Source of the DNA: Nitrospira sp. CG24D
Lineage (GTDB): Bacteria; Nitrospirota; Nitrospiria; Nitrospirales; Nitrospiraceae
Assembly: GCA_002869855.2 (NCBI GenBank)
Contig: NEWQ02000023.1
Coordinates: forward strand, 121,286 to 185,285
Direction of reading: 5' to 3'
Length of the DNA: 64,000 bases
The position numbers and the translations under genes were made by a program. Positions 1-64,000 of the stretch are shown in pieces. The notes under the pieces are model-generated. The model worked only from the letters and a program-made list of their open reading frames with translations. It was not told the DNA's origin and searched no databases. Position 1 is the stretch's first letter; each line of letters starts with the position of its first letter.

Positions 1-74
1 GCGTACGCGCCGCTACGTTGAGCCGCTTCGTAAAGCGAGAACGCCGCTGGCGGACTTTTTCAGCATCCTGCTAG
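1..74. repeat. Right part of a dispersed intergenic repeat (copy R1)
   Basis: These bases align almost position for position with 27549-27623: both contain GCGTAC, a GTTGAGCC/GTCGAGCC block, GCGAGAACGC, GCTGGCGG and end in CAGCATCCTGCTAG or CAACAGCCTGCTAT. The left part lies outside the window. The outer edge supplies the TAG stop of the neighbouring minus-strand gene. Confidence 0.7.
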
Positions 75-409
75 GACGTACGAGGCGCTTCGGACAGGTG
101 ACAGGGAGGCAACCCCGCCTCTTCCAGCACTTGCCCCCCGATGACATGATTGCCGACCAGCAGAAACAGAATCTTCACTCGCTTGGTATTCTCAAGGAAC
201 CGCCCGCTGGCGACCGCGGTCACTTCCCGCGAACCGTCTGCCTGCGGTCGGTCCTCTTCAATGGTTACTGAATAGGAGTCGAAGCCTTCGAAGGCATGAT
301 TGAAGGTGTGTCCGCGAAGCAACTGCTCCAGAGACTGGTCCGAAGCTGCAATAGACAGCCCTGGGTGCAGGATCGTACAGGTGAGCATCGTGGCAAGCCA
401 AAGACGCAC
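71..409 (-). CDS. Small exported protein, family unknown
   Basis: I do not recognise a family. The 112-residue product begins with a hydrophobic segment followed by an AAS-type signal peptidase site near residue 22, so it is probably exported. The remaining ~90 residues are mixed polar and hydrophobic, with no catalytic motif I can name. The GTG start at 409 is chosen because GGAG lies about 8 nt upstream. The stop codon is formed by the edge of repeat R1, so the present C-terminus may be an altered one. A copy of the shared upstream motif (S1) lies 50-90 nt before the start, which links this gene to the TonB-related units further right. The signal peptide, ribosome binding site and regulatory motif together favour a real gene. 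Confidence 0.55.
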   Translation of the reverse strand: MRLWLATMLTCTILHPGLSIAASDQSLEQLLRGHTFNHAFEGFDSYSVTIEEDRPQADGSREVTAVASGRFLENTKRVKILFLLVGNHVIGGQVLEEAGLPPCHLSEAPRTS

Positions 410-456
410 AACACATTCTCCGAGGAGGAGTTACTGTAGCCACCCACTCAAACCCT

Positions 457-497
457 GTCCACCGACGCCTGCTAACCGATGCACATCGATGCAACAG
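457..497 (-). promoter_or_regulatory. Shared upstream motif, copy S1 (variant)
   Basis: On the minus strand this reads TGTTGCATCGATGTGCA, matching the direct-repeat part (GTwGCA-N3-rTnnGCA) of the other copies. The downstream block is GTGGAC and lies exactly 10 bp further away than in the others. It precedes the gene starting at 409. Confidence 0.45.
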
Positions 498-582
498 AAG
501 ATCGAAACGACGCGGAACGGAGCCGACTTGAAGCCTTACAAGAAAGACAGGAGATGACCGAAGGAGGGAAAAATGAAGACAC

Positions 583-612
583 AGGCACGGCCCGATAAAA
601 AGAGCCGTGCCT
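583..612 (-). terminator. Stem-loop downstream of the SmbP-like gene
   Basis: AGGCACGGC and GCCGTGCCT form a perfect 9-bp stem with a 12-nt loop, 35 nt after the stop of the minus-strand gene 647-946. There is only a weak T-rich stretch (ATTTTT) a few bases beyond it. Confidence 0.5.
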
Positions 613-646
613 GAGAAATCGATCAGTAAACGGACCTGCGCATCGA

Positions 647-946
647 CTACTTGGTCTTTTTGCCCTTCGCCGGCTTCTCCGCCTGCTCGGCGTGCGCCAA
701 GGCTTCTTCCGCATGCTTCACGGCTTCCTTCGCATGCTCCAGCGCTTCCTTGGCGTGGGCATCGGTGCTGCTCTTCACCGCTTCTTCCAAATGCGTAATC
801 GCTTCCTTCTCATGCGCGACCGCTTCCTTGGCATGCGCGATCGTTTCCTTCACATGCGCATTCCCGGCGAGCGCCGTTCCGACCGGCCCGGCCACCATCA
901 ACGCACCACACGCCACCACGGCCAACAGCACGCGAGCTTTCAACAT
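647..946 (-). CDS. SmbP-like His-rich periplasmic metal-binding protein (copy 1)
   Basis: The 99-residue product has a signal peptide (about residues 1-27, cleavage after ALA). It is followed by an almost pure helical repeat of the kind HAKEAV-HEKEAI-HLEEAV-HAKEAL, with His every 7 residues and abundant Glu and Lys, ending in a Lys-rich tail (AKGKKTK). This matches the architecture of SmbP, the small periplasmic metal-binding protein first described in Nitrosomonas europaea, which binds copper and other divalent metals. A ribosome binding site (AAGGAGG) precedes the ATG. A paralogue with the same layout is at 11355-11663. Metal storage or buffering in the periplasm is the likely role; the metal is inferred from the family only. 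Confidence 0.75.
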   Translation of the reverse strand: MLKARVLLAVVACGALMVAGPVGTALAGNAHVKETIAHAKEAVAHEKEAITHLEEAVKSSTDAHAKEALEHAKEAVKHAEEALAHAEQAEKPAKGKKTK

Positions 947-1037
947 AAGAAATCCTCCTTTGCAATATGGATAGACTGAAGAGACGGACCGAATTGTACC
1001 GAGATATTGAGAAATTAGAAAGCGTCGGACAGCGCCA

Positions 1038-2210
1038 TCACACCGTCCGTTCGCCGAGCGCCTGAACCACTTCGAGTCGGGCCGCGCGCGTCGCCGGGAT
1101 CAGCCCGCCGACCATGCTCATGAGCACGGCGAAGAGCAGGGCGAGCCCAACCATGACGGGGGAGAGGTAGAACCCGAATGCGATCTCGGATCCCGTGTCC
1201 CAATTCACAGTCGAGATCGTCACCGACTGGAGGAAGGATGCCCCGGCTATGCCGAGCAGCCCCGCGCTCGCTCCCAGGGCCATCGACTCGATCAGGAAGG
1301 TCTGAAGAATCGCGAGGCGAGTGAAACCGAGGGTCCGGAGTGTGCCGATCTCCGTCGTGCGCTGAGCCACGGCCGCGGACATGGTCATCGTCGCGCCCAT
1401 AATCGCCCCGATGCTGAAGACCGCCGTGAGAAAGAGCCCCGTCACACGAATCATTTTCGCCAGACTCTCGGCTTTGCCTTCGTAATAGTCCGGCTCGCGT
1501 TTCACCGAGAGATTGAACCGCGGGTCCCGCTCCAACGGCTCCTTGACCTGAGCCAATGCATCGGGCCGCGTAAGCCGAACAGTCATCGAAGAAAAGGCTG
1601 TACGATGAAACGTCGCCATGAATTGTTCCGCATCGCCCCAGACCTCGGAATCGAATCCGCTGCCGTCCGCGTCGAACACACCCACCACCGTCCATGCGCG
1701 ATTGCCGAAGTTCAACACATGATGGAGCCCTGCTTCGGGAAACTGCTTGGCCACTTGTGCCCCGACCATGATCTCCGTCGTACCGGGCTCCCACAGGCGG
1801 CCTTGAGCCAGCCGGACCTTCGGCCGAACGGCAAAGGCATCGTGGGAAGTCCCGCGCAGGCTGAGGCTTGCAAGACTCCGTTCCTTCGCCTTCCGGAGTG
1901 TGAGTTGCAGCCCGATCTCACTGACCGCAACAGGCCGGCCCTCGAGCGTCTGCTTGATCCCCGACTGGAGCGCAATGATCTTGGCATGATCGCGCGAAAT
2001 GCTGCTGTCGATTTCCGAGAGGGCGCCTTTGCGCAGCAGGATCGCATTTGCCGGATCGCCGGTCTTCCCCAGTGTCCGCTCCAATCCATGCGCCAGCATC
2101 AGCACGGCCAGGAAGACGAACACCACCAGGCCCATCCCCGCTACCGTGAACGCCGTCGTCACACGGCGGGCCCAGAGATTTCTCAGACTGTAGGCGCCCC
2201 ACAGCATCAT
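1038..2210 (-). CDS. ABC transporter permease, FtsX/MacB type (second permease)
   Basis: This 390-residue protein has an N-terminal membrane segment (VTTAFTVAGMGLVVFVFLAVLML), a large periplasmic domain of about 200 residues, and three further membrane segments near the C-terminus, with the GTLRTLGFTRLAIL coupling-helix region typical of FtsX-domain permeases. It closes an operon that runs adaptor, ATPase, permease, permease with gaps of 11, -4 and 29 nt. GGAGTGATCGG precedes the ATG. A pair of different FtsX permeases sharing one ATPase is seen in lipoprotein- or peptide-type exporters (Lol or MacB-like). The substrate cannot be told. Downstream of it only the SmbP-like gene and the small exported protein remain before the window edge. 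Confidence 0.8.
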   Translation of the reverse strand: MMLWGAYSLRNLWARRVTTAFTVAGMGLVVFVFLAVLMLAHGLERTLGKTGDPANAILLRKGALSEIDSSISRDHAKIIALQSGIKQTLEGRPVAVSEIGLQLTLRKAKERSLASLSLRGTSHDAFAVRPKVRLAQGRLWEPGTTEIMVGAQVAKQFPEAGLHHVLNFGNRAWTVVGVFDADGSGFDSEVWGDAEQFMATFHRTAFSSMTVRLTRPDALAQVKEPLERDPRFNLSVKREPDYYEGKAESLAKMIRVTGLFLTAVFSIGAIMGATMTMSAAVAQRTTEIGTLRTLGFTRLAILQTFLIESMALGASAGLLGIAGASFLQSVTISTVNWDTGSEIAFGFYLSPVMVGLALLFAVLMSMVGGLIPATRAARLEVVQALGERTV

Positions 2211-2226
2211 CCGATCACTCCCGCCG

Positions 2227-2246
2227 AATCAACAGCCTGCTATCCG
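2227..2246. repeat. Repeat-end fragment TCAACAGCCTGCTATCCGGC
   Basis: A 20-base stretch identical to the right end of the repeat at 27611-27630. As there, it overlaps the TAG stop codon of the minus-strand gene on its right (2240-3406). Confidence 0.5.
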
Positions 2247-3406
2247 GCATGCCGCAATCCCTCCAACGTCGTCATCCGAATCAGCCGAATGGCGGGCCAG
2301 ACCGCAGCCAACAAGCCTACGAGAAGCATGACCCCGAGACACATACCCATGGTCTCTGTTGTGATGGAATACGACGCAACGTAGCCCCGGTCTTGCGTCA
2401 TCACCGCGTAGAGTTGCGCGGCAGGGAACAGGAGAACAAGGCCGAAGCCGCCGCCCAACAGTGCCAACAGCAACGACTCCCCCAATACCAGCGACACCAA
2501 GTGGAGCGGCTGAAACCCCAGCGTCTTAATGACGGCATACTCACGGGTCCGCTCCCGAACGGCCATCGCCAGCGCATTGACCAACACCAGCAACGCGATA
2601 CCATTGATGATTCCGGACATCCATTCCAAGCCCCGCAGCAACGCGCCGGAACGCGCCACCCAGCCTGCGAAATACGCCTGCTCGGACTCCGTCCTCGTTT
2701 CGGCGGAAGAATTGGCAAAACTCGCATCGATCGCCTCCGCCACCGTCTGTCCATTGATCCCGTCGGCAGCACGGACGACAAACCAGCCGACCTGATCGGC
2801 CCGATCCGGTTCCGTCGTCTTCAGCCGTTCGTTGGCATAGGCCCAATGCAGATACAGTTCTCCCTCCCCCATGACATTCGGACTGGTGCTCCGGAAGATC
2901 CCGCGCACGACGAGTTCCCAATCCCCCGGATACACCGTGCCTTTGAGCGTAATCGCCTCGCCGACTTTCCACCCGAATCGCGCCGCCAACCGATGTCCGA
3001 TGATGCAGCCGCGCCGGTCTTGCAGGAAGGCCAGTCTCTCCGCGTCGCTCAAGACAACCTCGGGATAGGTCTCGAAAAACGTGGAGGCCTGCTCGGCGAA
3101 CGAGCCGAACGACTGTTTTGGATCTTGATAGACGCCGCCGAAGACCGACCCAAAGTGGACGGTCCGCGCGCCGGGAATCACCGTCAACCGGTCTTTGTAC
3201 GCCAGCGGCAGGCGCAGCTCGTCCGACATGGCATGCACGGTGATCAACCGGTTCTTCAATGCGGCCCGCGAACTCGCCTGCCATTGATCGAGCGTCAGCC
3301 GAATCAGTCCGAACGCGAGCACCACCATCGCTAGACCACCGACCGTCAACCCCAACCGGACGGGCCGCCGCATCGTATTGCGAAGGATGAGCCGACCCAA
3401 TGTCAT
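2240..3406 (-). CDS. ABC transporter permease, FtsX/MacB type (first permease)
   Basis: The 388-residue protein has an FtsX-type layout: membrane segment near residues 18-38, a periplasmic domain of roughly 220 residues, then three membrane segments ([57 protein letters not shown]) and the motif [11 protein letters not shown] that contacts the ATPase. It overlaps the ATPase stop by 4 nt, so the two are translationally coupled. Its own stop codon is formed by a repeat-end fragment. It is paralogous in plan, but not close in sequence, to the permease at 1038-2210. It is probably half of the membrane part of an exporter that works with the adaptor at 4098-5369. Confidence 0.8.
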
Positions 3407-4086
3407 GGAGGAGTCTCCAGCACGCCCTTTTCGAGATGCCGTATGAGTTGGGCTCGCTCGGCCGCGCGGGGATCGTGCGTGACCATCACAATGGTCTTCC
3501 CCAACTCTCGATTCAGCCGGCCGAACAGCGTCAGAATATCTTCAGCCGATTCACGGTCCAGATTACCGGTCGGCTCATCCGCAAGAATCATGGTGGGATC
3601 GCTCACGATCGCGCGAGCAAGGCCGACCCGTTGCTCCTGCCCTCCCGAGAGCTGCCGAGGGTAATGGTCCATGCGGTCGCCGAGGCCCACGAGTCGCAGC
3701 GCGGTCTTCACGTGGTCGGTCCGCTCAGAGCGCGAGAGGTGCGTGAGCAGGAGCGGCAGCTCGACATTTTCGGCAGCGGTCAGAACAGGGATGAGATTGT
3801 AGGATTGAAAGACATAGCCGATATGCCTGGCGCGCCAGCGCGCCATATCCCCTTCGGACAGTTCGTGCAATCGCGTGCCGGCCACGACCACCACCCCGCT
3901 GGTCGGGCGATCGATCCCGGCCATCAGGTTAAGCAGCGTGCTCTTTCCCGACCCGGACGGCCCCATAATCGCGAGAAACGTTCCGGCAGGAATCGAAAAG
4001 GAAAGATCGCGCAGGACAGACACCTCCGTGCCTGCTCGAAAATAGACTTTCAAGATACGCTGCAGTGTGACAACCGGATCGTACAC
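3403..4086 (-). CDS. ABC transporter ATPase, LolD/MacB family
   Basis: The 227-residue protein is a complete ABC ATPase of the LolD/MacB type. Walker A is GPSGSGKST (residues 42-50), the Q-loop is [17 protein letters not shown], the signature is LSGGQEQRV, Walker B is [12 protein letters not shown], and the H-loop is MVTHDP. The Q-loop sequence and short length fit exporters with FtsX-type permeases. It lies 11 nt after the adaptor gene and overlaps the first permease by 4 nt. It powers the putative exporter encoded at 1038-5369. Confidence 0.9.
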
Positions 4087-4097
4087 GTGGGCAGGCC

Positions 4098-5369
4098 TTA
4101 CGACGGACGCCGGAGGACCGTGACCGACGTGCCTGAGCGGAGACTCTCGGAGGGCGCAGCGACAACCTCGTCGCTCTGCGTGAGTGTGCCGCGCACCGGC
4201 GTGAGGGACCCCACCGGGGAACCTGGCTGAACGTCCGTCTCGACGATCGCGCCGTTCCTCACCAGGAGCACCACCGGACGACCGGCACGGGTCACGACGG
4301 CCGTCGACGGCACGCCCCAGGATTCTCCTCCCTCATCGGCCGATCCGGGCTTAGCCCCGAACGTCACTTTCGCGCTGAGCTCCGGCCGCACCCGCTCGTC
4401 GAGATCGAGAAACCGCACGCGGGTGAGAATCGTCGCTTTGGCCCGGTCGGCAATCGGCATGACTTGCGAGACTTCTCCGCGATAACGATGGTCGGGGACC
4501 GAGTCCAGCTGGATCTCAGCCGGCTGCCCGGCCTGCACGCGATGAATCATCGACTCCGACACCTCCGCATCCACCATCACGGAATTCATGTCTGCAATGG
4601 CCACGACCGACCCGCGCGAGAGCGTCGAGGCGGCCATCGGCGCCACCACTTCGCCGACCTCGGCAAACTTCTTCACCACGGTGCCATCGAACGGTGCGCG
4701 CACATTGGTGCTCTCAACCTGCACCTCGGCGGATTGGCGCTCCGCTTCCGCCGCCGCTACCGCCGCCTCGGCTGACTTCACCGCCCCGGCGGCGCGCCGG
4801 AGCCGCGCGCCGGCCATGTCGAATTCGGACTGCGTCGCGAACGATTGTTCGAAGAGAGTTTTCATCCGGTCGAAATTGAGCGTCGCCTCTTGCAGCTCCG
4901 GCCTGGCCGTGACCAGCTGCGCGCGGGCCACCTCCAGCTTCGCCCGGGCCTGCTGGAGCAGCGCATCCATATCCGTATGCTCCAGCCGCGCGATGACATC
5001 ACCTTCTTTGACCCGATCCCCGACCTTGACACCGAGATATTCCATCCGGCCTGTGCCTTTCGACGCGATCGACGCCTGTCGCTGCGCCACCACATAGCCC
5101 GTGGCGGCTAACCCCGATGAACCACCAGCGGCCATGCGCACCACCGCCGTCACTTCGACCGACGGGGTCTGGTCGATCAGTCCGGTTCTCCAAGCGCCCA
5201 CGGCTCCGGCGAACAAAAGGATCAGGAGCAACCAGCGCCACTGTCCGGACCGAGCCGGCGAGCGCTTCGCGAAATGTTCCTCGCGTTGAATGGTCAATCC
5301 ATCCAAATCCGCGTCATGGATGCCGACCTTTAGTGGGTCCGGACGTTCCGGCGTTGATTGAGCAGACAC
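4098..5369 (-). CDS. Periplasmic adaptor (HlyD/MacA/RND membrane-fusion type)
   Basis: The ORF track starts at 5525, but GTG at 5369 is the better start: AACGGAGG stands 4 nt before it and the upstream part has no membrane-fusion character. That gives 423 residues. An N-terminal anchor (WRWLLLILLFAGAVGAW) is followed by the first half of a lipoyl-like domain (GYVVAQRQASIASKGTGR), an alpha-helical hairpin rich in Ala, Glu and Gln (about residues 130-230), the second lipoyl half (NVRAPFDGTVVKKFAEVGEVV) and beta-barrel domains. It bridges the FtsX permeases to an outer-membrane partner; no TolC-like gene is in the window. The position directly after the TonB receptor/PepSY pair suggests co-expression, although a 97-nt gap leaves room for its own promoter. 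Confidence 0.85.
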   Translation of the reverse strand: MSAQSTPERPDPLKVGIHDADLDGLTIQREEHFAKRSPARSGQWRWLLLILLFAGAVGAWRTGLIDQTPSVEVTAVVRMAAGGSSGLAATGYVVAQRQASIASKGTGRMEYLGVKVGDRVKEGDVIARLEHTDMDALLQQARAKLEVARAQLVTARPELQEATLNFDRMKTLFEQSFATQSEFDMAGARLRRAAGAVKSAEAAVAAAEAERQSAEVQVESTNVRAPFDGTVVKKFAEVGEVVAPMAASTLSRGSVVAIADMNSVMVDAEVSESMIHRVQAGQPAEIQLDSVPDHRYRGEVSQVMPIADRAKATILTRVRFLDLDERVRPELSAKVTFGAKPGSADEGGESWGVPSTAVVTRAGRPVVLLVRNGAIVETDVQPGSPVGSLTPVRGTLTQSDEVVAAPSESLRSGTSVTVLRRPS

Positions 5370-5466
5370 AAGACCTCCGTTGTCATTAGAGCCGCGAAGC
5401 TTACCATAGAAATTCGTACCTACTACAGAGCCGCCTGTGGCGAGAGCACCGACCAGCGCGCCGCAA

Positions 5467-6669
5467 TCAGTTCGAAGCCGCTCTGGGTTTCCGTTTCCGC
5501 CACCACATGAGAAAGCCGGTCGCATAGATGACCGGAGAGGCCAGGCCGCTGAAAAACACCAGCAACCGCCCGGTCATGCCGAAGGCCTGGCCCGAATGCA
5601 GCGGCCATTGCCAGTCCAGAAATGTTTCTCCGGCGCTCTGCCTGTTCGTCGGGTCGCGCACGTCGAGAATGGCGCCGCTGTATTGATCGATGGCCACCTG
5701 CCGCTCCGACCAGAAGGCACTCAGCCCCGGCACATGGCGCCGGCCCACCAGATAGACGCCCGTCTCACTGTCCGGCATGCCGACAGCACTCAGCTCTCCC
5801 TCTGGGTATATCTCCGCGGCGATGGCCACGGCCCGCTCCGCTCCGATGGGCGCCTGCCCAGGCGCCGGCGTCGACGTTGGCGCTTGCGCCGGACCACGGG
5901 TCGCGGGAGAAAAAAGTTGCACCATCCACACATACGGCCCGTTCACATTCATATCGACCCCCGACAGCAGCACCGCGCCCAGCATGACGAGCGTGTAGAG
6001 CGAGACCGTCTTGTGCAGGTCGAAATTCAGCCGAGTCTGGTTGGTGGGCCGCCGGATGACAAAGGCCTGCCGCCACTGCCCCGCACGCGGCCACCAGACG
6101 AGAATTCCGGTGAGCAGGGACAGCGTCAACAACACTGCGGCAATCCCGGCCAGCGTCACCCCGGTCTCGCCCATGAACAATGTGTAGTGCAGGGCGAAGA
6201 CCACATCCATGAACGAGGAGGGCACCCATTCGGCTGCGCCATAGGCGCGCACCCCCGTTACCCTGGCGCGATACGGATCGACGAAGATCCGCGCCCAGGC
6301 TTTCGACGGCTGCTCGGCATACACGGCGAAGACGCCTTCTGTGCTCTCTGGCCCATAGATCTGTATCACACGGCTGCCATACGGAGAAGCCTGCAACGCG
6401 GCGGCTAGCATCTCTCCCAATGGCCGGTAGGCCTCTTGCCCCGGTGGAGGAGCTTCCACCGTCAAAAGCGCCGGATTAAGCCACTCATCGATCTCCTGCC
6501 AGAACACCAGGATGCTGCCGGTCAATCCAAAGACGACCAGCAGCGCCCCGATAAACAAACCCAGACACAGATGCACCTGCACCCACAGGCTGCGCCACGT
6601 TCGCATGCGAGTCGCACGCGGCGCCGCCAGGCCTGCCGAATCGGCAAGACCCGGACTCGCCGGCTGCAT
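5467..6669 (-). CDS. PepSY-associated transmembrane protein (siderophore-linked reductase type)
   Basis: The protein has about four membrane segments and a PepSY-type periplasmic region. TM1 is in HLCLGLFIGALLVVFGLTGSILVFW. A loop with repeated Asp/Pro-rich sequence follows, then TM2-TM3 (FALHYTLFMGETG, LLTLSLLTGILVWWP) and a C-terminal TM before RKRKPR. Conserved His in TM1, TM2 and TM3 (HLC, LHYT, LHKT) fit haem-binding reductase-like members that act beside TonB siderophore receptors, releasing iron in the periplasm. The ATG at 6669 has GGGAG 5 nt upstream, giving 400 residues. ATG at 6687 is the alternative and has a poor ribosome binding site. It starts just after the receptor stop at 6692, so the two are probably coupled. 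Confidence 0.75.
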   Translation of the reverse strand: MQPASPGLADSAGLAAPRATRMRTWRSLWVQVHLCLGLFIGALLVVFGLTGSILVFWQEIDEWLNPALLTVEAPPPGQEAYRPLGEMLAAALQASPYGSRVIQIYGPESTEGVFAVYAEQPSKAWARIFVDPYRARVTGVRAYGAAEWVPSSFMDVVFALHYTLFMGETGVTLAGIAAVLLTLSLLTGILVWWPRAGQWRQAFVIRRPTNQTRLNFDLHKTVSLYTLVMLGAVLLSGVDMNVNGPYVWMVQLFSPATRGPAQAPTSTPAPGQAPIGAERAVAIAAEIYPEGELSAVGMPDSETGVYLVGRRHVPGLSAFWSERQVAIDQYSGAILDVRDPTNRQSAGETFLDWQWPLHSGQAFGMTGRLLVFFSGLASPVIYATGFLMWWRKRKPRAASN

Positions 6670-6691
6670 AGAGGCTCCCTGCGTCATTGTC

Positions 6692-9055
6692 CTAGAACTC
6701 CATCCGGATCGAGCCCATGAAGAACCGCGGGGCGCCGACATCGATCCGCGCTTGGCCGAATCCCGCACTGCTCGGGAAGTACTCCTGACCCAAAATGTTG
6801 TCGACATTCAGCTGAGCCGTCACCTTGGAGCGACCGACTTTCATGGTGTAGCTGGTCATCAAATTCACGATGGTATATCCGGGCATCTGCGCGTCATTCT
6901 CCACATTAATCTCGCGTTTCCCTCGTGCCACCACACCGCCGCCCACCTTCCACCCACTGAGAGTCTCGTCCTGAAACGCGTAGGTCATCCAGACGCTTCC
7001 GGCATGTTTGGGCACATTGGGGAATCGATGGCCTTGTGTGCCATCGTTGCTTTGCGTAATGGTGGAATCGGTATACGCATAGTTCGCAATCAGGTTGAGC
7101 CCCGGCAGCGGTTCCCCAGCCACATCCAGTTCGACCCCTTTGTTGCGCGCCTCTCCTGTTAGCACGGAAAAGCCTAATGCCGCCAAGGCCGGATCGGGAT
7201 GGCCCGTGGGAATGTTTTGCTTCGTGAGATCGAACCACGCCAGAGTCGCATTCCAGCGTCCGTCGAACAGTTCCGTCTTGATACCGGCCTCCCACTGCTG
7301 CGACGTTTGGCCTTTGAGTGGCGCCCCGCCCACCGCCAATGAGAAGAGATTCGGGACACCGAACCCTTCGACGTAGTTTCCATAGAAGGCGAGCGCCTTG
7401 ATCGGTTGCCAGAGCAGTCCGACACGCGGAAGCACCTTTTGCTGGCGGCTTACCTGCGACGTCTGGACGCCTTGGAACGTACTCTCCGACGTGATCTCGG
7501 CATTGTCATAGCGCATGCCCGCCAAGATATGTACATGATGGGGTAATTCAATTTGATCTTGGAGATACAAACCGAACCATTTCTCTCGCGTGTCGAATGG
7601 GAGATCGTCGGCCGGGTCGCGGACCGGCTCGCCCCCGTGGACCGGATTGAAAATATCGATGGAGGGAAAGGCAAAGTTATCAATGAGCGTCCCCGTGTTC
7701 CTGAAGTGATAGTAGTCCCCTCCCAGCAAGAGCGTGTGCTTGGCTCCCCAGGTATCGAAATGTCCGGTGAGATCCAGGCTAGTCGTGTAGGTTTTGGTCT
7801 TGTTGTCCCTAAATCCCGCGAAAAATCGATCCAGGGTTTGGTTATCCGCCTGAAGCCCCAAGGGCACCACCACGTCGTCATCCTCGCTGCTAGATTGGAC
7901 ATTAAAGCGATGCTGGAGTTTCCAGTCCTGATTGAACTCATGCGACCAATTGAATCCGGCCAGAATGGATTCGTACTTCGCATTAGCAGATGACTCTCCC
8001 AGATTGCGCTCGACCGGCAACTGTGCGGGGCGATCGCCGACTGTGACGGTGCCAAAATCAGGCCGCACTTTCCCTTTGCCGTACTCCGCATCGAACGTAA
8101 TTTGCGTCCGGTCGCTCAGTTTCCATTGCACCACCGGCGCAAAGAACGCGCGGTCGTTCTGGACAAACTCCCGGAACGAGCCGGAGTTCTCATAGGACAT
8201 ATTGAATCGATACAGCAGCGAGCCGCTCTCGTTCAGCTTGCTCGTGGCATCCAGCGCCGTGCGATAGAAGTCATAGGAGCCGACCTGTTGCTGGATGGAA
8301 TAGTAGGGGTCGGCCTGAGGCTTCTTCGTGACGAGATTGATCATCCCGCCTGGATGGATACGGCCGTACAAAATGGAGGCTGGCCCTTTCAAGACCTCGA
8401 TCCGCTCCAGATTCGCCATCTCTCTACGGCCCGCTTGCGTCAAGGCAGCCTGAATGCGCGCTCCCTCTCGATAGTATTCGAACGTTTCAAATCCCCGGAT
8501 ATTGAACGACTCAAAGAGGCTCAGCGACAGATTGGCATAGACTCCGCTGACATTGTTGAGCGCCGTATCAAGGCGAACCGCCTGCTGATCTCGTACGACC
8601 TGTTGCGGCACCACTTGGATGGAAAACGGCGTTTCCATGATCGGGGTATCCGTCTTCGTAGCCGTGGTGGCCTGATCCACCTTGTACGACTCCCGCTGGG
8701 CCGTCACATGCACCGCCTTCGCTTCCAGCACCGGCACATCGCCTTCGGTGGGAATTGGCGCGTCGGCCTGCGACGGGATGGGCAGCGGAACGGGGGGCAC
8801 CACCGACGGCTGCGACGTCTCAGATGGAGCTGGCTCGGCAGGCTGCTTGGCGTCGGCAGTTTCCGCTGAGGGAGGCGGCGCCTCCTGGCTCTGTTGGGTA
8901 GGGACCGGCTTGATCGGCCCGATACAGGCCGTGAACGCAGTCAGGCACAGCACGACCCCCAGCAATCGATTGGTGACTGCGCCACAAGGACGAGATAATT
9001 TAGGATTAAGACGGACGTGAATAGACCGGCCTGATTGCAATGATGATAACGACAT
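6692..9055 (-). CDS. TonB-dependent siderophore-type receptor (receptor 1)
   Basis: The start at 9055 (MSLSSL) is chosen because GGGAG precedes it; the ORF track start at 9211 adds an improbable leader. The 787-residue product has an N-terminal hydrophobic segment ending in FTAC, an unusual Pro/Glu/Ala-rich linker of about 80 residues, then a plug domain (TPIMETPFSIQVVPQQVV, LNNVSGVYANL, IEVLKGPASILYGR, GGMINLVTKKP). A 22-strand-type barrel ends in a terminal Phe (SIRMEF). The plug motifs are those of the siderophore-receptor subfamily. No STN signalling domain is visible, so it is a pure transporter. The Pro-rich linker may hide or extend the TonB box. It follows small CAWxC protein A and precedes the PepSY protein. 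Confidence 0.88.
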   Translation of the reverse strand: MSLSSLQSGRSIHVRLNPKLSRPCGAVTNRLLGVVLCLTAFTACIGPIKPVPTQQSQEAPPPSAETADAKQPAEPAPSETSQPSVVPPVPLPIPSQADAPIPTEGDVPVLEAKAVHVTAQRESYKVDQATTATKTDTPIMETPFSIQVVPQQVVRDQQAVRLDTALNNVSGVYANLSLSLFESFNIRGFETFEYYREGARIQAALTQAGRREMANLERIEVLKGPASILYGRIHPGGMINLVTKKPQADPYYSIQQQVGSYDFYRTALDATSKLNESGSLLYRFNMSYENSGSFREFVQNDRAFFAPVVQWKLSDRTQITFDAEYGKGKVRPDFGTVTVGDRPAQLPVERNLGESSANAKYESILAGFNWSHEFNQDWKLQHRFNVQSSSEDDDVVVPLGLQADNQTLDRFFAGFRDNKTKTYTTSLDLTGHFDTWGAKHTLLLGGDYYHFRNTGTLIDNFAFPSIDIFNPVHGGEPVRDPADDLPFDTREKWFGLYLQDQIELPHHVHILAGMRYDNAEITSESTFQGVQTSQVSRQQKVLPRVGLLWQPIKALAFYGNYVEGFGVPNLFSLAVGGAPLKGQTSQQWEAGIKTELFDGRWNATLAWFDLTKQNIPTGHPDPALAALGFSVLTGEARNKGVELDVAGEPLPGLNLIANYAYTDSTITQSNDGTQGHRFPNVPKHAGSVWMTYAFQDETLSGWKVGGGVVARGKREINVENDAQMPGYTIVNLMTSYTMKVGRSKVTAQLNVDNILGQEYFPSSAGFGQARIDVGAPRFFMGSIRMEF

Positions 9056-9275
9056 AACTCCCTCTCCCGCACACACCTGCCTCATGGCATGCACAGTGTC
9101 TCTGAGAGCCGGCACCTCGCGAGCAGGCCACCACCCTTCCTGCGGCACAGCAATACGGAGTCTGTCTCCAGACCGTATGCTCCCCGTCGCAGAACGACAC
9201 CGGGGCGGCACGCAAGCGAGATCGGACCGTACGGACGTCCGGCTCGTGAATGTTTACTGACGTTGGATCGAGACG

Positions 9276-9674
9276 TTAGGAGAAGGAAACGGGAGGACCG
9301 CGGCCATGGGCCGCAATCAGGAGAAGCGTTCGATAAGAAACGAGCAGAAGAACCAACGGCACGAAGACCGATACCACGACCGGCAGGCGGGGAATCTCGG
9401 GCAGGATAAACGCCCCTTCATCTTGCGTCACCGTGCAGGCCCAGGCGACCAGCGGAGTAAGTTGGGCGCGACCGTGATGGCAGGCGTGGTGATCACCGCC
9501 GCTATGAAGATAGAACGTCCGGACAGGGGGCTGTTCGAATTCATTGAAGCAGGTCGAGCAAACGACCCCAGCGACTAACTGGATACAGGCGAGCAGACAA
9601 GCCAACAGGACGACGAGTCGGGACACCTGCCCCACCCGGCGACTGTCATGCATGAGACGAAACAGATTCGGCAC
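9276..9674 (-). CDS. CAWxC/RxPP small membrane protein A
   Basis: A member of a family with eight copies in this window (see findings). The layout is a hydrophobic segment (VVLLACLLACIQLVAGVV), a CSTC pair, a His-rich segment (HSGGDHHACHHG), the variant core VAWACT (first Cys of CAWxC replaced by Val), a second membrane segment (VVVSVFVPLVLLLVSY) and the C-terminal signature GRGPP. GTG at 9674 is preferred over 9683 because GGGGG then lies just upstream. It sits 220 nt before receptor 1 and behind motif copy S2, so it is probably the first gene of the receptor operon. The function is unknown. His and Cys content suggests metal handling near the receptor, perhaps like DUF2946 proteins that accompany copper receptors elsewhere. 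Confidence 0.65.
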   Translation of the reverse strand: MPNLFRLMHDSRRVGQVSRLVVLLACLLACIQLVAGVVCSTCFNEFEQPPVRTFYLHSGGDHHACHHGRAQLTPLVAWACTVTQDEGAFILPEIPRLPVVVSVFVPLVLLLVSYRTLLLIAAHGRGPPVSFS

Positions 9675-9729
9675 AGCCCCCACCTTTCACACGAGAAGGT
9701 CGCCACTCTACAAAACAGCCCCGAAGCCC

Positions 9730-9760
9730 GTCTACTGGCCTCTGCTTACGGATGCTACAG
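9730..9760 (-). promoter_or_regulatory. Shared upstream motif, copy S2
   Basis: Minus strand TGTAGCATCCGTAAGCA followed, after seven bases, by AGTAGACGGG. The block GTAGAC begins exactly 25 nt after the initial T, as in copies S3, S4 and S5. It lies 56 nt before the start of CAWxC protein A and receptor 1. Confidence 0.6.
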
Positions 9761-9829
9761 AAATTTATTGAATATCGAGAGGCGAGGTCACGAAGATCAG
9801 CGGGAGATGCGGACGGTGAGTCCGCTTCT

Positions 9830-10270
9830 TTATTCCACCCATATGACAGTCAAAACCATGGCTTGGGCCGCGTCGCGCTGTTTAGCATCGCTCGTGATGA
9901 AAGGAATCGTCAGTCCCGATACGGCTTGAAACATCATTGCCGACGCGATGTGTAGGGCGTCGAGCGTTCTGACGTCCGTTTTCTGGACCAGTTCCTCTGC
10001 TTGCCGGAGGACGCGTTCGCTCACCTCCACAAGTTCCCAATAGGCTCGATCTTTGAGCAACCGTGCGCGGATGGCAAGAAAGTCTTTTGGCGCGAGTTCG
10101 CCAGCGGCTCGCCTCCGGCTGAGCGCCGACATGACCTCGACCGGCGTGACGGCTGAGGAGAGAAACCGAAACCGTTGAAGTAGGCCACGCGTCGCGCTCG
10201 AACCTGCCTCCTTGACATACCGCTTCGCCAACACACTGGTATCGAAGTAGGCCCAGCGCCGCGGGGTCAC
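9830..10270 (-). CDS. PIN-domain ribonuclease toxin (VapC-like)
   Basis: The GTG start at 10270 overlaps the antitoxin TGA (GTGA), giving 146 residues. The PIN acidic residues are all present: D10 (YFDTSV), E45 (TPVEVM), D104 (TLDALHIA) and D128 (ITSD). This is the quartet that binds Mg or Mn in VapC-type RNases, so the toxin appears intact. It is coupled to the Phd-like gene immediately upstream. The pair lies inside the minus-strand metal island, between exbD and CAWxC protein A, and has no visible link to their function; it may have been inserted there. Confidence 0.85.
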   Translation of the reverse strand: MTPRRWAYFDTSVLAKRYVKEAGSSATRGLLQRFRFLSSAVTPVEVMSALSRRRAAGELAPKDFLAIRARLLKDRAYWELVEVSERVLRQAEELVQKTDVRTLDALHIASAMMFQAVSGLTIPFITSDAKQRDAAQAMVLTVIWVE

Positions 10271-10545
10271 GCGTCCTCTCGGCCCATGGCAATTGTGCGA
10301 GACAACGGCGTACCCTGGACCGATCGAGGGCTCCACACTGGAAGCGCCCCCCGTTTCGATGCCGCGCGCAACACCCCGGCAGACTCCAGCCTCCGAATGG
10401 CGGAACCCGCTTCATCGGAGGCCCCGATCAACTTCACGACAGCCAGAGGTTTCCCACGTTCCGTCAACAACACTTCCTTGCCTTGCTTGACGGCCTTCAT
10501 CAATTGGGAAAATCTCTGATTCGCCTCGCGCAAGCCCATTTGCAT
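10267..10545 (-). CDS. Phd/YefM-type antitoxin
   Basis: The 92-residue protein has the prevent-host-death fold signature at its N-terminus: GLREANQRFSQLMKAVKQG followed by KEVLLTERGKPLAVV. The C-terminal half, which neutralises the toxin, is variable as usual. GGGGG lies just before the ATG. It overlaps the PIN toxin gene by 4 nt. Such antitoxins bind their own promoter, and an imperfect inverted repeat lies directly upstream at 10556-10579. Confidence 0.85.
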   Translation of the reverse strand: MQMGLREANQRFSQLMKAVKQGKEVLLTERGKPLAVVKLIGASDEAGSAIRRLESAGVLRAASKRGALPVWSPRSVQGTPLSRTIAMGREDA

Positions 10546-10555
10546 AAGGCCCCCT

Positions 10556-10579
10556 TAATGTAGTGATGAGCCTACGTTA
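10556..10579. promoter_or_regulatory. Probable antitoxin operator
   Basis: TAATGTAG and CTACGTTA form an inverted repeat with one mismatch and an 8-nt centre, beginning 10 nt upstream of the antitoxin start codon. This is the expected place for autoregulation of a Phd/PIN pair. Confidence 0.4.
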
Positions 10580-10701
10580 TGCCGGACTGGGGTCATGTGT
10601 CAACCGATCGCGCCTGCGCCACCGGACGAGCGTCGTCGGAAGGGGCGCTTCGGCTTCACTCAGAGAGTCTGTGAGGAGCCCCCGAGGAGAACCTTCTCAA
10701 C

Positions 10702-11076
10702 TCACGCGCGGATCACTTCCAGGCTCACCTGCCGGAAGCCCAGCGAGCGGATGCGATCGACGACCGACACAAACCGCTCCAACCGCGTCACTTTGTCGGC
10801 CCGGACCAAGACCGGTGACTCACGGGGATAGGCGAGGAGCGTGGCATCGAGTTGCGCCTCGGCCACCGGACGATCCGCCACAAACAACTCCCCCTCCGCC
10901 GTCACCGTCACGATGAGCGGCTTGTCCGGCCGGTTGCCGGCTGTCGCCGCTTTCGCCAACTCGACCGGCACCTGCCCGCTCGTCACAAAGGTCGCCGTGG
11001 TCAATACGATCACGAGCAGCACCAGCATCACATCAACCAGCGGGATCACGTTGATGTTGTTGAGTTCACGATCCAT
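10702..11076 (-). CDS. exbD: Biopolymer transport protein ExbD
   Basis: The 124-residue protein begins with NNINVIPLVDVMLVLLVIVL, the single N-terminal membrane helix with the essential Asp that carries protons. A periplasmic domain follows (PLIVTVTAEGELFVADRPV, VLVRADKVTRLERFVSVVDRIRSLG). It is slightly shorter than E. coli ExbD (141 residues). With ExbB (15207-15632) and TonB (27620-28759) it would energise the three receptors here. It is unusual in being 4 kb away from exbB, with SmbP, TPR and P460-like genes between them. Confidence 0.9.
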   Translation of the reverse strand: MDRELNNINVIPLVDVMLVLLVIVLTTATFVTSGQVPVELAKAATAGNRPDKPLIVTVTAEGELFVADRPVAEAQLDATLLAYPRESPVLVRADKVTRLERFVSVVDRIRSLGFRQVSLEVIRA

Positions 11077-11354
11077 ACTGCAGCCCCTTTACGAACCGGC
11101 GAAATTGAGCGGATAGACTACGCTCGCTTCTGTGGCTTGTTTCATTTTTCCCGTCGACTTGTTCACCCGAGCACACTCGACAGACGGCATAAACCATCCG
11201 GAAGGGACCGGGGGAGGATGACCATCGCCACCCTGCCCCGGTAAGCCGGGCCGAGAGCTGGGCATGGCTACCGGACCCGGCAGACGAATCACGACGAACC
11301 CACCGCAACATCCTGGTTGACGAAAGACCGGAACGGGCTCCCGGCCCGCCCGTC

Positions 11355-11663
11355 CTACTTGCCCTTCTTCTTTCCTTCAGGCTTCTTCCCCGCCAGCTCG
11401 GCATGCGCGATGGATTCCTCCGCGTGCGTAATCGCTTCCTTGGCATGTTGCAGCGCTTCCTGAGCATGGGCATCGCCGGTTCCCTTGACGGATTCTTCGA
11501 TGTGATGAATCGCGTCTTTCGTATGCGCCACCCCTTCCTTGGCGTGCGTGATCACCTCCTGAACATGATCCTCTCCCTTCCCCGCCAGCGAATCTTCCGA
11601 CAGCATGGTCAACCCCATCATGAAGCATGCGCTGAGCACCATGGCGATTCTCATCTGCATCAT
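11355..11663 (-). CDS. SmbP-like His-rich periplasmic metal-binding protein (copy 2)
   Basis: The 102-residue protein has a signal peptide to about residue 28, followed by helical repeats HVQEVI-HAKEGV-HTKDAI-HIEESV-HAQEAL-HAKEAI-HAEESI-HAEL with His at 7-residue spacing and a Lys-rich tail (KPEGKKKGK). It is a paralogue of 647-946 with the same arrangement and similar length. An AGGAGGACC ribosome binding site precedes the ATG. A role in periplasmic metal sequestration is inferred from the SmbP family. The 278 nt between it and exbD hold no gene I can support. Confidence 0.75.
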   Translation of the reverse strand: MMQMRIAMVLSACFMMGLTMLSEDSLAGKGEDHVQEVITHAKEGVAHTKDAIHHIEESVKGTGDAHAQEALQHAKEAITHAEESIAHAELAGKKPEGKKKGK

Positions 11664-11732
11664 TCTACGGTCCTCCTCAGTTGTGGGTGAACGGGCTTTC
11701 GCGGTGGCACATCCCTCACTCTCCTCTCGGCC

Positions 11733-12905
11733 TCACGGAATCGGCACCTCCTGACTCGTCACATTCGTCTGGCCCTGCGTGGACGAACGGGATGGGGCAC
11801 TGTGCTGAGCGCGAATGGCCGCCGCTCGTAAGGCGAACCGGTTTGCCTCAAGCGATTGTCCGAGGTCGGACAAGAGACCGGCATAGCGGTCCAGAATCAT
11901 CGCCACCATCGGATGATCGCGCCCCAGTGTCTGCTGTTGGATCACCAACGCCCGTTGGTACAAGAGTGTCGCTTCGTCCGCCAGCCCTCGTTCATGCACC
12001 AGCCAGGCCCAGTTCCCCAAAATCGTCCCGGTGAGCGCGGCCTCCGGCCCTGCCGCGGCTTCGCTGACCGCCAGCGCCTCGCGATAGTAGCGATCCGCAT
12101 ATTCGGACAGCCCTTGGGCATGGTACAGATTTGCCAGATTGTTCAGGCAAATCGCCACCGCCGGATGGCGATCGCCGAACCGCGCGCGGCGGAGCGACAG
12201 AGCCTGCCGATACAATGGTTCGGCATACACATAGAACCCCTGCTCTTTATAGAGCGCCGCGAGGTTGTTGAGAATCGGCGCGGGATCGATCGACGCCGAT
12301 TGGTCGGCACCGTCCAAGAGGGCCAGGGCCAGGCGGAACTTCGCTTCCGCCTGCGCGAGGCGGCCTTGTTTGCGGTAGAGCCCGGCCAGATTGTTGTAGC
12401 CGACCGCGAGTTCGGGGTGCCCCGCGCCCAACACCCGTTTACCGATCGCCAGGGAGCGGAGATAATAGGATTCGGCCTGCGCGAGCTCACCCTCTTCCAG
12501 ATAAATTTCCGCGAGATTGTTCAGCGCGGACGACACATCGGCATGCTCGGGGCCCAGCGCCCGTTCCCATCGAGCCAACGCCTGCTCGTAACAGGGTTTC
12601 GCGCGCGCGTACTGCCCTTGCGCGTGATAGACCAGTCCTAACTGGTTGAGAGTCGCGGCGATACGCAGGTCCTCCGGTTCGAATTGTTCGGTCTCATGGC
12701 CCGCCAGCAGAAACAAGCGCTCCGCATCTTCGTACCGGGCCTCGTTCCGCGCGGCGATCCCCGCCTCCGTCAAGGTCTGCCAGGGATCAGACGGACCGGT
12801 TCCGGCCAGAGCCGGCAGGGGCGCGCAGATGAGCAGCGCACTGGCCAGCAGGAGCATGATCTGGCACCTTTTCAACCGACAGACCCGTTGCGGTAACGTG
12901 CTCAT
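11733..12905 (-). CDS. Exported tetratricopeptide-repeat protein
   Basis: The 390-residue protein has a signal peptide (MLLLASALLICAPLPALA) and then roughly seven 42-residue TPR units of the kinesin-light-chain type. These carry the recurring pattern A-x-x-L-N-N-L-A-x-x-Y-x-x-Q-G-x-x-x-x-A-x-x-x-Y-x-x-A-L (ALNNLAEIYLEEGELAQAESYY, GYNNLAGLYRKQGRLAQAE and so on). Such repeats make a protein-binding superhelix. The Ser/Thr-rich C-terminus is probably disordered. It overlaps the P460-like gene 12902-13444 by 4 nt and is thus coupled to it. It is a likely periplasmic scaffold; its partner is unknown. Confidence 0.8.
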   Translation of the reverse strand: MSTLPQRVCRLKRCQIMLLLASALLICAPLPALAGTGPSDPWQTLTEAGIAARNEARYEDAERLFLLAGHETEQFEPEDLRIAATLNQLGLVYHAQGQYARAKPCYEQALARWERALGPEHADVSSALNNLAEIYLEEGELAQAESYYLRSLAIGKRVLGAGHPELAVGYNNLAGLYRKQGRLAQAEAKFRLALALLDGADQSASIDPAPILNNLAALYKEQGFYVYAEPLYRQALSLRRARFGDRHPAVAICLNNLANLYHAQGLSEYADRYYREALAVSEAAAGPEAALTGTILGNWAWLVHERGLADEATLLYQRALVIQQQTLGRDHPMVAMILDRYAGLLSDLGQSLEANRFALRAAAIRAQHSAPSRSSTQGQTNVTSQEVPIP

Positions 12906-13444
12906 ACCGTCTCCTTTCCTGCGGCGCGGGCCGGCCTCTGCAGTCTCAGGCCAGAACGCAGGCTGGAAGCCGTCGAGTCCCCTTGTGACGCGCCCGCCTC
13001 CGGTCTGCTCGTCATCGAGATCCAGGCTCCGTAGCGAGCTTGCGTCGACGAGGGAGCGGTCACTCCGGCATATTCGCCCATGAAAAACTGTGAGAGGAGC
13101 TGCTCCTGACCTGCGTCTATCGACCAGGTCTCCACCACGAACACCGTGCCGGCCGGAAAGGGTTGATCGTCTCCCAGCGTCGCGGCCTCAGGACAGACAT
13201 AGAACCGAACCCGCTGCTGGCGATTCTGAGCCTCTATCTCGGACTCCACCATGGGCCAGGTTCGGTACCGAACCGGCGTCGGCCATAGGACCGTCCGACC
13301 GTACGGCTGCCCGCACGAGGTCAGCTGGAACGCAACGGCCAACAGCCGCGCCACGACGATCGACCGATCCTCGTGATGGCCGACTGTTCGATGACCAGCG
13401 TGTGCTTTCATGCGTTGTTTGGGAATCGTGTGTGTCACTGACAT
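12902..13444 (-). CDS. P460-domain protein without haem motif (degenerate)
   Basis: The 180-residue protein carries the N-terminal half of the cytochrome P460 fold signature: YRTWPMVESEI (residues 60-70), then a beta-rich stretch ending PAGTVFVVETWSI (compare FPNGTVMVMELY in the true P460 at 21078). The C-terminal part is diverged, and no CxxCH is present, so a c-type haem cannot be attached. A hydrophobic stretch (IVVARLLAVAFQL) precedes the domain and also occurs in the paralogue at 20011-20517, so these two are the closer pair. GAGGTGA precedes the ATG. Either a repurposed, haem-free P460 fold or a decaying gene; the intact reading frame, good ribosome binding site and coupling to the TPR gene favour a used protein. 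Confidence 0.6.
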   Translation of the reverse strand: MSVTHTIPKQRMKAHAGHRTVGHHEDRSIVVARLLAVAFQLTSCGQPYGRTVLWPTPVRYRTWPMVESEIEAQNRQQRVRFYVCPEAATLGDDQPFPAGTVFVVETWSIDAGQEQLLSQFFMGEYAGVTAPSSTQARYGAWISMTSRPEAGASQGDSTASSLRSGLRLQRPARAAGKETV

Positions 13445-13520
13445 GCGTCACCTCGTTGCGACCGTTCCATTAAAGACCTGCTCTGTCGGACCAAGACGGA
13501 TAGCATTACCCAGCTGTCGC

Positions 13521-13847
13521 TCAGGGCGTGGTCGGCGCGACGGGCGCGTATCGCACCTCGGCAGCGCGAAGGCCGTTCCCCTCTTCCGTCACTTCGACGA
13601 CCACGCGATCGCCGACCCGGATTGTCCCACTGCTGGTCGCCACGCCGGCGGCGCGGTACCGCGTGTTGCGGTCGAGCTGAATCGTCTCGGTATGTCCGTC
13701 TTTGGTTTGTACGACCAGTTGGCTGGTACTCACGGACGAGACGGCGCCCATCACATGGGCATGGCCTTCGTGCGCCTGGACCGGCCAGGCGCTGCACATC
13801 GGAGGGATCAAGAACGTCATGAAGAGCACGAACCGTATGAGCTTCAT
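13521..13847 (-). CDS. Small exported beta-barrel-type protein (DUF5666-like)
   Basis: The ATG at 13847 has GAGGTG upstream and starts a clear signal peptide (MKLIRFVLFMTFLIPPMCSAWPVQA), giving 108 residues. The mature part begins HEGHAH, a possible metal-binding N-terminus. It continues as a compact beta domain (VMGAVSSVSTSQLVVQTKDG, TRYRAAG, IRVGDRVVVEV) resembling the OB-like DUF5666 proteins that often stand near heavy-metal efflux genes. The assignment is by pattern only. It lies between the stem-loop at 13875-13908 and the P460-like gene. Confidence 0.6.
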   Translation of the reverse strand: MKLIRFVLFMTFLIPPMCSAWPVQAHEGHAHVMGAVSSVSTSQLVVQTKDGHTETIQLDRNTRYRAAGVATSSGTIRVGDRVVVEVTEEGNGLRAAEVRYAPVAPTTP

Positions 13848-13874
13848 CGAGACACCTCGCGTTGCCGTTAGGGC

Positions 13875-13908
13875 GGGGCGCAGGCCACAGGAGGTGTACC
13901 TGCGCCCC
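13875..13908 (-). terminator. Stem-loop between CAWxC protein B and the DUF5666-like gene
   Basis: GGGGCGCAGG and CCTGCGCCCC make a perfect 10-bp stem with a 14-nt loop, 28 nt upstream of the next start codon. There is no T-tract, so it may be an attenuator or RNA-stabilising hairpin instead of a full terminator. Confidence 0.5.
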
Positions 13909-14019
13909 ACACTGGTCCGGACAGGAGGCCGCCTGGCCCGGACATGGATGCACGAATAGGACTCAGACCGGCCCAGCATGAGTGGGACGCGCCAGGAGCG
14001 CGACACCCCCCGCTATGTC

Positions 14020-14370
14020 TTATCCGATCGAAAGGATGTGATCTGACGGAGGCCCGCGGGAGTGCAGGACTGACAAGGAGGAGGAGGCAGGTGAATCGGA
14101 CGACGCCACGACAAGCAGAACGACGAACCCGCTCGATGCCATCGGAAATGCGATGGACACGACGGCATCGGAGGTGGCCTGACAGGCCCAGGCGCAGAGG
14201 GCGTTGTGGGGAGCGGCTTCGGATGAACCATGATGCCCGTGGCCGCCGGATAGACTGGCATGCCCGAACAGGCAGACAGCCGCCAACACAATGAGCGCCG
14301 CGTAGCTCAGCGCAACCAGCACGGCTGGCAGGGCAATGGTCTGCCGGGTGAATCGTGGGTGATACATCAT
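14020..14370 (-). CDS. CAWxC/RxPP small membrane protein B
   Basis: The 116-residue member of the eight-copy family has its full signature. There is an N-terminal membrane segment (ALPAVLVALSYAALIVLAAVCLF), a His/Gly segment (GGHGHHGSS), the core NALCAWACQATSD, a second hydrophobic segment (SSGFVVLLVVASS) and the end SRGPP plus 9 residues. The core is nearly identical to those of members D and E. It follows the YceI gene by 81 nt in the same direction. Function unknown. Confidence 0.7.
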   Translation of the reverse strand: MMYHPRFTRQTIALPAVLVALSYAALIVLAAVCLFGHASLSGGHGHHGSSEAAPHNALCAWACQATSDAVVSIAFPMASSGFVVLLVVASSDSPASSSLSVLHSRGPPSDHILSIG

Positions 14371-14451
14371 CGTTTCACTGTCACGTTTGCCTGATGGCCG
14401 TCTCTTTATGGAATGAGAACAGCCGGTCGCCGCATACCGCGCAAGATTCTC

Positions 14452-15069
14452 TTATGGCTTGGGGCTCTCTTTTTGCTTGATGCACTCGACTTCCAGCGTG
14501 ATCTCCACCTCGTCGCCGACGGCGAGTCCGCCGTTGTCCAAGAGCTTGTTCCAAACCATGCCGAAGTCTTTGCGATTGATTTTGCCCGTCGCCGAAAACC
14601 CGGCGCGAGTCATGCCGTAGAGATCCTTCGCCTGGATACCGTTGAGCATCCCGGTCAGCGCGATCTCTTTCGTCACGCCCAGGAGGGTGAGGTTGCCCTT
14701 GGCGACATAGCGGTCGCCGTCCTTGGCATAGGACGTCATGCGGTACGTCATCGCCTGGTATTTCTCGACATTGAAAAAGTCCGGGCTCTTCAAATGAATA
14801 TCGCGCTTCTCATGGTTCGTCGTCACCGAGGCCGTCTTGATGTCGGCTTCGATAGCCTTGACGGTCTTGGCCTCCGGGTCCATCTCGATGAAACCGGTAT
14901 AGTCCATAAACCGTCCCGTGGTCTTCGACACCACCATGTGCGCCACCTTGAACCCGACGATCGTATGATCCGGGTCGACGTTGTACCGCTCCGTTGCCGC
15001 CTGGAGCGGCGCCGAGGCGAGAAGACCGGCGGCCATCAATAGGAGCACCACCCGCTGTCGTATGCGCAT
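14452..15069 (-). CDS. YceI-family periplasmic lipocalin-like protein
   Basis: The start at 15069 has GAGGAG upstream and opens a signal peptide (MRIRQRVVLLLMAAGLLASAPLQA), giving 205 residues. The mature part is a full YceI domain: YNVDPDHTIVGFKVAHM, GRFMDYTGFIEMDPE, DIHLKSPDFFNVEKYQAMTY, GNLTLLGVTKEIALTG. YceI proteins form a lipocalin-like barrel that binds polyisoprenoid or other amphiphilic ligands in the periplasm. Motif copy S6 lies upstream, grouping it with the TonB regulon. The ligand here is unknown. Confidence 0.88.
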   Translation of the reverse strand: MRIRQRVVLLLMAAGLLASAPLQAATERYNVDPDHTIVGFKVAHMVVSKTTGRFMDYTGFIEMDPEAKTVKAIEADIKTASVTTNHEKRDIHLKSPDFFNVEKYQAMTYRMTSYAKDGDRYVAKGNLTLLGVTKEIALTGMLNGIQAKDLYGMTRAGFSATGKINRKDFGMVWNKLLDNGGLAVGDEVEITLEVECIKQKESPKP

Positions 15070-15132
15070 ACTGTTCTCCTCTTCAAAAGGAATCACGACG
15101 CTGTCGATGGTCTACTCCTCAGCAAGACGACT

Positions 15133-15162
15133 GTCTAGCGATGCCTGCCGACCGGCGCTACA
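15133..15162 (-). promoter_or_regulatory. Shared upstream motif, copy S6
   Basis: Minus strand TGTAGCGCCGGTCGGCA followed at the standard distance by CTAGACAG. TAGAC occupies positions 26-30 exactly as in S2-S5. It is 64 nt before the YceI start. Confidence 0.5.
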
Positions 15163-15206
15163 CAATTTCTCAAGCCGCCTCCACTACCTGTGCGGAGGGA
15201 TGCCGG

Positions 15207-15632
15207 TCACGATCCCTGTCGCGCCTGGTGCATCGTCAGCAGCTCCGCTACGCGGCGGCGGAGCACGTTGTTCATGACGACGCAGGGGATCGCGACGAGG
15301 AGCCCGACCGCCGTCGCCTTCAACGCCAGACTCAGCCCGATCATGATGGTGGCGACCGCCATCGCCCCGGACGTGCCCATGGTATGGAAGGTGAGCATGA
15401 TGCCGAGCACCGTGCCGAGCAGCCCGATATAGGGCGCATTCGCGGCGATCGTCCCGATCACGACCAAATGTTTCGTGAGCGCAATCTCCAACATGTCGCG
15501 ACTCTGATACTCGGCAGGATTGATGCGCTGATAAAACTTCCATCGCTCGATCGCTACGCCGCACGCCGCCAGACCCAGCGCCAGCAACAGTCCGATCACC
15601 CCGTAATCCACAATCTCCTTCAATGCATCCAT
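15207..15632 (-). CDS. exbB: ExbB/TolQ-type proton channel protein
   Basis: The 141-residue protein has three membrane helices: GVIGLLLALGLAACGVAIE, IGLLGTVLGIMLTFHTMG and LALKATAVGLLVAIPCVVMNNVL. The MotA/TolQ/ExbB hallmark APYIGLLGTVLGI and the ATAVGLLVAIP pore segment are present. It is short for the family (ExbB is usually 240 residues) and lacks the long cytoplasmic loop, as in compact ExbB variants. It overlaps the amidohydrolase gene by 13 nt. It probably pairs with ExbD at 10702-11076 and TonB at 27620-28759. Confidence 0.85.
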   Translation of the reverse strand: MDALKEIVDYGVIGLLLALGLAACGVAIERWKFYQRINPAEYQSRDMLEIALTKHLVVIGTIAANAPYIGLLGTVLGIMLTFHTMGTSGAMAVATIMIGLSLALKATAVGLLVAIPCVVMNNVLRRRVAELLTMHQARQGS

Positions 15633-17095
15633 GGCTCGCCCTTCTCCACCGCAAGGATGTGGCCCTGCTTCATTCGCAAATCGATCTGAGTGACCGCTTC
15701 GAATCGTTCGAGCGGATTGTCTCTCAGGACCAGGAAGCTCGCCTCATAACCCTCCTGCAATCTCCCGATGCGTCGCTCTGGGAAGATGGCCTGTGGCGTC
15801 TGCTCGCACCAAATATTCAACAAGGTCAGCTTGTCGAAGATCCCGAGTTCGTGCAGATGCAGCGCTTCGGCCAGCGACGTCTCGGCATGGTCGCTGCCGA
15901 TCGCGAGTTTGACGGCGTGGCGATGAAGCAAGCCGATATTGTGACGCTGCACGGCTTTCGCCCGCTGCCACAACGTGGAGTCCATCGAAAGCGCATGACC
16001 GCCCTGGCTATGAGTTCCATGCGCATCGTGGTGCGGCGCATGCTGTCCGTGCCCGCTCTCAGCCGGTTTCATCGCGACCGTGGTCGTCGTCACGATCACT
16101 CCAGCCTTGGCCGCGAGACGCGCGTCCTCTTCGGTCAGCATCATGCGTGAATCCTGGTCGGTCGGCGCCAGAAACCACCCTGGCACATGCGCCATTTCAT
16201 CGACACCCGCCGACAGGGCCAGGCGAAAATCCGCCGCCGTCTCGACATGCGCGGCGACTCGCACCCGCGCCTGATGTGCGCGTGCCACGATCAGCGGAAC
16301 CAGCTCGGAGTCGAGCCCTCTCCGACCGTGCGGTCCGTCTCCGAGCCTCGGGGGCGCCCTGTCTTCAGAATGAACGAGAAAGACTTTGAGAAAGTTTGGC
16401 TTGCCCGCAACAATGCTGCTCCACTTGTTTTGGATATCTTCTTCACGATCGATGACGACATAGCCTCGATTATTGAACCAGCCGGGCGGCACCTCACCGA
16501 TGACAGCCCGATATCGGAACTCCCGCAGCACATGTTCATACAGCGGAACCGGGTGCCCGCCGGCGGAGGTCAAGCCGGCATTCGCAAAGACCACGTCGAT
16601 GCCCTCCGGCCTATTGATGCGCGCTGCAATCTGACCAGTGAATTCCCGAATGCTGTTGGGATTCTTCACGTAAAACACTCCGTCGTGGAGGTAGCGCGCC
16701 ACGACCGCGTCCAGATTCCACGGCCCTTCGACGTTGTGATTGTGGGCTTCGCCGAACGGCGGAACGACGAAGCCGCCCTTCAGATCGATCCGTTCATCCA
16801 CGACGGCGGGTTTGGTTTTCGTCAGTCGGCCGTCGATCGTATAGAACGTGGCATCCTGAAACTCACGCCCATCGAACCATCGCCCGTTGACCAACTCGTA
16901 GTGTTTCGACGGAGACCCGCTAACCGCTTCACCGCCAGACGCCCCCTGCCCAAACGCAACGGGACAAAGCATCAAGATGAGCGCTATCGCGGCTCCCGCT
17001 CCTTTCAGAACTATACCGAGCGCCACAAGCAGGCTATGGCCTCCCTTGCGGCTCGGTCGCATGTCTTTCACACAATCGATTGAACGAGACAACAC
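15620..17095 (-). CDS. Exported amidohydrolase with His-rich loop
   Basis: The TTG start at 17095 is chosen because AGGAGG stands 6 nt upstream. The 491-residue protein has an N-terminal hydrophobic segment (GAGAAIALILMLCPVAFG) and a metal-dependent amidohydrolase fold. The HxH pair is in GEAHNHN (residues 118-120), later His are in RVAAHVETAAD and EMAHVPG, and the catalytic Asp is in GSDHAETS. An unusual insertion, SGHGQHAPHHDAHGTHSQGGH, contains seven His in about 20 residues just before the last part of the barrel. The end (ASFLVLRDNPLE) is typical of the superfamily. The substrate is unknown. The His-rich loop and the coupling to exbB suggest work in a metal-rich or metal-scavenging setting. 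Confidence 0.8.
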   Translation of the reverse strand: MLSRSIDCVKDMRPSRKGGHSLLVALGIVLKGAGAAIALILMLCPVAFGQGASGGEAVSGSPSKHYELVNGRWFDGREFQDATFYTIDGRLTKTKPAVVDERIDLKGGFVVPPFGEAHNHNVEGPWNLDAVVARYLHDGVFYVKNPNSIREFTGQIAARINRPEGIDVVFANAGLTSAGGHPVPLYEHVLREFRYRAVIGEVPPGWFNNRGYVVIDREEDIQNKWSSIVAGKPNFLKVFLVHSEDRAPPRLGDGPHGRRGLDSELVPLIVARAHQARVRVAAHVETAADFRLALSAGVDEMAHVPGWFLAPTDQDSRMMLTEEDARLAAKAGVIVTTTTVAMKPAESGHGQHAPHHDAHGTHSQGGHALSMDSTLWQRAKAVQRHNIGLLHRHAVKLAIGSDHAETSLAEALHLHELGIFDKLTLLNIWCEQTPQAIFPERRIGRLQEGYEASFLVLRDNPLERFEAVTQIDLRMKQGHILAVEKGEPWMH

Positions 17096-17122
17096 GTCCT
17101 CCTATTCCTCTTTCTGTGGCAA

Positions 17123-17148
17123 CGAGCGGCGGGAACCGCCGCCGCTCG
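17123..17148 (-). terminator. Stem-loop after receptor 2
   Basis: CGAGCGGCGG and CCGCCGCTCG form a perfect 10-bp stem with a 6-nt loop, starting 7 nt after the receptor stop codon. No clear T-tract follows, only TTGCC. Confidence 0.55.
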
Positions 17149-17154
17149 CTTCGA

Positions 17155-19410
17155 TCAGAACTTGTATTCGATGCCCCCATAGGCGCTGATGCCTTGCGCA
17201 GGATTGGCGAACCGGTTGAGCGAGTCGTTCACGACGACCGAACCGGCATAGGTTTTATTCGTGAGGTTGCGCCCTTCCGCGTAGAGCGTAAGCCGGTCCG
17301 TGATATTCCAGCCTGACTTCATATTGAGCACGAAATAAGACGGGTTCTTCACCGTATTCAAATAGTCCACATAGTAGCCCGACAGCGACCATTCCACGTT
17401 CGGCGCCACCCACCATTTGTCGGGATGATCGTACCTCAGTTCGAGATTCAGACTGTGTTCCGGCGCGCCCGCCACCGTGTTCCCATCTTTCGCAATGCGC
17501 GTTCCGGCACCGTACACATCGTCCGTGAACTTGAAGCGCGACCAGGTGTAGGCAACTCGCGTTTGGAGACTATCCTCCTTGCCGCCGCTTTGCGCGAACA
17601 AGCCCTTCGTCAGCACCATGGCCCCGCCGGCTTCGACGCCGGTGTGGCGGGTGCCTCCGGCATTCTGAAATGTATCCTGGGTATTGATGACCGACGCCAG
17701 CAATTCTTTCTGCATCTCCAAATCGTAGACCGTCACATCCCAGGAATAGCGTTTGTCCGAAGAGGTCCCGCGATGTCCCAACTCAAACTGCCAGGCGCGT
17801 TGCGCATCGAGATCGAGGAACCCCGTGTTGGCGCTTCCGTTCGCGTTCACCGAGGAGAGCAGCTCGACGTTGAGCGGCGCCTCGTAGGATCGGCTGGCAT
17901 TGAAATACAGCTGCGACGTCGGTGTGGTGCGATAGACGAAGCCAAGCTTCGGATTGAGCGCATCGAAATGCCGCAGCGGCCGTTGCGCCGTGGTCGGCGT
18001 GGACGCGATCGTCGGATCGAAGGGATTGCCCGCCGGCCCATAGTTCTGGATCGTGGCCTCCCGCGAACTATGGTCCCACCGGCCTCCGATGACGAGCGTC
18101 AAATCCTTCGTCGCGTCGAGCGCATCTTCGGCATAGGCTCCGATGTACGTGGACTTGGCGCGATATTCCTGGGCCAGCGCGCCGATGCTTCCGTTGATGT
18201 TCACATGCCTGGTTTGCTTCTGATTGCCGTAGCGCGGTTGGAGGCCGGCCGTAAATGAATGATTCATGCCGAACAACTGATTCGTGTTCACATAACGTAT
18301 TTCGCCGCCCACGTTCTGCGTGCTCTGCCGAAGCGTCTGAAAGATCGGATGATCGACATACTGATTCGACACGTAGGGAATGATCTCGACGAATTGATTG
18401 ACGGCAAATTCATTATGATAGGCAATGCCGAGCCGCTGCTGATTGTAATAGCGCCCCCATTGGCAGGTCTGGTTGTTTGTCACGCAGGCGAAGAAGCCCG
18501 GCACCGCAAAAGGCGTTTGTCCGCCGGCCTGCCTCCGGTTTTGAGACAATTGCTGGTTGGTCAGCGCGCCGGGAATGGCTTCGGACACGACCGATTGGAG
18601 AAAGTACGCGCGAATTTCCTGATGGGTACCCAGTTGCAAACCCACGTTGGCATTGATGCGCTCTCTGGCCTGCTGACTGTGGTCCTGAAAGCCATCCTGC
18701 CGGTTACCGGAGACGCTGATGTAGTAGTCAGCGGTGGCGTTCATGTCACCGATCTTGAAAGGCTCCGTGACTTTTCCGCTGGAGACCTGGCCGCTGACCA
18801 TGCCGAAACTTCCCGCGATGAACCGCATTTGAAGAATCGAGGCGCTATAGCCCGTACGCGGCACAAAGTTGATCGCTCCCCCGATCGTATTAGCCCCATA
18901 CCGCAACGCATTCGCGCCCTTATAGACTTCGATGCGCTCATAGGCCAGCAGATCGATGGACTCGAAGTCGGAGAACCCATCGGCGTCGCCGAAGAAAATG
19001 CCGTTGATGAGAATATTGATACCGCGGTGATGAAAATTATTGCGCAATGAGGTGCCGCGGATTTGAAACTGCCCCTCATCGGCACCGAAGCGGGACTGGA
19101 AACGCACGCCGGGGGCGAACTGCAGTACGTCGTTAAGATTCATCGCACGTGATTCGACGATCTGTTTCTCCTCGATAAGGATATTGCTACCCGGCCGCCG
19201 GGCCATCTCCTTCTTGACCGATTCCACGTTTTCAATCCGTTGGCCTTCAACCTGGATGGGCGCCATCTCCAGCACCGGCGGCTCTTCTCCGGGCGTAACA
19301 GACTCTTGCGCCTTCGATTCCGACCACCCCAATCCCGCGCCCATTACACTAACGACACCAAGAGTCACCACCGACCGGCAGAACTTCAGCCAGCCACATC
19401 GCGTAGCCAT
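17155..19410 (-). CDS. TonB-dependent receptor, FecA-like (receptor 2)
   Basis: The ATG at 19410 has AAGGAG upstream and gives 751 residues; the longer ORF-track start is not credible. A signal peptide (VVTLGVVSVMGAGLGWSESKA) is followed by a possible TonB box region (MAPIQVEGQRIE). The plug (NLNDVLQFAPGVRFQSRFG, FQIRGTSLRNNFHHRGINILINGI, IEVYKGANALRYGANTIGGAINFV) closely follows the FecA-like pattern. The barrel ends in YGGIEYKF. The plug contains an HHRG motif. No N-terminal signalling domain is present. It lies directly after CAWxC protein C, the same pairing as A with receptor 1 and E with receptor 3. The ligand (ferric citrate or another metal chelate) is not determinable. Confidence 0.88.
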   Translation of the reverse strand: MATRCGWLKFCRSVVTLGVVSVMGAGLGWSESKAQESVTPGEEPPVLEMAPIQVEGQRIENVESVKKEMARRPGSNILIEEKQIVESRAMNLNDVLQFAPGVRFQSRFGADEGQFQIRGTSLRNNFHHRGINILINGIFFGDADGFSDFESIDLLAYERIEVYKGANALRYGANTIGGAINFVPRTGYSASILQMRFIAGSFGMVSGQVSSGKVTEPFKIGDMNATADYYISVSGNRQDGFQDHSQQARERINANVGLQLGTHQEIRAYFLQSVVSEAIPGALTNQQLSQNRRQAGGQTPFAVPGFFACVTNNQTCQWGRYYNQQRLGIAYHNEFAVNQFVEIIPYVSNQYVDHPIFQTLRQSTQNVGGEIRYVNTNQLFGMNHSFTAGLQPRYGNQKQTRHVNINGSIGALAQEYRAKSTYIGAYAEDALDATKDLTLVIGGRWDHSSREATIQNYGPAGNPFDPTIASTPTTAQRPLRHFDALNPKLGFVYRTTPTSQLYFNASRSYEAPLNVELLSSVNANGSANTGFLDLDAQRAWQFELGHRGTSSDKRYSWDVTVYDLEMQKELLASVINTQDTFQNAGGTRHTGVEAGGAMVLTKGLFAQSGGKEDSLQTRVAYTWSRFKFTDDVYGAGTRIAKDGNTVAGAPEHSLNLELRYDHPDKWWVAPNVEWSLSGYYVDYLNTVKNPSYFVLNMKSGWNITDRLTLYAEGRNLTNKTYAGSVVVNDSLNRFANPAQGISAYGGIEYKF

Positions 19411-19453
19411 GATTACATGCTCCTTGGAAGAACGTTGTAGACAGATCGAGGAA

Positions 19454-19774
19454 TTATGCGAGGCCGGCCAGGGGCGGCGCCCGTGAGGAGGCAAGCGGCA
19501 ACAGAACAAGCCGAAACAGAATGCCGATGACAACGGCCAACCCGATGACCAACGAAAAGTACGAGCTCGCAGGAGGCGATGAGATGATCGCCACCGACGA
19601 GAGGTTCTGGCAGTCTCCCCCGCAGAACAGTTCGTGCGTATCGCTTTCGCCGGAACCGTGCTCCAACTCCTGCTGGAGCAACGACTCATGCGAACAGACG
19701 GCGACCTGTCCCGCCAGCAACAAATACAGCAGGCACAACAGCTTCACACCTATCGAAGACACCGTTCTGATCAC
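19454..19774 (-). CDS. CAWxC/RxPP small membrane protein C (divergent core)
   Basis: The 106-residue member has the family layout with the most divergent core. There is an N-terminal hydrophobic segment (LLCLLYLLLAGQVAVC), an acidic/His segment (HESLLQQELEHGSGESDTHE), the core LFCGGDCQN (C-GGD-C in place of C-AWA-C), a long second membrane segment (YFSLVIGLAVVIGILFRLVLLPL) and the end SSRAPPLAGLA. The Cys spacing and RAPP end keep it in the family. It starts with GTG, lies 43 nt before receptor 2 and follows motif copy S3. Function unknown. Confidence 0.6.
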   Translation of the reverse strand: MIRTVSSIGVKLLCLLYLLLAGQVAVCSHESLLQQELEHGSGESDTHELFCGGDCQNLSSVAIISSPPASSYFSLVIGLAVVIGILFRLVLLPLASSRAPPLAGLA

Positions 19775-19835
19775 ACTACCGCTTTCATGTCGCGTGGAGA
19801 AAAGGGGGCGAACTGTACGGCGTTCAGGAAAGTCC

Positions 19836-19866
19836 GTCTACCGATCGATGCTCATGGATGCAACAG
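19836..19866 (-). promoter_or_regulatory. Shared upstream motif, copy S3
   Basis: Minus strand TGTTGCATCCATGAGCA, then seven bases, then GGTAGACGGACT. Same 25-nt spacing as S2, S4 and S5. It stands 62 nt before the start of CAWxC protein C and receptor 2. Confidence 0.6.
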
Positions 19867-20010
19867 CGGCAGATCTACCTTCATTGAGGCAGGGAGAGGG
19901 AAGCGCGTGGGCATGCGCCCCCCTCTATGCGGGACTCTCTGCGTGGTCAGCGCAGTCCAACCCCATGAGTCCCGCCCATCGTCACGACCGCTTGTCCGCC
20001 TCGGGTCTCT

Positions 20011-20517
20011 TCACATCACCGGCAATCGGCAGATGCCGCAATCCAAGGCATCGCCCGCCACCACTCGGCCGGCCGCATCGTAGGTCGCATAGGCCCATCC
20101 CTCACGCGAACGGCGCCCCAGGCCCTGGCGATCCAGGCTCAACACTTTTTCCATGACAAATACCGATCGCAATTGTCCCCCAGTCACAGGGGCGGACGAG
20201 AAGGTTTCCACCACCAGCGCCGTCCCGACCGGGAACCTGTCCTCGTCGGGCACCGATGCCGCCTTCGGACAGACGGCAAATCTCAGATATCGGGAAACCC
20301 CGGATACATCCACCTCGGACTCGATCAGCGGCCACGTCCGGTAGTGCTTCGGCACGGACAGGCCCTGCACCTGCGCCGGATTCTTCCGCCAACGAGACAC
20401 CGTCAGCGCAATCGCAAGAAGCCGGACGACGACCACGTTGAGCGCGTAATCGCCGGGATCTTTCCGTGTCACGGCGCTGACGAACGCGTCACGGGTCATT
20501 TCGAGACTGCCGAGCAT
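20011..20517 (-). CDS. P460-domain protein with broken haem motif
   Basis: The 168-residue protein has YRTWPLIESEV (residues 59-69), FPVGTALVVETFSS and EGWAYATYDAAGRVV, following the whole length of the cytochrome P460 fold. The expected C-terminal CxxCH is CGICR (residues 160-164): both Cys are kept but the axial His is Arg, four residues before the end. Covalent haem with normal His ligation is therefore not possible. The N-terminus has no clean signal peptide but carries NVVVVRLLAIALTV, shared with the paralogue at 12902-13444. GATGAGGTGA precedes the ATG. Possibly a CxxC metal or redox protein derived from P460. Confidence 0.65.
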   Translation of the reverse strand: MLGSLEMTRDAFVSAVTRKDPGDYALNVVVVRLLAIALTVSRWRKNPAQVQGLSVPKHYRTWPLIESEVDVSGVSRYLRFAVCPKAASVPDEDRFPVGTALVVETFSSAPVTGGQLRSVFVMEKVLSLDRQGLGRRSREGWAYATYDAAGRVVAGDALDCGICRLPVM

Positions 20518-20620
20518 GGATCACCTCATCCTTTCCACGAAGGGCCGTGGGCTTGGGAGGAATTCACCTCCGAGTTCCCGTACAGGCGAGAGCGCACTGC
20601 CTCTTTTGTTCCCCCGAAGG

Positions 20621-20660
20621 GCCCGGGACTCGGAGGGAGGCCATCCCCCGAGTCCCGGGC
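20621..20660 (-). terminator. Stem-loop downstream of HTH protein 1
   Basis: GCCCGGGACTCGG and CCGAGTCCCGGGC are a perfect 13-bp inverted repeat with a 14-nt loop, 44 nt after the HTH stop codon. No T-tract follows. Confidence 0.55.
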
Positions 20661-20703
20661 AGGTCTGGAAGAAGGGTGCACAACCGCCAGACCCGTTTCC
20701 GAT

Positions 20704-20958
20704 TCATCCTCGCCTCTTGCTCGCACGGAGACCCGATCGCACGCGAACCACCTTGCCTCGCCCATCCGGCTCATGACTCCCCTGATCGGTACGCTGGCCT
20801 TCGATGAGTCCATTCAACGACGCGCGAAAGATTCGCAGGCTCCCGCGACCGATCTTCGTCGCCCGCAAGCGGCCCTCCTCAATCCACCGATAGATCGTCC
20901 ACTTACTGACTCTGAGCAGCGCGGCCGCCTCTTGGACTCGCAATAACGGTGGTTCCAT
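20704..20958 (-). CDS. AlpA/excisionase-type helix-turn-helix protein 1
   Basis: The ATG at 20958 (MEPPLL) has GAGAGGACC upstream, giving 84 residues. The whole domain is a MerR-like winged HTH of the helix_turn_helix_17/excisionase class: LLRVQEAAALLRVSKWTIYRWIEEGRLRATKIGRGSLRIFRASL. The C-terminal part is basic (GKVVRVRSGLRASKRRG). It is nearly identical in its core to the protein at 28914-29150. Both genes are enclosed by strong stem-loops on each side. No integrase or phage gene is near, so it is more likely a local regulator than a true excisionase; its target is unknown. Confidence 0.8.
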   Translation of the reverse strand: MEPPLLRVQEAAALLRVSKWTIYRWIEEGRLRATKIGRGSLRIFRASLNGLIEGQRTDQGSHEPDGRGKVVRVRSGLRASKRRG

Positions 20959-20986
20959 ACGGTCCTCTCGAACGGCGCGTGGTGGC

Positions 20987-21013
20987 GGGGGAGCGCCCAA
21001 CCCGCGCTCCCCC
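20987..21013 (-). terminator. Stem-loop between the P460 gene and HTH protein 1
   Basis: GGGGGAGCGC and GCGCTCCCCC form a perfect 10-bp stem with a 7-nt loop, 28 nt upstream of the HTH start codon. It can end the P460 transcript or control read-through into the HTH gene. Confidence 0.55.
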
Positions 21014-21077
21014 TGATGAGACCTGCGTCAGGAGGTCAGTCCACCCGCAGATCCCAACGTCCCACACGGCCACTCAC

Positions 21078-21626
21078 CTAGCGTGCCATGCGCTTGTCGA
21101 AATACTCGTCATAGCGATGCACAAAGTCTTTGGCCGCCAGCGGCGCATGACAGGCACGGCACTTGGTGAAATCTTCGGCCAGCGCTTTGCCGTCGGGACC
21201 GAAGGCGGAAAAGACCCAGTTCCCGTTTTTCAGATTGTCGGGCACGTCCTGCCCCCAGCCGTCGCCCTTGGCCATGACAAACACTTTGGCGAGATCGCCC
21301 TTGATGAGCTTGCCGTCTGCGCCGGTTTCCGGTGCGTCCCCGTTCAGCTTCGCCTTATACAACTCCATAACCATCACAGTGCCGTTGGGAAACATCTGGC
21401 CCTGGTTCGTGCGCGCGCCGACCTGATTCACGACGAGCTCCCGTATCTGTTTCGCATCCGGCCGCTGCACTTCAGAGAGAAACTTCGGCCAGGTTCTATA
21501 GTCCGCCGGATACGCCAATTCGCCATCTTTCGGCTTCGCCGGCGCCTTCGCCGCCGGGGCCGTCCCCATTTCGCTGCATCCCCACAGCATGCACACCGCC
21601 GCCAACATGAGTCCGCACTTTTTCAT
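21078..21626 (-). CDS. Cytochrome P460 family haem protein (intact)
   Basis: The 182-residue protein has a lipoprotein-like N-terminus (LMLAAVCMLWGCSE, Cys at residue 17) and the full P460 pattern: YPADYRTWPKFLSEV (residues 39-53), FPNGTVMVMELYKAK, NWVFSAFGPDGKAL and the c-type haem motif CRACH (156-160) near the C-terminus. P460 proteins oxidise hydroxylamine or handle NO in ammonia oxidisers, while many homologues have other or unknown roles. Whether the Lys cross-link typical of true P460 is present cannot be settled here. AAGGAGG precedes the start. It follows the HMA-like gene by 11 nt and is the only one of three P460 paralogues here that can bind haem. Confidence 0.82.
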   Translation of the reverse strand: MKKCGLMLAAVCMLWGCSEMGTAPAAKAPAKPKDGELAYPADYRTWPKFLSEVQRPDAKQIRELVVNQVGARTNQGQMFPNGTVMVMELYKAKLNGDAPETGADGKLIKGDLAKVFVMAKGDGWGQDVPDNLKNGNWVFSAFGPDGKALAEDFTKCRACHAPLAAKDFVHRYDEYFDKRMAR

Positions 21627-21637
21627 CCTCAGCCTCC

Positions 21638-22006
21638 TTATGATTTAGCTTGCCCTGAACCGCCGCGATCTACCCAAGCTTTGCAGCCGATTCCCGACGC
21701 AAGCGCCTGCTCAACCGACGCCGCCAATTGCATCGGCGGAACTCCGTCGGGCTGATAGCGCACCAACACCGTACCGTGATCGTTCAAGAACTCCACGGAC
21801 TGCACCGTAGGAAAGCGCCGCAGCGCCCCTTCGACCTCATCGCGATGGTATTCGCAGAATCGTCCGCCGATCTGAACAATGACCTGACCGGCAGCGGCAT
21901 CTTTCTGCTCCGGCACGGTCGCCGCCTGAGAGCCCTCATCCGCCTGAACCGGCGTACACAGACTCAGCCACATCGCCAATCCAATCCCCATGAGACCAAG
22001 CTTCAT
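21638..22006 (-). CDS. Periplasmic HMA-like (MerP-type) protein with CxxH
   Basis: The 122-residue protein has a signal peptide (MKLGLMGIGLAMWLSLCTPVQA). A ferredoxin-like heavy-metal-associated domain follows: VIVQIGGRFCEYHRDEVEGALRRFPTVQSVEFLNDHGTVLVRYQPDGV. The usual GMxCxxC metal loop is GRFCEYH (C51, H54), a Cys/His variant that could still bind a soft metal. A second Cys lies near the end (GIGCKAW). AGAGGGAGCT precedes the ATG. It lies 11 nt upstream of the P460 gene and is probably co-transcribed with it. Confidence 0.7.
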   Translation of the reverse strand: MKLGLMGIGLAMWLSLCTPVQADEGSQAATVPEQKDAAAGQVIVQIGGRFCEYHRDEVEGALRRFPTVQSVEFLNDHGTVLVRYQPDGVPPMQLAASVEQALASGIGCKAWVDRGGSGQAKS

Positions 22007-22261
22007 AGCTCCCTCTCCTCTTGGTTAATCCACAGATATCCACCCAAAGGCCGGAGCGGAGACTCAGTGGAGAGAGTCTGCGCTCCAGTGGGTCCGGGCG
22101 AGGAGGCCGCCACACCCGAACCACACACATGTTTCGAGACAGACCGGGACAACCCGGATTGCTCAGGTGGAAAGCGTTCGGCGAGGCGTAGACCGGCTCA
22201 CTTGAAGTTCGAGAGCCCCCTCGCGTTGAAGCTGAAAATCGAAGAACGCGTCCCGCCTGAA

Positions 22262-22612
22262 TTATCCGAGCGGGAGCACGGGAGGAGCACGGGAGCGGAG
22301 GAGTGACACTGAAGAGACTGAGATTGACTGAACGGGAGAACCGGTCGGGACCAGCGCCACCAGCTCGAACAAGCCGTCTGGAACCGATACGACTAAGCCG
22401 GCCTCCGGAGTGGCCTGGCAGGCCCAGGCGCAGAGAGAAGAATGCGCGGTCTCATGACTGTCGTGACTGTGATGTTGCTCATGGCCGCCGGCTTGGGAGA
22501 ACACCGGCAGGGCCAGCGAACAGGTGGCGGCCAGACAGACCAATCCAAAATAGACCACCGCCGTAATACCAGCGATGACACTCCCGACTGCTCTCATAGA
22601 ACGACCGCTCAT
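22262..22612 (-). CDS. CAWxC/RxPP small membrane protein D
   Basis: The 116-residue member has the full family signature: N-terminal membrane segment (VIAGITAVVYFGLVCLAATCSLAL), His-rich segment (GGHEQHHSHDSHETAH), core SSLCAWACQATPE, a weakly hydrophobic second segment (GLFELVALVPTG) and the end RSRAPPVLPLG. The core matches B and E almost exactly. The start at 22612 is tentative; ATG at 22597 is possible. It stands first in a unit with the HMA-like and P460 genes, behind motif copy S4. Function unknown. Confidence 0.7.
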   Translation of the reverse strand: MSGRSMRAVGSVIAGITAVVYFGLVCLAATCSLALPVFSQAGGHEQHHSHDSHETAHSSLCAWACQATPEAGLVVSVPDGLFELVALVPTGSPVQSISVSSVSLLRSRAPPVLPLG

Positions 22613-22661
22613 ATCCTATCTACCCTTTCAGCGTACTCATGTACGCCGAACCTCCGAGACT

Positions 22662-22692
22662 GTCTACCGATGGCTGCTCACTTGTGCTACAG
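22662..22692 (-). promoter_or_regulatory. Shared upstream motif, copy S4
   Basis: Minus strand TGTAGCACAAGTGAGCA, then seven bases, then GGTAGACAGTCT, with the standard 25-nt spacing. It is 50 nt before the start of CAWxC protein D. Confidence 0.6.
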
Positions 22693-22792
22693 AATCCTGC
22701 GTTGCTCAAGCAAAGCATTCCTGCAAAAACATCTACCGCAATTGTCCATTCGACGGAGCCGCCGCATGGCGACCCCGTCGAGGACTTACTCC

Positions 22793-25135
22793 TTAGAACA
22801 ATCCCAGCGTGACACCAAGATACACCGATCGGCCAAGACCCGGCAGAAATGCCTGCTTGTTCGCATCCGGTGTGCTGTCCGCGGACGGCACAGCATTGGC
22901 CACATACTTCTTGTCGAACAGATTATCCAGCTCCACATAGAACTTGGCGAACCGGATGAAGCTGTTGTTCCGGATAGGAATATTGTAGTTCAGATTGGCG
23001 TTGAAAAGCAGATAGGCCGGCGATCCCAGCGTGTTGCTGTTGTTGACGAAGAAGCTGTCGATCCAACTCCCCTCCACCCAGCCGCCGATTCCGGACGCCG
23101 CGTGGTGGTAAGCCATCTTCGTGTTCAAGACATTCTTCTCGACGGCCGGCACATGATGCCCGGCCTGATTGACCTGCGTGATGACGTTGTTGGCGGAAAA
23201 CTGGTCGGTAAACTTGACGTACTTGCTCTCCATATGGGTAAAGGCGCCGGTCCAACTGAACCCCGGAATAGCATCAGGCAGATACTTCCACGCCAGCTCA
23301 ATCCCACGGTATTGCGACTCTTCAGCATTCGTCGAGAAACTACCGTTTGTCGTAGGCGACAGCGGAACGCTCTGTGTAATGAGTTCATTCTCAAAGATGG
23401 TCCAGAACCCGACCAACTGGAGATAGAACTGCCGAGAGACCCACGAATCGGTTCCGATTTCGAACCCGGTGTTTTTTTGGGGTTTCAATTCTGTATTGAG
23501 ACCGGGGTTCCCGTCCAATCCCGTCGTGAGCTGGCCAAGACCCGGGATTCCATAGCCTGTCGAGGCGCGCGCCCAGTAGCGCGTCGCATCGTTCGGCCTG
23601 AATGTCAGCGACACCTCCGGCGCAAAATTATCGAAGGTCCGATTCACATTGGTGCGGCTGGTAAAGGTGCTGGTGGTCGCGGTGGTGGCATAACTGGTCA
23701 CGACCCCGGAGATCACCGAGTTTTCATAGCCAAACCCCGCGGCCAAGGTCCATTTCGGCGCAAACTCTAATTCTTCGCGGAACCGCACGCCGACATTTTT
23801 CTGTGTCAGCCTAGTCTGCTGTTGTAACGGGCCAAAGGTTGCCGTTCCATCGTTCTGGTTGCGGTAACTCCCCCCCTCTTGCTCCATATAGTCGGCAAAG
23901 AATCCGACGATGCTGCGCAACGGCATATCGAAGAGCCGGCTGGTATTGATGAGGTTGGTATAGTGCTTGAAATTCGGATTGATGTTGGTGCTGACCGGCT
24001 GATTGATGTCCTTCACGTCGTAGTCGCCCTCGATCTGGAGGATCGTATTGGCATCGATTTCCCGCTCATACAGCCCGCCGACTATCGTCCGGCGATCGCG
24101 CCGCTTGCTGTGCAGGGTCACTGGATTCGTCGTCGCGTTGGTGACTCCGCCGAGCTGGCGATGGTTTTGATCGAACTGGCTTTGTGTCAGACGTCCCGGA
24201 GAAAACGCATCGAGATCGTTGTTGATGACCTTGAACAGAAAATTCGACCGGTCGTCGATCCGGAACCGCAAATTCAGATTGACCGTCGATGTTTGATAGT
24301 CGCTATGCGGAAGATAGCCATCCTCGCGGACATAGCTGCTAAAGAAGGAGATATCGAGGTTCTTATAGGCTTTCCCAATCGCCAACCCGTACTTCTGATA
24401 CCCCCAAGACCCGCCAGAAATAAATGTTTCCACACCATCAATGTCAGCCCCGCGGCGCGTCTTGAAATGCATCGCGCCCCCGATTGCGTAGTTGCCGTAC
24501 AAAGAGGAGGACGGTCCTCGCACCACTTCCACGCTCTCCATAAACCATGGATCGTGCAAATCCAGCCGGGACAACCCATCCGATTGGGTCTGTCCGATCC
24601 CATCTTCGTAAAACTTCACATCCCGGACGCCGAACCCGTTCTTCGTACCTGATCCGCGAATCGACACCTGAAAATCGCGCGGCCCGTTGCGCTGGCGCAT
24701 GATGACGCCGGGGATCGACTCCACCGACTCACGAAAGTTTCTGGTAGGCTGCGATTCAGTCTCACTGCGCGGGGTAGATGAAAACGTAATGCCTTCCGGC
24801 CGTTTGATAGCTCGCGTGCTGATAATACTCGTATCGGCTAACTCGTACTCCGGAATCGCCGCGATGGTTTCCGCCTCTTGCAGCACAGGCTGCGCCTTTT
24901 CCGTCACGGTCTTCGGCCGTTCTGCCGGTGGCACCGATTCCTCCCGTCCTTTCTGAAGCTCTTCCAATTCCTGGAGAATTCCCTTGAGCTGTCCACGCAG
25001 TTCCTGTTCACGTGGCGAAGCTGCGGCATCCGTTGGATTGGGCTCCTGTGCCTGCGCGAGGGGCTGCCCTACCGCCAGGGTTCCGATGACTGTCATGACG
25101 ACTGCAATCTGACCGACGCACTTGAACGACGCCAT
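22793..25135 (-). CDS. TonB-dependent receptor (receptor 3)
   Basis: The ATG at 25135 has GAGAGGAG upstream and opens a signal peptide (VVMTVIGTLAVGQPLAQA), giving 780 residues. A short coiled-coil-like stretch follows (REQELRGQLKGILQELEELQKGREES), unusual before a plug. Then come a possible TonB box (ADTSIISTRA), the plug (NFRESVESIPGVIMRQ, FQVSIRGSG, VEVVRGPSSSLYGNYAIGGAMHFKT) and a barrel ending LGVTLGLF. The signature KFYEDGIGQTQSDGLSRLDLHD is of the FecA-like kind. It is the last gene of a unit that runs BNR-repeat protein, TlpA-like thioredoxin, CAWxC protein E, receptor. Confidence 0.87.
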   Translation of the reverse strand: MASFKCVGQIAVVMTVIGTLAVGQPLAQAQEPNPTDAAASPREQELRGQLKGILQELEELQKGREESVPPAERPKTVTEKAQPVLQEAETIAAIPEYELADTSIISTRAIKRPEGITFSSTPRSETESQPTRNFRESVESIPGVIMRQRNGPRDFQVSIRGSGTKNGFGVRDVKFYEDGIGQTQSDGLSRLDLHDPWFMESVEVVRGPSSSLYGNYAIGGAMHFKTRRGADIDGVETFISGGSWGYQKYGLAIGKAYKNLDISFFSSYVREDGYLPHSDYQTSTVNLNLRFRIDDRSNFLFKVINNDLDAFSPGRLTQSQFDQNHRQLGGVTNATTNPVTLHSKRRDRRTIVGGLYEREIDANTILQIEGDYDVKDINQPVSTNINPNFKHYTNLINTSRLFDMPLRSIVGFFADYMEQEGGSYRNQNDGTATFGPLQQQTRLTQKNVGVRFREELEFAPKWTLAAGFGYENSVISGVVTSYATTATTSTFTSRTNVNRTFDNFAPEVSLTFRPNDATRYWARASTGYGIPGLGQLTTGLDGNPGLNTELKPQKNTGFEIGTDSWVSRQFYLQLVGFWTIFENELITQSVPLSPTTNGSFSTNAEESQYRGIELAWKYLPDAIPGFSWTGAFTHMESKYVKFTDQFSANNVITQVNQAGHHVPAVEKNVLNTKMAYHHAASGIGGWVEGSWIDSFFVNNSNTLGSPAYLLFNANLNYNIPIRNNSFIRFAKFYVELDNLFDKKYVANAVPSADSTPDANKQAFLPGLGRSVYLGVTLGLF

Positions 25136-25261
25136 GGCCCGTACTCCTCTCCCGACAATGAATGAATGATGAGACACAGCCCCCCACGCAGACGAAGACC
25201 GCACACGGCGCGGCATCGTCCGCACAGGAGAACAACGATTGAACGCTATTGTGATGAGTGC

Positions 25262-25570
25262 TTAGAAACGAGGCGGCGCGCGCGATTGCGCGAGATAGGT
25301 AAGAAACAGAGAGGGCCTGATGGACGCGACTGACAAAAACAACGCCGCCAGAGCCAGCGGCTGCGAGTCCGGCGCTGCGGATGGACCGTCAGCCGGTTGA
25401 TTGGCCTGGCAGGCCCAGGCACAGAGTAGTGAATGGGTGGCCCCGCCGCTGTGGTGATGGGTAGAACGCGGCTGCGCCTGATGCGTGGACAGGCAGGCTG
25501 CGGCACTGAACGACAGCGTCAAATAGACTACGGCCGTGGCGAGCGCGAGTGGGAGGGTCCACCGCTTCAT
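25262..25570 (-). CDS. CAWxC/RxPP small membrane protein E
   Basis: The ATG at 25570 overlaps the thioredoxin stop (ATGA) and has GGAG upstream, giving 102 residues. The family signature is complete: N-terminal membrane segment (LALATAVVYLTLSFSAAAC), His segment (THHHSGGATH), core SLLCAWACQANQP, second hydrophobic segment (PLALAALFLSVASI) and the end QSRAPPRF. The translational coupling to a TlpA-like thioredoxin and the receptor downstream give the clearest hint of role: its Cys pair could be a substrate of that thioredoxin. This is inference. Confidence 0.72.
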   Translation of the reverse strand: MKRWTLPLALATAVVYLTLSFSAAACLSTHQAQPRSTHHHSGGATHSLLCAWACQANQPADGPSAAPDSQPLALAALFLSVASIRPSLFLTYLAQSRAPPRF

Positions 25571-26115
25571 TTCCCGTTCTCCATCATCTGCCGCATGAGC
25601 GCCACCGATTCCTGACTGTCCCACTCACGCGGCCCGACCGCTCGACCCAACAATGTGCCGTCGCGGCCCACCACGACTGTGGTCGGCAACCCGCGCACCA
25701 TAAAGGATCGGGACACTTCCTGGTCTTCATCGAACAGCACCGGCAGGGTGACACCCGCATGCGAGAGAAACTGGGCGATGCCCTGGCGTTGGAGATCCGT
25801 CGTCACGGTCAGCAAAACAAACTTCTTCGGGTCCAACTGCCGCTGCAAGCGGGCCAGCGACGGCATTTCTTCTTTGCAGGGCCCGCACCAGGTGGCCCAA
25901 AAATTCACCAGTACGACTTTGCCCGCTAGATCGCTCAACCTGACTCGCGTGCCATCCAGCGAAGTGAGTTCGAAGGGCATCGCCATGCTTCCGGCCGGCA
26001 ACCGACTCATCTTGAGTGGGGTAAAGGGATCGTGGGCGCAGACGCCTGATATCCCCGCCAGGCTGAGCATGACCAGCAGTCCCGCAATCCCCCATGCTTT
26101 TCGCACAACACCCAC
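25567..26115 (-). CDS. TlpA/ResA-like periplasmic thioredoxin 1
   Basis: The GTG at 26115 follows the previous stop by one base, with GGAG upstream. This gives 182 residues, whereas the ORF-track start lies inside the BNR gene. An N-terminal anchor or signal (AWGIAGLLVMLSLAGISGVCA) precedes a thioredoxin fold: VVLVNFWATWCGPCKEEMPSL with the active site WCGPC (residues 76-80), later the cis-Pro loop MVRGLPTTVVVGRDG. TlpA-like proteins reduce specific periplasmic disulfides in cytochrome c or copper-site maturation. A second copy is at 32718-33275. Both copies are followed directly by a CAWxC-family gene. Confidence 0.88.
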   Translation of the reverse strand: MGVVRKAWGIAGLLVMLSLAGISGVCAHDPFTPLKMSRLPAGSMAMPFELTSLDGTRVRLSDLAGKVVLVNFWATWCGPCKEEMPSLARLQRQLDPKKFVLLTVTTDLQRQGIAQFLSHAGVTLPVLFDEDQEVSRSFMVRGLPTTVVVGRDGTLLGRAVGPREWDSQESVALMRQMMENGK

Positions 26116-26116
26116 G

Positions 26117-27406
26117 TTACGGCTCCTGCTTCGCGACGACCTTGGCAACCGGCAGCTGCAGCGTTTGCACGACGATCCGATGCGACGGCATCGCGTGCTC
26201 CATCCAAGCCAGCGAGGCAAGCCCCTGCGCATTGATGGACAGCGCGGGCGTTTGCCCCTTCTTCTCGTTCAATTTCTGCGGCGCGCTGAATGTCTGCCCG
26301 CGATCGAGCGACACACTCATCACGACTTCGCGCCGGACCGGCGACTGTTCTTCCCACACAATGACCAGACGGCCCTCGGGATCGACCGCCATCTGCGGAT
26401 GGTCCGGGAAAGTGCCCTTGGAGAGATTCAACTTCTGTTTCGGCGAAAACGTCTCGCCCTTGTCGTCCGAGTAAGCCAGATAGATCGACGGCGTTTCGTC
26501 CGAGCCTTCCGTGTACCAGACCACATAGAGGCGCCCCTGGCGATCCGTCCCCACGGAGGCCGGACGATGAGGGCAGCCGGGGAATATCCATTTGTCATGA
26601 CCAACGATGACCGGTGCTGTGAACGTCTGCCCTCCATCGGTCGAACGCGCCACGACCGTCTCGCGGAGATCGCCCGGAAGAATCTTGCGCCAGGCGACGT
26701 ACAGCGTGCCGTCCGGGCTGCTGGTCATCGACGTCCGGCAACACACGCAGGTGCTCTCATCGACTTTGAGGTTCTTTTCAACCGTACGGCCGAGGTCGAT
26801 GGAACGCGTGGCAAACGTGCCGGATTCTTTCTTGCCCTCTCGCCCGTCGATCCAGGCCAAGTGGACGACGCCGTCGGGCGCCACATGGATCGAATCGAAA
26901 CTGTGGCCGATGACTTGCTGATCGTCGTTCACCAACACCGACGGCTGGAAAGTCTTCCCGCCGTCGGACGAACGACTCAAGCGGAGATCATTGGAGAAGG
27001 GCTTGTCCGGAGTCATCTTCGGATGGGTGACGGCCCAGGTAATGAGCACATCGTCGCCGGACAACGCGAGCGCCGGCGCTTCCTGACGGCTATAGGGCAC
27101 TTCGCTCGAACCGTTCACGCGCACTAACTCGCCGATGGGGCCTTCGACTTTCTCGATACGCGAGTAGAGCACCGTGCGGGTCTCCTTCTCCTCCTCAACC
27201 CAGGCAAGAGAAATCTGCCCCTGGTCATCGATCCGGACAGAAGGCCCCACGACGCTCCGTACTTTGCGGTCTGCCGTCACTTTGGGGCCAAGAACGAATG
27301 TAGGCGCAGACTCGGCCAACGTTATCGAGGCGCAAAGCAACAGGCTGCAGGCGATTCCGAAACATCCGGCAATTCGGCTTTTCAACATGTGAGTCATGGG
27401 TTTCAT
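26117..27406 (-). CDS. Exported BNR/Asp-box repeat protein with Cys cluster
   Basis: The 429-residue protein has a signal peptide (GIACSLLLCASITLAES). A six-bladed sialidase-type propeller is marked by Asp boxes (SRSSDGGKTF, ARSTDGGQTF, AYSDDKGETF, SVSLDRGQTF). The Arg triad of true sialidases is not evident. A Cys cluster, ESTCVCCRTSM, and a later FPGCPHRP fall between blades and look like a metal or redox site; such Cys-bearing BNR proteins tend to lie beside TlpA or copper genes. AGGA precedes the ATG. It is the first gene of the unit that ends with receptor 3. Sialidase activity is not claimed. Confidence 0.75.
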   Translation of the reverse strand: MKPMTHMLKSRIAGCFGIACSLLLCASITLAESAPTFVLGPKVTADRKVRSVVGPSVRIDDQGQISLAWVEEEKETRTVLYSRIEKVEGPIGELVRVNGSSEVPYSRQEAPALALSGDDVLITWAVTHPKMTPDKPFSNDLRLSRSSDGGKTFQPSVLVNDDQQVIGHSFDSIHVAPDGVVHLAWIDGREGKKESGTFATRSIDLGRTVEKNLKVDESTCVCCRTSMTSSPDGTLYVAWRKILPGDLRETVVARSTDGGQTFTAPVIVGHDKWIFPGCPHRPASVGTDRQGRLYVVWYTEGSDETPSIYLAYSDDKGETFSPKQKLNLSKGTFPDHPQMAVDPEGRLVIVWEEQSPVRREVVMSVSLDRGQTFSAPQKLNEKKGQTPALSINAQGLASLAWMEHAMPSHRIVVQTLQLPVAKVVAKQEP

Positions 27407-27488
27407 GGATATTTCCTATCAGTGCTTCGACAAGCTGCGTCCGCGCTCCTGCCATACAAAACTTTGGACCGTCATAGACTCGCTCAGC

Positions 27489-27630
27489 ATCCCTCGCAGG
27501 CGGTTCAGAAAAGCTGTCCAGCAAGGCCGCAGCTAGCAAAGAGGCGAGGCGTACACTTGTGGTACGTCGAGCCTCTGCGCGACGCGAGAACGCTGCTGGC
27601 GGCTTTTATCAACAGCCTGCTATCCGGCGA
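27489..27630. repeat. Dispersed intergenic repeat (copy R2, apparently complete)
   Basis: About 140 bp with a central imperfect hairpin (GAGGCGAGGCGTAC facing GTACGTCGAGCCTC, 27541-27575) and ends GGTTCAGAAAAGCTG and CAACAGCCTGCTATCC. Its right half matches the first 74 bases of the window, and its right end matches 2227-2246. It fills the space between tonB and the BNR gene and overlaps the tonB stop codon. Confidence 0.7.
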
Positions 27631-28759
27631 GGCTGTAGACAATCGGCACATACACCGCCACCTCCGCCGCGCTCAAAGCCTGTTTCATATGGATGGGACA
27701 GGCCAATCGAACGGTCTCCATCGCCGCGCGATCGAGCACCTCATGGCCGGAGCTGCGATGCACCACCACATCGACCAAATGACCATCGGCGCGGAGGACG
27801 ACGCGCAACACCACTTTCCCTTCCGAGCCGTTCAAGCGCGCCGAGCTGGGATAGCGCGTCAGTTCCTTAATGCGCCGGCCGAGCGACTCCGCCAGCCAGG
27901 CATTGTCCGCCTTGCTCGCCGGACGAACGGAAGCCGCGTTGGCGACAATCGGCACATTGGCATGGTGAGGAGGTGCCTGGATTGCGGCGGCCGACGCCGG
28001 AGCCGGAACTGCGGCGGCTATAGACGCATCTGGAGTAGATGAGGACACGGCCGGCGCAGAGGGTTCGGCAACCGCGTGAGCGGATCTCCCGACGGCCGCA
28101 GTCAATGGCCGCCACTCCGGCGCCATCTCCTCGGGAGACGGGCTCTCATGATGAATCACGGGAGCAGACTCTGCGTGATGCGCGCGTGACGGCGCGGGAG
28201 GTTCATAGGCCTGGGCCGTGACAACCGATTCAACCGGCGGAGTCACTTCCTTCGGCACAGGTGCCGGATGCGGTTCATGGATCACCGGCTGCGGCTGCAC
28301 TACTTCCTGCGGCTTGATCTCTTCCTGCTTGATCTCTTCTTTCTTCGGTTCTGGCGGCGCGACCGGCGTAACCTTCGCCTGAACGATTTCCTGCACGGGC
28401 TCCGGCTTAGGCGGCACGATCGTCGGATGGACGACTTCCGGGCTGTACGGAGTGGCCACCCGGGTCATGACCATGTCAGACGCCGGTTCTACTGGTTGGA
28501 CAGGCTGAGCCGCCTGAACGGCCCGAACCGGGGTCGGCTTCGACGGCTGAACAGTCGGAGTGGATTGCGCCGTCTCGGTCCGAGGAGAGTCCGATGAAGG
28601 TTGAACCAGCGCCACCTCCCACTGAAAAATCTCTTCCTTGAGAATCGGCTGGACCTGAGCCGCCAACAGAAACGCAACACAGAGCGCCGCCCCATGTACA
28701 GCAAACGACACGCCCCAGGCTGCAATCGGAACCCGGTCCTGCTCTTGTACGATCATCAC
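27620..28759 (-). CDS. tonB: Energy transducer TonB
   Basis: The GTG start at 28759 has AAGGTGATG upstream. The 379-residue protein has the TonB layout: one N-terminal membrane helix (WGVSFAVHGAALCVAFLLAAQV, with the functional His in VHGA), a long Pro/Glu/Lys-rich spacer (about residues 50-270, with stretches like PPEPKKEEIKQEEIK) and a C-terminal domain. In that domain YPSSARLNGSEGKVVLRVVL and HRSSGHEVLDRAAMETV match the TonB fold. The spacer is long for the family (E. coli TonB is 239 residues), perhaps to span a wide periplasm. It is separated from exbB by 12 kb. Motif copy S5 lies upstream. Confidence 0.92.
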   Translation of the reverse strand: MMIVQEQDRVPIAAWGVSFAVHGAALCVAFLLAAQVQPILKEEIFQWEVALVQPSSDSPRTETAQSTPTVQPSKPTPVRAVQAAQPVQPVEPASDMVMTRVATPYSPEVVHPTIVPPKPEPVQEIVQAKVTPVAPPEPKKEEIKQEEIKPQEVVQPQPVIHEPHPAPVPKEVTPPVESVVTAQAYEPPAPSRAHHAESAPVIHHESPSPEEMAPEWRPLTAAVGRSAHAVAEPSAPAVSSSTPDASIAAAVPAPASAAAIQAPPHHANVPIVANAASVRPASKADNAWLAESLGRRIKELTRYPSSARLNGSEGKVVLRVVLRADGHLVDVVVHRSSGHEVLDRAAMETVRLACPIHMKQALSAAEVAVYVPIVYSLAG

Positions 28760-28842
28760 GGCATCACCTTATGAAGGACACCTGCATTACTACTGAACAA
28801 GTGATCCACGGCCCTTCTTTGTAAAGGCAGAATCCCTGGTTC

Positions 28843-28874
28843 GTCTACTGCTGAATGCCGACGGATGCTACAAG
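28843..28874 (-). promoter_or_regulatory. Shared upstream motif, copy S5
   Basis: Minus strand TGTAGCATCCGTCGGCA, then seven bases, then AGTAGACGAAC, with the standard 25-nt spacing. It precedes tonB by about 84 nt and overlaps the stem-loop at 28855-28887. Confidence 0.55.
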
Positions 28875-28887
28875 CATCCGTCGGCAT
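28855..28887 (-). terminator. Stem-loop downstream of HTH protein 2
   Basis: ATGCCGACGGATGC and GCATCCGTCGGCAT form a perfect 14-bp stem with a 5-nt loop, 26 nt after the HTH stop. The lower arm overlaps motif S5, so this hairpin could be an operator as well as a terminator. Confidence 0.6.
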
Positions 28888-28913
28888 CGGCCATCGCAGA
28901 TACTGCGGGCTCA

Positions 28914-29150
28914 TTAGACAGCGGAGCCCACAGGAGACAGCCCTCCGCTATGAACGAACAAGCCGGAAGACACGTCATCCGTCCGGTTCTGTTCAACAAG
29001 TTTCTCGATCGACCGGCTAAACACCCGCAGACTGCCGCGACCGATCTTGGTGCCTTCCAACCGGCCCTGCTCCACCCAGCGGTAGATCGTCCATCGGCTG
29101 ACGGCGAGCGCTTGGGCTGCCTCTTCGACACGTAACAGTGATTTGTTCAT
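28914..29150 (-). CDS. AlpA/excisionase-type helix-turn-helix protein 2
   Basis: The ATG at 29150 has GAGAGGATC upstream, giving 78 residues. The DNA-binding domain LLRVEEAAQALAVSRWTIYRWVEQGRLEGTKIGRGSLRVFSRSI is close to that of HTH protein 1 at 20704-20958, including the invariant TKIGRGSLR wing. The tails differ (here GLFVHSGGLSPVGSAV). It is flanked on both sides by perfect stem-loops at 29173-29202 and 28855-28887, repeating the arrangement of copy 1. A regulator of the surrounding units is the simplest reading; there is no sign of a prophage. Confidence 0.8.
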   Translation of the reverse strand: MNKSLLRVEEAAQALAVSRWTIYRWVEQGRLEGTKIGRGSLRVFSRSIEKLVEQNRTDDVSSGLFVHSGGLSPVGSAV

Positions 29151-29172
29151 GATCCTCTCACTTTCGGTTGCG

Positions 29173-29202
29173 GGAAGGAGACAGGACGCCCTGTCTCCTT
29201 CC
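29173..29202 (-). terminator. Stem-loop between the beta-propeller gene and HTH protein 2
   Basis: GGAAGGAGACAGG and CCTGTCTCCTTCC form a perfect 13-bp stem with a 4-nt loop, 25 nt after the propeller stop and 22 nt before the HTH start codon. Confidence 0.6.
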
Positions 29203-29227
29203 ACATCCATGGTGATCGTTCAGCTCG

Positions 29228-30796
29228 TTACTCCTTCATGCCATGGTCGTCGAGCCGCTCAGGCAAGACAGACGGCGCTACGGCCGATCCGCCGGTCAGC
29301 GACGACGTCGCCTGATTGCCGGCCGCGGCCGTCCCTGGCGAATAGACCATGACTCCGCCAAGTGACGACCCAGCTGCTCCAATATTCTGCACCGTCTGCT
29401 TGATCAGGTTATCCGTCGCATTGATGACGGAAATGGAGTTGTCGGTGCTGTTGGACACCGCGATGAAGGTCGCCGCGCCGGCGCCTTGCGCCAACACATC
29501 GAAGCTGTGTCCTCCAGTAGCTACCAACGGTATTTCTCGTAACAGCGTCAGTGCGGGAACGGCTGCCGTCAGCGTCGACGCATTGAATGCGAACAGCCGG
29601 TCCTTCTTGGTTGCCGTGGCAGCATTGCCCGCCAGGATGTAGAACCGGCTCCCGTCCGGCGAAAATTTGAATGAACCGGGTGAGGTCCCATTCAACTCGG
29701 GAATCGTGAAGTCTGTCCGTGGATTACCGGCCGTGCCAAGATCGACCACACCGAGCTTCGTTCCCGTTACAGGAGTTGTATCACCGCGCAGCAGGAGGAA
29801 TCGCCCGTCCGGACTGATCCCGTAGGCGGTATACGGCAGCCCCGTCAGGTTCAGAATGGGCGTGACGGCAAAAGTCACCGGATCGATTTCGGCGATCTCC
29901 CCATAGCCCTCCTGGATGCTGTAGATCTTCTGAGTCAGTTTGGACCAGCGGATGCCGTGCGGGGCGGAACTGTTGGGAGTGAATGCCGCGTTCGCTGCGG
30001 TGCCCGACTCATTGTTGCACGGCCCACCCTCCTTGGCCGCATTGCACAAGTCGATCCGATGGATGACCTGGCGATACGTCCCCGAGGCTTCGTCCCCGTC
30101 GATGACCGCGATTTCTCCGGCATCTTCGCTGGAAACGAACACCCGCTTCGGCACCCCCGCGCCTGATGAAAATGCGGCGACCTTATGGCCATCGGCCAAA
30201 AGACAAGTTGTCCCCAGCAAGAACGGTGGCGTCCCGCCGGGACCAAGGTGAGAGTTATGGATGGCCGTCACGGATCCGCCGCCCTGTGCGGCGCAATTGA
30301 CGAGGTCGTCGCCAGGCGTCAACGTTCCTCCGGCATTGTCTCCGTCATTCATGATCCAGACAACTTCACCATCGTTGGGATCCCGATAAATATGAACCGG
30401 GCGCGTACCGGCCGCCAGATTCACCTCATGAACCGGCTGCGCATTGGTCAACGGATCGATGGTCGCCACCTTATTGGCCCCGGCGAGATTCACGAATACC
30501 CATTCGCCCTCGGTGAATTGCATATCGCCTAGTGCGACATTCTCGAATTCCGCCGCATCGATCGAGCCCAGCACCGCATTCCCCGAATCTCCCTTGAGAG
30601 CCACACTTGTGAGCGATTTGCTCGTGGTGTTATTCACGAACACGATGGGGCCCTGCAGCGCGGCGCTGCCGCTGGAGGTAACGACCGGTGCGGTGGAATC
30701 GCCTGAGCTACAACTGACAAGACCGATCAAAGCCAGACCGAGCAACCCGGTCTTGGCATACGTTGAATAGTGTTTTCTCGCACTGATGAATCTCAT
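29228..30796 (-). CDS. Beta-propeller lipoprotein (YVTN-type)
   Basis: The ATG at 30796 has AAGGAAC upstream and gives 522 residues. The N-terminus is a lipoprotein signal (LLGLALIGLVSCSSGD, lipobox LVSC). The rest is repeated propeller blades: VATIDPLTNAQPVHEVNL, GEIAVIDGDEASGTYRQ, GEIAEIDPVTFAVTPILNL, YGISPDGRFLLLRG, FKFSPDGSRFYILAG and ISVINATDNLIKQTV, the 'SPDGRFL' and 'xVIDxxT' marks of YVTN/lactonase-type blades. No catalytic residues are recognised. It is probably attached to the outer membrane as a binding protein. It lies downstream of CAWxC protein F. Confidence 0.75.
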   Translation of the reverse strand: MRFISARKHYSTYAKTGLLGLALIGLVSCSSGDSTAPVVTSSGSAALQGPIVFVNNTTSKSLTSVALKGDSGNAVLGSIDAAEFENVALGDMQFTEGEWVFVNLAGANKVATIDPLTNAQPVHEVNLAAGTRPVHIYRDPNDGEVVWIMNDGDNAGGTLTPGDDLVNCAAQGGGSVTAIHNSHLGPGGTPPFLLGTTCLLADGHKVAAFSSGAGVPKRVFVSSEDAGEIAVIDGDEASGTYRQVIHRIDLCNAAKEGGPCNNESGTAANAAFTPNSSAPHGIRWSKLTQKIYSIQEGYGEIAEIDPVTFAVTPILNLTGLPYTAYGISPDGRFLLLRGDTTPVTGTKLGVVDLGTAGNPRTDFTIPELNGTSPGSFKFSPDGSRFYILAGNAATATKKDRLFAFNASTLTAAVPALTLLREIPLVATGGHSFDVLAQGAGAATFIAVSNSTDNSISVINATDNLIKQTVQNIGAAGSSLGGVMVYSPGTAAAGNQATSSLTGGSAVAPSVLPERLDDHGMKE

Positions 30797-30869
30797 GATG
30801 TGTTCCTTCCTCAAATCCTGTCGTGATGCCCATGTTGTCTTCTGTTATTTCAGAATGCCGCCATATCAT

Positions 30870-31223
30870 TCAGACGGCCGGCGGGCCTCGGGGGATGGCT
30901 CCCAATCGATGGACCACTGTCTGGAGGGACCGGCCGGCTGCAAATGAAAGAAAACTTGAAGGGTCGGCCAGAGAACCGGGCACTCTGCCACCGGTGGCCT
31001 GCGTATCCACGCCGTCGCAGTGCCAGACGCAATGGCTCTGACTATGCTGGGCATGATGGGACGTCCCTTGCGGACAATGGGGCGTGGTCCATTGCGGCGT
31101 CAGACTGCCATAGGCCGCCGACACCGAGCCCGCAACCCACAGGATGGCGCAAAGCCCTGCCAACGTGCGCGCGACCGCTCCCGGCATGACAACTCTTCGA
31201 TGTTCTATCGCTCGTGCCAACAT
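30870..31223 (-). CDS. CAWxC/RxPP small membrane protein F (variant core)
   Basis: The 117-residue member has a variant core: N-terminal hydrophobic segment (LAGLCAILWVAGSVSAAYG), His/Gln segment (HCPQGTSHHAQHSQSH), core CVWHCDG (C-VWH-C), a poorly hydrophobic C-terminal half and the end PRGPPAV. Cys spacing, central Trp and the R-G-P-P end hold it in the family. The start at 31223 is uncertain; ATG at 31187 gives a cleaner signal peptide. It lies 13 nt after the outer-membrane protein gene and 73 nt before the beta-propeller lipoprotein. Confidence 0.6.
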   Translation of the reverse strand: MLARAIEHRRVVMPGAVARTLAGLCAILWVAGSVSAAYGSLTPQWTTPHCPQGTSHHAQHSQSHCVWHCDGVDTQATGGRVPGSLADPSSFLSFAAGRSLQTVVHRLGAIPRGPPAV

Positions 31224-31236
31224 TGACCTGCGTCGC

Positions 31237-32310
31237 CTATGAGCCGCTCAACAGTTGAAATGATTTTGTGAGCCCGAACACATAACTGACTTGCTGTTCC
31301 AAGTTGCCGTTGAAATCCCGCATGACCGGAATTTGCGCGATGAAATACATCGACGCATAGTTCCAGAGATTCAGCATGATGCCGGGCGAATAGGCCATGT
31401 AGGTGGAGCCGGTCGTGGGCACGGAGCGGAACCTTACCGTCGGATCGAGTAGAATAGCTGCGCCCCCCGGGTTGAATTGAAACAAGGAGGCATCCATCGC
31501 ATCGTTCTGCATCCAGCGGTAGTTCACCTGCTGCGTCAGCACAAGCCAAGGCGCCTGCTCGACCGGAATGATGTTGAATCCGGCGCTGAGATTGACCTCG
31601 TCGCCAAACTTGTAGCCGTCGCTGTTCTTGAGCGTGTGCCGATAGCTCGCCAGGGCAAACTGATTCAGCCGATGCGGGATCAGCTCGTAACTCTGATAGA
31701 TCGACGGAACGAATCCGAAATTTCCCTTGCCAATTTGCAAGGTCGATTCCGCCAGCGACGTACCCTGCACCCGCTGCCCGTAGTCGCCCGTCGGCAGATC
31801 GACGCCCATGCCCACCACAATCATGCTACGCAGCGTGGGCAGCACGTTGTACTTGAGACTCACGCGAACATCGCCGATGCCTTTGTCGCTGTAGGGAACC
31901 GGCGTGAGCCCGCCGATCTGGGCATCGGAATTCACTTGTTTGTACGGTACGGTGACTTGCAGGCCGAATCGCTCGGTCAACCCGTAATTCATATCCAGGG
32001 TAGCGGTGCGCATGAGGGTGCGGATCTGATTCGCATTCAAGTTTGCAAGCGTCAGGGTCTTGTTTCCCTGATTGGAAAACGGGATGCTGCCGCCCTGCCC
32101 CGACGGCGCCTCCATCGGCGTGTAGTTGTAGATCGTGTTGACGGTCAGCAGGCCGGCCATCGGTACCTGCTGTTGCGATCCGATCACGACGAAGCAGCTC
32201 ACGGAGCCGCACGAGGCCTGAACCGAGTCCGGGCGCACGGCTCCCACGCTCAGAAAGAAGGCGCCAAGAGAGAGAAGAACGAGCCGACGGGATCGGGAAA
32301 GGAACATCAT
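31237..32310 (-). CDS. Outer-membrane beta-barrel protein (transporter-like)
   Basis: About 357 residues from the ATG at 32310 (GTG at 32319 is possible). The N-terminal signal (LVLLSLGAFFLSVGAV) is followed by amphipathic beta strands alternating with polar turns: LDMNYGLTERFGLQVTVPYKQ, GIGDVRVSLKYNVLP, VVGMGVDLPTGDYGQ, FVPSIYQSYELIP and YMAYSPGIMLNLW. The phrase pattern 'GxxDxxxxxKYxxL..LPTGD' is that of the MetA-pathway/phenol-degradation porin-like group of outer-membrane channels. A CGSVSC pair lies near the mature N-terminus. The substrate is unknown. It stands between CAWxC members G and F. Confidence 0.7.
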   Translation of the reverse strand: MMFLSRSRRLVLLSLGAFFLSVGAVRPDSVQASCGSVSCFVVIGSQQQVPMAGLLTVNTIYNYTPMEAPSGQGGSIPFSNQGNKTLTLANLNANQIRTLMRTATLDMNYGLTERFGLQVTVPYKQVNSDAQIGGLTPVPYSDKGIGDVRVSLKYNVLPTLRSMIVVGMGVDLPTGDYGQRVQGTSLAESTLQIGKGNFGFVPSIYQSYELIPHRLNQFALASYRHTLKNSDGYKFGDEVNLSAGFNIIPVEQAPWLVLTQQVNYRWMQNDAMDASLFQFNPGGAAILLDPTVRFRSVPTTGSTYMAYSPGIMLNLWNYASMYFIAQIPVMRDFNGNLEQQVSYVFGLTKSFQLLSGS

Positions 32311-32402
32311 GGGTCTCACAATGGTTGAGGTGATGGCACTGGAGAGACCGTGGGTTTTCCACCGCCTCTCCGTTGCGTTACGGTTGTCGTGAATCGAAGA
32401 AA

Positions 32403-32711
32403 TTAGCTGAGGAGCGCGGGAGGTCCGCGAAAGAAGCGGGAGACGGGTGACGTAGTGGCTACGCGATCAATGTGCTGTGTGTCGGCCAGCTCGACGAACT
32501 GCAGAGATGAGCTGAAGACCACCGCCGCCGTGTCGATGCTCTGACCGGCAGCACATTCCCAGGCGCACAGACCAGTGGAATGCGTGCCGGCCTGATGCTT
32601 TGCATGGTGATCGGCATGGGCGACCGCCGGCACTGCCAGGAGCCCGTTCACGAGCACGAGACAGAGCAGCAGCGACCAGACCAACCAGGATTGTTTCAAT
32701 CTCACCATCAT
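32403..32711 (-). CDS. CAWxC/RxPP small membrane protein G
   Basis: The 102-residue member has an N-terminal membrane segment (WLVWSLLLCLVLVNGLLAVPAVA), a His segment (HADHHAKHQAGTH), the core TGLCAWECAAGQS, a weakly hydrophobic middle and the end FRGPPALLS. The sequence CAW(E/S)CAAGQ is shared with member H, so these two are the closest pair. It begins 6 nt after the stop of thioredoxin 2, the same order as thioredoxin 1 and member E. Function unknown. Confidence 0.7.
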   Translation of the reverse strand: MMVRLKQSWLVWSLLLCLVLVNGLLAVPAVAHADHHAKHQAGTHSTGLCAWECAAGQSIDTAAVVFSSSLQFVELADTQHIDRVATTSPVSRFFRGPPALLS

Positions 32712-32717
32712 AAGAAA

Positions 32718-33275
32718 CTATCGAAGCGAGGCCGCCTTGACCGGTTCCTGCTGTTGAATCTTGGCGACCACGTCGTTGATCATCTGCTCCGTCAGCAAAC
32801 CGCCCTTAATGTATTCCTGCACGCGGCCCTGCTGGTCGATGAATACGCTGACAGGCAAGCCGAAGACACCGAACTGGTTCGCCACTTTATTGTCACGATC
32901 CATCAAAACAGGAAAGGTGTGGCCATACTGCTTGATGTGCTCGCGAACTTTCCCTTCGTCTTCGAGTTCATTGATCGCGAGCACGACAAACCCCTTGTCC
33001 CGCAACTTGTCGAAGCTGGCTTGCATGGCCGGCATTTCCGTCGTGCAGGGCTTGCACCAGGTCGCCCAGAAATTCACCAACACAACCTTGCCACGGTACT
33101 GACTGAGGCTATGCGTCTTGCCGTCGAGATCGGTCAGACGGAATTCATCGGCCGGCGTGCCGACCGTCGGAACCCGCGACCCCATGCTCCAGGATTCCGG
33201 CAGCCCCGTCGCTCCTGCGAAGGCGAACGCCAGTGCGGCGGCTAATACATATCGACCGTATCGGGTGCTTCTCAT
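32718..33275 (-). CDS. TlpA/ResA-like periplasmic thioredoxin 2
   Basis: The 185-residue protein has a signal or anchor (VLAAALAFAFAGATG) and a thioredoxin fold with KVVLVNFWATWCKPCTTEMPAM; the active site is WCKPC (residues 73-77). GVFGLPVSVFIDQQG is the cis-Pro loop. The N-terminal addition VPTVGTPADEFRLTDLDGK is usual for TlpA-like proteins. AAGGAG precedes the ATG. It lies between CAWxC members H and G. The tight link of two thioredoxins to CAWxC genes suggests that the Cys pair of these proteins is kept reduced for metal binding; this is inference. Confidence 0.88.
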   Translation of the reverse strand: MRSTRYGRYVLAAALAFAFAGATGLPESWSMGSRVPTVGTPADEFRLTDLDGKTHSLSQYRGKVVLVNFWATWCKPCTTEMPAMQASFDKLRDKGFVVLAINELEDEGKVREHIKQYGHTFPVLMDRDNKVANQFGVFGLPVSVFIDQQGRVQEYIKGGLLTEQMINDVVAKIQQQEPVKAASLR

Positions 33276-33379
33276 GAAGGCTACTCCTTAAACACTGGCT
33301 CCCGCGCTATCAGCGGAGGATGACCAGTTCGACAACACCTGCACCTATGTATTCAAACAGTGCGCGAGAACAGAGAGAG

Positions 33380-33679
33380 CTAGGCGACTGGGGGAGCACG
33401 AGTGGAGCGGAATGCAGGAGTCACATTATAAGAAGAGGAGAACGACGGCTGATCGAGCGTCTCAAGTAATGTTGCAAGGGGAGCAACGGGAGCAACAGTT
33501 GCATCGTGTGTCTGGCCGGCCGCACAAGACCATGCGCAGAAGACCGACCCATGTGTGGCCGCTTGGTGGTGGCTATGTTGGTTTTCGTGGAGGACCGATT
33601 GGGCGGACGCAACTCCGCTGATCCCGACCACGCAGAGGATCACGAGTACCGCAACGAGAGTCTGCCAACCACGAATCAT
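33380..33679 (-). CDS. CAWxC/RxPP small membrane protein H
   Basis: The 99-residue member has an N-terminal membrane segment (LVAVLVILCVVGISGVASAQS), a His segment (HENQHSHHQAATHG), the core VFCAWSCAAGQTH and the end RSTRAPPVA. Its second hydrophobic segment is weak (VAPVAPLATLLETL). The core is closest to member G. No strong ribosome binding site is seen. It is the first gene of the leftward run and faces secA across 195 nt, which must hold both promoters; I see no copy of the shared 30-bp motif there. Confidence 0.65.
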   Translation of the reverse strand: MIRGWQTLVAVLVILCVVGISGVASAQSVLHENQHSHHQAATHGSVFCAWSCAAGQTHDATVAPVAPLATLLETLDQPSFSSSYNVTPAFRSTRAPPVA

Positions 33680-33874
33680 AAGTCACAGCCAGGGGAAAGA
33701 ATGGCTGCATGCTACTCGGGAGTCGTGCGGAGAGTCAAGACAGACCGTGCCGGATCGCCCGCCCTACCTTCCTGGTAGGATTCGTAAAAAGTTTGCTGTA
33801 TACTGCGCGGACTATTTTGTGCGGTAGATCGACCTCTCCCGCAGTACTATCCACACGACTCGACGACATCCTCT

Positions 33875-36607
33875 ATGCTGACACAACTCCTGAATCTCGT
33901 CTTCGGCAGTAAGAACGACCGTGAAATCAAAGCGTTGATGCCCGTTGTCGCGCGCATCAACGACCTGGAGTCCAGCCTTACGCCCTTGTCGGATCAGGAC
34001 CTGGTCGGAAAAACTCAGGTCTTCAAACAGCGCCTGGCGGACGGCCAGACGCTCGACGACATCCTGCCCGAGGCCTTTGCTGTCTGCCGCGAGATGTCCC
34101 GCCGCCGGCTGAACATGCGGCACTTCGACGTCCAGCTCGTCGGCGGCATGATCCTTCACCGCGGCCGGATCTCGGAAATGAAGACCGGAGAAGGCAAGAC
34201 GCTCGTCGCCACGCTGCCGATCTATCTGAACGCGCTTGAAGGCAAGGGCGTCCATCTGATTACCGTGAACGATTATCTCGCGAAACGCGACGCCCAATGG
34301 ATGGCGCAGCTGTACCATGCTCTGGGATTGTCCGTCGGCATCATTCAACACGACGCCTCCTTCCTCTACGATCCGGCCTACGACGCGGCTGACAAGCGCT
34401 TGCAGTCCCTCCGCCCCTGCACGAGGCGGGAGGCCTATCACGCCGACATCACCTACGGGACCAACAACGAATACGGGTTCGATTATCTGCGCGATAACCT
34501 GATCGTGAGTGAATTGGGCCAGTGCGTCCAACGCGAACTGAACTTCGCGATCGTCGACGAGGTGGACAGCATCCTCATCGACGAAGCCCGCACGCCCTTG
34601 ATCATCTCCGGCCCGACCGATCAGACCACCGATCTGTACTACCGGATCAACTCCGTGATCCCGCAGTTGAAGCCCGAGCACGACTTTACGATCGAAGAGA
34701 AGACCAAGACCGCTTCTTTGACGGAAGAGGGCAACATCCGGGTTGAGAAGCTCCTGGGCGTGGACAACCTCTACGATCCGGACAACATGGATCTGGTCCA
34801 CCATGTCGTCAAGGCACTCCAGGCCTACGCGTTATATAAGCGCGATGTCGATTATGTCGTGAAAGACGGCGAGGTCATCATCGTCGATGAGTTCACCGGG
34901 CGCCTCATGCCGGGCCGCCGCTGGAGCGACGGGCTGCACCAGGCCGTGGAAGCCAAAGAAGGCGTGAAGATCGCCAATGAGAATCAGACGCTGGCCTCCG
35001 TCACGTTCCAGAACTACTTCCGCATGTATAAGAAGCTCGGCGGCATGACCGGCACAGCCGACACGGAAGCCGCGGAGTTCGCCAAGATTTACAATCTCGA
35101 CGTGAACGTCGTCCCGACGAATCGGAAGATGGTCCGCCTCGACTACGCCGACGTGGTCTATCGGACGGAAAAAGAAAAGTTTGCGGCCATCGTCGAAGAG
35201 ATCAAGGACTGCAACGAGCGCGGACAGCCGGCACTCGTCGGCACAATTTCCATCGAAAAGTCCGAGAAACTCTCCGGCTTGTTGAACCGGAACGGAGTCA
35301 AACACAACGTCCTCAACGCGAAGCAGCATGAACGGGAGGCGGAAATCGTCGCCCAGGCCGGACGCAAAGGCGCCGTCACCATCGCCACCAACATGGCGGG
35401 CCGCGGCACCGACATCCTTCTCGGCGGCAACGCCGACTTCATGTTCAAGCAGATCCTCTATCGCGAAGAAAACCTGCCGGAATCGCGCAAGCTGGAAATC
35501 TTCGAAGAAATCCGCAGCGACTGCGAGAAGAACAAACAGGAAGTCGTCGCCGCCGGCGGCTTACATATCCTCGGCACCGAACGGCACGAAAGCCGCCGCA
35601 TCGACAACCAGCTGCGCGGCCGCGCCGGCCGTCAGGGCGATGCCGGATCATCCAGATTTTACCTGTCCCTCGAAGACGACCTCATGCGGATCTTCGCCTC
35701 GGAGCGTGTCTCGCAACTGATGCTGAAACTCGGCATGGAAGAAGGCGTGCCCATCGAACACGGCATGGTCACCCGCGCCATCGCCAATGCGCAGAAGAAG
35801 GTCGAAGCGCATAACTTCGAGATTCGCAAACAGCTGCTCGAATATGACGATGTGATGAATAAGCAGCGCGAAGTCATCTATCAGCACCGCCATGCCGTGC
35901 TGGCCGGCGAAAATCTGAAAGCCGACCTCCTCGACATGATGGCAGGCATGATCGACTCCGCCATGGCCGTCTTCTGTCCGGCTGAACAATATCCCGAAGA
36001 ATGGGACATGCCCGGCCTCGTCGAGATGATGCACGGCCAATTCGGACTCGACATCACGCAGGGCAAGCAGGACCACGGCGACTCGCTCCGCGATCTCGGC
36101 CGCGACGCGCTGATCGAAGATCTCAAGAAACTCGTGCACGACGGCTACGAGCGGAAGGAACAGGAACTGGGTTCAGAACTGATGCGCTTCCTGGAAAAGA
36201 CCTTCATGCTCCAGGTCATCGACCACCATTGGAAAGACCACCTCCTCGGCATGGATCACCTGCGCGACGGCATCGGCCTCCGAGGCTACGGGCAGAAGGA
36301 TCCGCTGATTGAATACAAAAAGGAAGGCTACGACCTCTTCGCCGGCATGATGCAGCGGGTTAAGTCGGATGCGCTGGAACGGCTATTCCGGGTCCAGGCC
36401 GTGAAACATGAGGAAGATGAGCCCGCCCCCGCTGCGCCGCCTCCTCCCCCTCCGGTCATCTCGCGCCCGCAGCCCACGCTTACACTGAACCGTGGCGAAG
36501 CCGCCGAGGCTCCCCGGACCGTGGAGCGGGTCGACGATAAAGTCGGCCGCAACGATCCCTGCCCCTGCGGAAGCGGGAAAAAGTATAAAAAGTGTCACGG
36601 GACGTGA
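33875..36607 (+). CDS. secA: Preprotein translocase ATPase SecA
   Basis: The 910-residue protein has all SecA landmarks. Walker A is in [14 protein letters not shown] (residues 102-115), followed by [13 protein letters not shown], the DEAD-like box [56 protein letters not shown], and the C-terminal zinc motif [14 protein letters not shown], which binds SecB and phospholipid. A Pro-rich linker ([11 protein letters not shown]) precedes the zinc tail. It drives Sec-dependent export across the inner membrane, on which the many signal peptides in this window depend. Single gene, with its own promoter region shared divergently with CAWxC protein H. Confidence 0.98.
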
Positions 36608-36975
36608 AGAAGGGATAACTGGGCCATGGGGACCAGATCTTTGCCATTCGGCATAACGCGACCGGCCATAACTGCTGCTGACCCTCTCCGTTCTCCCCAG
36701 GCACGCCTGTAAAACCGCGCCGAAGCGTCGCAACGCCGGCGCGCCTGGCCCATAGTCCCACTCATTTCGTTCCCACGTATGCCGAACGCCGAAGCTCTGA
36801 TCCCCATCACCCAGCAAAAGGAGGGCGGAGTAGGGGAAAGTCGTAGTAGCCGCTTTCCATCCTTCCGGAGGCGAGACCCCAACAGCTAACTAGCCCCTGC
36901 GCGGCCTGCGACGTTCGCCGCTTGAGAGCAGATTAGAAGTTGCCTTCGATTTCGGTTGGAGTTACGATAACTTTT
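36608..36975. other. Gap without recognisable gene
   Basis: The 368 nt between secA and the DUF433 gene hold only short shadow reading frames on both strands. I see no RNA gene, repeat copy or convincing terminator in it. Confidence 0.5.
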
Positions 36976-37320
36976 ATGAAACTGAACGAAGTGCGTCCAG
37001 ATCTGTTGTCGATCGCCCCTGCCGGAGCGATCCATGTTGCCGGAACGCGGGTCACTATTGACTCCATCGTTCAGAGCTTCCTCGACGGCGCCACTCCGGA
37101 GGAGATCTGCCAGGATTTTCCAGTCCTCGCCTTGGCTCAGGTTTATGATGTTCTTGCCTTTTACCTCACTCACCAGATTGAGGTCGAAACCTATCTTAGA
37201 GAACAGGCCCAGGTCACGGCAGAAATCCGGAAGAGTCTAGAAGCTACACACACTGCATTTGTGGCAAGCCTCCGGCAACGCCTCGCAACACGCCGCTCAA
37301 CCGCGGCTCCCCACGCGTGA
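36976..37320 (+). CDS. DUF433-type antitoxin
   Basis: The ATG at 36976 (MKLNEV) gives 114 residues. The core GAIHVAGTRVTIDSIVQSFLDGATPEEICQDFPVLALAQVYDVLAFYLTH is a textbook DUF433 domain, a winged-HTH fold often encoded just before DUF5615 PIN-like proteins. The basic C-terminal tail (RQRLATRRS) is extra. It overlaps the next gene by 4 nt (GTGA). Together they form a probable toxin-antitoxin module, with this protein acting as DNA-binding antitoxin. Confidence 0.85.
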   Translation: MKLNEVRPDLLSIAPAGAIHVAGTRVTIDSIVQSFLDGATPEEICQDFPVLALAQVYDVLAFYLTHQIEVETYLREQAQVTAEIRKSLEATHTAFVASLRQRLATRRSTAAPHA

Positions 37321-37673
37321 CTCCGGTTCGCTTTCTCTTCGACGAAGACTGCAACGCTCGGATTGTGCGCGGAATACGCCGCCGCACATCCAAATTCGAC
37401 CTCATTACCATCCACGAATCCGGGCTCGATAGTGCCAAGGATTTCGATGTGTTGGCGCACGCAGCAATGGAAGGAAGAGTCGTGGTGTCGCACGATGTGC
37501 GCACAATGACGGTCTATGCGAATTTCAGACTCCTGGCCGGTTTGCCAATGGCCGGGCTGCTGTTAATTCCCCAGACATACCCGGTCGGTCAGGCCATTGA
37601 GGACTTGCTGCTGATCGCCGAGGTCAGCACAGCCGAAGAATGGCAGGGCCGAGTGATTTTTCTCCCTCTTTGA
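37317..37673 (+). CDS. DUF5615 PIN-like protein (putative toxin)
   Basis: The 118-residue protein starts with GTG overlapping the antitoxin stop. The motif VRFLFDEDCNARIVRGIRRR places the first acidic residues (D9, E10, D11) as in Mut7-C/DUF5615 PIN-like nucleases. A further Asp follows in GLDSAKDFDVLAHA, and VVVSHDVRTM carries the last one. Length and order with DUF433 are as usual for this module. Nuclease activity is inferred from the family; cellular targets are unknown. Confidence 0.82.
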   Translation: MTPVRFLFDEDCNARIVRGIRRRTSKFDLITIHESGLDSAKDFDVLAHAAMEGRVVVSHDVRTMTVYANFRLLAGLPMAGLLLIPQTYPVGQAIEDLLLIAEVSTAEEWQGRVIFLPL

Positions 37674-37745
37674 CAACCCTGCAATAACAAGACAGCATCG
37701 ACGGCCAGACCTCTATCCACGGCTCTCTTTCTGCCTGATTTCACC

Positions 37746-37775
37746 TTGACTTAGCGAAGGCTGGAAGGCTACTCT
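37746..37775 (+). promoter_or_regulatory. Possible sigma-70-type promoter of midA-nuo
   Basis: TTGACT (37746-37751), an 18-nt spacer and TACTCT (37770-37775) resemble -35 and -10 boxes. The site is 62 nt upstream of the methyltransferase start and is the only good candidate before the nuo cluster. Confidence 0.4.
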
Positions 37776-37837
37776 AGCCCACTTTTTGACCCTCTCGACG
37801 GGTGAAGTCTACCTGTCGTGGATTGGTGTATTCACTG

Positions 37838-39049
37838 ATGAGCCTTGTCAGCAGAGAAACGGACTTCTTTGTGACGATCGGGCATCCTGAACTCGTTGCC
37901 GCCATAACCGCCGAGATTGCCGCCTCGGGTCCGATACCCTTCGTCCGTTTTATGGAACTGGCGCTCTATCACCCCACATTCGGTTACTACATGCGTCCGC
38001 CGGAGTCCGGCGCCGAGCGCATCGGCTGGTCCGGCGACTTTTACACCAGCTCGGACGTCCATCCTATTCTCGGCCAGGCGTTGGCGAAGCAGGCGCGACA
38101 ACTCGACGCCATTCTCGGACATCCCGATCCCTTCACCGTCGTCGAGATGGGACCGGGGAAAGGCTTACTGGCCAAGCATTTCCTGTCGGCCTGCCGCGTA
38201 AATCCGGATGACTCGTTCAGCCAGCGCCTCCGCTATGTGCTCATTGAGCGCAGCCCGGCCATGCAGGAGTTGCAACGCCAGAATCTGTTGCACGGGCTCT
38301 GCGAGCCGGGCCGTATTACCTGGCTCGAAGGACTCGATTCGCTGGCAGAACATAGCGTCACCGGCCTGTGTTTCAGCAACGAGCTTCCTGATGCGTTTCC
38401 AGTCCACCGAATCCAGATCGAGAACGGCCAGGCGCAGGAAATCTGCGTCGACTATGACGGCGCCACATTCGTGGAATGTCTCCGCCCCTTGTCGTCGCCG
38501 GAGGTTCAACAGTATCTGACCAACTTGAGGCTCTCGCTCCCGGACGGCTACCAGACCGAAATCAACACCGCTGCGGTGCGCTGGATGGAACAGGTGGCCC
38601 GCGCGATCGATCGCGGCCTGGCGATCACCATCGATTACGGCCACACCGCGCAGGATCTCTATGGGCCCGATCGCGCGAAAGGGACGCTGCTCTGTTACTA
38701 CTCGCAGATGACCTCCGAAAATCCCTATGAGCGGGTCGGCCTTCAGGACATGACCTCCCATGTGGACTTTTCGACCCTCGCCACAGTCGGCGAAGACCAG
38801 GGTCTGCGCGTCACGGGATTTACCAATCAGATGAGTTTCCTGATGGGGCTCGGCCTGGAAGACTTTCTCTCGAAAATGGACCCGGAAGGCGCCGAGTTTC
38901 GCGCGGCGATCCACCTGGTGAGGCCGGAAGGGATGGGCCGCACGTTCAAGGTGCTCATTCAGCATAAAGGCATCGAAAAGCCGACGCTCGACGGACTGGC
39001 GTTTAAACCATTTTTCGGATCCGCATTGACGTTGCATCACGCTGCCTAA
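37838..39049 (+). CDS. MidA/NDUFAF7-type SAM-dependent methyltransferase
   Basis: The ATG at 37838 (MSLVSR) gives 403 residues; the ribosome binding site is weak. The family opening ASGPIPFVRFMELALYHPTFGYY is followed by GDFYTSSDVHPILGQ, the SAM loop VVEMGPGKGLL (residues 102-111), FSNELPDAFPVHRI and TIDYGH. In mitochondria NDUFAF7 dimethylates an Arg of NDUFS2, the counterpart of NuoD, early in complex I assembly. Here the gene lies 8 nt before nuoA, and the NuoCD protein keeps the LHRGVEKL segment near the quinone site. A role in assembly or modification of this complex I is therefore likely, though not shown in bacteria generally. Confidence 0.85.
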   Translation: MSLVSRETDFFVTIGHPELVAAITAEIAASGPIPFVRFMELALYHPTFGYYMRPPESGAERIGWSGDFYTSSDVHPILGQALAKQARQLDAILGHPDPFTVVEMGPGKGLLAKHFLSACRVNPDDSFSQRLRYVLIERSPAMQELQRQNLLHGLCEPGRITWLEGLDSLAEHSVTGLCFSNELPDAFPVHRIQIENGQAQEICVDYDGATFVECLRPLSSPEVQQYLTNLRLSLPDGYQTEINTAAVRWMEQVARAIDRGLAITIDYGHTAQDLYGPDRAKGTLLCYYSQMTSENPYERVGLQDMTSHVDFSTLATVGEDQGLRVTGFTNQMSFLMGLGLEDFLSKMDPEGAEFRAAIHLVRPEGMGRTFKVLIQHKGIEKPTLDGLAFKPFFGSALTLHHAA

Positions 39050-39057
39050 GGAACAAG

Positions 39058-39429
39058 ATGGGAAACGCCGCAGTGCCAGCGAACTACCTTCCGATCCTCC
39101 TGTTTATCGGGATCGCGATCGCCTTCGGCGCCGTGTCGCTGCTGGCCGGGTGGTTCGTCAGGCCGAGCCGCCCCTACCGAGCCAAATTGGCGCCCTACGA
39201 GAGCGGCAGCCCGCTGTTTCAGGATGCCCGCGTCCAGATCCCGATGCGCTATTACATCATCGCGATGCTGTTCGTGATCTTCGATATCGAGATCGTCTAC
39301 ATGTTCCCCTGGGCTGTGGCGTTTTCCAAGCTTGGGTTCGTCGGGCTCGCGGAAATGGTGACCTTTATCGGCATCCTAGTCGTCGGGTTCTGGTACGCCT
39401 GGAAAAAAGGAGCGCTGGAGTGGGATTAA
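39058..39429 (+). CDS. nuoA: NADH-quinone oxidoreductase subunit A
   Basis: The 123-residue protein has three membrane helices (ILLFIGIAIAFGAVSLLAGWFV, YYIIAMLFVIFDIEIVYMFPWAVAF, MVTFIGILVVGFWYAWKKGALEWD). The NuoA signature loop PYESGSPLFQDARVQIPMRYYIIAMLFVIFDIE is complete. It is part of the membrane arm next to the quinone chamber. It starts 8 nt after the methyltransferase and is separated from nuoB by a 112-bp stem-loop repeat. Confidence 0.95.
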   Translation: MGNAAVPANYLPILLFIGIAIAFGAVSLLAGWFVRPSRPYRAKLAPYESGSPLFQDARVQIPMRYYIIAMLFVIFDIEIVYMFPWAVAFSKLGFVGLAEMVTFIGILVVGFWYAWKKGALEWD

Positions 39430-39430
39430 A

Positions 39431-39542
39431 GGGCGGTGGGGAAGTTCTTCGTGCTCGCTCACCGCGCACGCAAGATTTATAAAAGGCCGGCAAGCGGGCG
39501 GCGCTCGGTGAATGCGCGCAATGAAGAACCTCCCCGCCGCCC
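39431..39542 (+). repeat. Stem-loop repeat between nuoA and nuoB (copy N1)
   Basis: The ends GGGCGGTGGGGAAGTTCTTC and the reverse complement of GAAGAACCTCCCCGCCGCCC pair over 20 bp with two mismatches. The inner blocks GTGCTCGCTCACCGCGCACG and GCGCTCGGTGAATGCGCGCA recur in the nuoCD-nuoE spacer. It starts one base after the nuoA stop. Confidence 0.65.
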
Positions 39543-39570
39543 TTCTAATTGAGGGAGGAGAGAGATAACA

Positions 39571-40050
39571 GTGAGCTTTTTAGAACGACAATTCGAAGCC
39601 AATATCCTCACGACGAATCTGGACGCGGTGGTCAACTGGGCGCGGAAGTCGGCCCTCTGGCCAATGACCTTCGGCCTCGCCTGCTGCGCGATCGAGATGA
39701 TCGCCAGCGTGTCGTCCCGCTACGATCTCGACCGGTTCGGCGCCGGCGTGTTCCGCGCCTCCCCGCGCCAGTCGGATCTGATGATCATTGCCGGCACCGT
39801 CACCCGCAAGATGGCCCCCGTGATCCGCCGGATCTACGATCAGATGCCGGAGCCGCGCTATGTGATTTCGATGGGTTCCTGCGCCACTTCCGGCAATCAC
39901 TACAACAGCTACGCGGTGGTGCAAGGCGTCGATCAAATCATTCCGGTGGATGTGTACGTGCCGGGCTGCCCGCCGCGGCCGGAAGCCCTGTTGGACGGAT
40001 TACTGAAACTCCAAGAAAAGATTCAACGCGAAAAGGTATTCGTGAAGTAA
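39571..40050 (+). CDS. nuoB: NADH-quinone oxidoreductase subunit B
   Basis: The 159-residue protein starts with GTG (GAGGAGAGAGATAACA upstream). It carries the four Cys that bind cluster N2: the tandem CC in [16 protein letters not shown] and [14 protein letters not shown]. It is the electron exit to quinone, bound to NuoCD. Its stop codon shares one base with the NuoCD start, so both are translated together. Confidence 0.96.
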
Positions 40051-41804
40051 TGTCGCAAGCGATCGTCGATACACTCGTCGCACAATTCCCGGACGCCGTG
40101 CTCTCCGTCGATCTCGACACGGGCCGCGGTGAAATGGCCGTCCAGGTGCGCGCGTCAGACATGCTGACGGTCGCCCGCTACCTGCATGACGCGCCCGAGA
40201 TGGCCTTCGACCATATCACCGATATCTGCTCCGCAGACTATCCCGGAGACCAGACCCGGTTTGAGGTGATTTATCACTTGCTGTCTCTGCCGCATGGTCG
40301 CCGGATCCGCGTGAAAGCCCGCGTCACTGAAGACAATCCTTCAATCCCTTCGGTCACGAGCGTGTGGCGCGGCGCGGAGTTCCTCGAACGGGAAGTGTTC
40401 GACATGATGGGCATCACCTTTACCGGACATCCGGACCTCCGCCGAATTCTCATGCCGGAAGACTATGCCGAAGGCTACCCGCTCCGGAAGGATTTCCCCG
40501 CAGAGGGCCGCGGCTGGCGCAGCCAGTTCGACTTTATTCCGCGCCTGGACGAAGCGCCGGAAGAGATGACCGAAGGCGAGTATTCAGAAGCGGAAAAGAA
40601 ACCGTTTATTGCCGCGAACGGCGCCCCCGGATCGCGCCGGCGGGAAGAACTCCTCTTAAACATGGGACCGCAGCATCCCAGCACGCACGGCGTGTTGCGC
40701 GTCGTGCTGGAACTCGACGGGGAACGCATCGTCAAAGCGACGCCGGATCTCGGCTATCTCCACCGCGGCGTCGAAAAGCTGGCCGAGGGCCTGGCCTACA
40801 TGCAGGTCATCCCGCATACCGATCGGCTCGATTACGTCTGCGCCATGGCGAACAATTACGCCTACGTCCGGGCCGTGGAAAAACTGCTCGGCATCACCGT
40901 GCCCGAACGCGGCGAATATATCCGCACGCTGGTGGCGGAGATGCAGCGCATCATCGGCCACTTGTTCTGGCTGGGCACGCAAGCGCTCGACATCGGCGCC
41001 ATGACCGTCTTCTTCTGGACCTTCCGCGAGCGCGAGACTCTCCTGGATCTCTTCGAGCAACTCTGCGGCGCCCGCCTGACACTCAACTACTATCGGATCG
41101 GCGGAGTCGACAGCGACTTCACGCCGGAGTTGGTCCTGCGTCTGCGCGCGTTCCTGAGCACATTTCCGCAGAAAGTCGCCGAATACGATTCGCTCATCGC
41201 GTCCAACCGCATCTGGGTCGGGCGCACGAAAAATGTGGCCGTGATTTCCGGTGAAGATGCGATCAATTTCGGCCTCACCGGCCCCACCTTGCGCGGTTCC
41301 GGAGTCGACTACGACATCCGCAAGCTGGAACCGTATGGAGTCTACGACAAGGTGGAGTGGGACGTGCCGCTCGGGACGCACGGCGACACCTACGACCGGT
41401 ACTGGGTCCGGATGGAAGAAATGCGGCAGAGCGCCCGCATCATCGCGCAATGCCTGGATCAAATGCCCCAGGGACCCATCATGGCCGACGTGCCGCAATA
41501 CATCCCGCCGCCCAAGCAGCAAGTGATGCGGGACATGGAAAGCCTGATCCATCATTTTATTATTTTCACGCAGGGGTTCAAGCCGCCGAAAGGCGAAACC
41601 TATTGCGCCACCGAAGCTCCGAAGGGCGAATTGGGATTCTTCATCATCAGCGACGGCAGTCCCCGTCCTTACCGACTGAAGATCCGCTCTCCCTCGTTCG
41701 TCCACATGGGCGCATTCGATCACATGGCGCGGGGATATTTGATTTCCGACATCATCACGATCTTCGGCTCCTATGACATCGTGATGGGGGAGTGCGATAG
41801 ATGA
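40050..41804 (+). CDS. nuoCD: NADH-quinone oxidoreductase subunit C/D fusion
   Basis: The start ATG at 40050 overlaps the nuoB TAA; the ORF-track frame that begins at 39549 is only a run-in. The 584-residue protein has a NuoC domain (about residues 1-190: FEVIYHLLSLPHGRRIRVKARV, VTSVWRGAEFLEREVFDMMGITF) joined by a linker (about 30 residues) to a full NuoD domain: LLNMGPQHPSTHGVLRVVLELDGE, LGYLHRGVEKLAEG, FWTFRERETLLDLFE and LKIRSPSFVHMGAFDHMARGYLISDIITIFGSYDIVMGE. Fusion of C and D is known from E. coli and several other lineages. NuoD forms the quinone cavity; the family His and Tyr there are kept (QHPSTHG). Confidence 0.96.
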   Translation: MSQAIVDTLVAQFPDAVLSVDLDTGRGEMAVQVRASDMLTVARYLHDAPEMAFDHITDICSADYPGDQTRFEVIYHLLSLPHGRRIRVKARVTEDNPSIPSVTSVWRGAEFLEREVFDMMGITFTGHPDLRRILMPEDYAEGYPLRKDFPAEGRGWRSQFDFIPRLDEAPEEMTEGEYSEAEKKPFIAANGAPGSRRREELLLNMGPQHPSTHGVLRVVLELDGERIVKATPDLGYLHRGVEKLAEGLAYMQVIPHTDRLDYVCAMANNYAYVRAVEKLLGITVPERGEYIRTLVAEMQRIIGHLFWLGTQALDIGAMTVFFWTFRERETLLDLFEQLCGARLTLNYYRIGGVDSDFTPELVLRLRAFLSTFPQKVAEYDSLIASNRIWVGRTKNVAVISGEDAINFGLTGPTLRGSGVDYDIRKLEPYGVYDKVEWDVPLGTHGDTYDRYWVRMEEMRQSARIIAQCLDQMPQGPIMADVPQYIPPPKQQVMRDMESLIHHFIIFTQGFKPPKGETYCATEAPKGELGFFIISDGSPRPYRLKIRSPSFVHMGAFDHMARGYLISDIITIFGSYDIVMGECDR

Positions 41805-41901
41805 GGTGTGTCGCCCAGGATGCTCCTGCGCTCGCTGCCCGCGCACGATGGGAATGTGCTCGGTCAATGCGCGCAGTTTGGAACATCCTGGCCGCCACCT
41901 C
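41803..41901 (+). repeat. Stem-loop repeat between nuoCD and nuoE (copy N2)
   Basis: The ends GAGGTG...CCAGGATG and CATCCTGG...CACCTC pair imperfectly. The inner blocks TGCGCTCGCTGCCCGCGCACG and GTGCTCGGTCAATGCGCGCA match copy N1. It begins inside the nuoCD stop codon and ends 24 nt before the nuoE start. Confidence 0.6.
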
Positions 41902-41925
41902 GGTGAAGAGAAGTGGGGGGAGAAG

Positions 41926-42447
41926 GTGCTGAAGGAAAAGTACGGAAAAGAAATCGAGGAGATTCTCTCCCGATACCCGGTGAAGCGGTCGGCGCTGATT
42001 CCATTGCTGTATCTCGCGCAACGTGAGCATGGTTACATCACGGAAGCGGCGATGACGGAGATCGCCGGCTTACTGAAACTGACACCGCCGCAGGTGTATG
42101 AGACCGCGACCTTCTATACGATGCTGAACCTCAAAAAGGTCGGCACACACCATATCCAGGTGTGCAAATCCCTCATGTGTGCGCTGGTGGGGTCGGACAC
42201 CGTGATCGGCTGGATCAAGACCAAGCTCGGAATCGCTCCCGGCGAAACGACGGCCGACGGTCTGTTTACGCTGACCGCCGTCGAATGCCTGGCGGCCTGC
42301 GGCACCGCGCCGATGATGCAGATCAACGACGATTATTATGAACGGCTGACGGAAGAGAAGGTGGACAAGATCCTGGTGGATCTCCGGACCGCCGGAACCA
42401 GCCCGTTGAAAAGCGGCCCTTACATGTGGCCGGAATCGACGCGATAG
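41926..42447 (+). CDS. nuoE: NADH-quinone oxidoreductase subunit E
   Basis: The GTG at 41926 (VLKEKYGK) follows GGGGGGAGAAG and gives 173 residues. The longer ORF-track start would include the stem-loop repeat and is rejected. Cluster N1a ligands are in VCKSLMCAL and ECLAACGTAPMM (pattern C-x4-C ... C-x3-C). LIPLLYLAQREHGYITEAAM is the usual NuoE N-terminal helix region. It is part of the NADH-oxidising module with NuoF and NuoG. Confidence 0.94.
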   Translation: MLKEKYGKEIEEILSRYPVKRSALIPLLYLAQREHGYITEAAMTEIAGLLKLTPPQVYETATFYTMLNLKKVGTHHIQVCKSLMCALVGSDTVIGWIKTKLGIAPGETTADGLFTLTAVECLAACGTAPMMQINDDYYERLTEEKVDKILVDLRTAGTSPLKSGPYMWPESTR

Positions 42448-42464
42448 ACGTCTCGAATAACACT

Positions 42465-43772
42465 ATGCCGAAATACGAACTCGTCCTTCTGAAAAATATG
42501 ATGCAGCCCGGATACACCGGGTCCTTGGCGGACTACGAAAAGACCGGCGGCTATCATGCCTTGCGCAACACGCTCGGGAAAATCGCTCCGACCGACGTGA
42601 CCACCACGGTCATGAAGTCCGGTCTGCGCGGCCGGGGCGGCGCCGGCTTCCCGACCGGCGTGAAGTGGGGATTTCTCCCGAAAGATTATCAAGGCCCGCG
42701 CTATCTCTGCTGCAACGCCGACGAAAGCGAACCCGGAACGTTTAAGGACCGGCAGCTCATGGAGCGGGATCCGCACCAGCTGCTCGAGGGCATTGTCCTG
42801 GCCGGCTATGCGATCGGCGCCCAATCCGCCTACATTTATATCCGCGGCGAGATGGTCCTCGGGTCCAAAATCCTGGAACGAGCCATCGGGGAAGCCCGCG
42901 CCGCCGGATACATCGGCAAGAACATCCTTGGAACCGGTATCACGGTGGACGTCTGGGTCCATCGCGGCGCCGGCGCCTACATCTGCGGAGAAGAAACGGC
43001 ACTGCTCGAATCGCTGGAAGGCAAGCGCGGCCTGCCGCGGGTGAAGCCGCCGTTTCCGGCCACCCATGGCCTCTACAACAAACCGACCGTCGTCAACAAC
43101 GTGGAGACACTGGCCAATCTGCCGCACATTCTTTCCCGCGGACCGGAATGGTTCGCTTCCATCGGCTCGCCACCCAAGAGCACCGGCACCAGGGTCTTCT
43201 GTGTCAGCGGCCATGTGAAACGTCCCGGTAACTATGAATTGCCGATGGGTGTGACGATTCGTGAGCTGGTGTTCGAACATGCCGGGGGCATGCGGTCGGA
43301 CAAGCCGTTGAAAGCCTTTATCCCGGGCGGGGCTTCCGCCCCCTTCCTGACGCCTGATCACCTGGATGTGAAACTGGATTTTGAATCAGTCGCAGCGGCC
43401 GGCTCGATGCTGGGCTCCGGCGGGGTCACGGTCATGGAAGAAGGCACCAGCATGGTCTGGGCCGCCCTCCGGTTGATGGAATTTTTCTATCACGAGTCCT
43501 GCGGCAAGTGCAGTCCCTGCCGGGAAGGCAGCTCCTGGCTCGTGCAGACCATGCGCCGGATTATGGCCAAGCGCGGCCAGATGCAAGACCTTGAAACGCT
43601 GACAGATCTGTGCAAGAACATCGCCGGCCGCACAGTTTGCGCCTTCGGCGATGCCGAGGTCTCGCCGATCATGAGCACGCTGAAACATTGGCGGCATGAA
43701 TACGTGACCCTCATTCACGAAGCCGAAGCGGCCAATTTGATCCGCCCGGAATCCGTAGGAACCAGGCACTGA
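42465..43772 (+). CDS. nuoF: NADH-quinone oxidoreductase subunit F
   Basis: The start MPKYELV at 42465 is preferred to the GTG at 42426 that overlaps nuoE, giving 435 residues. The NADH and FMN sites are GRGGAGFPTGVKWGF and CNADESEPGTFKDR; the SLBB-like part follows (RVFCVSGHVKRPGNYE). The N3 cluster Cys are in ESCGKCSPCREG plus a later RTVCAFGDAE. It accepts hydride from NADH and feeds the Fe-S chain. Confidence 0.95.
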   Translation: MPKYELVLLKNMMQPGYTGSLADYEKTGGYHALRNTLGKIAPTDVTTTVMKSGLRGRGGAGFPTGVKWGFLPKDYQGPRYLCCNADESEPGTFKDRQLMERDPHQLLEGIVLAGYAIGAQSAYIYIRGEMVLGSKILERAIGEARAAGYIGKNILGTGITVDVWVHRGAGAYICGEETALLESLEGKRGLPRVKPPFPATHGLYNKPTVVNNVETLANLPHILSRGPEWFASIGSPPKSTGTRVFCVSGHVKRPGNYELPMGVTIRELVFEHAGGMRSDKPLKAFIPGGASAPFLTPDHLDVKLDFESVAAAGSMLGSGGVTVMEEGTSMVWAALRLMEFFYHESCGKCSPCREGSSWLVQTMRRIMAKRGQMQDLETLTDLCKNIAGRTVCAFGDAEVSPIMSTLKHWRHEYVTLIHEAEAANLIRPESVGTRH

Positions 43773-43776
43773 CATT

Positions 43777-46446
43777 ATGCCAAATACGTCAGCAGAAACA
43801 GTTCGGGTCACGATCGACGGCCATACGGTCAGCGTGCCGAAAGGCACCTTGCTGATCGAAGCCGCGCGGCGCGTCGGCGCGATGATTCCGCACTTCTGCT
43901 ATCACCCCAAGCTCAAGCCGGACGCCAACTGCCGCATGTGTTTGGTCGAAGTCGAAAAGATGCCCAAGCTGCAAACGGCCTGTAGTACGCCGGTCACAGA
44001 AGGCATGAGCGTCCGTACCGCCACGACGGTGGTGAACGACGCCCATAAATCCGTGTTGGAATTCATTCTCGCGAATCATCCGTTGGACTGCCCCGTCTGC
44101 GACCAGGGCGGAAAATGCGACCTGCAAGACTTCTCTCATGAGTACACCGCGACGACGAGCCGGTTCGCCGAAACGAAGCGCATATTCCAGAAAGAATATT
44201 TCAGCCCGTTGATCGAAACCCAGATGAACCGTTGCGTGCAGTGCCTGCGCTGCGTCCGGTATTGCGATGAGGTCATGGATGTGAAAGCCCTGGCCCCGGT
44301 CGGCCGCGGGACCATGACGGAGATCAAGCACTTCGGCGCCCATCCGCTGGACTGCGAGTTCTGCGGAGGCTGCGTGCAGATCTGCCCGGTCGGCGCGATC
44401 ACTAGCCGCCTGTCCATGTATGAATACCGTCCCTGGATGCTGAAACGCGCCGAGACGATCTGCGGTTATTGCGGCGACGGCTGCCAGATCACCGTCCAGA
44501 CTAAGAACAATGATTTGATCGAAGTGAACTCCGCCTACGGCGCCGGACGGAACAACGGCGATCTCTGCGCCAAAGGGTTCTTCGGTTTTCACGCCACCAG
44601 CCATCCCGAGCGGCTCACGCATCCCTTGATCCGCCAAAACGGCACCCTGGTGCAAACCACCTGGGAAGAGGCGCTGGAGTTCATTGCCGAGCAAGCCGGC
44701 CGGATCAAGCAGGCGCATGGCGGCCAGGCTTTCGGAGGGCTGATTACCGGCCGCTGCACGAATGAGGAGCTGTATCTCTTCCAGAAATTCATGCGGCTAA
44801 CTCTCGGCACTAACCATCTCGACAGCAGCGCCCGGTACGGCCAGATGAACAGCGTACAGGCTATGCGCCGGGTGCAGGGCACCCATCGCTGGACCGTGAC
44901 CTTCGAAGATCTTGGAACCGCCGACGTCCTGTTACTGGTCGGAACGAACATCACCGAAACGAATCCGATCACCGGCCTTGCGATCAAGGAAGCGGTCAAG
45001 AAACGCCAGGCGACGCTCATTACTATCGAATCGCTGCTGCCGGCGATCGGCACAATCAGCAACATCGTGAATCTGTCGCAACACCATTTCTGCGTGTCAC
45101 CCACGCTGTTCCGCACTGCTATCCTCGGCTTGGAGAAGGCGGCGGTCGAGCAGAACCTGGTCGCCGCCGACCTGACGCAACAACAACCAGGCTTTGTGAC
45201 CGCCGTCACTGCGCGGCTGCAACAATTGTCCTGGCAGGAGATCCAGGCCGCGACGGGTGCGGGCCAGGAAGCCTACGCCGCCGCCGCGCTGGCGCTGGCC
45301 AAAGGAAAGCGCCTCGTCGTCGTCACAGGACAGGGCCTCTTGCGCAGCGAGCAGGGCTATGCCGGCGCCATGAATCTGCTCGATCTGCTGCTCCTCCTGG
45401 GCAAACTTGATCAGCCAGGCTGCGGGCTGGCTCCGCTGGCGGAAGAAAACAACGACCAGGGCGCGATTGAAATGGGCGCAGTCGCCGAATTTCTGCCGGG
45501 CCCCGTCGACATGACCGACAAGAGCGGACGGGATCGGGTGCTGGACATTTGGAAAGAAGCACCGCCGGCAACTGAAGGCCTGGCGCTGGTCGAGATGCTG
45601 GCCCGCGCCAAATCAGGCCAGCTCAAAGCAATGTTTATTGTCGGCGAAAATCCCATGACCAGCCTGCCGGCTCCGCTGCATGTGCGCGAGTCGCTTGAAC
45701 AATTGGACCTGCTGGTCTGCCAGGAACTCTTCCTGACGGATACCGCCGCGCTGGCCCATGTCGTCCTGCCGGTCTGTTCGTCGCTCGAAAAAGACGGTAC
45801 CTTCACCAATACGGAAGGCCACGTCCAGGCTGTTCGGCAGACTGTCGAACCGGCCGGCGAATCCCGCCCGGACTGGGAAATCTTCTCGGCCCTCTCGGGG
45901 CTGCTCGGCGCACCGCTGGACTATACCGAGAGCCGTGAGATCCTGAAGGAGATTCGGAGTCTCATCCCGGGATACGGCTCGTTAGGACCGGCTCCGCTCC
46001 CCGCGAAAGTGGATCGCGCGACGATGGACCGCTATCTCAGCCAGGGCTTTGAACGCGATCTCGCCGGGCGCTATCAGATGCCGCGCACCCCGTCCCGTCC
46101 GGACGGGACCGTCCAGATTGAACTCGTGCAGAGCCTGTTCCATTCGGGCAAGTTGTCGACCAAGTCCAAGGGGCTGATCCAAATCGAAGGCCGGAGTTCC
46201 TTGCGTATCAGTCCACGCGATGCCGCTCGTTTTGCCCTGGTCGACGGCAACCGCGTCCGCCTCTCCAATTCGCAGGGCGAGGTCACCGCGGAAGTTAAAG
46301 TCGCGGACCGGGTGCCGGAAGGCCATGCCTGGTTCCCGGACCATTTCAGTCAGGAAGTGAACAAACTGTTTGCCTGTGTCATTGATACCGAGACCAAGGT
46401 GCCGTATATCCGGACGACCTCCGTCTCGATGGTGAAAGTGTCGTGA
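43777..46446 (+). CDS. nuoG: NADH-quinone oxidoreductase subunit G
   Basis: The 889-residue protein has, in order, a 2Fe-2S domain (FCYHPKLKPDANCRMCLVEV, TACSTPV), a His-Cys segment (HPLDCPVCDQGGKCDLQ), a 4Fe-4S ferredoxin part (CVQCLRCVRYCDEV, CEFCGGCVQICPVGA), a further 4Fe-4S site of the formate-dehydrogenase type (CGYCGDGCQITV ... DLCAKGF) and a molybdopterin-oxidoreductase-like region without cofactor. The extra N7-type cluster motif is present. It carries electrons from NuoF/E towards NuoI and starts 4 nt after nuoF. Confidence 0.95.
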   Translation: MPNTSAETVRVTIDGHTVSVPKGTLLIEAARRVGAMIPHFCYHPKLKPDANCRMCLVEVEKMPKLQTACSTPVTEGMSVRTATTVVNDAHKSVLEFILANHPLDCPVCDQGGKCDLQDFSHEYTATTSRFAETKRIFQKEYFSPLIETQMNRCVQCLRCVRYCDEVMDVKALAPVGRGTMTEIKHFGAHPLDCEFCGGCVQICPVGAITSRLSMYEYRPWMLKRAETICGYCGDGCQITVQTKNNDLIEVNSAYGAGRNNGDLCAKGFFGFHATSHPERLTHPLIRQNGTLVQTTWEEALEFIAEQAGRIKQAHGGQAFGGLITGRCTNEELYLFQKFMRLTLGTNHLDSSARYGQMNSVQAMRRVQGTHRWTVTFEDLGTADVLLLVGTNITETNPITGLAIKEAVKKRQATLITIESLLPAIGTISNIVNLSQHHFCVSPTLFRTAILGLEKAAVEQNLVAADLTQQQPGFVTAVTARLQQLSWQEIQAATGAGQEAYAAAALALAKGKRLVVVTGQGLLRSEQGYAGAMNLLDLLLLLGKLDQPGCGLAPLAEENNDQGAIEMGAVAEFLPGPVDMTDKSGRDRVLDIWKEAPPATEGLALVEMLARAKSGQLKAMFIVGENPMTSLPAPLHVRESLEQLDLLVCQELFLTDTAALAHVVLPVCSSLEKDGTFTNTEGHVQAVRQTVEPAGESRPDWEIFSALSGLLGAPLDYTESREILKEIRSLIPGYGSLGPAPLPAKVDRATMDRYLSQGFERDLAGRYQMPRTPSRPDGTVQIELVQSLFHSGKLSTKSKGLIQIEGRSSLRISPRDAARFALVDGNRVRLSNSQGEVTAEVKVADRVPEGHAWFPDHFSQEVNKLFACVIDTETKVPYIRTTSVSMVKVS

Positions 46447-46491
46447 GAAAACTGTGTCGATGTTGACGGTCGCTAATCCAGGGGTGTCATC

Positions 46492-47568
46492 GTGACTGAA
46501 CTCAGCTTGCGTCTCGCTGTCTCGCTCGCACAAATCGCCGCGGTCATGGGCATTGTGATGCTCACCGTGATGATCCTGACGCTCGCCGAGCGGAAAGTGC
46601 TCGGATGGATGCAGGATCGGATGGGCCCCATGGAAGTCGGCCCCTACGGCATCCTCCAGCCGATCGCCGACGGCCTGAAACTCTTCTTCAAAGAAGACAT
46701 CGTCCCGGCCGGCGCCAACAAGTTCATGTTCAGCCTCGCGCCGATTCTGGCGATGGTGCCGGCCATGATCGGCTTTGCGGTCATTCCCTTCGGCCCGAAT
46801 GAAACCATCCAGTTGTTCGGGATGACCATCAAACCCTTCGTCATCAGCGATATCAATATCGGCGTGCTTTATATCCTGGCCTTTGCCTCGATCGGCGCCT
46901 ACGGCATCATCCTGGGCGGCTGGGCCTCCAACAGCAAATACTCGCTGCTCGGCGGACTGCGGTCGGCCGCGCAGATCATCAGTTACGAATTGAACGTCGG
47001 CCTGGCCATCGTGGGCGTCCTGATCATGTCCGGCTCGCTCAGCCTGGTGAAAATCACCGACGCCCAGGCGGGCGGCTTCTGGCATTGGTATGTGTTCGCC
47101 TTTCCGGCTCCGCAGATCTTCGCATTCGTCGTCTACGTGATTTCAGCCGTCGCGGAAACGAACCGCGTCCCCTTCGACCTGCCCGAAGCCGAGAGCGAGC
47201 TGGTAGCCGGTTTCTTCACCGAATACAGCGGCATGCGCTTCGCCTTTTTCTTCATCGCGGAATACGCCAACATGGTGCTGGTGTCCTGCGTCGCCGCGGC
47301 CCTGTTCCTCGGCGGATGGAATGCCCCCTATCCCGGCACGATCCTCGCCCATATCGGCCTGGAGTCCTTCGCCTGGATCGAAGGAGTGGCCTGGTTCACC
47401 GTGAAAGTGTACGGGTTCCTGTTCCTGTTCTTCTGGCTGCGCGCCACGCTTCCGCGTTTGCGCTACGATCAATTGATGAAGTTCGGCTGGAAAGTGATGC
47501 TCCCGATCGCGTTGGCCAACATCGTGGTGACGGCCATCGCCATGTACATCTATAATCAGTTCAAATAA
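46492..47568 (+). CDS. nuoH: NADH-quinone oxidoreductase subunit H
   Basis: The 358-residue protein has eight membrane helices. The signature AERKVLGWMQDRMGPMEVGPYGILQPIADGLKLFFKED is followed by SKYSLLGGLRSAAQIISYELNVGLAIV and ETNRVPFDLPEAESELVAGFFTEYSGMRFA, the quinone-chamber loops. It connects the peripheral arm to the proton pumps. GTG start. The charged row at the quinone entrance (EAESELVAG) is intact. Confidence 0.95.
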   Translation: MTELSLRLAVSLAQIAAVMGIVMLTVMILTLAERKVLGWMQDRMGPMEVGPYGILQPIADGLKLFFKEDIVPAGANKFMFSLAPILAMVPAMIGFAVIPFGPNETIQLFGMTIKPFVISDINIGVLYILAFASIGAYGIILGGWASNSKYSLLGGLRSAAQIISYELNVGLAIVGVLIMSGSLSLVKITDAQAGGFWHWYVFAFPAPQIFAFVVYVISAVAETNRVPFDLPEAESELVAGFFTEYSGMRFAFFFIAEYANMVLVSCVAAALFLGGWNAPYPGTILAHIGLESFAWIEGVAWFTVKVYGFLFLFFWLRATLPRLRYDQLMKFGWKVMLPIALANIVVTAIAMYIYNQFK

Positions 47569-47582
47569 GACCGCCAAAGACT

Positions 47583-48143
47583 ATGGCCCAGGCAACGACC
47601 AGAGAGCGCTTCATCGACTGGCTCAAGACCATGACGTTCTATGAACTCCTGGTTGGCATGAAGGCCACGATGTCGCATCTCATTCACTACAAGCCCATCA
47701 CACTGCAATACCCGCATGAGAAGCGGACCCTGCCGGATAACTATCGCGGCATGCTTGCGCTCCTGCGCTACGACGATGGAACCGAGAAGTGCGTCGGGTG
47801 CGACCTCTGCGAAGCCGCCTGTCCGTCGCGCGTGATTCGCGTGGTGAGCGCGGAAATTCCAGGGGAGCCCACGAAGCGCTACTCCAAAGAATATTACATG
47901 GACATGACCCGCTGCCTGTTTTGCGGCATGTGCGTCGATGCCTGCCCCGTCGATGCCCTGGGCATGACCAAGGAGTTCGAATGGGCGGTCTATGACAAGC
48001 GTGACCTCCAGTTGAACAAACAACAACTGCTCGCCATCGGCGACCGGTCGTTCCCTGTTCGCGAGAAGCGCCTGGAGCTCCAGCACCCGAACGTCGCCTT
48101 CTTCAATGTGGCGTTTCAGCACGTGCCGCAGAAACCGAATTGA
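47583..48143 (+). CDS. nuoI: NADH-quinone oxidoreductase subunit I
   Basis: The 186-residue protein has two 4Fe-4S ferredoxin motifs, CVGCDLCEAACPSRV and CLFCGMCVDACPVDAL, that bind clusters N6a and N6b. The N-terminal amphipathic region (MTFYELLVGMKATMSHLI) anchors it to the membrane. It carries electrons from NuoG to NuoB. It starts 14 nt after nuoH. Confidence 0.95.
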   Translation: MAQATTRERFIDWLKTMTFYELLVGMKATMSHLIHYKPITLQYPHEKRTLPDNYRGMLALLRYDDGTEKCVGCDLCEAACPSRVIRVVSAEIPGEPTKRYSKEYYMDMTRCLFCGMCVDACPVDALGMTKEFEWAVYDKRDLQLNKQQLLAIGDRSFPVREKRLELQHPNVAFFNVAFQHVPQKPN

Positions 48144-48243
48144 GGCCGGGCCATTGATGGGGCCCCGGCTCTCACACGGAGACGCCGGGCTGTGATGAAC
48201 CTGTGCCCGTCACATGACAGAGCACGGTCCTAGAGGAAAAGAC

Positions 48244-48756
48244 GTGGATCATTTGTTTTTCGGATATTTCGCCGGTGTGATCGCCCTCACGGCCGTGCTC
48301 GTCGTGGCGTTCAGAAACCCGGTTTACAGCGCCCTCTCGCTGCTCATCATGTTTTTCCACGTCGCGGGGCTGTACGTGACGCTGCACGCCGAATTTCTGG
48401 CCGCCGTTCAGGTCATTGTGTATGCCGGCGCCATCCTGGTCCTCTACCTCTTCGTCGTCATGCTGCTCAACCTCAAAACGGACGATCGCTATCATAGTCA
48501 ATGGCGGGCCGCCGCATTTGTCGGCGGACCCTTGCTCATCGAGTTCCTCGTGTTGCTGGCCGGCAGCTTGGCCGCCCCGCCAGCTGCGGCACCCCGGGTG
48601 GATATCGAGACAGGGGACAACACGCTGGCCATCGGAGAAACGCTCTTTTCGACCTACCTGTTTCCGTTTGAAGTGGCCTCGCTCATTCTACTGGTGGCGA
48701 TGATCGGCGCCATCGTTCTGGCGAAGCGAGAGGTCCCGGAGACGCCGGCGTCATGA
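48244..48756 (+). CDS. nuoJ: NADH-quinone oxidoreductase subunit J
   Basis: The GTG at 48244 follows AGAGGAAAAGAC and gives 170 residues; the upstream ATG at 48214 lacks a ribosome binding site. The membrane helices are [37 protein letters not shown] (with the conserved helix break), [22 protein letters not shown] and the C-terminal [20 protein letters not shown]. Its stop overlaps nuoK by 4 nt. It is part of the E-channel next to NuoK. Confidence 0.93.
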
Positions 48757-49058
48757 CCATCCCGATTACCTACTATCTCGTCTTGAGCGCCATCGTCTTT
48801 CTGACGGGGCTGGTGGGCGTGCTCATCCGTCGCAACATCATCGCCATTCTGTTGTCGGTGGAATTGATGCTGAACGCCACGAACATCAACTTCGTGGCCT
48901 TCTCCGAGCATCTGCACGATCTTGGCGGACAGGTTTTTGTCTTTTTCGCGCTCACCGTGGCTGCCGCCGAAGTGGCGGTCGGATTGGCGATCATCATCGC
49001 TCTGCACCGGGCCAAAGACACGATCAACGTCGAACAGTTCAATTTGCTGAAATGGTAA
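48753..49058 (+). CDS. nuoK: NADH-quinone oxidoreductase subunit K
   Basis: The 101-residue protein has three membrane helices. Helix 2 holds the conserved Glu in [22 protein letters not shown], and helix 3 the second one in [17 protein letters not shown]; both take part in proton transfer. It overlaps nuoJ by 4 nt. Confidence 0.95.
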
Positions 49059-49065
49059 CTCGACG

Positions 49066-50961
49066 ATGTATGCGCTGATCCCATTCCTCCCGCTGGCCGC
49101 CTTCCTCGTGCTGGGTCTGGCCGGCAACCGTATCAAGGAACGCGCGCACCTCGTCGCCGTGCCGGCGGTGGTCCTGTCGTGGCTCCTGTCCCTGTTCGCT
49201 TTTTTTGAAGTTGCCCAAGGCGCCCCAATCAGCCAGCCGCTCTATACCTGGCTGACGTCCGGCCATCTCGACATTCACATAGGACTCTATCTCGATCGTC
49301 TGACCGTCGTGATGCTCCTGCTGGTCACCACCGTCAGCTCGCTCGTCCACATCTACACGATCGGCTATATGCACGGAGAAGCGGGCTATGCGCGCTTTTT
49401 CAGCTACATTGCCTTGTTCACCTTCTCGATGCTGATGCTGGTGCTGGCCGATAATCTGCTGCAGCTCTTCATCTTCTGGGAGGCGGTCGGCCTCTGCTCC
49501 TACCTCTTGATCGGCCATTGGTATGAGCGCGCTCCGGCCTGCGCCGCCGCGACCAAAGCGTTTCTGGTCAACCGCGTGGGCGATTTCGGATTTATGCTGG
49601 GCCTCCTGCTCGTGTGGTACTCCTTCGGCTCGCTGAATTATCTGGATATTTTCCCTGCGGCCCATGAAGCGGCCAACCTGACCATGAACCTGTTGGGCCC
49701 CTTCGGCGGAACCTGGGATGTGTCGGTGTTCACCGTCATCTGCCTGTTGTTGTTTACCGGAGCCATCGGCAAGTCGGCACAAGTGCCGTTGCATGTCTGG
49801 TTGCCGGATGCGATGGAAGGCCCAACGCCCATCTCCGCATTGATCCATGCCGCCACAATGGTGACCGCCGGTGTCTTCATGGTATCCAGATTGGCTCCCC
49901 TGTATAACTTGTCCCCGACCGCCATGACCGTCGTCGCGCTGGTCGGGGCTGCGACGATGGTGCTCGGCGCCTCGATCGCATTGACTCAGACCGACATCAA
50001 ACGTGTGGTCGCCTACTCGACTGTCAGTCAACTCGGCTACATGGTCATGGCCTGCGGCCTCGGCGCCTACAGCGCCGGCATGTATCACTTGCTCACGCAT
50101 GGCGCCTTCAAAGCCTTGCTCTTCCTGGGCTGCGGCTCCGTGATCATCGCGCTGCACCACGAGCAGGACATGCGGCACATGGGCGGCTTGAAGGACAAGC
50201 TCCCCGTGACCTACTGGACCTTCATCGTGGGTTCGCTGGCGCTGGCCGGATTTCCGTTGACTGCCGGCTTCTTCAGCAAGGATGATCTGCTGATCTCCGC
50301 CTGGTCATCCGGCCCGCTCGGGCAGGTGCTCACCGTGCTGGGATTGCTGACCGCCCTGATGACCGCGTTCTACAGCTTCAGGTTGGTCTTCGTCACCTTC
50401 TGGGGCCCCTCCCACGTCGATAAGAAACACGCCAAGCACGTGCATGAGCCGTCGAACACGATGACCTTTCCGCTGATCGTGCTGGCGATCTTGAGTATCG
50501 CGGCCGGCTACGTCGGGATCCCCGAATTTCTTGAGCCGGTGTTTGCCCATGGCGGAGCCGTAGCAGCCCATCATGGGGATGCTGGAATTGTGATCATGAT
50601 CGCGGCGACTCTCATGGGACTGACAGGGATTGCCGGAGCCTACTATGTATACGTATTGAATCCGCAGCTGCCGGATCAATTCGCCAACCGGTGGAAGACA
50701 TTGTACGAAGGCTCGCTGCACAAGTGGTATGTAGACGAGGCCTATGACCGCGCGTTCGTGAAGCCGACCTTTGCCGTAGCCGCCGACATGTGGAAGCGGA
50801 TCGATGTGGCCGTGATCGACGGCGCGGTGAACGGCATCGCGCGCGGGGTCGCCTGGGGCGGATGGCTGTTGCGCCTGGTTCAAAGCGGACAGACACAGCA
50901 CTATGCGCTCGCAATGGCGCTCGGCATGGTTATTCTGGTGACGGTCTTTTTGGTGTTCTGA
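49066..50961 (+). CDS. nuoL: NADH-quinone oxidoreductase subunit L
   Basis: The 631-residue antiporter-like subunit has about 16 membrane helices. The proton-channel core includes FWEAVGLCSYLLIGHWYE (key Glu), TKAFLVNRVGDFGFMLG, GKSAQVPLHVWLPDAMEGPTPISALIHAATMVTAGVFM (Lys and His residues) and SQLGYMVMACGLGAYSAGMYHLLTHGAFKALLFLG. The C-terminus carries the long lateral-helix region, including KWYVDEAYDRAFVKP. It is the most distal proton pump. Confidence 0.95.
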   Translation: MYALIPFLPLAAFLVLGLAGNRIKERAHLVAVPAVVLSWLLSLFAFFEVAQGAPISQPLYTWLTSGHLDIHIGLYLDRLTVVMLLLVTTVSSLVHIYTIGYMHGEAGYARFFSYIALFTFSMLMLVLADNLLQLFIFWEAVGLCSYLLIGHWYERAPACAAATKAFLVNRVGDFGFMLGLLLVWYSFGSLNYLDIFPAAHEAANLTMNLLGPFGGTWDVSVFTVICLLLFTGAIGKSAQVPLHVWLPDAMEGPTPISALIHAATMVTAGVFMVSRLAPLYNLSPTAMTVVALVGAATMVLGASIALTQTDIKRVVAYSTVSQLGYMVMACGLGAYSAGMYHLLTHGAFKALLFLGCGSVIIALHHEQDMRHMGGLKDKLPVTYWTFIVGSLALAGFPLTAGFFSKDDLLISAWSSGPLGQVLTVLGLLTALMTAFYSFRLVFVTFWGPSHVDKKHAKHVHEPSNTMTFPLIVLAILSIAAGYVGIPEFLEPVFAHGGAVAAHHGDAGIVIMIAATLMGLTGIAGAYYVYVLNPQLPDQFANRWKTLYEGSLHKWYVDEAYDRAFVKPTFAVAADMWKRIDVAVIDGAVNGIARGVAWGGWLLRLVQSGQTQHYALAMALGMVILVTVFLVF

Positions 50962-50967
50962 GGTCTT

Positions 50968-52533
50968 ATGCAATCGGGCGGATTTCCCTGGCTGACATTG
51001 CTGATCTTTCTGCCACTGGCAGGCGCGGCGGCGCTGTTCTTCCTCAAAGAGACCAGCGTCCGGATGGTGGCATTGGGAGTCACGGTCGCCGATCTGTTGT
51101 TGTCGCTCCCCCTCTGGTGGTTATTCGACGCCTCGTCGAGCCAGATGCAGTTTGCCGAGAATGTGTTATGGATCACGTCGCCGCCCATTCATTACCATCT
51201 GGGGTTGGACGGGATCAGTCTGCCGCTCGTCTTGATGACGACCGTGCTCATGCCGCTCTGCGTTGCGATTTCCTGGCGCTCGATCGACACGCGGGTCAGC
51301 AGTTTCATGGCCATGCTGCTCATTATGGAAAGCGCGATGATCGGCGTCTTCGCGGCATTGGACTTCGTGCTCTTCTATGTGTTCTGGGAAGCGATGCTGA
51401 TCCCGATGTATCTTCTCATCGGAGTCTGGGGCGGACCAAACCGGCTGTATGCCGCCATCAAGTTCTTCCTGTATACGCTGGCGGGCAGCATCCTGCTGCT
51501 GGTCGCGATTCTGGCGCTCTATTTCCAGGGCGGCCACACTTTCGACATCGTGCAACTCAGCCAGCAGGCCTATTCGCCTCGACTCCAATTCTGGTTGTTC
51601 ATCGCGTTCTTTGCCGCCTTTGCGGTGAAGGTCCCGATGTTCCCGTTCCACACCTGGCTGCCGGACGCCCACGTTGAAGCGCCGACCGCCGGCAGCGTGA
51701 TCCTTGCGAGCGTCCTGCTGAAGATGGGCACCTACGGCTTTCTGCGATTCAGCCTGCCCATGCTGCCGGATGCGTCCAAGGATTTCACGCCCATGATCGT
51801 GGCTCTCTCAATCATTGCGATCGTGTACGGCGCCTATATGGCACTGGCCCAGGCGGACCTGAAGAAACTCATCGCCTACTCCAGCGTGAGCCACATGGGC
51901 TTTGTGACGCTCGGTCTTTTCATGTTCAATCAGCAAGGGATCGAAGGCGCCGTGATGCAAATGGTCAATCACGGCATCACCACCGGCGGCCTCTTCCTTT
52001 GCGTGGGCGTGATCTATGAACGGACTCATAGCCGGCAGATCGCCGACAATATCGGGCTGACAAAACCGATGCCGCAGTATGCGACGCTACTGGTCATTTT
52101 CTCCCTCTCTTCGCTGGGCCTTCCGGGCACCAACAGCTTTGTAGGTGAGTTCCTGGTGTTGGCCGGCACGTTCCTCTGGAGCAAGATCGCCGCCGCCCTG
52201 GCTTCGCTGGGCATCATCCTGGCCGCAGCCTACATGCTCTGGATGGTCCAACGTGTCGCGTTCGGCATCCCGCTGCCTCACCAGTTACCCAAGCTGACCG
52301 ATCTGAGCCGGCGCGAGATGGCGACCCTGGTGCCGCTGGTCATACTGGTCTTCTGGATCGGCTTATTTCCCAACCCGATTCTCAGCCGCATGCATGCCTC
52401 GGTCACGAATGTCGTTGCCCGCGCGACGCATAGACCGCAAGAGTCTCCGACCTCAACCGGGCAGATCACCCCGGTCGTCAAGCCGGTCCCGGCCGCGCAG
52501 ACTGTACAGTCGACGGAGGCGCCGCGCCCATGA
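50968..52533 (+). CDS. nuoM: NADH-quinone oxidoreductase subunit M
   Basis: The 521-residue antiporter-like subunit has about 14 membrane helices. Motifs are LGLDGISLPLVLMTTVLMPL, FYVFWEAMLIPMYLLIGVWGG (key Glu), FAVKVPMFPFHTWLPDAHVEAPTAGSVILASVLLKMGTYGFLRF (Lys, His) and AYSSVSHMGFVTLGLF. The C-terminal 40 residues are a Pro/Thr-rich extension (PTSTGQITPVVKPVPAAQ) beyond the usual end. It overlaps nuoN by 4 nt. Confidence 0.95.
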   Translation: MQSGGFPWLTLLIFLPLAGAAALFFLKETSVRMVALGVTVADLLLSLPLWWLFDASSSQMQFAENVLWITSPPIHYHLGLDGISLPLVLMTTVLMPLCVAISWRSIDTRVSSFMAMLLIMESAMIGVFAALDFVLFYVFWEAMLIPMYLLIGVWGGPNRLYAAIKFFLYTLAGSILLLVAILALYFQGGHTFDIVQLSQQAYSPRLQFWLFIAFFAAFAVKVPMFPFHTWLPDAHVEAPTAGSVILASVLLKMGTYGFLRFSLPMLPDASKDFTPMIVALSIIAIVYGAYMALAQADLKKLIAYSSVSHMGFVTLGLFMFNQQGIEGAVMQMVNHGITTGGLFLCVGVIYERTHSRQIADNIGLTKPMPQYATLLVIFSLSSLGLPGTNSFVGEFLVLAGTFLWSKIAAALASLGIILAAAYMLWMVQRVAFGIPLPHQLPKLTDLSRREMATLVPLVILVFWIGLFPNPILSRMHASVTNVVARATHRPQESPTSTGQITPVVKPVPAAQTVQSTEAPRP

Positions 52534-54005
52534 TGCTCTCGGCTCACGATCTGTTCGCCATTCTGCCGGAGTTGCTGGTCGTCTTCGCCGCTTGCGCGGT
52601 CCTGGCGTTGGACCCCATCACGCCGTCGTCCAAGAAAGACGGACTTGCCTGGCTCAGCCTGGGCACGATGGCGGTCTGCATGGGATTGACCGCCGCGCGT
52701 TTCGGCTCGCCGACGACGGCCTTCGGCGGGCTGGTCGTCGTCGACAATTACTCCTGCTTTTGGAAACTCCTGCTCTATTTCGTGACCGGGCTCACGATTC
52801 TGCTGTCCTTCCCGTACCTGAAAGAAGAACGCATCTATCTCGGCGAGTACTATGGGTTCATCCTCCTCGCCCTCTCCGGCATGATGGTCATGGTTTCAGG
52901 GACCGATCTGCTGACGATCTATCTCGGCACCGAACTCATGTCCCTCTCCCTCTATATCATGGCCGGCTTGAAACGCGCGGACGCCAAGTCGCTCGAAGCT
53001 TCGGCCAAGTACTTCGTGCTCGGAGCCTTTTCATCCGGCATTCTGCTCTACGGGATCTCGCTGCTGTATGGCTCGGCGGGCAGCACGCAACTCCCGGCCA
53101 TCGCCGCCGCGATTGCGGGACGGAGCCTGGACGATCCTTTGCTCCTCTTCGCCACGATCCTCATTGCCGTAGGGTTCAGCTTCAAGCTGGCGGTCGTGCC
53201 CTTCCACATGTGGACGCCGGATGTCTATCAGGGCGCCCCGACTTCCGTGACAGCGTTTATGGCAGTGGCGTCGAAAGCCGCCAGCTTCGGCGCCTTCATG
53301 CGGGTCTTCGTCGAGGGACTCGGCGGCGTGCGGGCCAACTGGTCGCTGATGTTCCTGCTGCTGTGCATAGGCACATTGATCCTGGGCAACATTGTCGCGC
53401 TCGTCCAGACGAACGTGAAACGCATGCTCGCCTATTCGAGCATTGCCCACGCGGGCTATGCCTTGATCGGCGTGGTGGCCGCCGGCCGCCTGGCTCCGGC
53501 TGAAGCCTCGTCCGCCATCTCAAGCGTCATGCTCTATATTGCCCTATACGCCTTCATGACCTTCGGCGCCTTTACCATCATCGCGATGTTACGGAAGGGC
53601 GGCCTGGAGGGAGACGAGATTGAAGATTTCAGCGGCCTGGCCAAGCGCCACCCGTTCGCCGCCCTGCTCATGCTGGTCTTCATGGTCTCGCTGGCCGGCA
53701 TCCCGCCGACAGCCGGCTTCATCGGAAAATTCTATGTCTTCATGTCCGCCGTGCAGGCGGGGCTCACCTGGCTGGCCGTGCTGGCCCTGGTATTTGCCGC
53801 GATCTCGGCCTACTTCTACCTGCGGCTGGTGATGGTGATGTATATGCGGGAACCGGGTGCAGTCACCGCCTTGTCCCCCAGATTCGTGTCGTCTCCGGCC
53901 CTCACCATTGTCCTGGCCTGTGCGATTGCAGGTGTGGTGTTCTTCGGACTCTATCCCGATCCGATTGTAAACCTGGCGACCCAGGCCTCCCTCACGTTGA
54001 AATAA
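52530..54005 (+). CDS. nuoN: NADH-quinone oxidoreductase subunit N
   Basis: The 491-residue antiporter-like subunit has about 14 membrane helices. LTIYLGTELMSLSLYIMAGLKR carries the key Glu, FKLAVVPFHMWTPDVYQGAPTSVTAFMAVASKAASFGAFMRV the Lys and His, and MLAYSSIAHAGYALIGVVA the later Lys-bearing helix break region. The last gene of the nuo cluster; no terminator hairpin is obvious in the 112 nt that follow. Confidence 0.95.
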   Translation: MMLSAHDLFAILPELLVVFAACAVLALDPITPSSKKDGLAWLSLGTMAVCMGLTAARFGSPTTAFGGLVVVDNYSCFWKLLLYFVTGLTILLSFPYLKEERIYLGEYYGFILLALSGMMVMVSGTDLLTIYLGTELMSLSLYIMAGLKRADAKSLEASAKYFVLGAFSSGILLYGISLLYGSAGSTQLPAIAAAIAGRSLDDPLLLFATILIAVGFSFKLAVVPFHMWTPDVYQGAPTSVTAFMAVASKAASFGAFMRVFVEGLGGVRANWSLMFLLLCIGTLILGNIVALVQTNVKRMLAYSSIAHAGYALIGVVAAGRLAPAEASSAISSVMLYIALYAFMTFGAFTIIAMLRKGGLEGDEIEDFSGLAKRHPFAALLMLVFMVSLAGIPPTAGFIGKFYVFMSAVQAGLTWLAVLALVFAAISAYFYLRLVMVMYMREPGAVTALSPRFVSSPALTIVLACAIAGVVFFGLYPDPIVNLATQASLTLK

Positions 54006-54117
54006 CGCTTCCGCTTCACCAAATAACGTGCGCCGCATGGGAACCCGTGCTAGGCTCATCTCCTCCAGCACCTGACGCCGTGTCAAACACATTCATCGCG
54101 AGCATCCTGAACTGAAC

Positions 54118-54975
54118 ATGATGCAAGCCGTCCGGTTCATTCTCGATCTCCTCAAGGCCTTCCAACGCCACGGCTGCGCCAGTCTGGCGGCGTCGTTGGC
54201 GTTCTTCTCGCTTCTCTCCCTGTTTCCGCTTGTCTTTCTCTTGTTGTACGGAATCAGTTTCTTAGTCAGCCAGGACGTGATCGGCGAGCAGTTTCTCCTG
54301 AGCTTTCTCAAGGGATTCCTGCCCTCGCTGGGTGAACGTCTGGCCGAAGAGCTGCATCGCATCAGCGTGCTGGAGAGCGTGCGGTGGGCGGTCTTTTTGT
54401 CGTTCGCCTGGTTCGGCGCCCTGGTGTTTTACGAATTGGATTACGCACTGAACGTCGTATTCGAAAGCACCTGGAAACGTCACCCGCTGATCTCGACGGC
54501 GATTTCAGTCGCCTCATTGGGTGCCACCGGACTGCTCCTGATCATTTCGTACGTGGCGACACAGATCATCAATTTCCTTACCAGCTACGTCCCGCAGCTG
54601 TGGGGGCTGGATCTGGTGGCGCTGGCCGCGCATGATTTTCTGCTGACCTACACCGTCCCGTTCGGACTGGCTTTCCTGACCGTCACAGCGCTGTATCGGC
54701 TTGTCCCACGCAGGCGACCGGAGTGGCGCGAAGCGATGATCGGCGGCATGACATTCGGCCTCCTGTGGGTGTCCGCCAAACTGCTGTTCGTCACCTATAG
54801 CGGCTACGCCACGGTCTATGTCCGGCTCTACGGGTCACTCCTGGAAATCGTCCTCATGCTCCTCTGGGTGTACTACTCGGCCGTCCTGTTGCTCTTCGGC
54901 GCGGTGGTGGCCCACAAACTCCAGCAGCACGCCCAGGCTGCTCCGCCTCTAACAGCTCCACCCGCCACTGCCTAG
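54118..54975 (+). CDS. YihY/BrkB-family inner-membrane protein
   Basis: The 285-residue protein has six membrane helices and the family signature near the N-terminus: HGCASLAASLAFFSLLSLFPLVFLLLYGI. Other matches are FAWFGALVFYELDYALNVVFES and GYATVYVRLYGSLLEIVLMLLWVYYSAVLLLFGAVVAHKL, the typical end. It was once called ribonuclease BN by mistake; the function of the family is still unsettled (envelope or lipid transport roles have been proposed). It lies after nuoN but probably forms its own unit. Confidence 0.88.
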   Translation: MMQAVRFILDLLKAFQRHGCASLAASLAFFSLLSLFPLVFLLLYGISFLVSQDVIGEQFLLSFLKGFLPSLGERLAEELHRISVLESVRWAVFLSFAWFGALVFYELDYALNVVFESTWKRHPLISTAISVASLGATGLLLIISYVATQIINFLTSYVPQLWGLDLVALAAHDFLLTYTVPFGLAFLTVTALYRLVPRRRPEWREAMIGGMTFGLLWVSAKLLFVTYSGYATVYVRLYGSLLEIVLMLLWVYYSAVLLLFGAVVAHKLQQHAQAAPPLTAPPATA

Positions 54976-55078
54976 CCCCCACAGCTACCTCCTCCATCTC
55001 GCATGCAACTTCCGGCCTTTTTCTAGGAGATCCCCTCCTTCCTCGATACAATGGCTTCCGGCCATAAAAGGGAGCGGC

Positions 55079-56434
55079 ATGTCAGACGACTTCGGCAAAG
55101 AACTGTTAATGCTGGGCGGGACCATCGCGGGCTTTGTAGCAGCGCTGCTCACAGTCCTCGAAAAGCTCCTCGACTTTCAGACCCGCAGGCACGGCAAGAA
55201 AGAGGCAAAGGAATCATCCCGGCCTGAGCGAGCCGTGCCTGAATCGACCTCCACTATCGACTTCTTCTCTTCCAAACCGCTTCGCGGATCGTCCTATCTC
55301 CTCTTGTACGAAACCAGTGTGATCGTCGCCGCCGGCGTCATGTTGAACTATGTCGGCCTCACCCTCAGCCGCCATATGGAAAGTATTCTGTTCCTGGACA
55401 TGACCGGCACGGCTCTGGTCGCATTTCTCTTGGGCCCCTGGTGGGGGGCCATCGTAGCCCTCCTCTCAAACTCCGTCGTGAACTGGCTGCTCTATCCGGA
55501 AGCCGGCGCCGATGTCGTGATCTTCCCCTGGTCGCTCGTGAATATGACCGGCGCGCTCTTCTGGGGTGTCATGGCAAGACAACCGGGCTTCCAAAAGTAT
55601 GTGCGGACTGCCAAAAGTTCAGCACTGGCGCATAGCTGGTTTCTGTTGAGCTTCGGTCTTGTCGGGGCTGTGGTCATGAGCATTCCCGGCACACTCGTAC
55701 AGGCGGCGCTGAATGAACGCACCGTCTTCGCGTTGAATCCCGAGGTGGCGGAAGCACTTAGCGCTCGCGTGATTCAGTGGGAAAGCGTCGTGCGGGGTTC
55801 CATTGAGACGATGTTGGGCGTGCAATGGGGAGAAAGCATCAGCTGGTATGTGGTGAACTGGTTCCAGAACATCGTCCGGTATATCCCGGACAAGACCATG
55901 AGCGCAGCCATCGCGCTGGTGGTACTGAAGTACGGCTATCCCTTGTTTGAGCAGGAATTGATCCACGGCGGCCCTGAAAAAGAGCCGCCCGGCGATGAGC
56001 GCGTGCTCCCGTTGGTCCTCGGTCTGCTCTATGCGCCGTCCTACGCGACGCTCGTCAGCAGCGAGAGCTATGCCGGCATGCAGTTCTGGCCGCTCTGGTC
56101 GCTGCCCTGGCTCTTTATTGTGATGGGCTACTTCAAGCTGCGCTACTGGGGGCCGACGGATGACCTGTTGCACGAGGCCCGCCTCGAACGAGCGGAGCGT
56201 TATGCCCGCGCACTCAAGCCGATCGGGAAAGAACCGTCCCATGAATTCTGCCGGCGACTGACCTTCGTCACGCTCGTCGCCAGCCTCATCTTTGCCCTGT
56301 GCCTGCCCATTCTTCTAATGGACTTCTATCGCGTCACCTTCAAATTCTTCTGCGTGGTCTACGGATTTCTGCTCGTCGTCCACCTCATCCGCGTCGCCAT
56401 CGCCCAGAATATTTCCGTGGCGCGGTCTGAGTGA
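55079..56434 (+). CDS. Multi-pass membrane protein, ECF S-component-like region
   Basis: I do not recognise a named family for the full 451 residues. There is an N-terminal helix, a charged Lys/Glu segment, and then about six helices arranged as in substrate-binding S components of ECF transporters. Examples are LDMTGTALVAFLLGPWWGAIVALLSNSVVNWLL, FPWSLVNMTGALFWGVMAR and IPDKTMSAAIALVVLKYGYPLFEQEL. The C-terminal ~150 residues add two to four further helices and are not part of such a domain. GGGAGCGGC precedes the ATG. Vitamin or metal uptake is possible but unproven; no ECF ATPase or T component is in the window. Confidence 0.55.
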   Translation: MSDDFGKELLMLGGTIAGFVAALLTVLEKLLDFQTRRHGKKEAKESSRPERAVPESTSTIDFFSSKPLRGSSYLLLYETSVIVAAGVMLNYVGLTLSRHMESILFLDMTGTALVAFLLGPWWGAIVALLSNSVVNWLLYPEAGADVVIFPWSLVNMTGALFWGVMARQPGFQKYVRTAKSSALAHSWFLLSFGLVGAVVMSIPGTLVQAALNERTVFALNPEVAEALSARVIQWESVVRGSIETMLGVQWGESISWYVVNWFQNIVRYIPDKTMSAAIALVVLKYGYPLFEQELIHGGPEKEPPGDERVLPLVLGLLYAPSYATLVSSESYAGMQFWPLWSLPWLFIVMGYFKLRYWGPTDDLLHEARLERAERYARALKPIGKEPSHEFCRRLTFVTLVASLIFALCLPILLMDFYRVTFKFFCVVYGFLLVVHLIRVAIAQNISVARSE

Positions 56435-56476
56435 GCGGTGACGCGTCGTTCGAATCTCGTCGCTGAAAGATCCGCG

Positions 56477-57628
56477 TTACGCTTTGTGCAGTTGCAGATA
56501 GTGTACGATCGCTGAATGGGTGACGAGCCCGATGACCTGGCCCTCTTGCACGACGACCAGGCGATCCAAACCTTCCTGACTCATCCGCTGCATCGCCTCC
56601 AATACCGGCACATTCGGTTCAATCTTTAAACCGGGCGACGCGGGGCGCATGATCTGTCCAATCTGTTTCCACGCCCAGAGCGTTTGGGATACGGCTTGGA
56701 CGTCCATCACGGTGACCAACCCAACCAGCTCCCCGTTTGAAACGACCGGAAAGCCTCCGTACCCATGCGGGACAAAGAACTGATTCACCGCGTCTGCGAC
56801 CGTGCAATCCGGTGGAATAGCCACCACGGTCCGAACCATAAGATCATGAACGGGAACGGCTGCCAATGACTGGCGCAATCGGGCCTGCCGGCGACTGGCC
56901 AGAGCAGTCGCGAAGAGGAATGTGGCCATGAGGATGATCCAGCTGCCGTCGGAGGCCATCGATCCCGGCAAATCCCCGCTGAGCGCAGCGATGACGACCA
57001 TCACGCCCGCCAACCCGAATAAAACACCGAACACCAAGCCGACCCACGAGGCTTGAACGGTGGCGCGATAGAAATCTTTCCCCCAGGCCCAGAGCCCGGC
57101 GCGCAAGATCCGGCCGCCATCCAACGGAAATCCAGGAATCAAGTTGAACAGACCGAGCTGCAAATTCACAAATCCCAACAGGCTGCCGAGCATCATCAAC
57201 CCTCGCCAGCCCACTGCCTCGCCCGCCGTTCCGGCCAGCTCGACCGCTCCCAGGCACAGCGCGCCAAGCGCCACACTCACGGCAGGCCCGGCAATGGCAA
57301 TGAGAAATTCCGCGCGTGGATGCGGCGGCTCCTCCCGCATGTGCGCGACACCGCCGAAGATGAAGAGCGTGATCTGGCTGATGGCGATCCGATAGGTCAA
57401 CGCAACGTAGGCATGGCCCAACTCGTGGAGCAGGACGGACCCGAACAACAGAACCGCCGCGACGGCTCCCATGGCCCAGTAGCGCTCTTCGGACAATCCG
57501 GGTAGATTGGCCGGCAAGTATCCCGAGGCCAGGCTGGAGGTCACGAGGAAAAAGACGAGGAACCAGGAAGCATGGACGCGAATGGGAATGCCCAGAGCAC
57601 GACCGATTTCCCAGGAACCGAGTTGCAT
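56477..57628 (-). CDS. Site-2 protease family zinc metalloprotease with CBS domains
   Basis: The start MQLGSWEIGRALGI at 57628 gives 383 residues; the longer ORF-track start would overlap the divergent deacetylase gene. The membrane domain has the zinc motif LLHELGHAYVALTYR and the second motif GFPLDGGRILRAGLW, both required for activity. Two CBS domains follow (about residues 245-380: VHDLMVRTVVAIPPDCTVADAVNQFFVPHG, QIMRPASPGLKIEPNVPVLEAMQRMSQEGLDRLVVV), which bind adenine nucleotides. It belongs to the SpoIVFB-like/Rv2625c-type branch. It cleaves membrane proteins within the bilayer; the target is unknown. Confidence 0.88.
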   Translation of the reverse strand: MQLGSWEIGRALGIPIRVHASWFLVFFLVTSSLASGYLPANLPGLSEERYWAMGAVAAVLLFGSVLLHELGHAYVALTYRIAISQITLFIFGGVAHMREEPPHPRAEFLIAIAGPAVSVALGALCLGAVELAGTAGEAVGWRGLMMLGSLLGFVNLQLGLFNLIPGFPLDGGRILRAGLWAWGKDFYRATVQASWVGLVFGVLFGLAGVMVVIAALSGDLPGSMASDGSWIILMATFLFATALASRRQARLRQSLAAVPVHDLMVRTVVAIPPDCTVADAVNQFFVPHGYGGFPVVSNGELVGLVTVMDVQAVSQTLWAWKQIGQIMRPASPGLKIEPNVPVLEAMQRMSQEGLDRLVVVQEGQVIGLVTHSAIVHYLQLHKA

Positions 57629-57693
57629 ACTTGCACCGTAACAGCGAACGCCGCACGCGGTCAATTCATCTTCTTCTTGCTTAGGGTATACTT

Positions 57694-58413
57694 GTGACCA
57701 TGTTACCAAAGGCATTCCCATGGATACTGAGTGCCTTACTCATTGGAAGTCTGGGAGCGTTTTCGCCTCCCGACGCGGTGGCCCAGGTTATCAAATCAGG
57801 ACCGTCTTCCTGCCCGGGGATCGCACTGACGTTCGATCTCTGTCCGGTAAGAAAAAGCCCGGGCTACGATCAGGCGCTGGTCGACTACTTGATCCAACAC
57901 CAGATTCCTTCCACCTTCTTCATGTCCGGCAAATGGATCGCCAAACACGATGCCGAAGTGGAACACCTGCTGGGAATCCAGTTCTTCGAAGTCGGCACCC
58001 ACGGCGAGGTGCATGCGCACTTGCCCATGCACAATGCCGACGAGCAGCAGAAAGAAATTTATGCCCCCGTCAAGCTGCTGAACGAGCACTATGCCCATGA
58101 AGCCACGCTCTTTCGCCCACCCTATGGCGAATATAATGACACCACCCTCGATGTCGTGAAACTCCTCGGCCTGCGCTTCATACAATGGAGCATCGAATCA
58201 GGTGATCCTGATCCGACGCTGACAGCGGACCAGATCCTGGCCCGCATCGAGAAGCGCGCGAAGCCCGGCAGCATCGTGGTACTGCATGCCAATGGGAAAG
58301 GCAAACAGACGAGAGCGGTGATTGAACGGCTGACGACCGAGATTCTCCCCCGTAAATCATTGAAGCCCATGACCGTGAGCGAGTTGCTGGCCTGCAAACA
58401 ACGCAACCCATGA
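57694..58413 (+). CDS. Exported polysaccharide deacetylase (NodB fold)
   Basis: The 239-residue protein (start GTG at 57694; ATG at 57700 is equally possible) has a signal peptide ending DAVAQ. A NodB domain follows with altered motif 1: TFDLCP in place of TFDDGP, so the second metal-binding Asp is missing, as in one known branch of the family. Motif 2 is THGEVHAHLP, motif 3 FRPPYGEYND and motif 5 IVVLHANGKGKQT. A role in cell-wall or exopolysaccharide deacetylation is likely. It overlaps the acetyltransferase gene by 4 nt. Confidence 0.82.
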   Translation: MTMLPKAFPWILSALLIGSLGAFSPPDAVAQVIKSGPSSCPGIALTFDLCPVRKSPGYDQALVDYLIQHQIPSTFFMSGKWIAKHDAEVEHLLGIQFFEVGTHGEVHAHLPMHNADEQQKEIYAPVKLLNEHYAHEATLFRPPYGEYNDTTLDVVKLLGLRFIQWSIESGDPDPTLTADQILARIEKRAKPGSIVVLHANGKGKQTRAVIERLTTEILPRKSLKPMTVSELLACKQRNP

Positions 58414-58883
58414 ACACACCTCACATCAGATCTATGCAAGCGGCCGACCGCGACGCCGTGGTGCTATTCCTGGCGGACTCCGATCCCTGGAAGACACTGG
58501 GCTACACCGGCACCGACTGGAATCGGATCTTCGCTCCAGTCCCCCAAGGACGAGATGCGATTGTCGCCGTGATAGCTGAAAAAATCGCAGGCGTGGCTCT
58601 GATCCGGGAAAAGTTCTTGCTGGGAGATTATCTGGAGCTGCTCGGAGTGGCTCCATGGGCGAGGAAATCAGGCGTCGGCGGGGCACTCCTGGCCCATGTG
58701 GAGCACTCGGTCTTCGCGAGAACGAAGAACCTCTTCGCCTGCGTCTCTGATTTCAACACGCCCGCAAGAGCCTTCTACAAGAAACACGGGTTTCATGAAA
58801 TCGGCCCTATGCCGGACTTTTTGATACCCGGCAGCGCAGAGATGCTCCTGCGGAAAACAGCGGGACCGGCGAGGGGAAAGTAA
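58410..58883 (+). CDS. GNAT-family N-acetyltransferase
   Basis: The 157-residue protein has the GNAT acetyl-CoA loop in ELLGVAPWARKSGVGGALLAHVE (R-x-x-G-x-G-like), the beta-4 strand GVALIREKFLLGDY and the C-terminal NTPARAFYKKHGFHEIG with the usual F-Y-x-K-x-G-F pattern. It is translationally coupled to the deacetylase (ATGA overlap), which suggests a joint role in modifying an envelope amino sugar or peptide. The substrate is unknown. Confidence 0.82.
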   Translation: MNTPHIRSMQAADRDAVVLFLADSDPWKTLGYTGTDWNRIFAPVPQGRDAIVAVIAEKIAGVALIREKFLLGDYLELLGVAPWARKSGVGGALLAHVEHSVFARTKNLFACVSDFNTPARAFYKKHGFHEIGPMPDFLIPGSAEMLLRKTAGPARGK

Positions 58884-58987
58884 GAATGGTTGATGGTATA
58901 TGGTGAATGGAGATGGTTGACGGAAGTACAATCCGGCAGAACCTTTCCGTTTTCATTCACCATCGACCATCAGCCATTCCCCATATG
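58884..58987. repeat. Inverted repeat (short copy, no cargo gene)
   Basis: Left arm AATGGTTGATGGTATATGGTGAATG and right arm CATTCACCATCGACCATCAGCCATT are inverted copies with a few mismatches, separated by about 35 nt. The same GATGGT-rich arms flank the four-helix-bundle gene at 60352-60866. It begins right after the acetyltransferase stop. Confidence 0.6.
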
Positions 58988-58995
58988 GAGTCCCT

Positions 58996-59394
58996 ATGCG
59001 CGTGATAAAGCTCCTCCACACCAGAATGCGCGTCAGCGACATGGAACAGACCATCGCGTTCTACACCGGCGTGTTGGGCCTTGCGGTCTTGGAGCGCAAG
59101 ACCTCGCCGCGCGGATCACATCTGGCTTTCTTACAGGTGCCTAACAGTGACGAACTGATCGAGCTGACCAGCTTTCCCCCGAGCGGGCCCGTGAAGGTGC
59201 AGGAAGATCTTGTCCATCTCGCCTTTCAGGTGGAGAGCCTCGACGACACCATTGCGTCCCTGACGGCCAAGGGCGTCAAGATCACGGACGGCCCGACCCA
59301 GACAGCCTCCGGAAGCCGGTTTCTCTTCATCGACGCCCCCGATGGCTATGAGATCGAGCTGATTGAACGACCACAGGGCGTGAAGATCGTGTAG
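58996..59394 (+). CDS. VOC-family protein, glyoxalase I-like
   Basis: The 132-residue protein has two beta-alpha-beta-beta-beta modules. Likely metal ligands are H8 (LLHTRM), a Glu in DELIELTSF, a His in DLVHLAFQV and the Glu in GYEIELIE. The run FYTGVLGLAVLERK is typical of lactoylglutathione lyase. Methylglyoxal detoxification is plausible, but other VOC activities cannot be excluded. The right arm of the short inverted repeat ends 9 nt before the start. Confidence 0.83.
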   Translation: MRVIKLLHTRMRVSDMEQTIAFYTGVLGLAVLERKTSPRGSHLAFLQVPNSDELIELTSFPPSGPVKVQEDLVHLAFQVESLDDTIASLTAKGVKITDGPTQTASGSRFLFIDAPDGYEIELIERPQGVKIV

Positions 59395-59480
59395 CGGCAC
59401 CAACCCCTTTTCCTTCTCCTCTCCTTCGTGTTACGTTTCTCGCCCGATTCGATCCATAGACCCTCAAGAGGAGCCTCTGC

Positions 59481-60350
59481 ATGAAGAACGGATTTTTTCG
59501 CGGTCACGGCCTCGGCAACGATTACATCGTGATGAACCCCAAAGAACTGACCTTCAAACTGACGCCCAAGAACATCAAAGCGGTCTGCGATCGCAATTGG
59601 GGCCTGGGCAGCGACGGCATTCTGGCGCTCGCTCCGAGCAAGAAAGCTGATTTCGGTCTCCGGATCTACAACCCGGACGGCAGCGAGGCGGAGAAATCCG
59701 GCAACGGATTGCGCATTTTCGCCCGCTATCTGCACGCGACAGGAAAGACAAAGAAGAAACATTTTACCGTCGAGACCAAAGGCGGCCTCGTCACGATCGA
59801 TTTGCAGGTCGATCGCCATGGCGATGCGAGTGCCGTGACGGTCGAGATGGGACAGGCCACGTTCAAGCCGGCGGCGCTTCCCTGCACGATGGCCGTCGAT
59901 GAATTGATCCAGCAGCCGATCGAAGCGGCCGGACGTGCGTTGTCCTTCATGGGTGTGAGCGTCGGAAACCCCCATTGCGTGGTCTTCAAGCAAGCGGGAG
60001 AATCCTGGTCGCGCGAAGATCTGCTGACCCTCGGCCCGGTCCTGGAGAACCACTCGCTCTTCCCGAAACGGACGAATGTTCAACTAGCGATCCCGACCGG
60101 TCCCAAAGAAATTTTCATCCTCATTTGGGAGCGTGGCGCCGGAGAGACACAGGCCTCCGGATCTTCATCCTGTGCGGCAGCCAGCGCGGCGGTTCGCCTG
60201 GGGCTGGTCAAGAGTCCGGTCACGGTCAAGATGCCGGGCGGAACGTTGAATATCGAAGTGGCGAAAGATTTTTCGCTCACAATGAAAGGGCCGGTCGCCG
60301 AAGTCGCGCGCGGTACCCTAAGCCCGTCGTTTCTCCGCACGCTTCGCTGA
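59481..60350 (+). CDS. dapF: Diaminopimelate epimerase homologue with both catalytic Cys replaced by Ser
   Basis: The 289-residue protein has the length and two-domain fold of DapF, with conserved GHGLGNDYIVM, YNPDGSEAEKSGNGLR, GVSVGNPHCVVF, ERGAGETQASGSSSCAAA and SLTMKGPVAEVARGTL. The two catalytic cysteines of known DapF (in CGNG and in ACG-TGA) are both Ser here: S73 in EKSGNGLR and S226 in TQASGSSSC. The codons are TCC in both places, so no sequencing slip by one frame is involved. Substrate-binding residues around them look intact. Either a Ser-based variant epimerase or a related isomerase with another substrate. GAGGAG precedes the ATG. Confidence 0.85.
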   Translation: MKNGFFRGHGLGNDYIVMNPKELTFKLTPKNIKAVCDRNWGLGSDGILALAPSKKADFGLRIYNPDGSEAEKSGNGLRIFARYLHATGKTKKKHFTVETKGGLVTIDLQVDRHGDASAVTVEMGQATFKPAALPCTMAVDELIQQPIEAAGRALSFMGVSVGNPHCVVFKQAGESWSREDLLTLGPVLENHSLFPKRTNVQLAIPTGPKEIFILIWERGAGETQASGSSSCAAASAAVRLGLVKSPVTVKMPGGTLNIEVAKDFSLTMKGPVAEVARGTLSPSFLRTLR

Positions 60351-60351
60351 G

Positions 60352-60866
60352 GGAATCGATGGGTGATGGTAGATGGTTGATGGATGATTGCGGATGATAT
60401 GAGATACAGAGAACCCAGGAGAGATGGAGAAGAAAACAATAGCGCGGGTCGAAGACATGCCTGTCTTTCAAACTTGCTTTGTTTTAGCATTGAGCATTGA
60501 GAAAGACTCGCGTGCCTTTGCGACTGACTTCAAATGGCTTCGCAGCCAGATGTTGCGTTCATCTGAATCGGTTTGTGCGAACATGACCGAAGGTTTCTAC
60601 TCCCAATACAGCACGGAATACCTTCAGGCCTTGTATCGGTGCCGCCGTGAAGGACGAGAAACGATGACGCATGTGCGCTACGCAATGGCCGTCCATCAAT
60701 TATCAGACGAAAGAGGGCGGGCTTTGGCGGAAGGGTACGACGAAGCTCTCACGCAATTGGCGAATCTCATCGCGAGCATTGAACGCAAGATCCGTCTACG
60801 CGGAAAAGCCAAGGCGGAGCGCCCATCGAACTCCTCTTGAACCATCGACCATTTCCCATTGACCAT
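60352..60866. repeat. Inverted-repeat-flanked unit carrying a four-helix-bundle gene
   Basis: Left arm (60358-60398) GATGGGTGATGGTAGATGGTTGATGG and right arm (60840-60866) ACCATCGACCATTTCCCATTGACCAT are inverted GATGG/CCATC-rich repeats related to the pair at 58884-58987. They enclose only the IVP-like gene. The right arm reaches the uvrC start codon. Confidence 0.55.
60424..60840 (+). CDS. Four-helix-bundle protein (IVP/S23 family)
   Basis: The 138-residue all-helical protein has the family pattern: VEDMPVFQTCFVLALSIEKDSRAF, LRSQMLRSSESVCANMTEGF, STEYLQALYRCRREGRETMTHVRYA and LAEGYDEALTQLANLIASIERKI. These are the family of proteins first seen in intervening sequences of 23S rRNA genes, and now known as free-standing four-helix bundles of unclear function. 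Here it stands between dapF and uvrC, flanked by inverted repeats. GGAG overlaps the beginning (GGAGAGATGGAG), so it is well placed for translation. Confidence 0.82.
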   Translation: MEKKTIARVEDMPVFQTCFVLALSIEKDSRAFATDFKWLRSQMLRSSESVCANMTEGFYSQYSTEYLQALYRCRREGRETMTHVRYAMAVHQLSDERGRALAEGYDEALTQLANLIASIERKIRLRGKAKAERPSNSS

Positions 60867-62670
60867 GACTCGCGTTGACACACTCCAATCCAAACTCGAT
60901 CACCTGCCCGGCAATCCGGGTGTGTACCTGTTTAAAGACCGGTCCGGCGAATTGCTCTACGTCGGCAAAGCCGCCTCGCTCGCCGATCGTGTCCGCTCCT
61001 ACTTTCAACGCGGCGCCGACCATTCTCCCAAAACGGCATTGCTCGTCGTCCAGATTGCCGATCTCGAAACCATCGTCACTCGCTCGGAACTTGAAGCCCT
61101 CATCCTTGAAAGCAATCTCATCAAGCGCCATCGGCCGCGCTTCAACGTCGTGCTGCGCGACGACAAGCAGTATCCCTATCTCCGTCTACCGATCAAAGAC
61201 CGTTTCCCGCGGCTCTCCATCGTCCGCCGGGTCCAGAAAGACGGCGCGCTGTACTATGGCCCCTATACACCGGCCGGCGCGCTCCGCGAAACCCTGAAGG
61301 TCATTAAGAAATCCTTCCCGCTCGCCACCTGTACCATCGAGATCGACGGGACCGCCGAGCGGGCTTGCCTGGAATTTGAAATCAAACGCTGCATGGCACC
61401 CTGCACCGGCAACCAATCGCAGGAGGACTATCTCAAGATTGTCGGCCAGGTCCGCCAGTTCCTGGAAGGCCGCGACCATGAACTGTTGGACGATCTTCGT
61501 GCCCAGATGGGAGCGGCCGCCGAGCGGGAGGAGTTTGAAGAAGCCGCCCGGCTGCGCGATCGACTCTTCAAGATAGAACGCACGCTGGAGAAGCAACGCA
61601 TCACGCAAACGGCGGCGACCGACCAGGATGTGATCGGCCTCGCGCGACAAGGCACCGCGGTTGATCTGCAGCTGCTGTTTGTCCGAGGCGGCCTGCTCAT
61701 CGGACGGAAGGATTTCTTCTGGCCACAATCGGCTGATGTCAGCGATGAAGATCTGGTCCGTTCCGCCATCGAGCAGTTTTACAACAAAGACGGCCAGCCA
61801 CCCAAAGAACTGCTGGTACCCACCGTGCTCGCCGACGCAGAGCTCATCGAACAATGGCTGAGCGACAAACGGGGCTCAAGCGTGAAGGTTCTCGCCCCGG
61901 AACGCGGGACGAAGCACCAATTGGTTCTGCTGGCCGAAGAAAATGCCGCGGCAGCGGTTGCCAACCACCTGCGGGACGAAGCGCTCGACCGGCAGGCCGT
62001 CGAAGATCTGAAACGGCTGCTGCATCTGGAGAAAGCCCCCCGGCGCATCGAGGGGTTCGACATCTCCAATACGATGGGCAATCAGTCAGTCGCCTCAATG
62101 GTCGTGTGGGAAGACGGCCAGATGAAAAAAGCGGATTATCGTCGTTTCAAAATACAGACCGTCATCGGCGCCAACGATTTTGCGAGCATGCAGGAAGTGG
62201 TGGCCCGGCGGTATGGAGACTCAGAACATCTTGCCCGACCGGATCTGATCCTGATCGATGGAGGCTTGGGCCAATTGGCCGCCGCCATGGAAGGGCTAAA
62301 ACAGGTCGGGCACCGTGATCAAGCTATCATGGGGTTGGCCAAAGCCCGTGGCGAAAAGGACGAGCGCATCTTTCTTCCCGGCCGCAAGAATCCCATTCTG
62401 CTCAGACCGAACGCCCCTGCCACGCACCTCGTTCAGCGCATCCGCGACGAAGCCCACCGGTTCGCCATCACCTATCATCGCAAGCTGCGCGGCAAAGCCT
62501 TCACCGCCTCCAAGCTCGACCAGATCATCGGCATCGGTGAGATCACGCGCACCAAGCTGCTCAAGAAATTCGGGAGTATAGACGCTCTGATGGGAGCGAG
62601 CGAGACGGCACTTGAAGAAGCCGGCCTTGACGCCAAGACGATCACCGCCCTCCGAAACACTCTCCAGTGA
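60865..62670 (+). CDS. uvrC: Excinuclease ABC subunit C (UvrC)
   Basis: The 601-residue protein starts at ATG 60865 inside the right arm of the inverted repeat; TTG at 60859 is possible, and neither has a good ribosome binding site. The GIY-YIG nuclease domain (NPGVYLFKDRSGELLYVGKAASLADRVRSYF) makes the 3' cut. A UVR motif follows (EEFEEAARLRDRLFKIE), then the RNase H-like 5' nuclease domain (IEGFDISNTMGNQSVASMVVWEDG, LILIDGGLGQL) and a C-terminal helix-hairpin-helix pair (IIGIGEITRTKLLKKFGSIDAL). It works with UvrA and UvrB in nucleotide excision repair. Confidence 0.96.
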   Translation: MTRVDTLQSKLDHLPGNPGVYLFKDRSGELLYVGKAASLADRVRSYFQRGADHSPKTALLVVQIADLETIVTRSELEALILESNLIKRHRPRFNVVLRDDKQYPYLRLPIKDRFPRLSIVRRVQKDGALYYGPYTPAGALRETLKVIKKSFPLATCTIEIDGTAERACLEFEIKRCMAPCTGNQSQEDYLKIVGQVRQFLEGRDHELLDDLRAQMGAAAEREEFEEAARLRDRLFKIERTLEKQRITQTAATDQDVIGLARQGTAVDLQLLFVRGGLLIGRKDFFWPQSADVSDEDLVRSAIEQFYNKDGQPPKELLVPTVLADAELIEQWLSDKRGSSVKVLAPERGTKHQLVLLAEENAAAAVANHLRDEALDRQAVEDLKRLLHLEKAPRRIEGFDISNTMGNQSVASMVVWEDGQMKKADYRRFKIQTVIGANDFASMQEVVARRYGDSEHLARPDLILIDGGLGQLAAAMEGLKQVGHRDQAIMGLAKARGEKDERIFLPGRKNPILLRPNAPATHLVQRIRDEAHRFAITYHRKLRGKAFTASKLDQIIGIGEITRTKLLKKFGSIDALMGASETALEEAGLDAKTITALRNTLQ

Positions 62671-62686
62671 GAAGCGACCGGCCCGG

Positions 62687-64000
62687 TCAGAAGAGAAATT
62701 TGAAGCTGAACGTCCCGAGGTGAACAAGAGCGTGGTAGGTACCGTTGACCGTCGGATTTACATTCCCCACCACCGTGTGCGGCTCGTAGAACCATTCCTG
62801 GTAGGCCACGTCAAACCCGATGGCCTTCGGCCAGAGAGCAGAATCCCCTCCACAGGGAACCACTCCCAGAAACTGCCCCCCCTGCTTGCACAGAAAACCG
62901 GCTCCCAGCGAAAGCGTATTGGACGATAAGGAGATGGTCGCCGGATTGAAGGTCAGATCCGGCACGGGATTTTCGGTTCTGGTATAGCCGGCCCGCGCCG
63001 CCACATCCCAATGCGGCAACCAAGACGGATTGAGCCACTTGTACTCGGTCCCCACCGCGACAACCTGCACGGTTTTCCATTGCCGCGATTGTGGCAACGT
63101 CGTGCCGTTCGAGAGGTAGATATTCAGATCTTTGTGCGACTTCCAGACCACAAAATCCACATCGAGTTCGAGCTTCCATTCACGCTCCTGGGTGCGCACA
63201 GGCCAGAGCGCCACCGCTCCTGTGTAGATCGGCGGGAGAGCCAGACTTGTGGAAGCATCCGCAACTTTGGCTCCATTGATCAGCAAACCGCCGTGCAGCG
63301 GCAGCACGGCCTGACTGCGATAGACCATCCCGATTGAAGCCAGCGGCTTCCCATCGCTGCTTCTGATCGGGATATACAGCAGGCTGGCGTTCATACCCAC
63401 GCCGGTGCCCTTCCCGCTCAATTCCACTGAAGCCCCGGCAGGGATACCGGCCAAACCGGACCCAACTTGCTGCTGCTCCGCCTGACCTTCTCCCACAAAA
63501 CCGGCAAAGGTGTATATATCGGCGCCGAGGCCGATCGACAAATCCTCCGTCACTTTGTACGCAATAGTCGGCTTGATATCGAGGAGAGGAAGGGTCGCGG
63601 ACGTGGCCGCCGTATTGAAGGGACCATCAACGGGATACCGCGTGCTCAGCCCGAAGGGAGACGTCAGTCCAAGTCCCACCGTCACCCGCGAGAGGCTGGC
63701 CAACCCAAGTGCTCCCAAGTTGGCACTCAAATATGTATGACTTGGAGGAGGGAAGACGGCACTCCCGCCGAAATCGCCCCGTGTATCTACCCCGGAGGAG
63801 GATCTGTGCTTGATCGACCCGCCTAACAAAGCGGTTCCAAACATGGCCTGAAATCCTTCGACCTGTGTGAGACCGGCGGGATTGTAATGAATCGCTGAGG
63901 CATCATCCGCCTGAGCGGCAAACGCATTTCCCTGACCCGCCGCATTCGCCCCTTGAGGCTGAAACCGAAGGGCTTGGGCACCCGCAATTGATGGAGACAT
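62687..64000 (-). CDS. FadL/OmpP1-type outer-membrane protein (5' end outside window)
   Basis: The visible 437 residues lack the start of the signal peptide; the ATG at 63998-64000 is only the first in-window Met, and the true start is likely beyond 64000. The mature N-terminus FQPQGANAAGQGNAFAAQADDASAIHYNPAGLTQVEGFQAMFG has the FadL signature (GNA, A-x-A-DDAS-A-x-x-x-NPAGL). The barrel strands end in FSFKFLF with the terminal Phe. FadL-type channels take hydrophobic compounds through the outer membrane. It converges with uvrC, with 16 nt between the stops. Confidence 0.85.
   Translation of the reverse strand: MSPSIAGAQALRFQPQGANAAGQGNAFAAQADDASAIHYNPAGLTQVEGFQAMFGTALLGGSIKHRSSSGVDTRGDFGGSAVFPPPSHTYLSANLGALGLASLSRVTVGLGLTSPFGLSTRYPVDGPFNTAATSATLPLLDIKPTIAYKVTEDLSIGLGADIYTFAGFVGEGQAEQQQVGSGLAGIPAGASVELSGKGTGVGMNASLLYIPIRSSDGKPLASIGMVYRSQAVLPLHGGLLINGAKVADASTSLALPPIYTGAVALWPVRTQEREWKLELDVDFVVWKSHKDLNIYLSNGTTLPQSRQWKTVQVVAVGTEYKWLNPSWLPHWDVAARAGYTRTENPVPDLTFNPATISLSSNTLSLGAGFLCKQGGQFLGVVPCGGDSALWPKAIGFDVAYQEWFYEPHTVVGNVNPTVNGTYHALVHLGTFSFKFLF

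Follow-up and report, generated by a model that had tools for sequence, protein, structure and literature searches.

The dapF gene of Nitrospira sp. CG24D, located within the window (the whole stretch of 64,000 nucleotides that was analyzed), codes for a homologue of diaminopimelate (DAP) epimerase with serine at both positions of the catalytic cysteines, and the question arises whether such a protein can interconvert LL- and meso-DAP and, if so, by what chemistry. DapF, which is required for the synthesis of lysine and of the cell wall, serves as a model enzyme and has been proposed as a target for antibacterials; its accepted mechanism is a thiolate/thiol pair. A preliminary description of the locus had claimed that both catalytic cysteines are replaced by serine (S73 and S226), each encoded by TCC and each embedded in an intact motif, and this was confirmed by the alignments and the sequence. 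S73 and S226 fall on the catalytic Cys columns in alignments to the solved DapFs (8qzy, 3ejx, 4ik0, and 9mro), and pair with C73 and C217 of E. coli in an alignment of 87 rows. The positions of the gene and of the residues concerned are listed in Table 1.

Table 1. Features at the dapF locus of Nitrospira sp. CG24D, in positions of the window
Feature	Position	Strand	Basis
dapF, Ser/Ser clade, ATG start, 289 aa	59481..60350	+	TIGR00652, PF01678, AlphaFold2 model, Foldseek
AGGAG, ribosome-binding-like, 7 bases upstream of dapF ATG	59469..59473	+	Sequence
Lys72, fixed in 35/35 Ser/Ser rows, absent from all other DapF rows	59694..59696	+	Alignment; putative role
Ser73, codon TCC, motif EKSGNGLR, replaces catalytic Cys73, N-terminus of helix 74-86	59697..59699	+	Alignment, model
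Ser226, codon TCC, motif TQASGSSSC, replaces catalytic Cys217, N-terminus of helix 227-239	60156..60158	+	Alignment, model
Ser229, fixed in 35/35 Ser/Ser rows, Gly in 52/52 Cys217 rows	60165..60167	+	Alignment; putative role
Free-standing 23S rRNA intervening-sequence-type protein gene, between dapF and uvrC	60424..60840		PF05635

The assignment to DapF was examined by profile and by fold. The CG24D protein scored 237.2 bits against the DapF equivalog TIGR00652, about twice the cut-off of 114.65, and PF01678 (DAP_epimerase) matched both of its halves. This was the only Pfam match, and the protein is thus not a member of the proline racemase superfamily by sequence; the score against NF038284 (bifunctional DapF/glutamate racemase) was 60 bits, relative to the cut-off of 350. 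The AlphaFold2 model (pLDDT 90.2 and pTM 0.85, from 22 sequences) gave best Foldseek matches that were all DapF, with 8qzy first (TM 0.86/0.90), as expected for the two-domain DapF fold, while proline racemase and the hydroxyproline enzymes were only distant fold matches with 11-16% identity. The protein lacks, however, the catalytic Cys73/Cys217 pair and the Cys that belongs to the PROSITE signature (quoted in PMC8225329). In comparison with canonical DapF (H. influenzae, E. coli, A. thaliana, and P. aeruginosa 8qzy), it shares the fold, the length, the two-domain repeat, the DAP-binding residues, the pathway context, and a profile score over the cut-off, but differs in having Ser for both catalytic Cys, Ile for Cys79, and four residues (P65, K72, Q201, and S229) that are fixed in the Ser/Ser clade only. 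The CG24D protein is DapF by descent and fold, of which the defining catalytic pair is non-canonical. In N. moscoviensis, dapF and uvrC are neighbors, and the PF05635 gene is absent at that place.

The simplest explanation for a missing catalytic pair, that is, a sequencing error, a strain mutation, or a decaying gene, is refuted by the spread of the Ser/Ser state. All 80 relatives retrieved were Ser/Ser wherever position 73 or 226 was covered, including those on the complete chromosomes of N. moscoviensis and N. defluvii and those from three species of Sunxiuqinia (Bacteroidota), the DapF of which is about 49% identical to that of CG24D, and every relative read at an identity of at least 48% was Ser/Ser. 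The Ser/Ser state is far beyond chance, and the pair is lineage-wide, a point that the preliminary description had left for alignment. Because the contig scan started from peptides of the query itself, it favors close relatives, a bias that is smaller in the whole-genome searches by family and protein.

Within the order Nitrospirales, the members read, from two families and with 64-100% identity, were Ser/Ser, except for five genomes, from four other genera of Nitrospiraceae, in which DapF is about 30% identical and carries Ser73/Cys217. The remaining DapFs read from Nitrospirota were Cys/Cys, or Ser/Cys in one more family (f7). In Methylomirabilota, the 42 Rokubacteria-type sequences read were Ser/Ser and another branch was Cys/Cys. 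Among the best matches read from 396 sampled genomes of Bacteroidota, Ser/Ser was found in Sunxiuqinia and one additional genome (G340) only, and the other 28 were Cys/Cys. In Nitrospira sp. CG24C, the Ser/Ser dapF is duplicated in tandem (L028, 4820-7034), giving two intact copies, each Ser/Ser. Three MAGs labeled Gemmatimonadota or Latescibacterota (L071, L072, and L073) carry a DapF that the tree places among those of Nitrospirales, owing to transfer, mis-binning, or mislabeling.

In the tree of 87 rows, the Ser/Ser sequences form one side of a fully supported branch, and the clade keeps its support (100/100) after removal of columns 72, 73, 226, and 229 together with five long rows. In a set of 134 distinct Ser/Ser sequences, position 73 is encoded by any of the six Ser codons and position 226 by four of them (TCC, TCG, TCA, and TCT), indicating that the residue, and not the codon, is what is kept; the identical TCC at both sites of the CG24D gene was therefore rejected as a meaningful sign. 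The median NG86 dN/dS against 60 Nitrospira homologues was 0.049, an approximate value because of high dS. This low ratio and the variety of Ser codons, together with an open frame preceded by a ribosome-binding-like site, also stand against error or decay. As judged from these sequence comparisons, Ser/Ser DapF is an old clade under purifying selection, and the earlier view that the paired change reflects selection and not decay is borne out by the single old clade, the fixed co-changes, and the low dN/dS.

The DapFs with Ser73 and Cys217 (EFSGNGAR ... ACGTG; loci L195-L199, L209, L212, and L219 of Nitrospirota), found in the other Nitrospiraceae genera and in f7, make up a second group apart from the Ser/Ser clade, in the opposite half of the tree, which argues for a separate origin; the simplest reading is that Ser73 arose twice. 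They resemble the CG24D protein in having Ser73 and in being the sole DapF of those genomes where counted, but differ from the Ser/Ser clade in keeping Cys217, position 72 being F or L and position 229 being G. The group sits within the own DapF lineage of its Nitrospirota class, and the Ser/Ser gene may have replaced the dapF of this lineage in most Nitrospiraceae. The direction of the Cys/Ser change and the transfer between phyla are what we infer.

The two serines are accompanied by other changes. P65, K72, S73, I79, Q201, S226, and S229 are present in 35 of 35 Ser/Ser rows and are absent or nearly so elsewhere, and L77, A126, and V161 are nearly fixed in the clade. Position 79 is Ile in the clade versus Cys in all other rows. 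General loss of cysteine was rejected as the cause because C36 and C166 are invariant within the Ser/Ser clade. In H. influenzae DapF, the distal end of DAP is held by N64, N157, N190, E208, and R209 (PMC8225329). Most of these residues are kept in all 35 Ser/Ser rows, as are N11, G74, N75, and G218 in the same numbering; the CG24D protein itself keeps N13, N64, G74, N75, N163, N199, E217, R218, G227, and S228. The position of Q44 is G in Ser/Ser DapF, but the same is true for six of 21 related Cys/Cys rows, including the plant and cyanobacterial enzymes.

A second, Cys/Cys dapF, for which the preliminary description had proposed to look, was not found by PF01678 in CG24D, the complete Nitrospira genomes, Sunxiuqinia, or the checked Rokubacteria and Latescibacterota genomes. 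No PF01678 protein other than the Ser/Ser DapF occurs in the CG24D genome (90% complete), and the same holds for Sunxiuqinia and for the complete genomes of N. moscoviensis and N. defluvii. The only genome found with both types, G664 of Methylomirabilota (L318 and L319), possibly offers a natural comparison pair, unless it is contaminated. On the contig that bears the CG24D dapF, lysA, dapA, and dapB follow one another, and dapL and murE are also present; the lysA, dapA, dapB, and dapL products exceeded the curated cut-offs, and LysA, with 536 bits, belongs to the ordinary family of meso-DAP decarboxylases. The DNPR motif of meso-DAP ligases (PMC3829189) occurs in MurE of nine Ser/Ser genomes. 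A search for DAP dehydrogenase gave nothing over the cut-off, and a bypass by this enzyme was therefore rejected. Growth of N. moscoviensis is supported by a mineral medium with nitrite and CO2 (PMC8407350). The dap pathway genes, the DNPR-type MurE, the absence of any DAP dehydrogenase match over the cut-off, and the growth in mineral medium altogether indicate that conversion of LL- to meso-DAP is needed, and Ser/Ser DapF is the sole recognized enzyme found that could do it. In the Bacteroidota hosts, dapF is linked to genes of the same pathway: in G340, the gene for LL-DAP aminotransferase (671 bits versus a cut-off of 585) lies 94 bp after the Ser/Ser dapF, and in Sunxiuqinia, the Ser/Ser dapF adjoins a lysA-type gene (284 bits, just below the cut-off of 298), with a divergent dapL (627 bits versus a cut-off of 365) about 2.7 kb away.

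The gene context bears on two further alternatives. The epimerase might be unneeded if MurE and LysA accept LL-DAP, leaving DapF as a relic with a structural role. Cell walls with LL-DAP do occur in some actinomycetes, and yet MurE of the Ser/Ser genomes carries the DNPR of meso-DAP ligases, LysA is of the ordinary family, and the binding residues of a relic would not stay under such a low dN/dS, making this explanation highly improbable. Alternatively, the protein might have another substrate or catalyze another reaction such as elimination, meso-DAP being supplied by an unknown enzyme. Its catalytic pair does differ from that of DapF, and dehydratase activity accompanies Cys-to-Thr/Ser changes in the proline racemase superfamily (PMC4113996; PMC8142540), but the distal DAP-binding residues are kept, the sole DapF stands beside a full DapL-type lysine pathway, dapL/lysA linkage is seen in two Bacteroidota lineages, and no DAP dehydrogenase passes the cut-off; such a role is thus improbable. 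Neither another substrate nor another lysine branch, both suggested by the preliminary description, is favored by these findings.

MurI (glutamate racemase) over the cut-off was found in none of CG24D, N. moscoviensis, N. defluvii, and the genomes of L081, L071, and L073, and a role of Ser/Ser DapF as the missing racemase was considered. It was set aside because Nitrospira has a D-amino-acid aminotransferase over the cut-off (110014-110814 on contig C5 of the CG24D genome), the Nitrospiraceae with Ser/Cys DapF also are without MurI, and Sunxiuqinia has both MurI and Ser/Ser DapF. The Rokubacteria genomes and those labeled Gemmatimonadota and Latescibacterota gave neither MurI nor D-amino-acid aminotransferase over the cut-off.

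With a probability of roughly 0.6, the Nitrospira Ser/Ser DapF is a working LL-/meso-DAP epimerase, in which the Cys/Cys site has been rebuilt as Ser/Ser. Its function in vivo as the LL-/meso-DAP epimerase of Nitrospira is very probable, and the chance that the two serines act directly as the acid/base pair is slightly better than even. DAP would be held as in ordinary DapF by N13, N64, N163, N199, E217, and R218. The roles of thiolate base and thiol acid would fall to Ser73 and Ser226, each at the N-terminus of one of the two opposed helices, which in the AlphaFold2 model begin right after these residues. The clade-specific K72 (beside S73) and S229 (three after S226) may lower the pKa of these serines or orient them; K72 is proposed as a tuner of Ser73 or as an alternative base.

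A plain exchange of Cys for Ser is known to be harmful. Cys is held to be favored over Ser for its lower pKa and easier desolvation (PMC8142540), Cys-to-Ser mutants of PddB retain less than 0.1% activity, with M. tuberculosis DapF reported likewise in the same paper (PMC8225329), and the activity of HisR Cys-to-Ser mutants is greatly reduced (PMC11602996). The H. influenzae single mutants C73S (2q9h) and C217S (2q9j), both of which were among the Foldseek matches, have the same substitutions and the same fold, but each was made singly to slow catalysis for crystals and is without the companion changes, while the Ser/Ser clade is natural and fixed. Another mechanism, also raised by the preliminary description, may apply: as engineered single exchanges nearly abolish activity, the active site of the natural Ser/Ser proteins must either have another tuning or use other chemistry, and the near-dead state of a bare exchange fits well with a swap that is accompanied by fixed neighbors on both sides.

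The other chemistry is represented by the main rival to a tuned Ser/Ser pair, that is, a DAP epimerase with a non-serine base (a clade-fixed residue, K72 above all; serine/water relay). K72 adjoins S73 in all 35 Ser/Ser rows, whereas every other row has Met, Gln, Phe, or Leu there; in other DapFs, this position is part of a loop curving around the substrate (PMC12039745), and Lys is used by other cofactor-independent epimerases (PMC8142540). Residue 72, however, makes no direct contact with the ligand in known DapF structures (PMC12039745), and K72 as the base leaves the change at S226 unexplained, so that this mechanism is rather unlikely.

For the tuned Ser/Ser pair, the closest precedent is found in the proline racemase superfamily, in which an active 4-hydroxyproline epimerase has Ser opposite Cys and trans-3-hydroxyproline dehydratase has Ser opposite Thr, the catalytic Ser being held by the +3 residue (PMC4113996). 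The likeness consists of natural Ser for catalytic Cys in a related fold, and S229 lies at +3 from S226; by this analogy, S229 is a proposed partner of Ser226. The superfamily differs in family and substrates, and its epimerase keeps one Cys, the Cys-less enzyme being a dehydratase.

No paper on Ser/Ser DapF, on any Ser/Ser cofactor-independent epimerase, or on Nitrospira DapF was found in a search that covered few subscription journals and is weak evidence of novelty. As far as the literature found shows, Ser/Ser DapF is a previously undescribed variant, the known precedents being Ser/Cys and Ser/Thr; we know of no assay of any member. Removal of a proton with a pKa of about 29 by cofactor-free racemases is generally explained by a Cys thiolate/thiol pair. 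The occurrence of a sole Ser/Ser DapF in lysine-making autotrophs implies that either a tuned serine does this chemistry or another residue does. The chances are about even that a two-serine, thiol-free epimerase of an essential pathway has become fixed in Nitrospirales, in Methylomirabilota of the Rokubacteria type, and in some Bacteroidota. Ser/Ser DapF is expected to escape thiol-reactive DapF inhibitors, and in annotation of metagenomes, catalytic-residue variants should not be called dead enzymes. The presence of the clade over several phyla makes the textbook mechanism of DapF directly testable.
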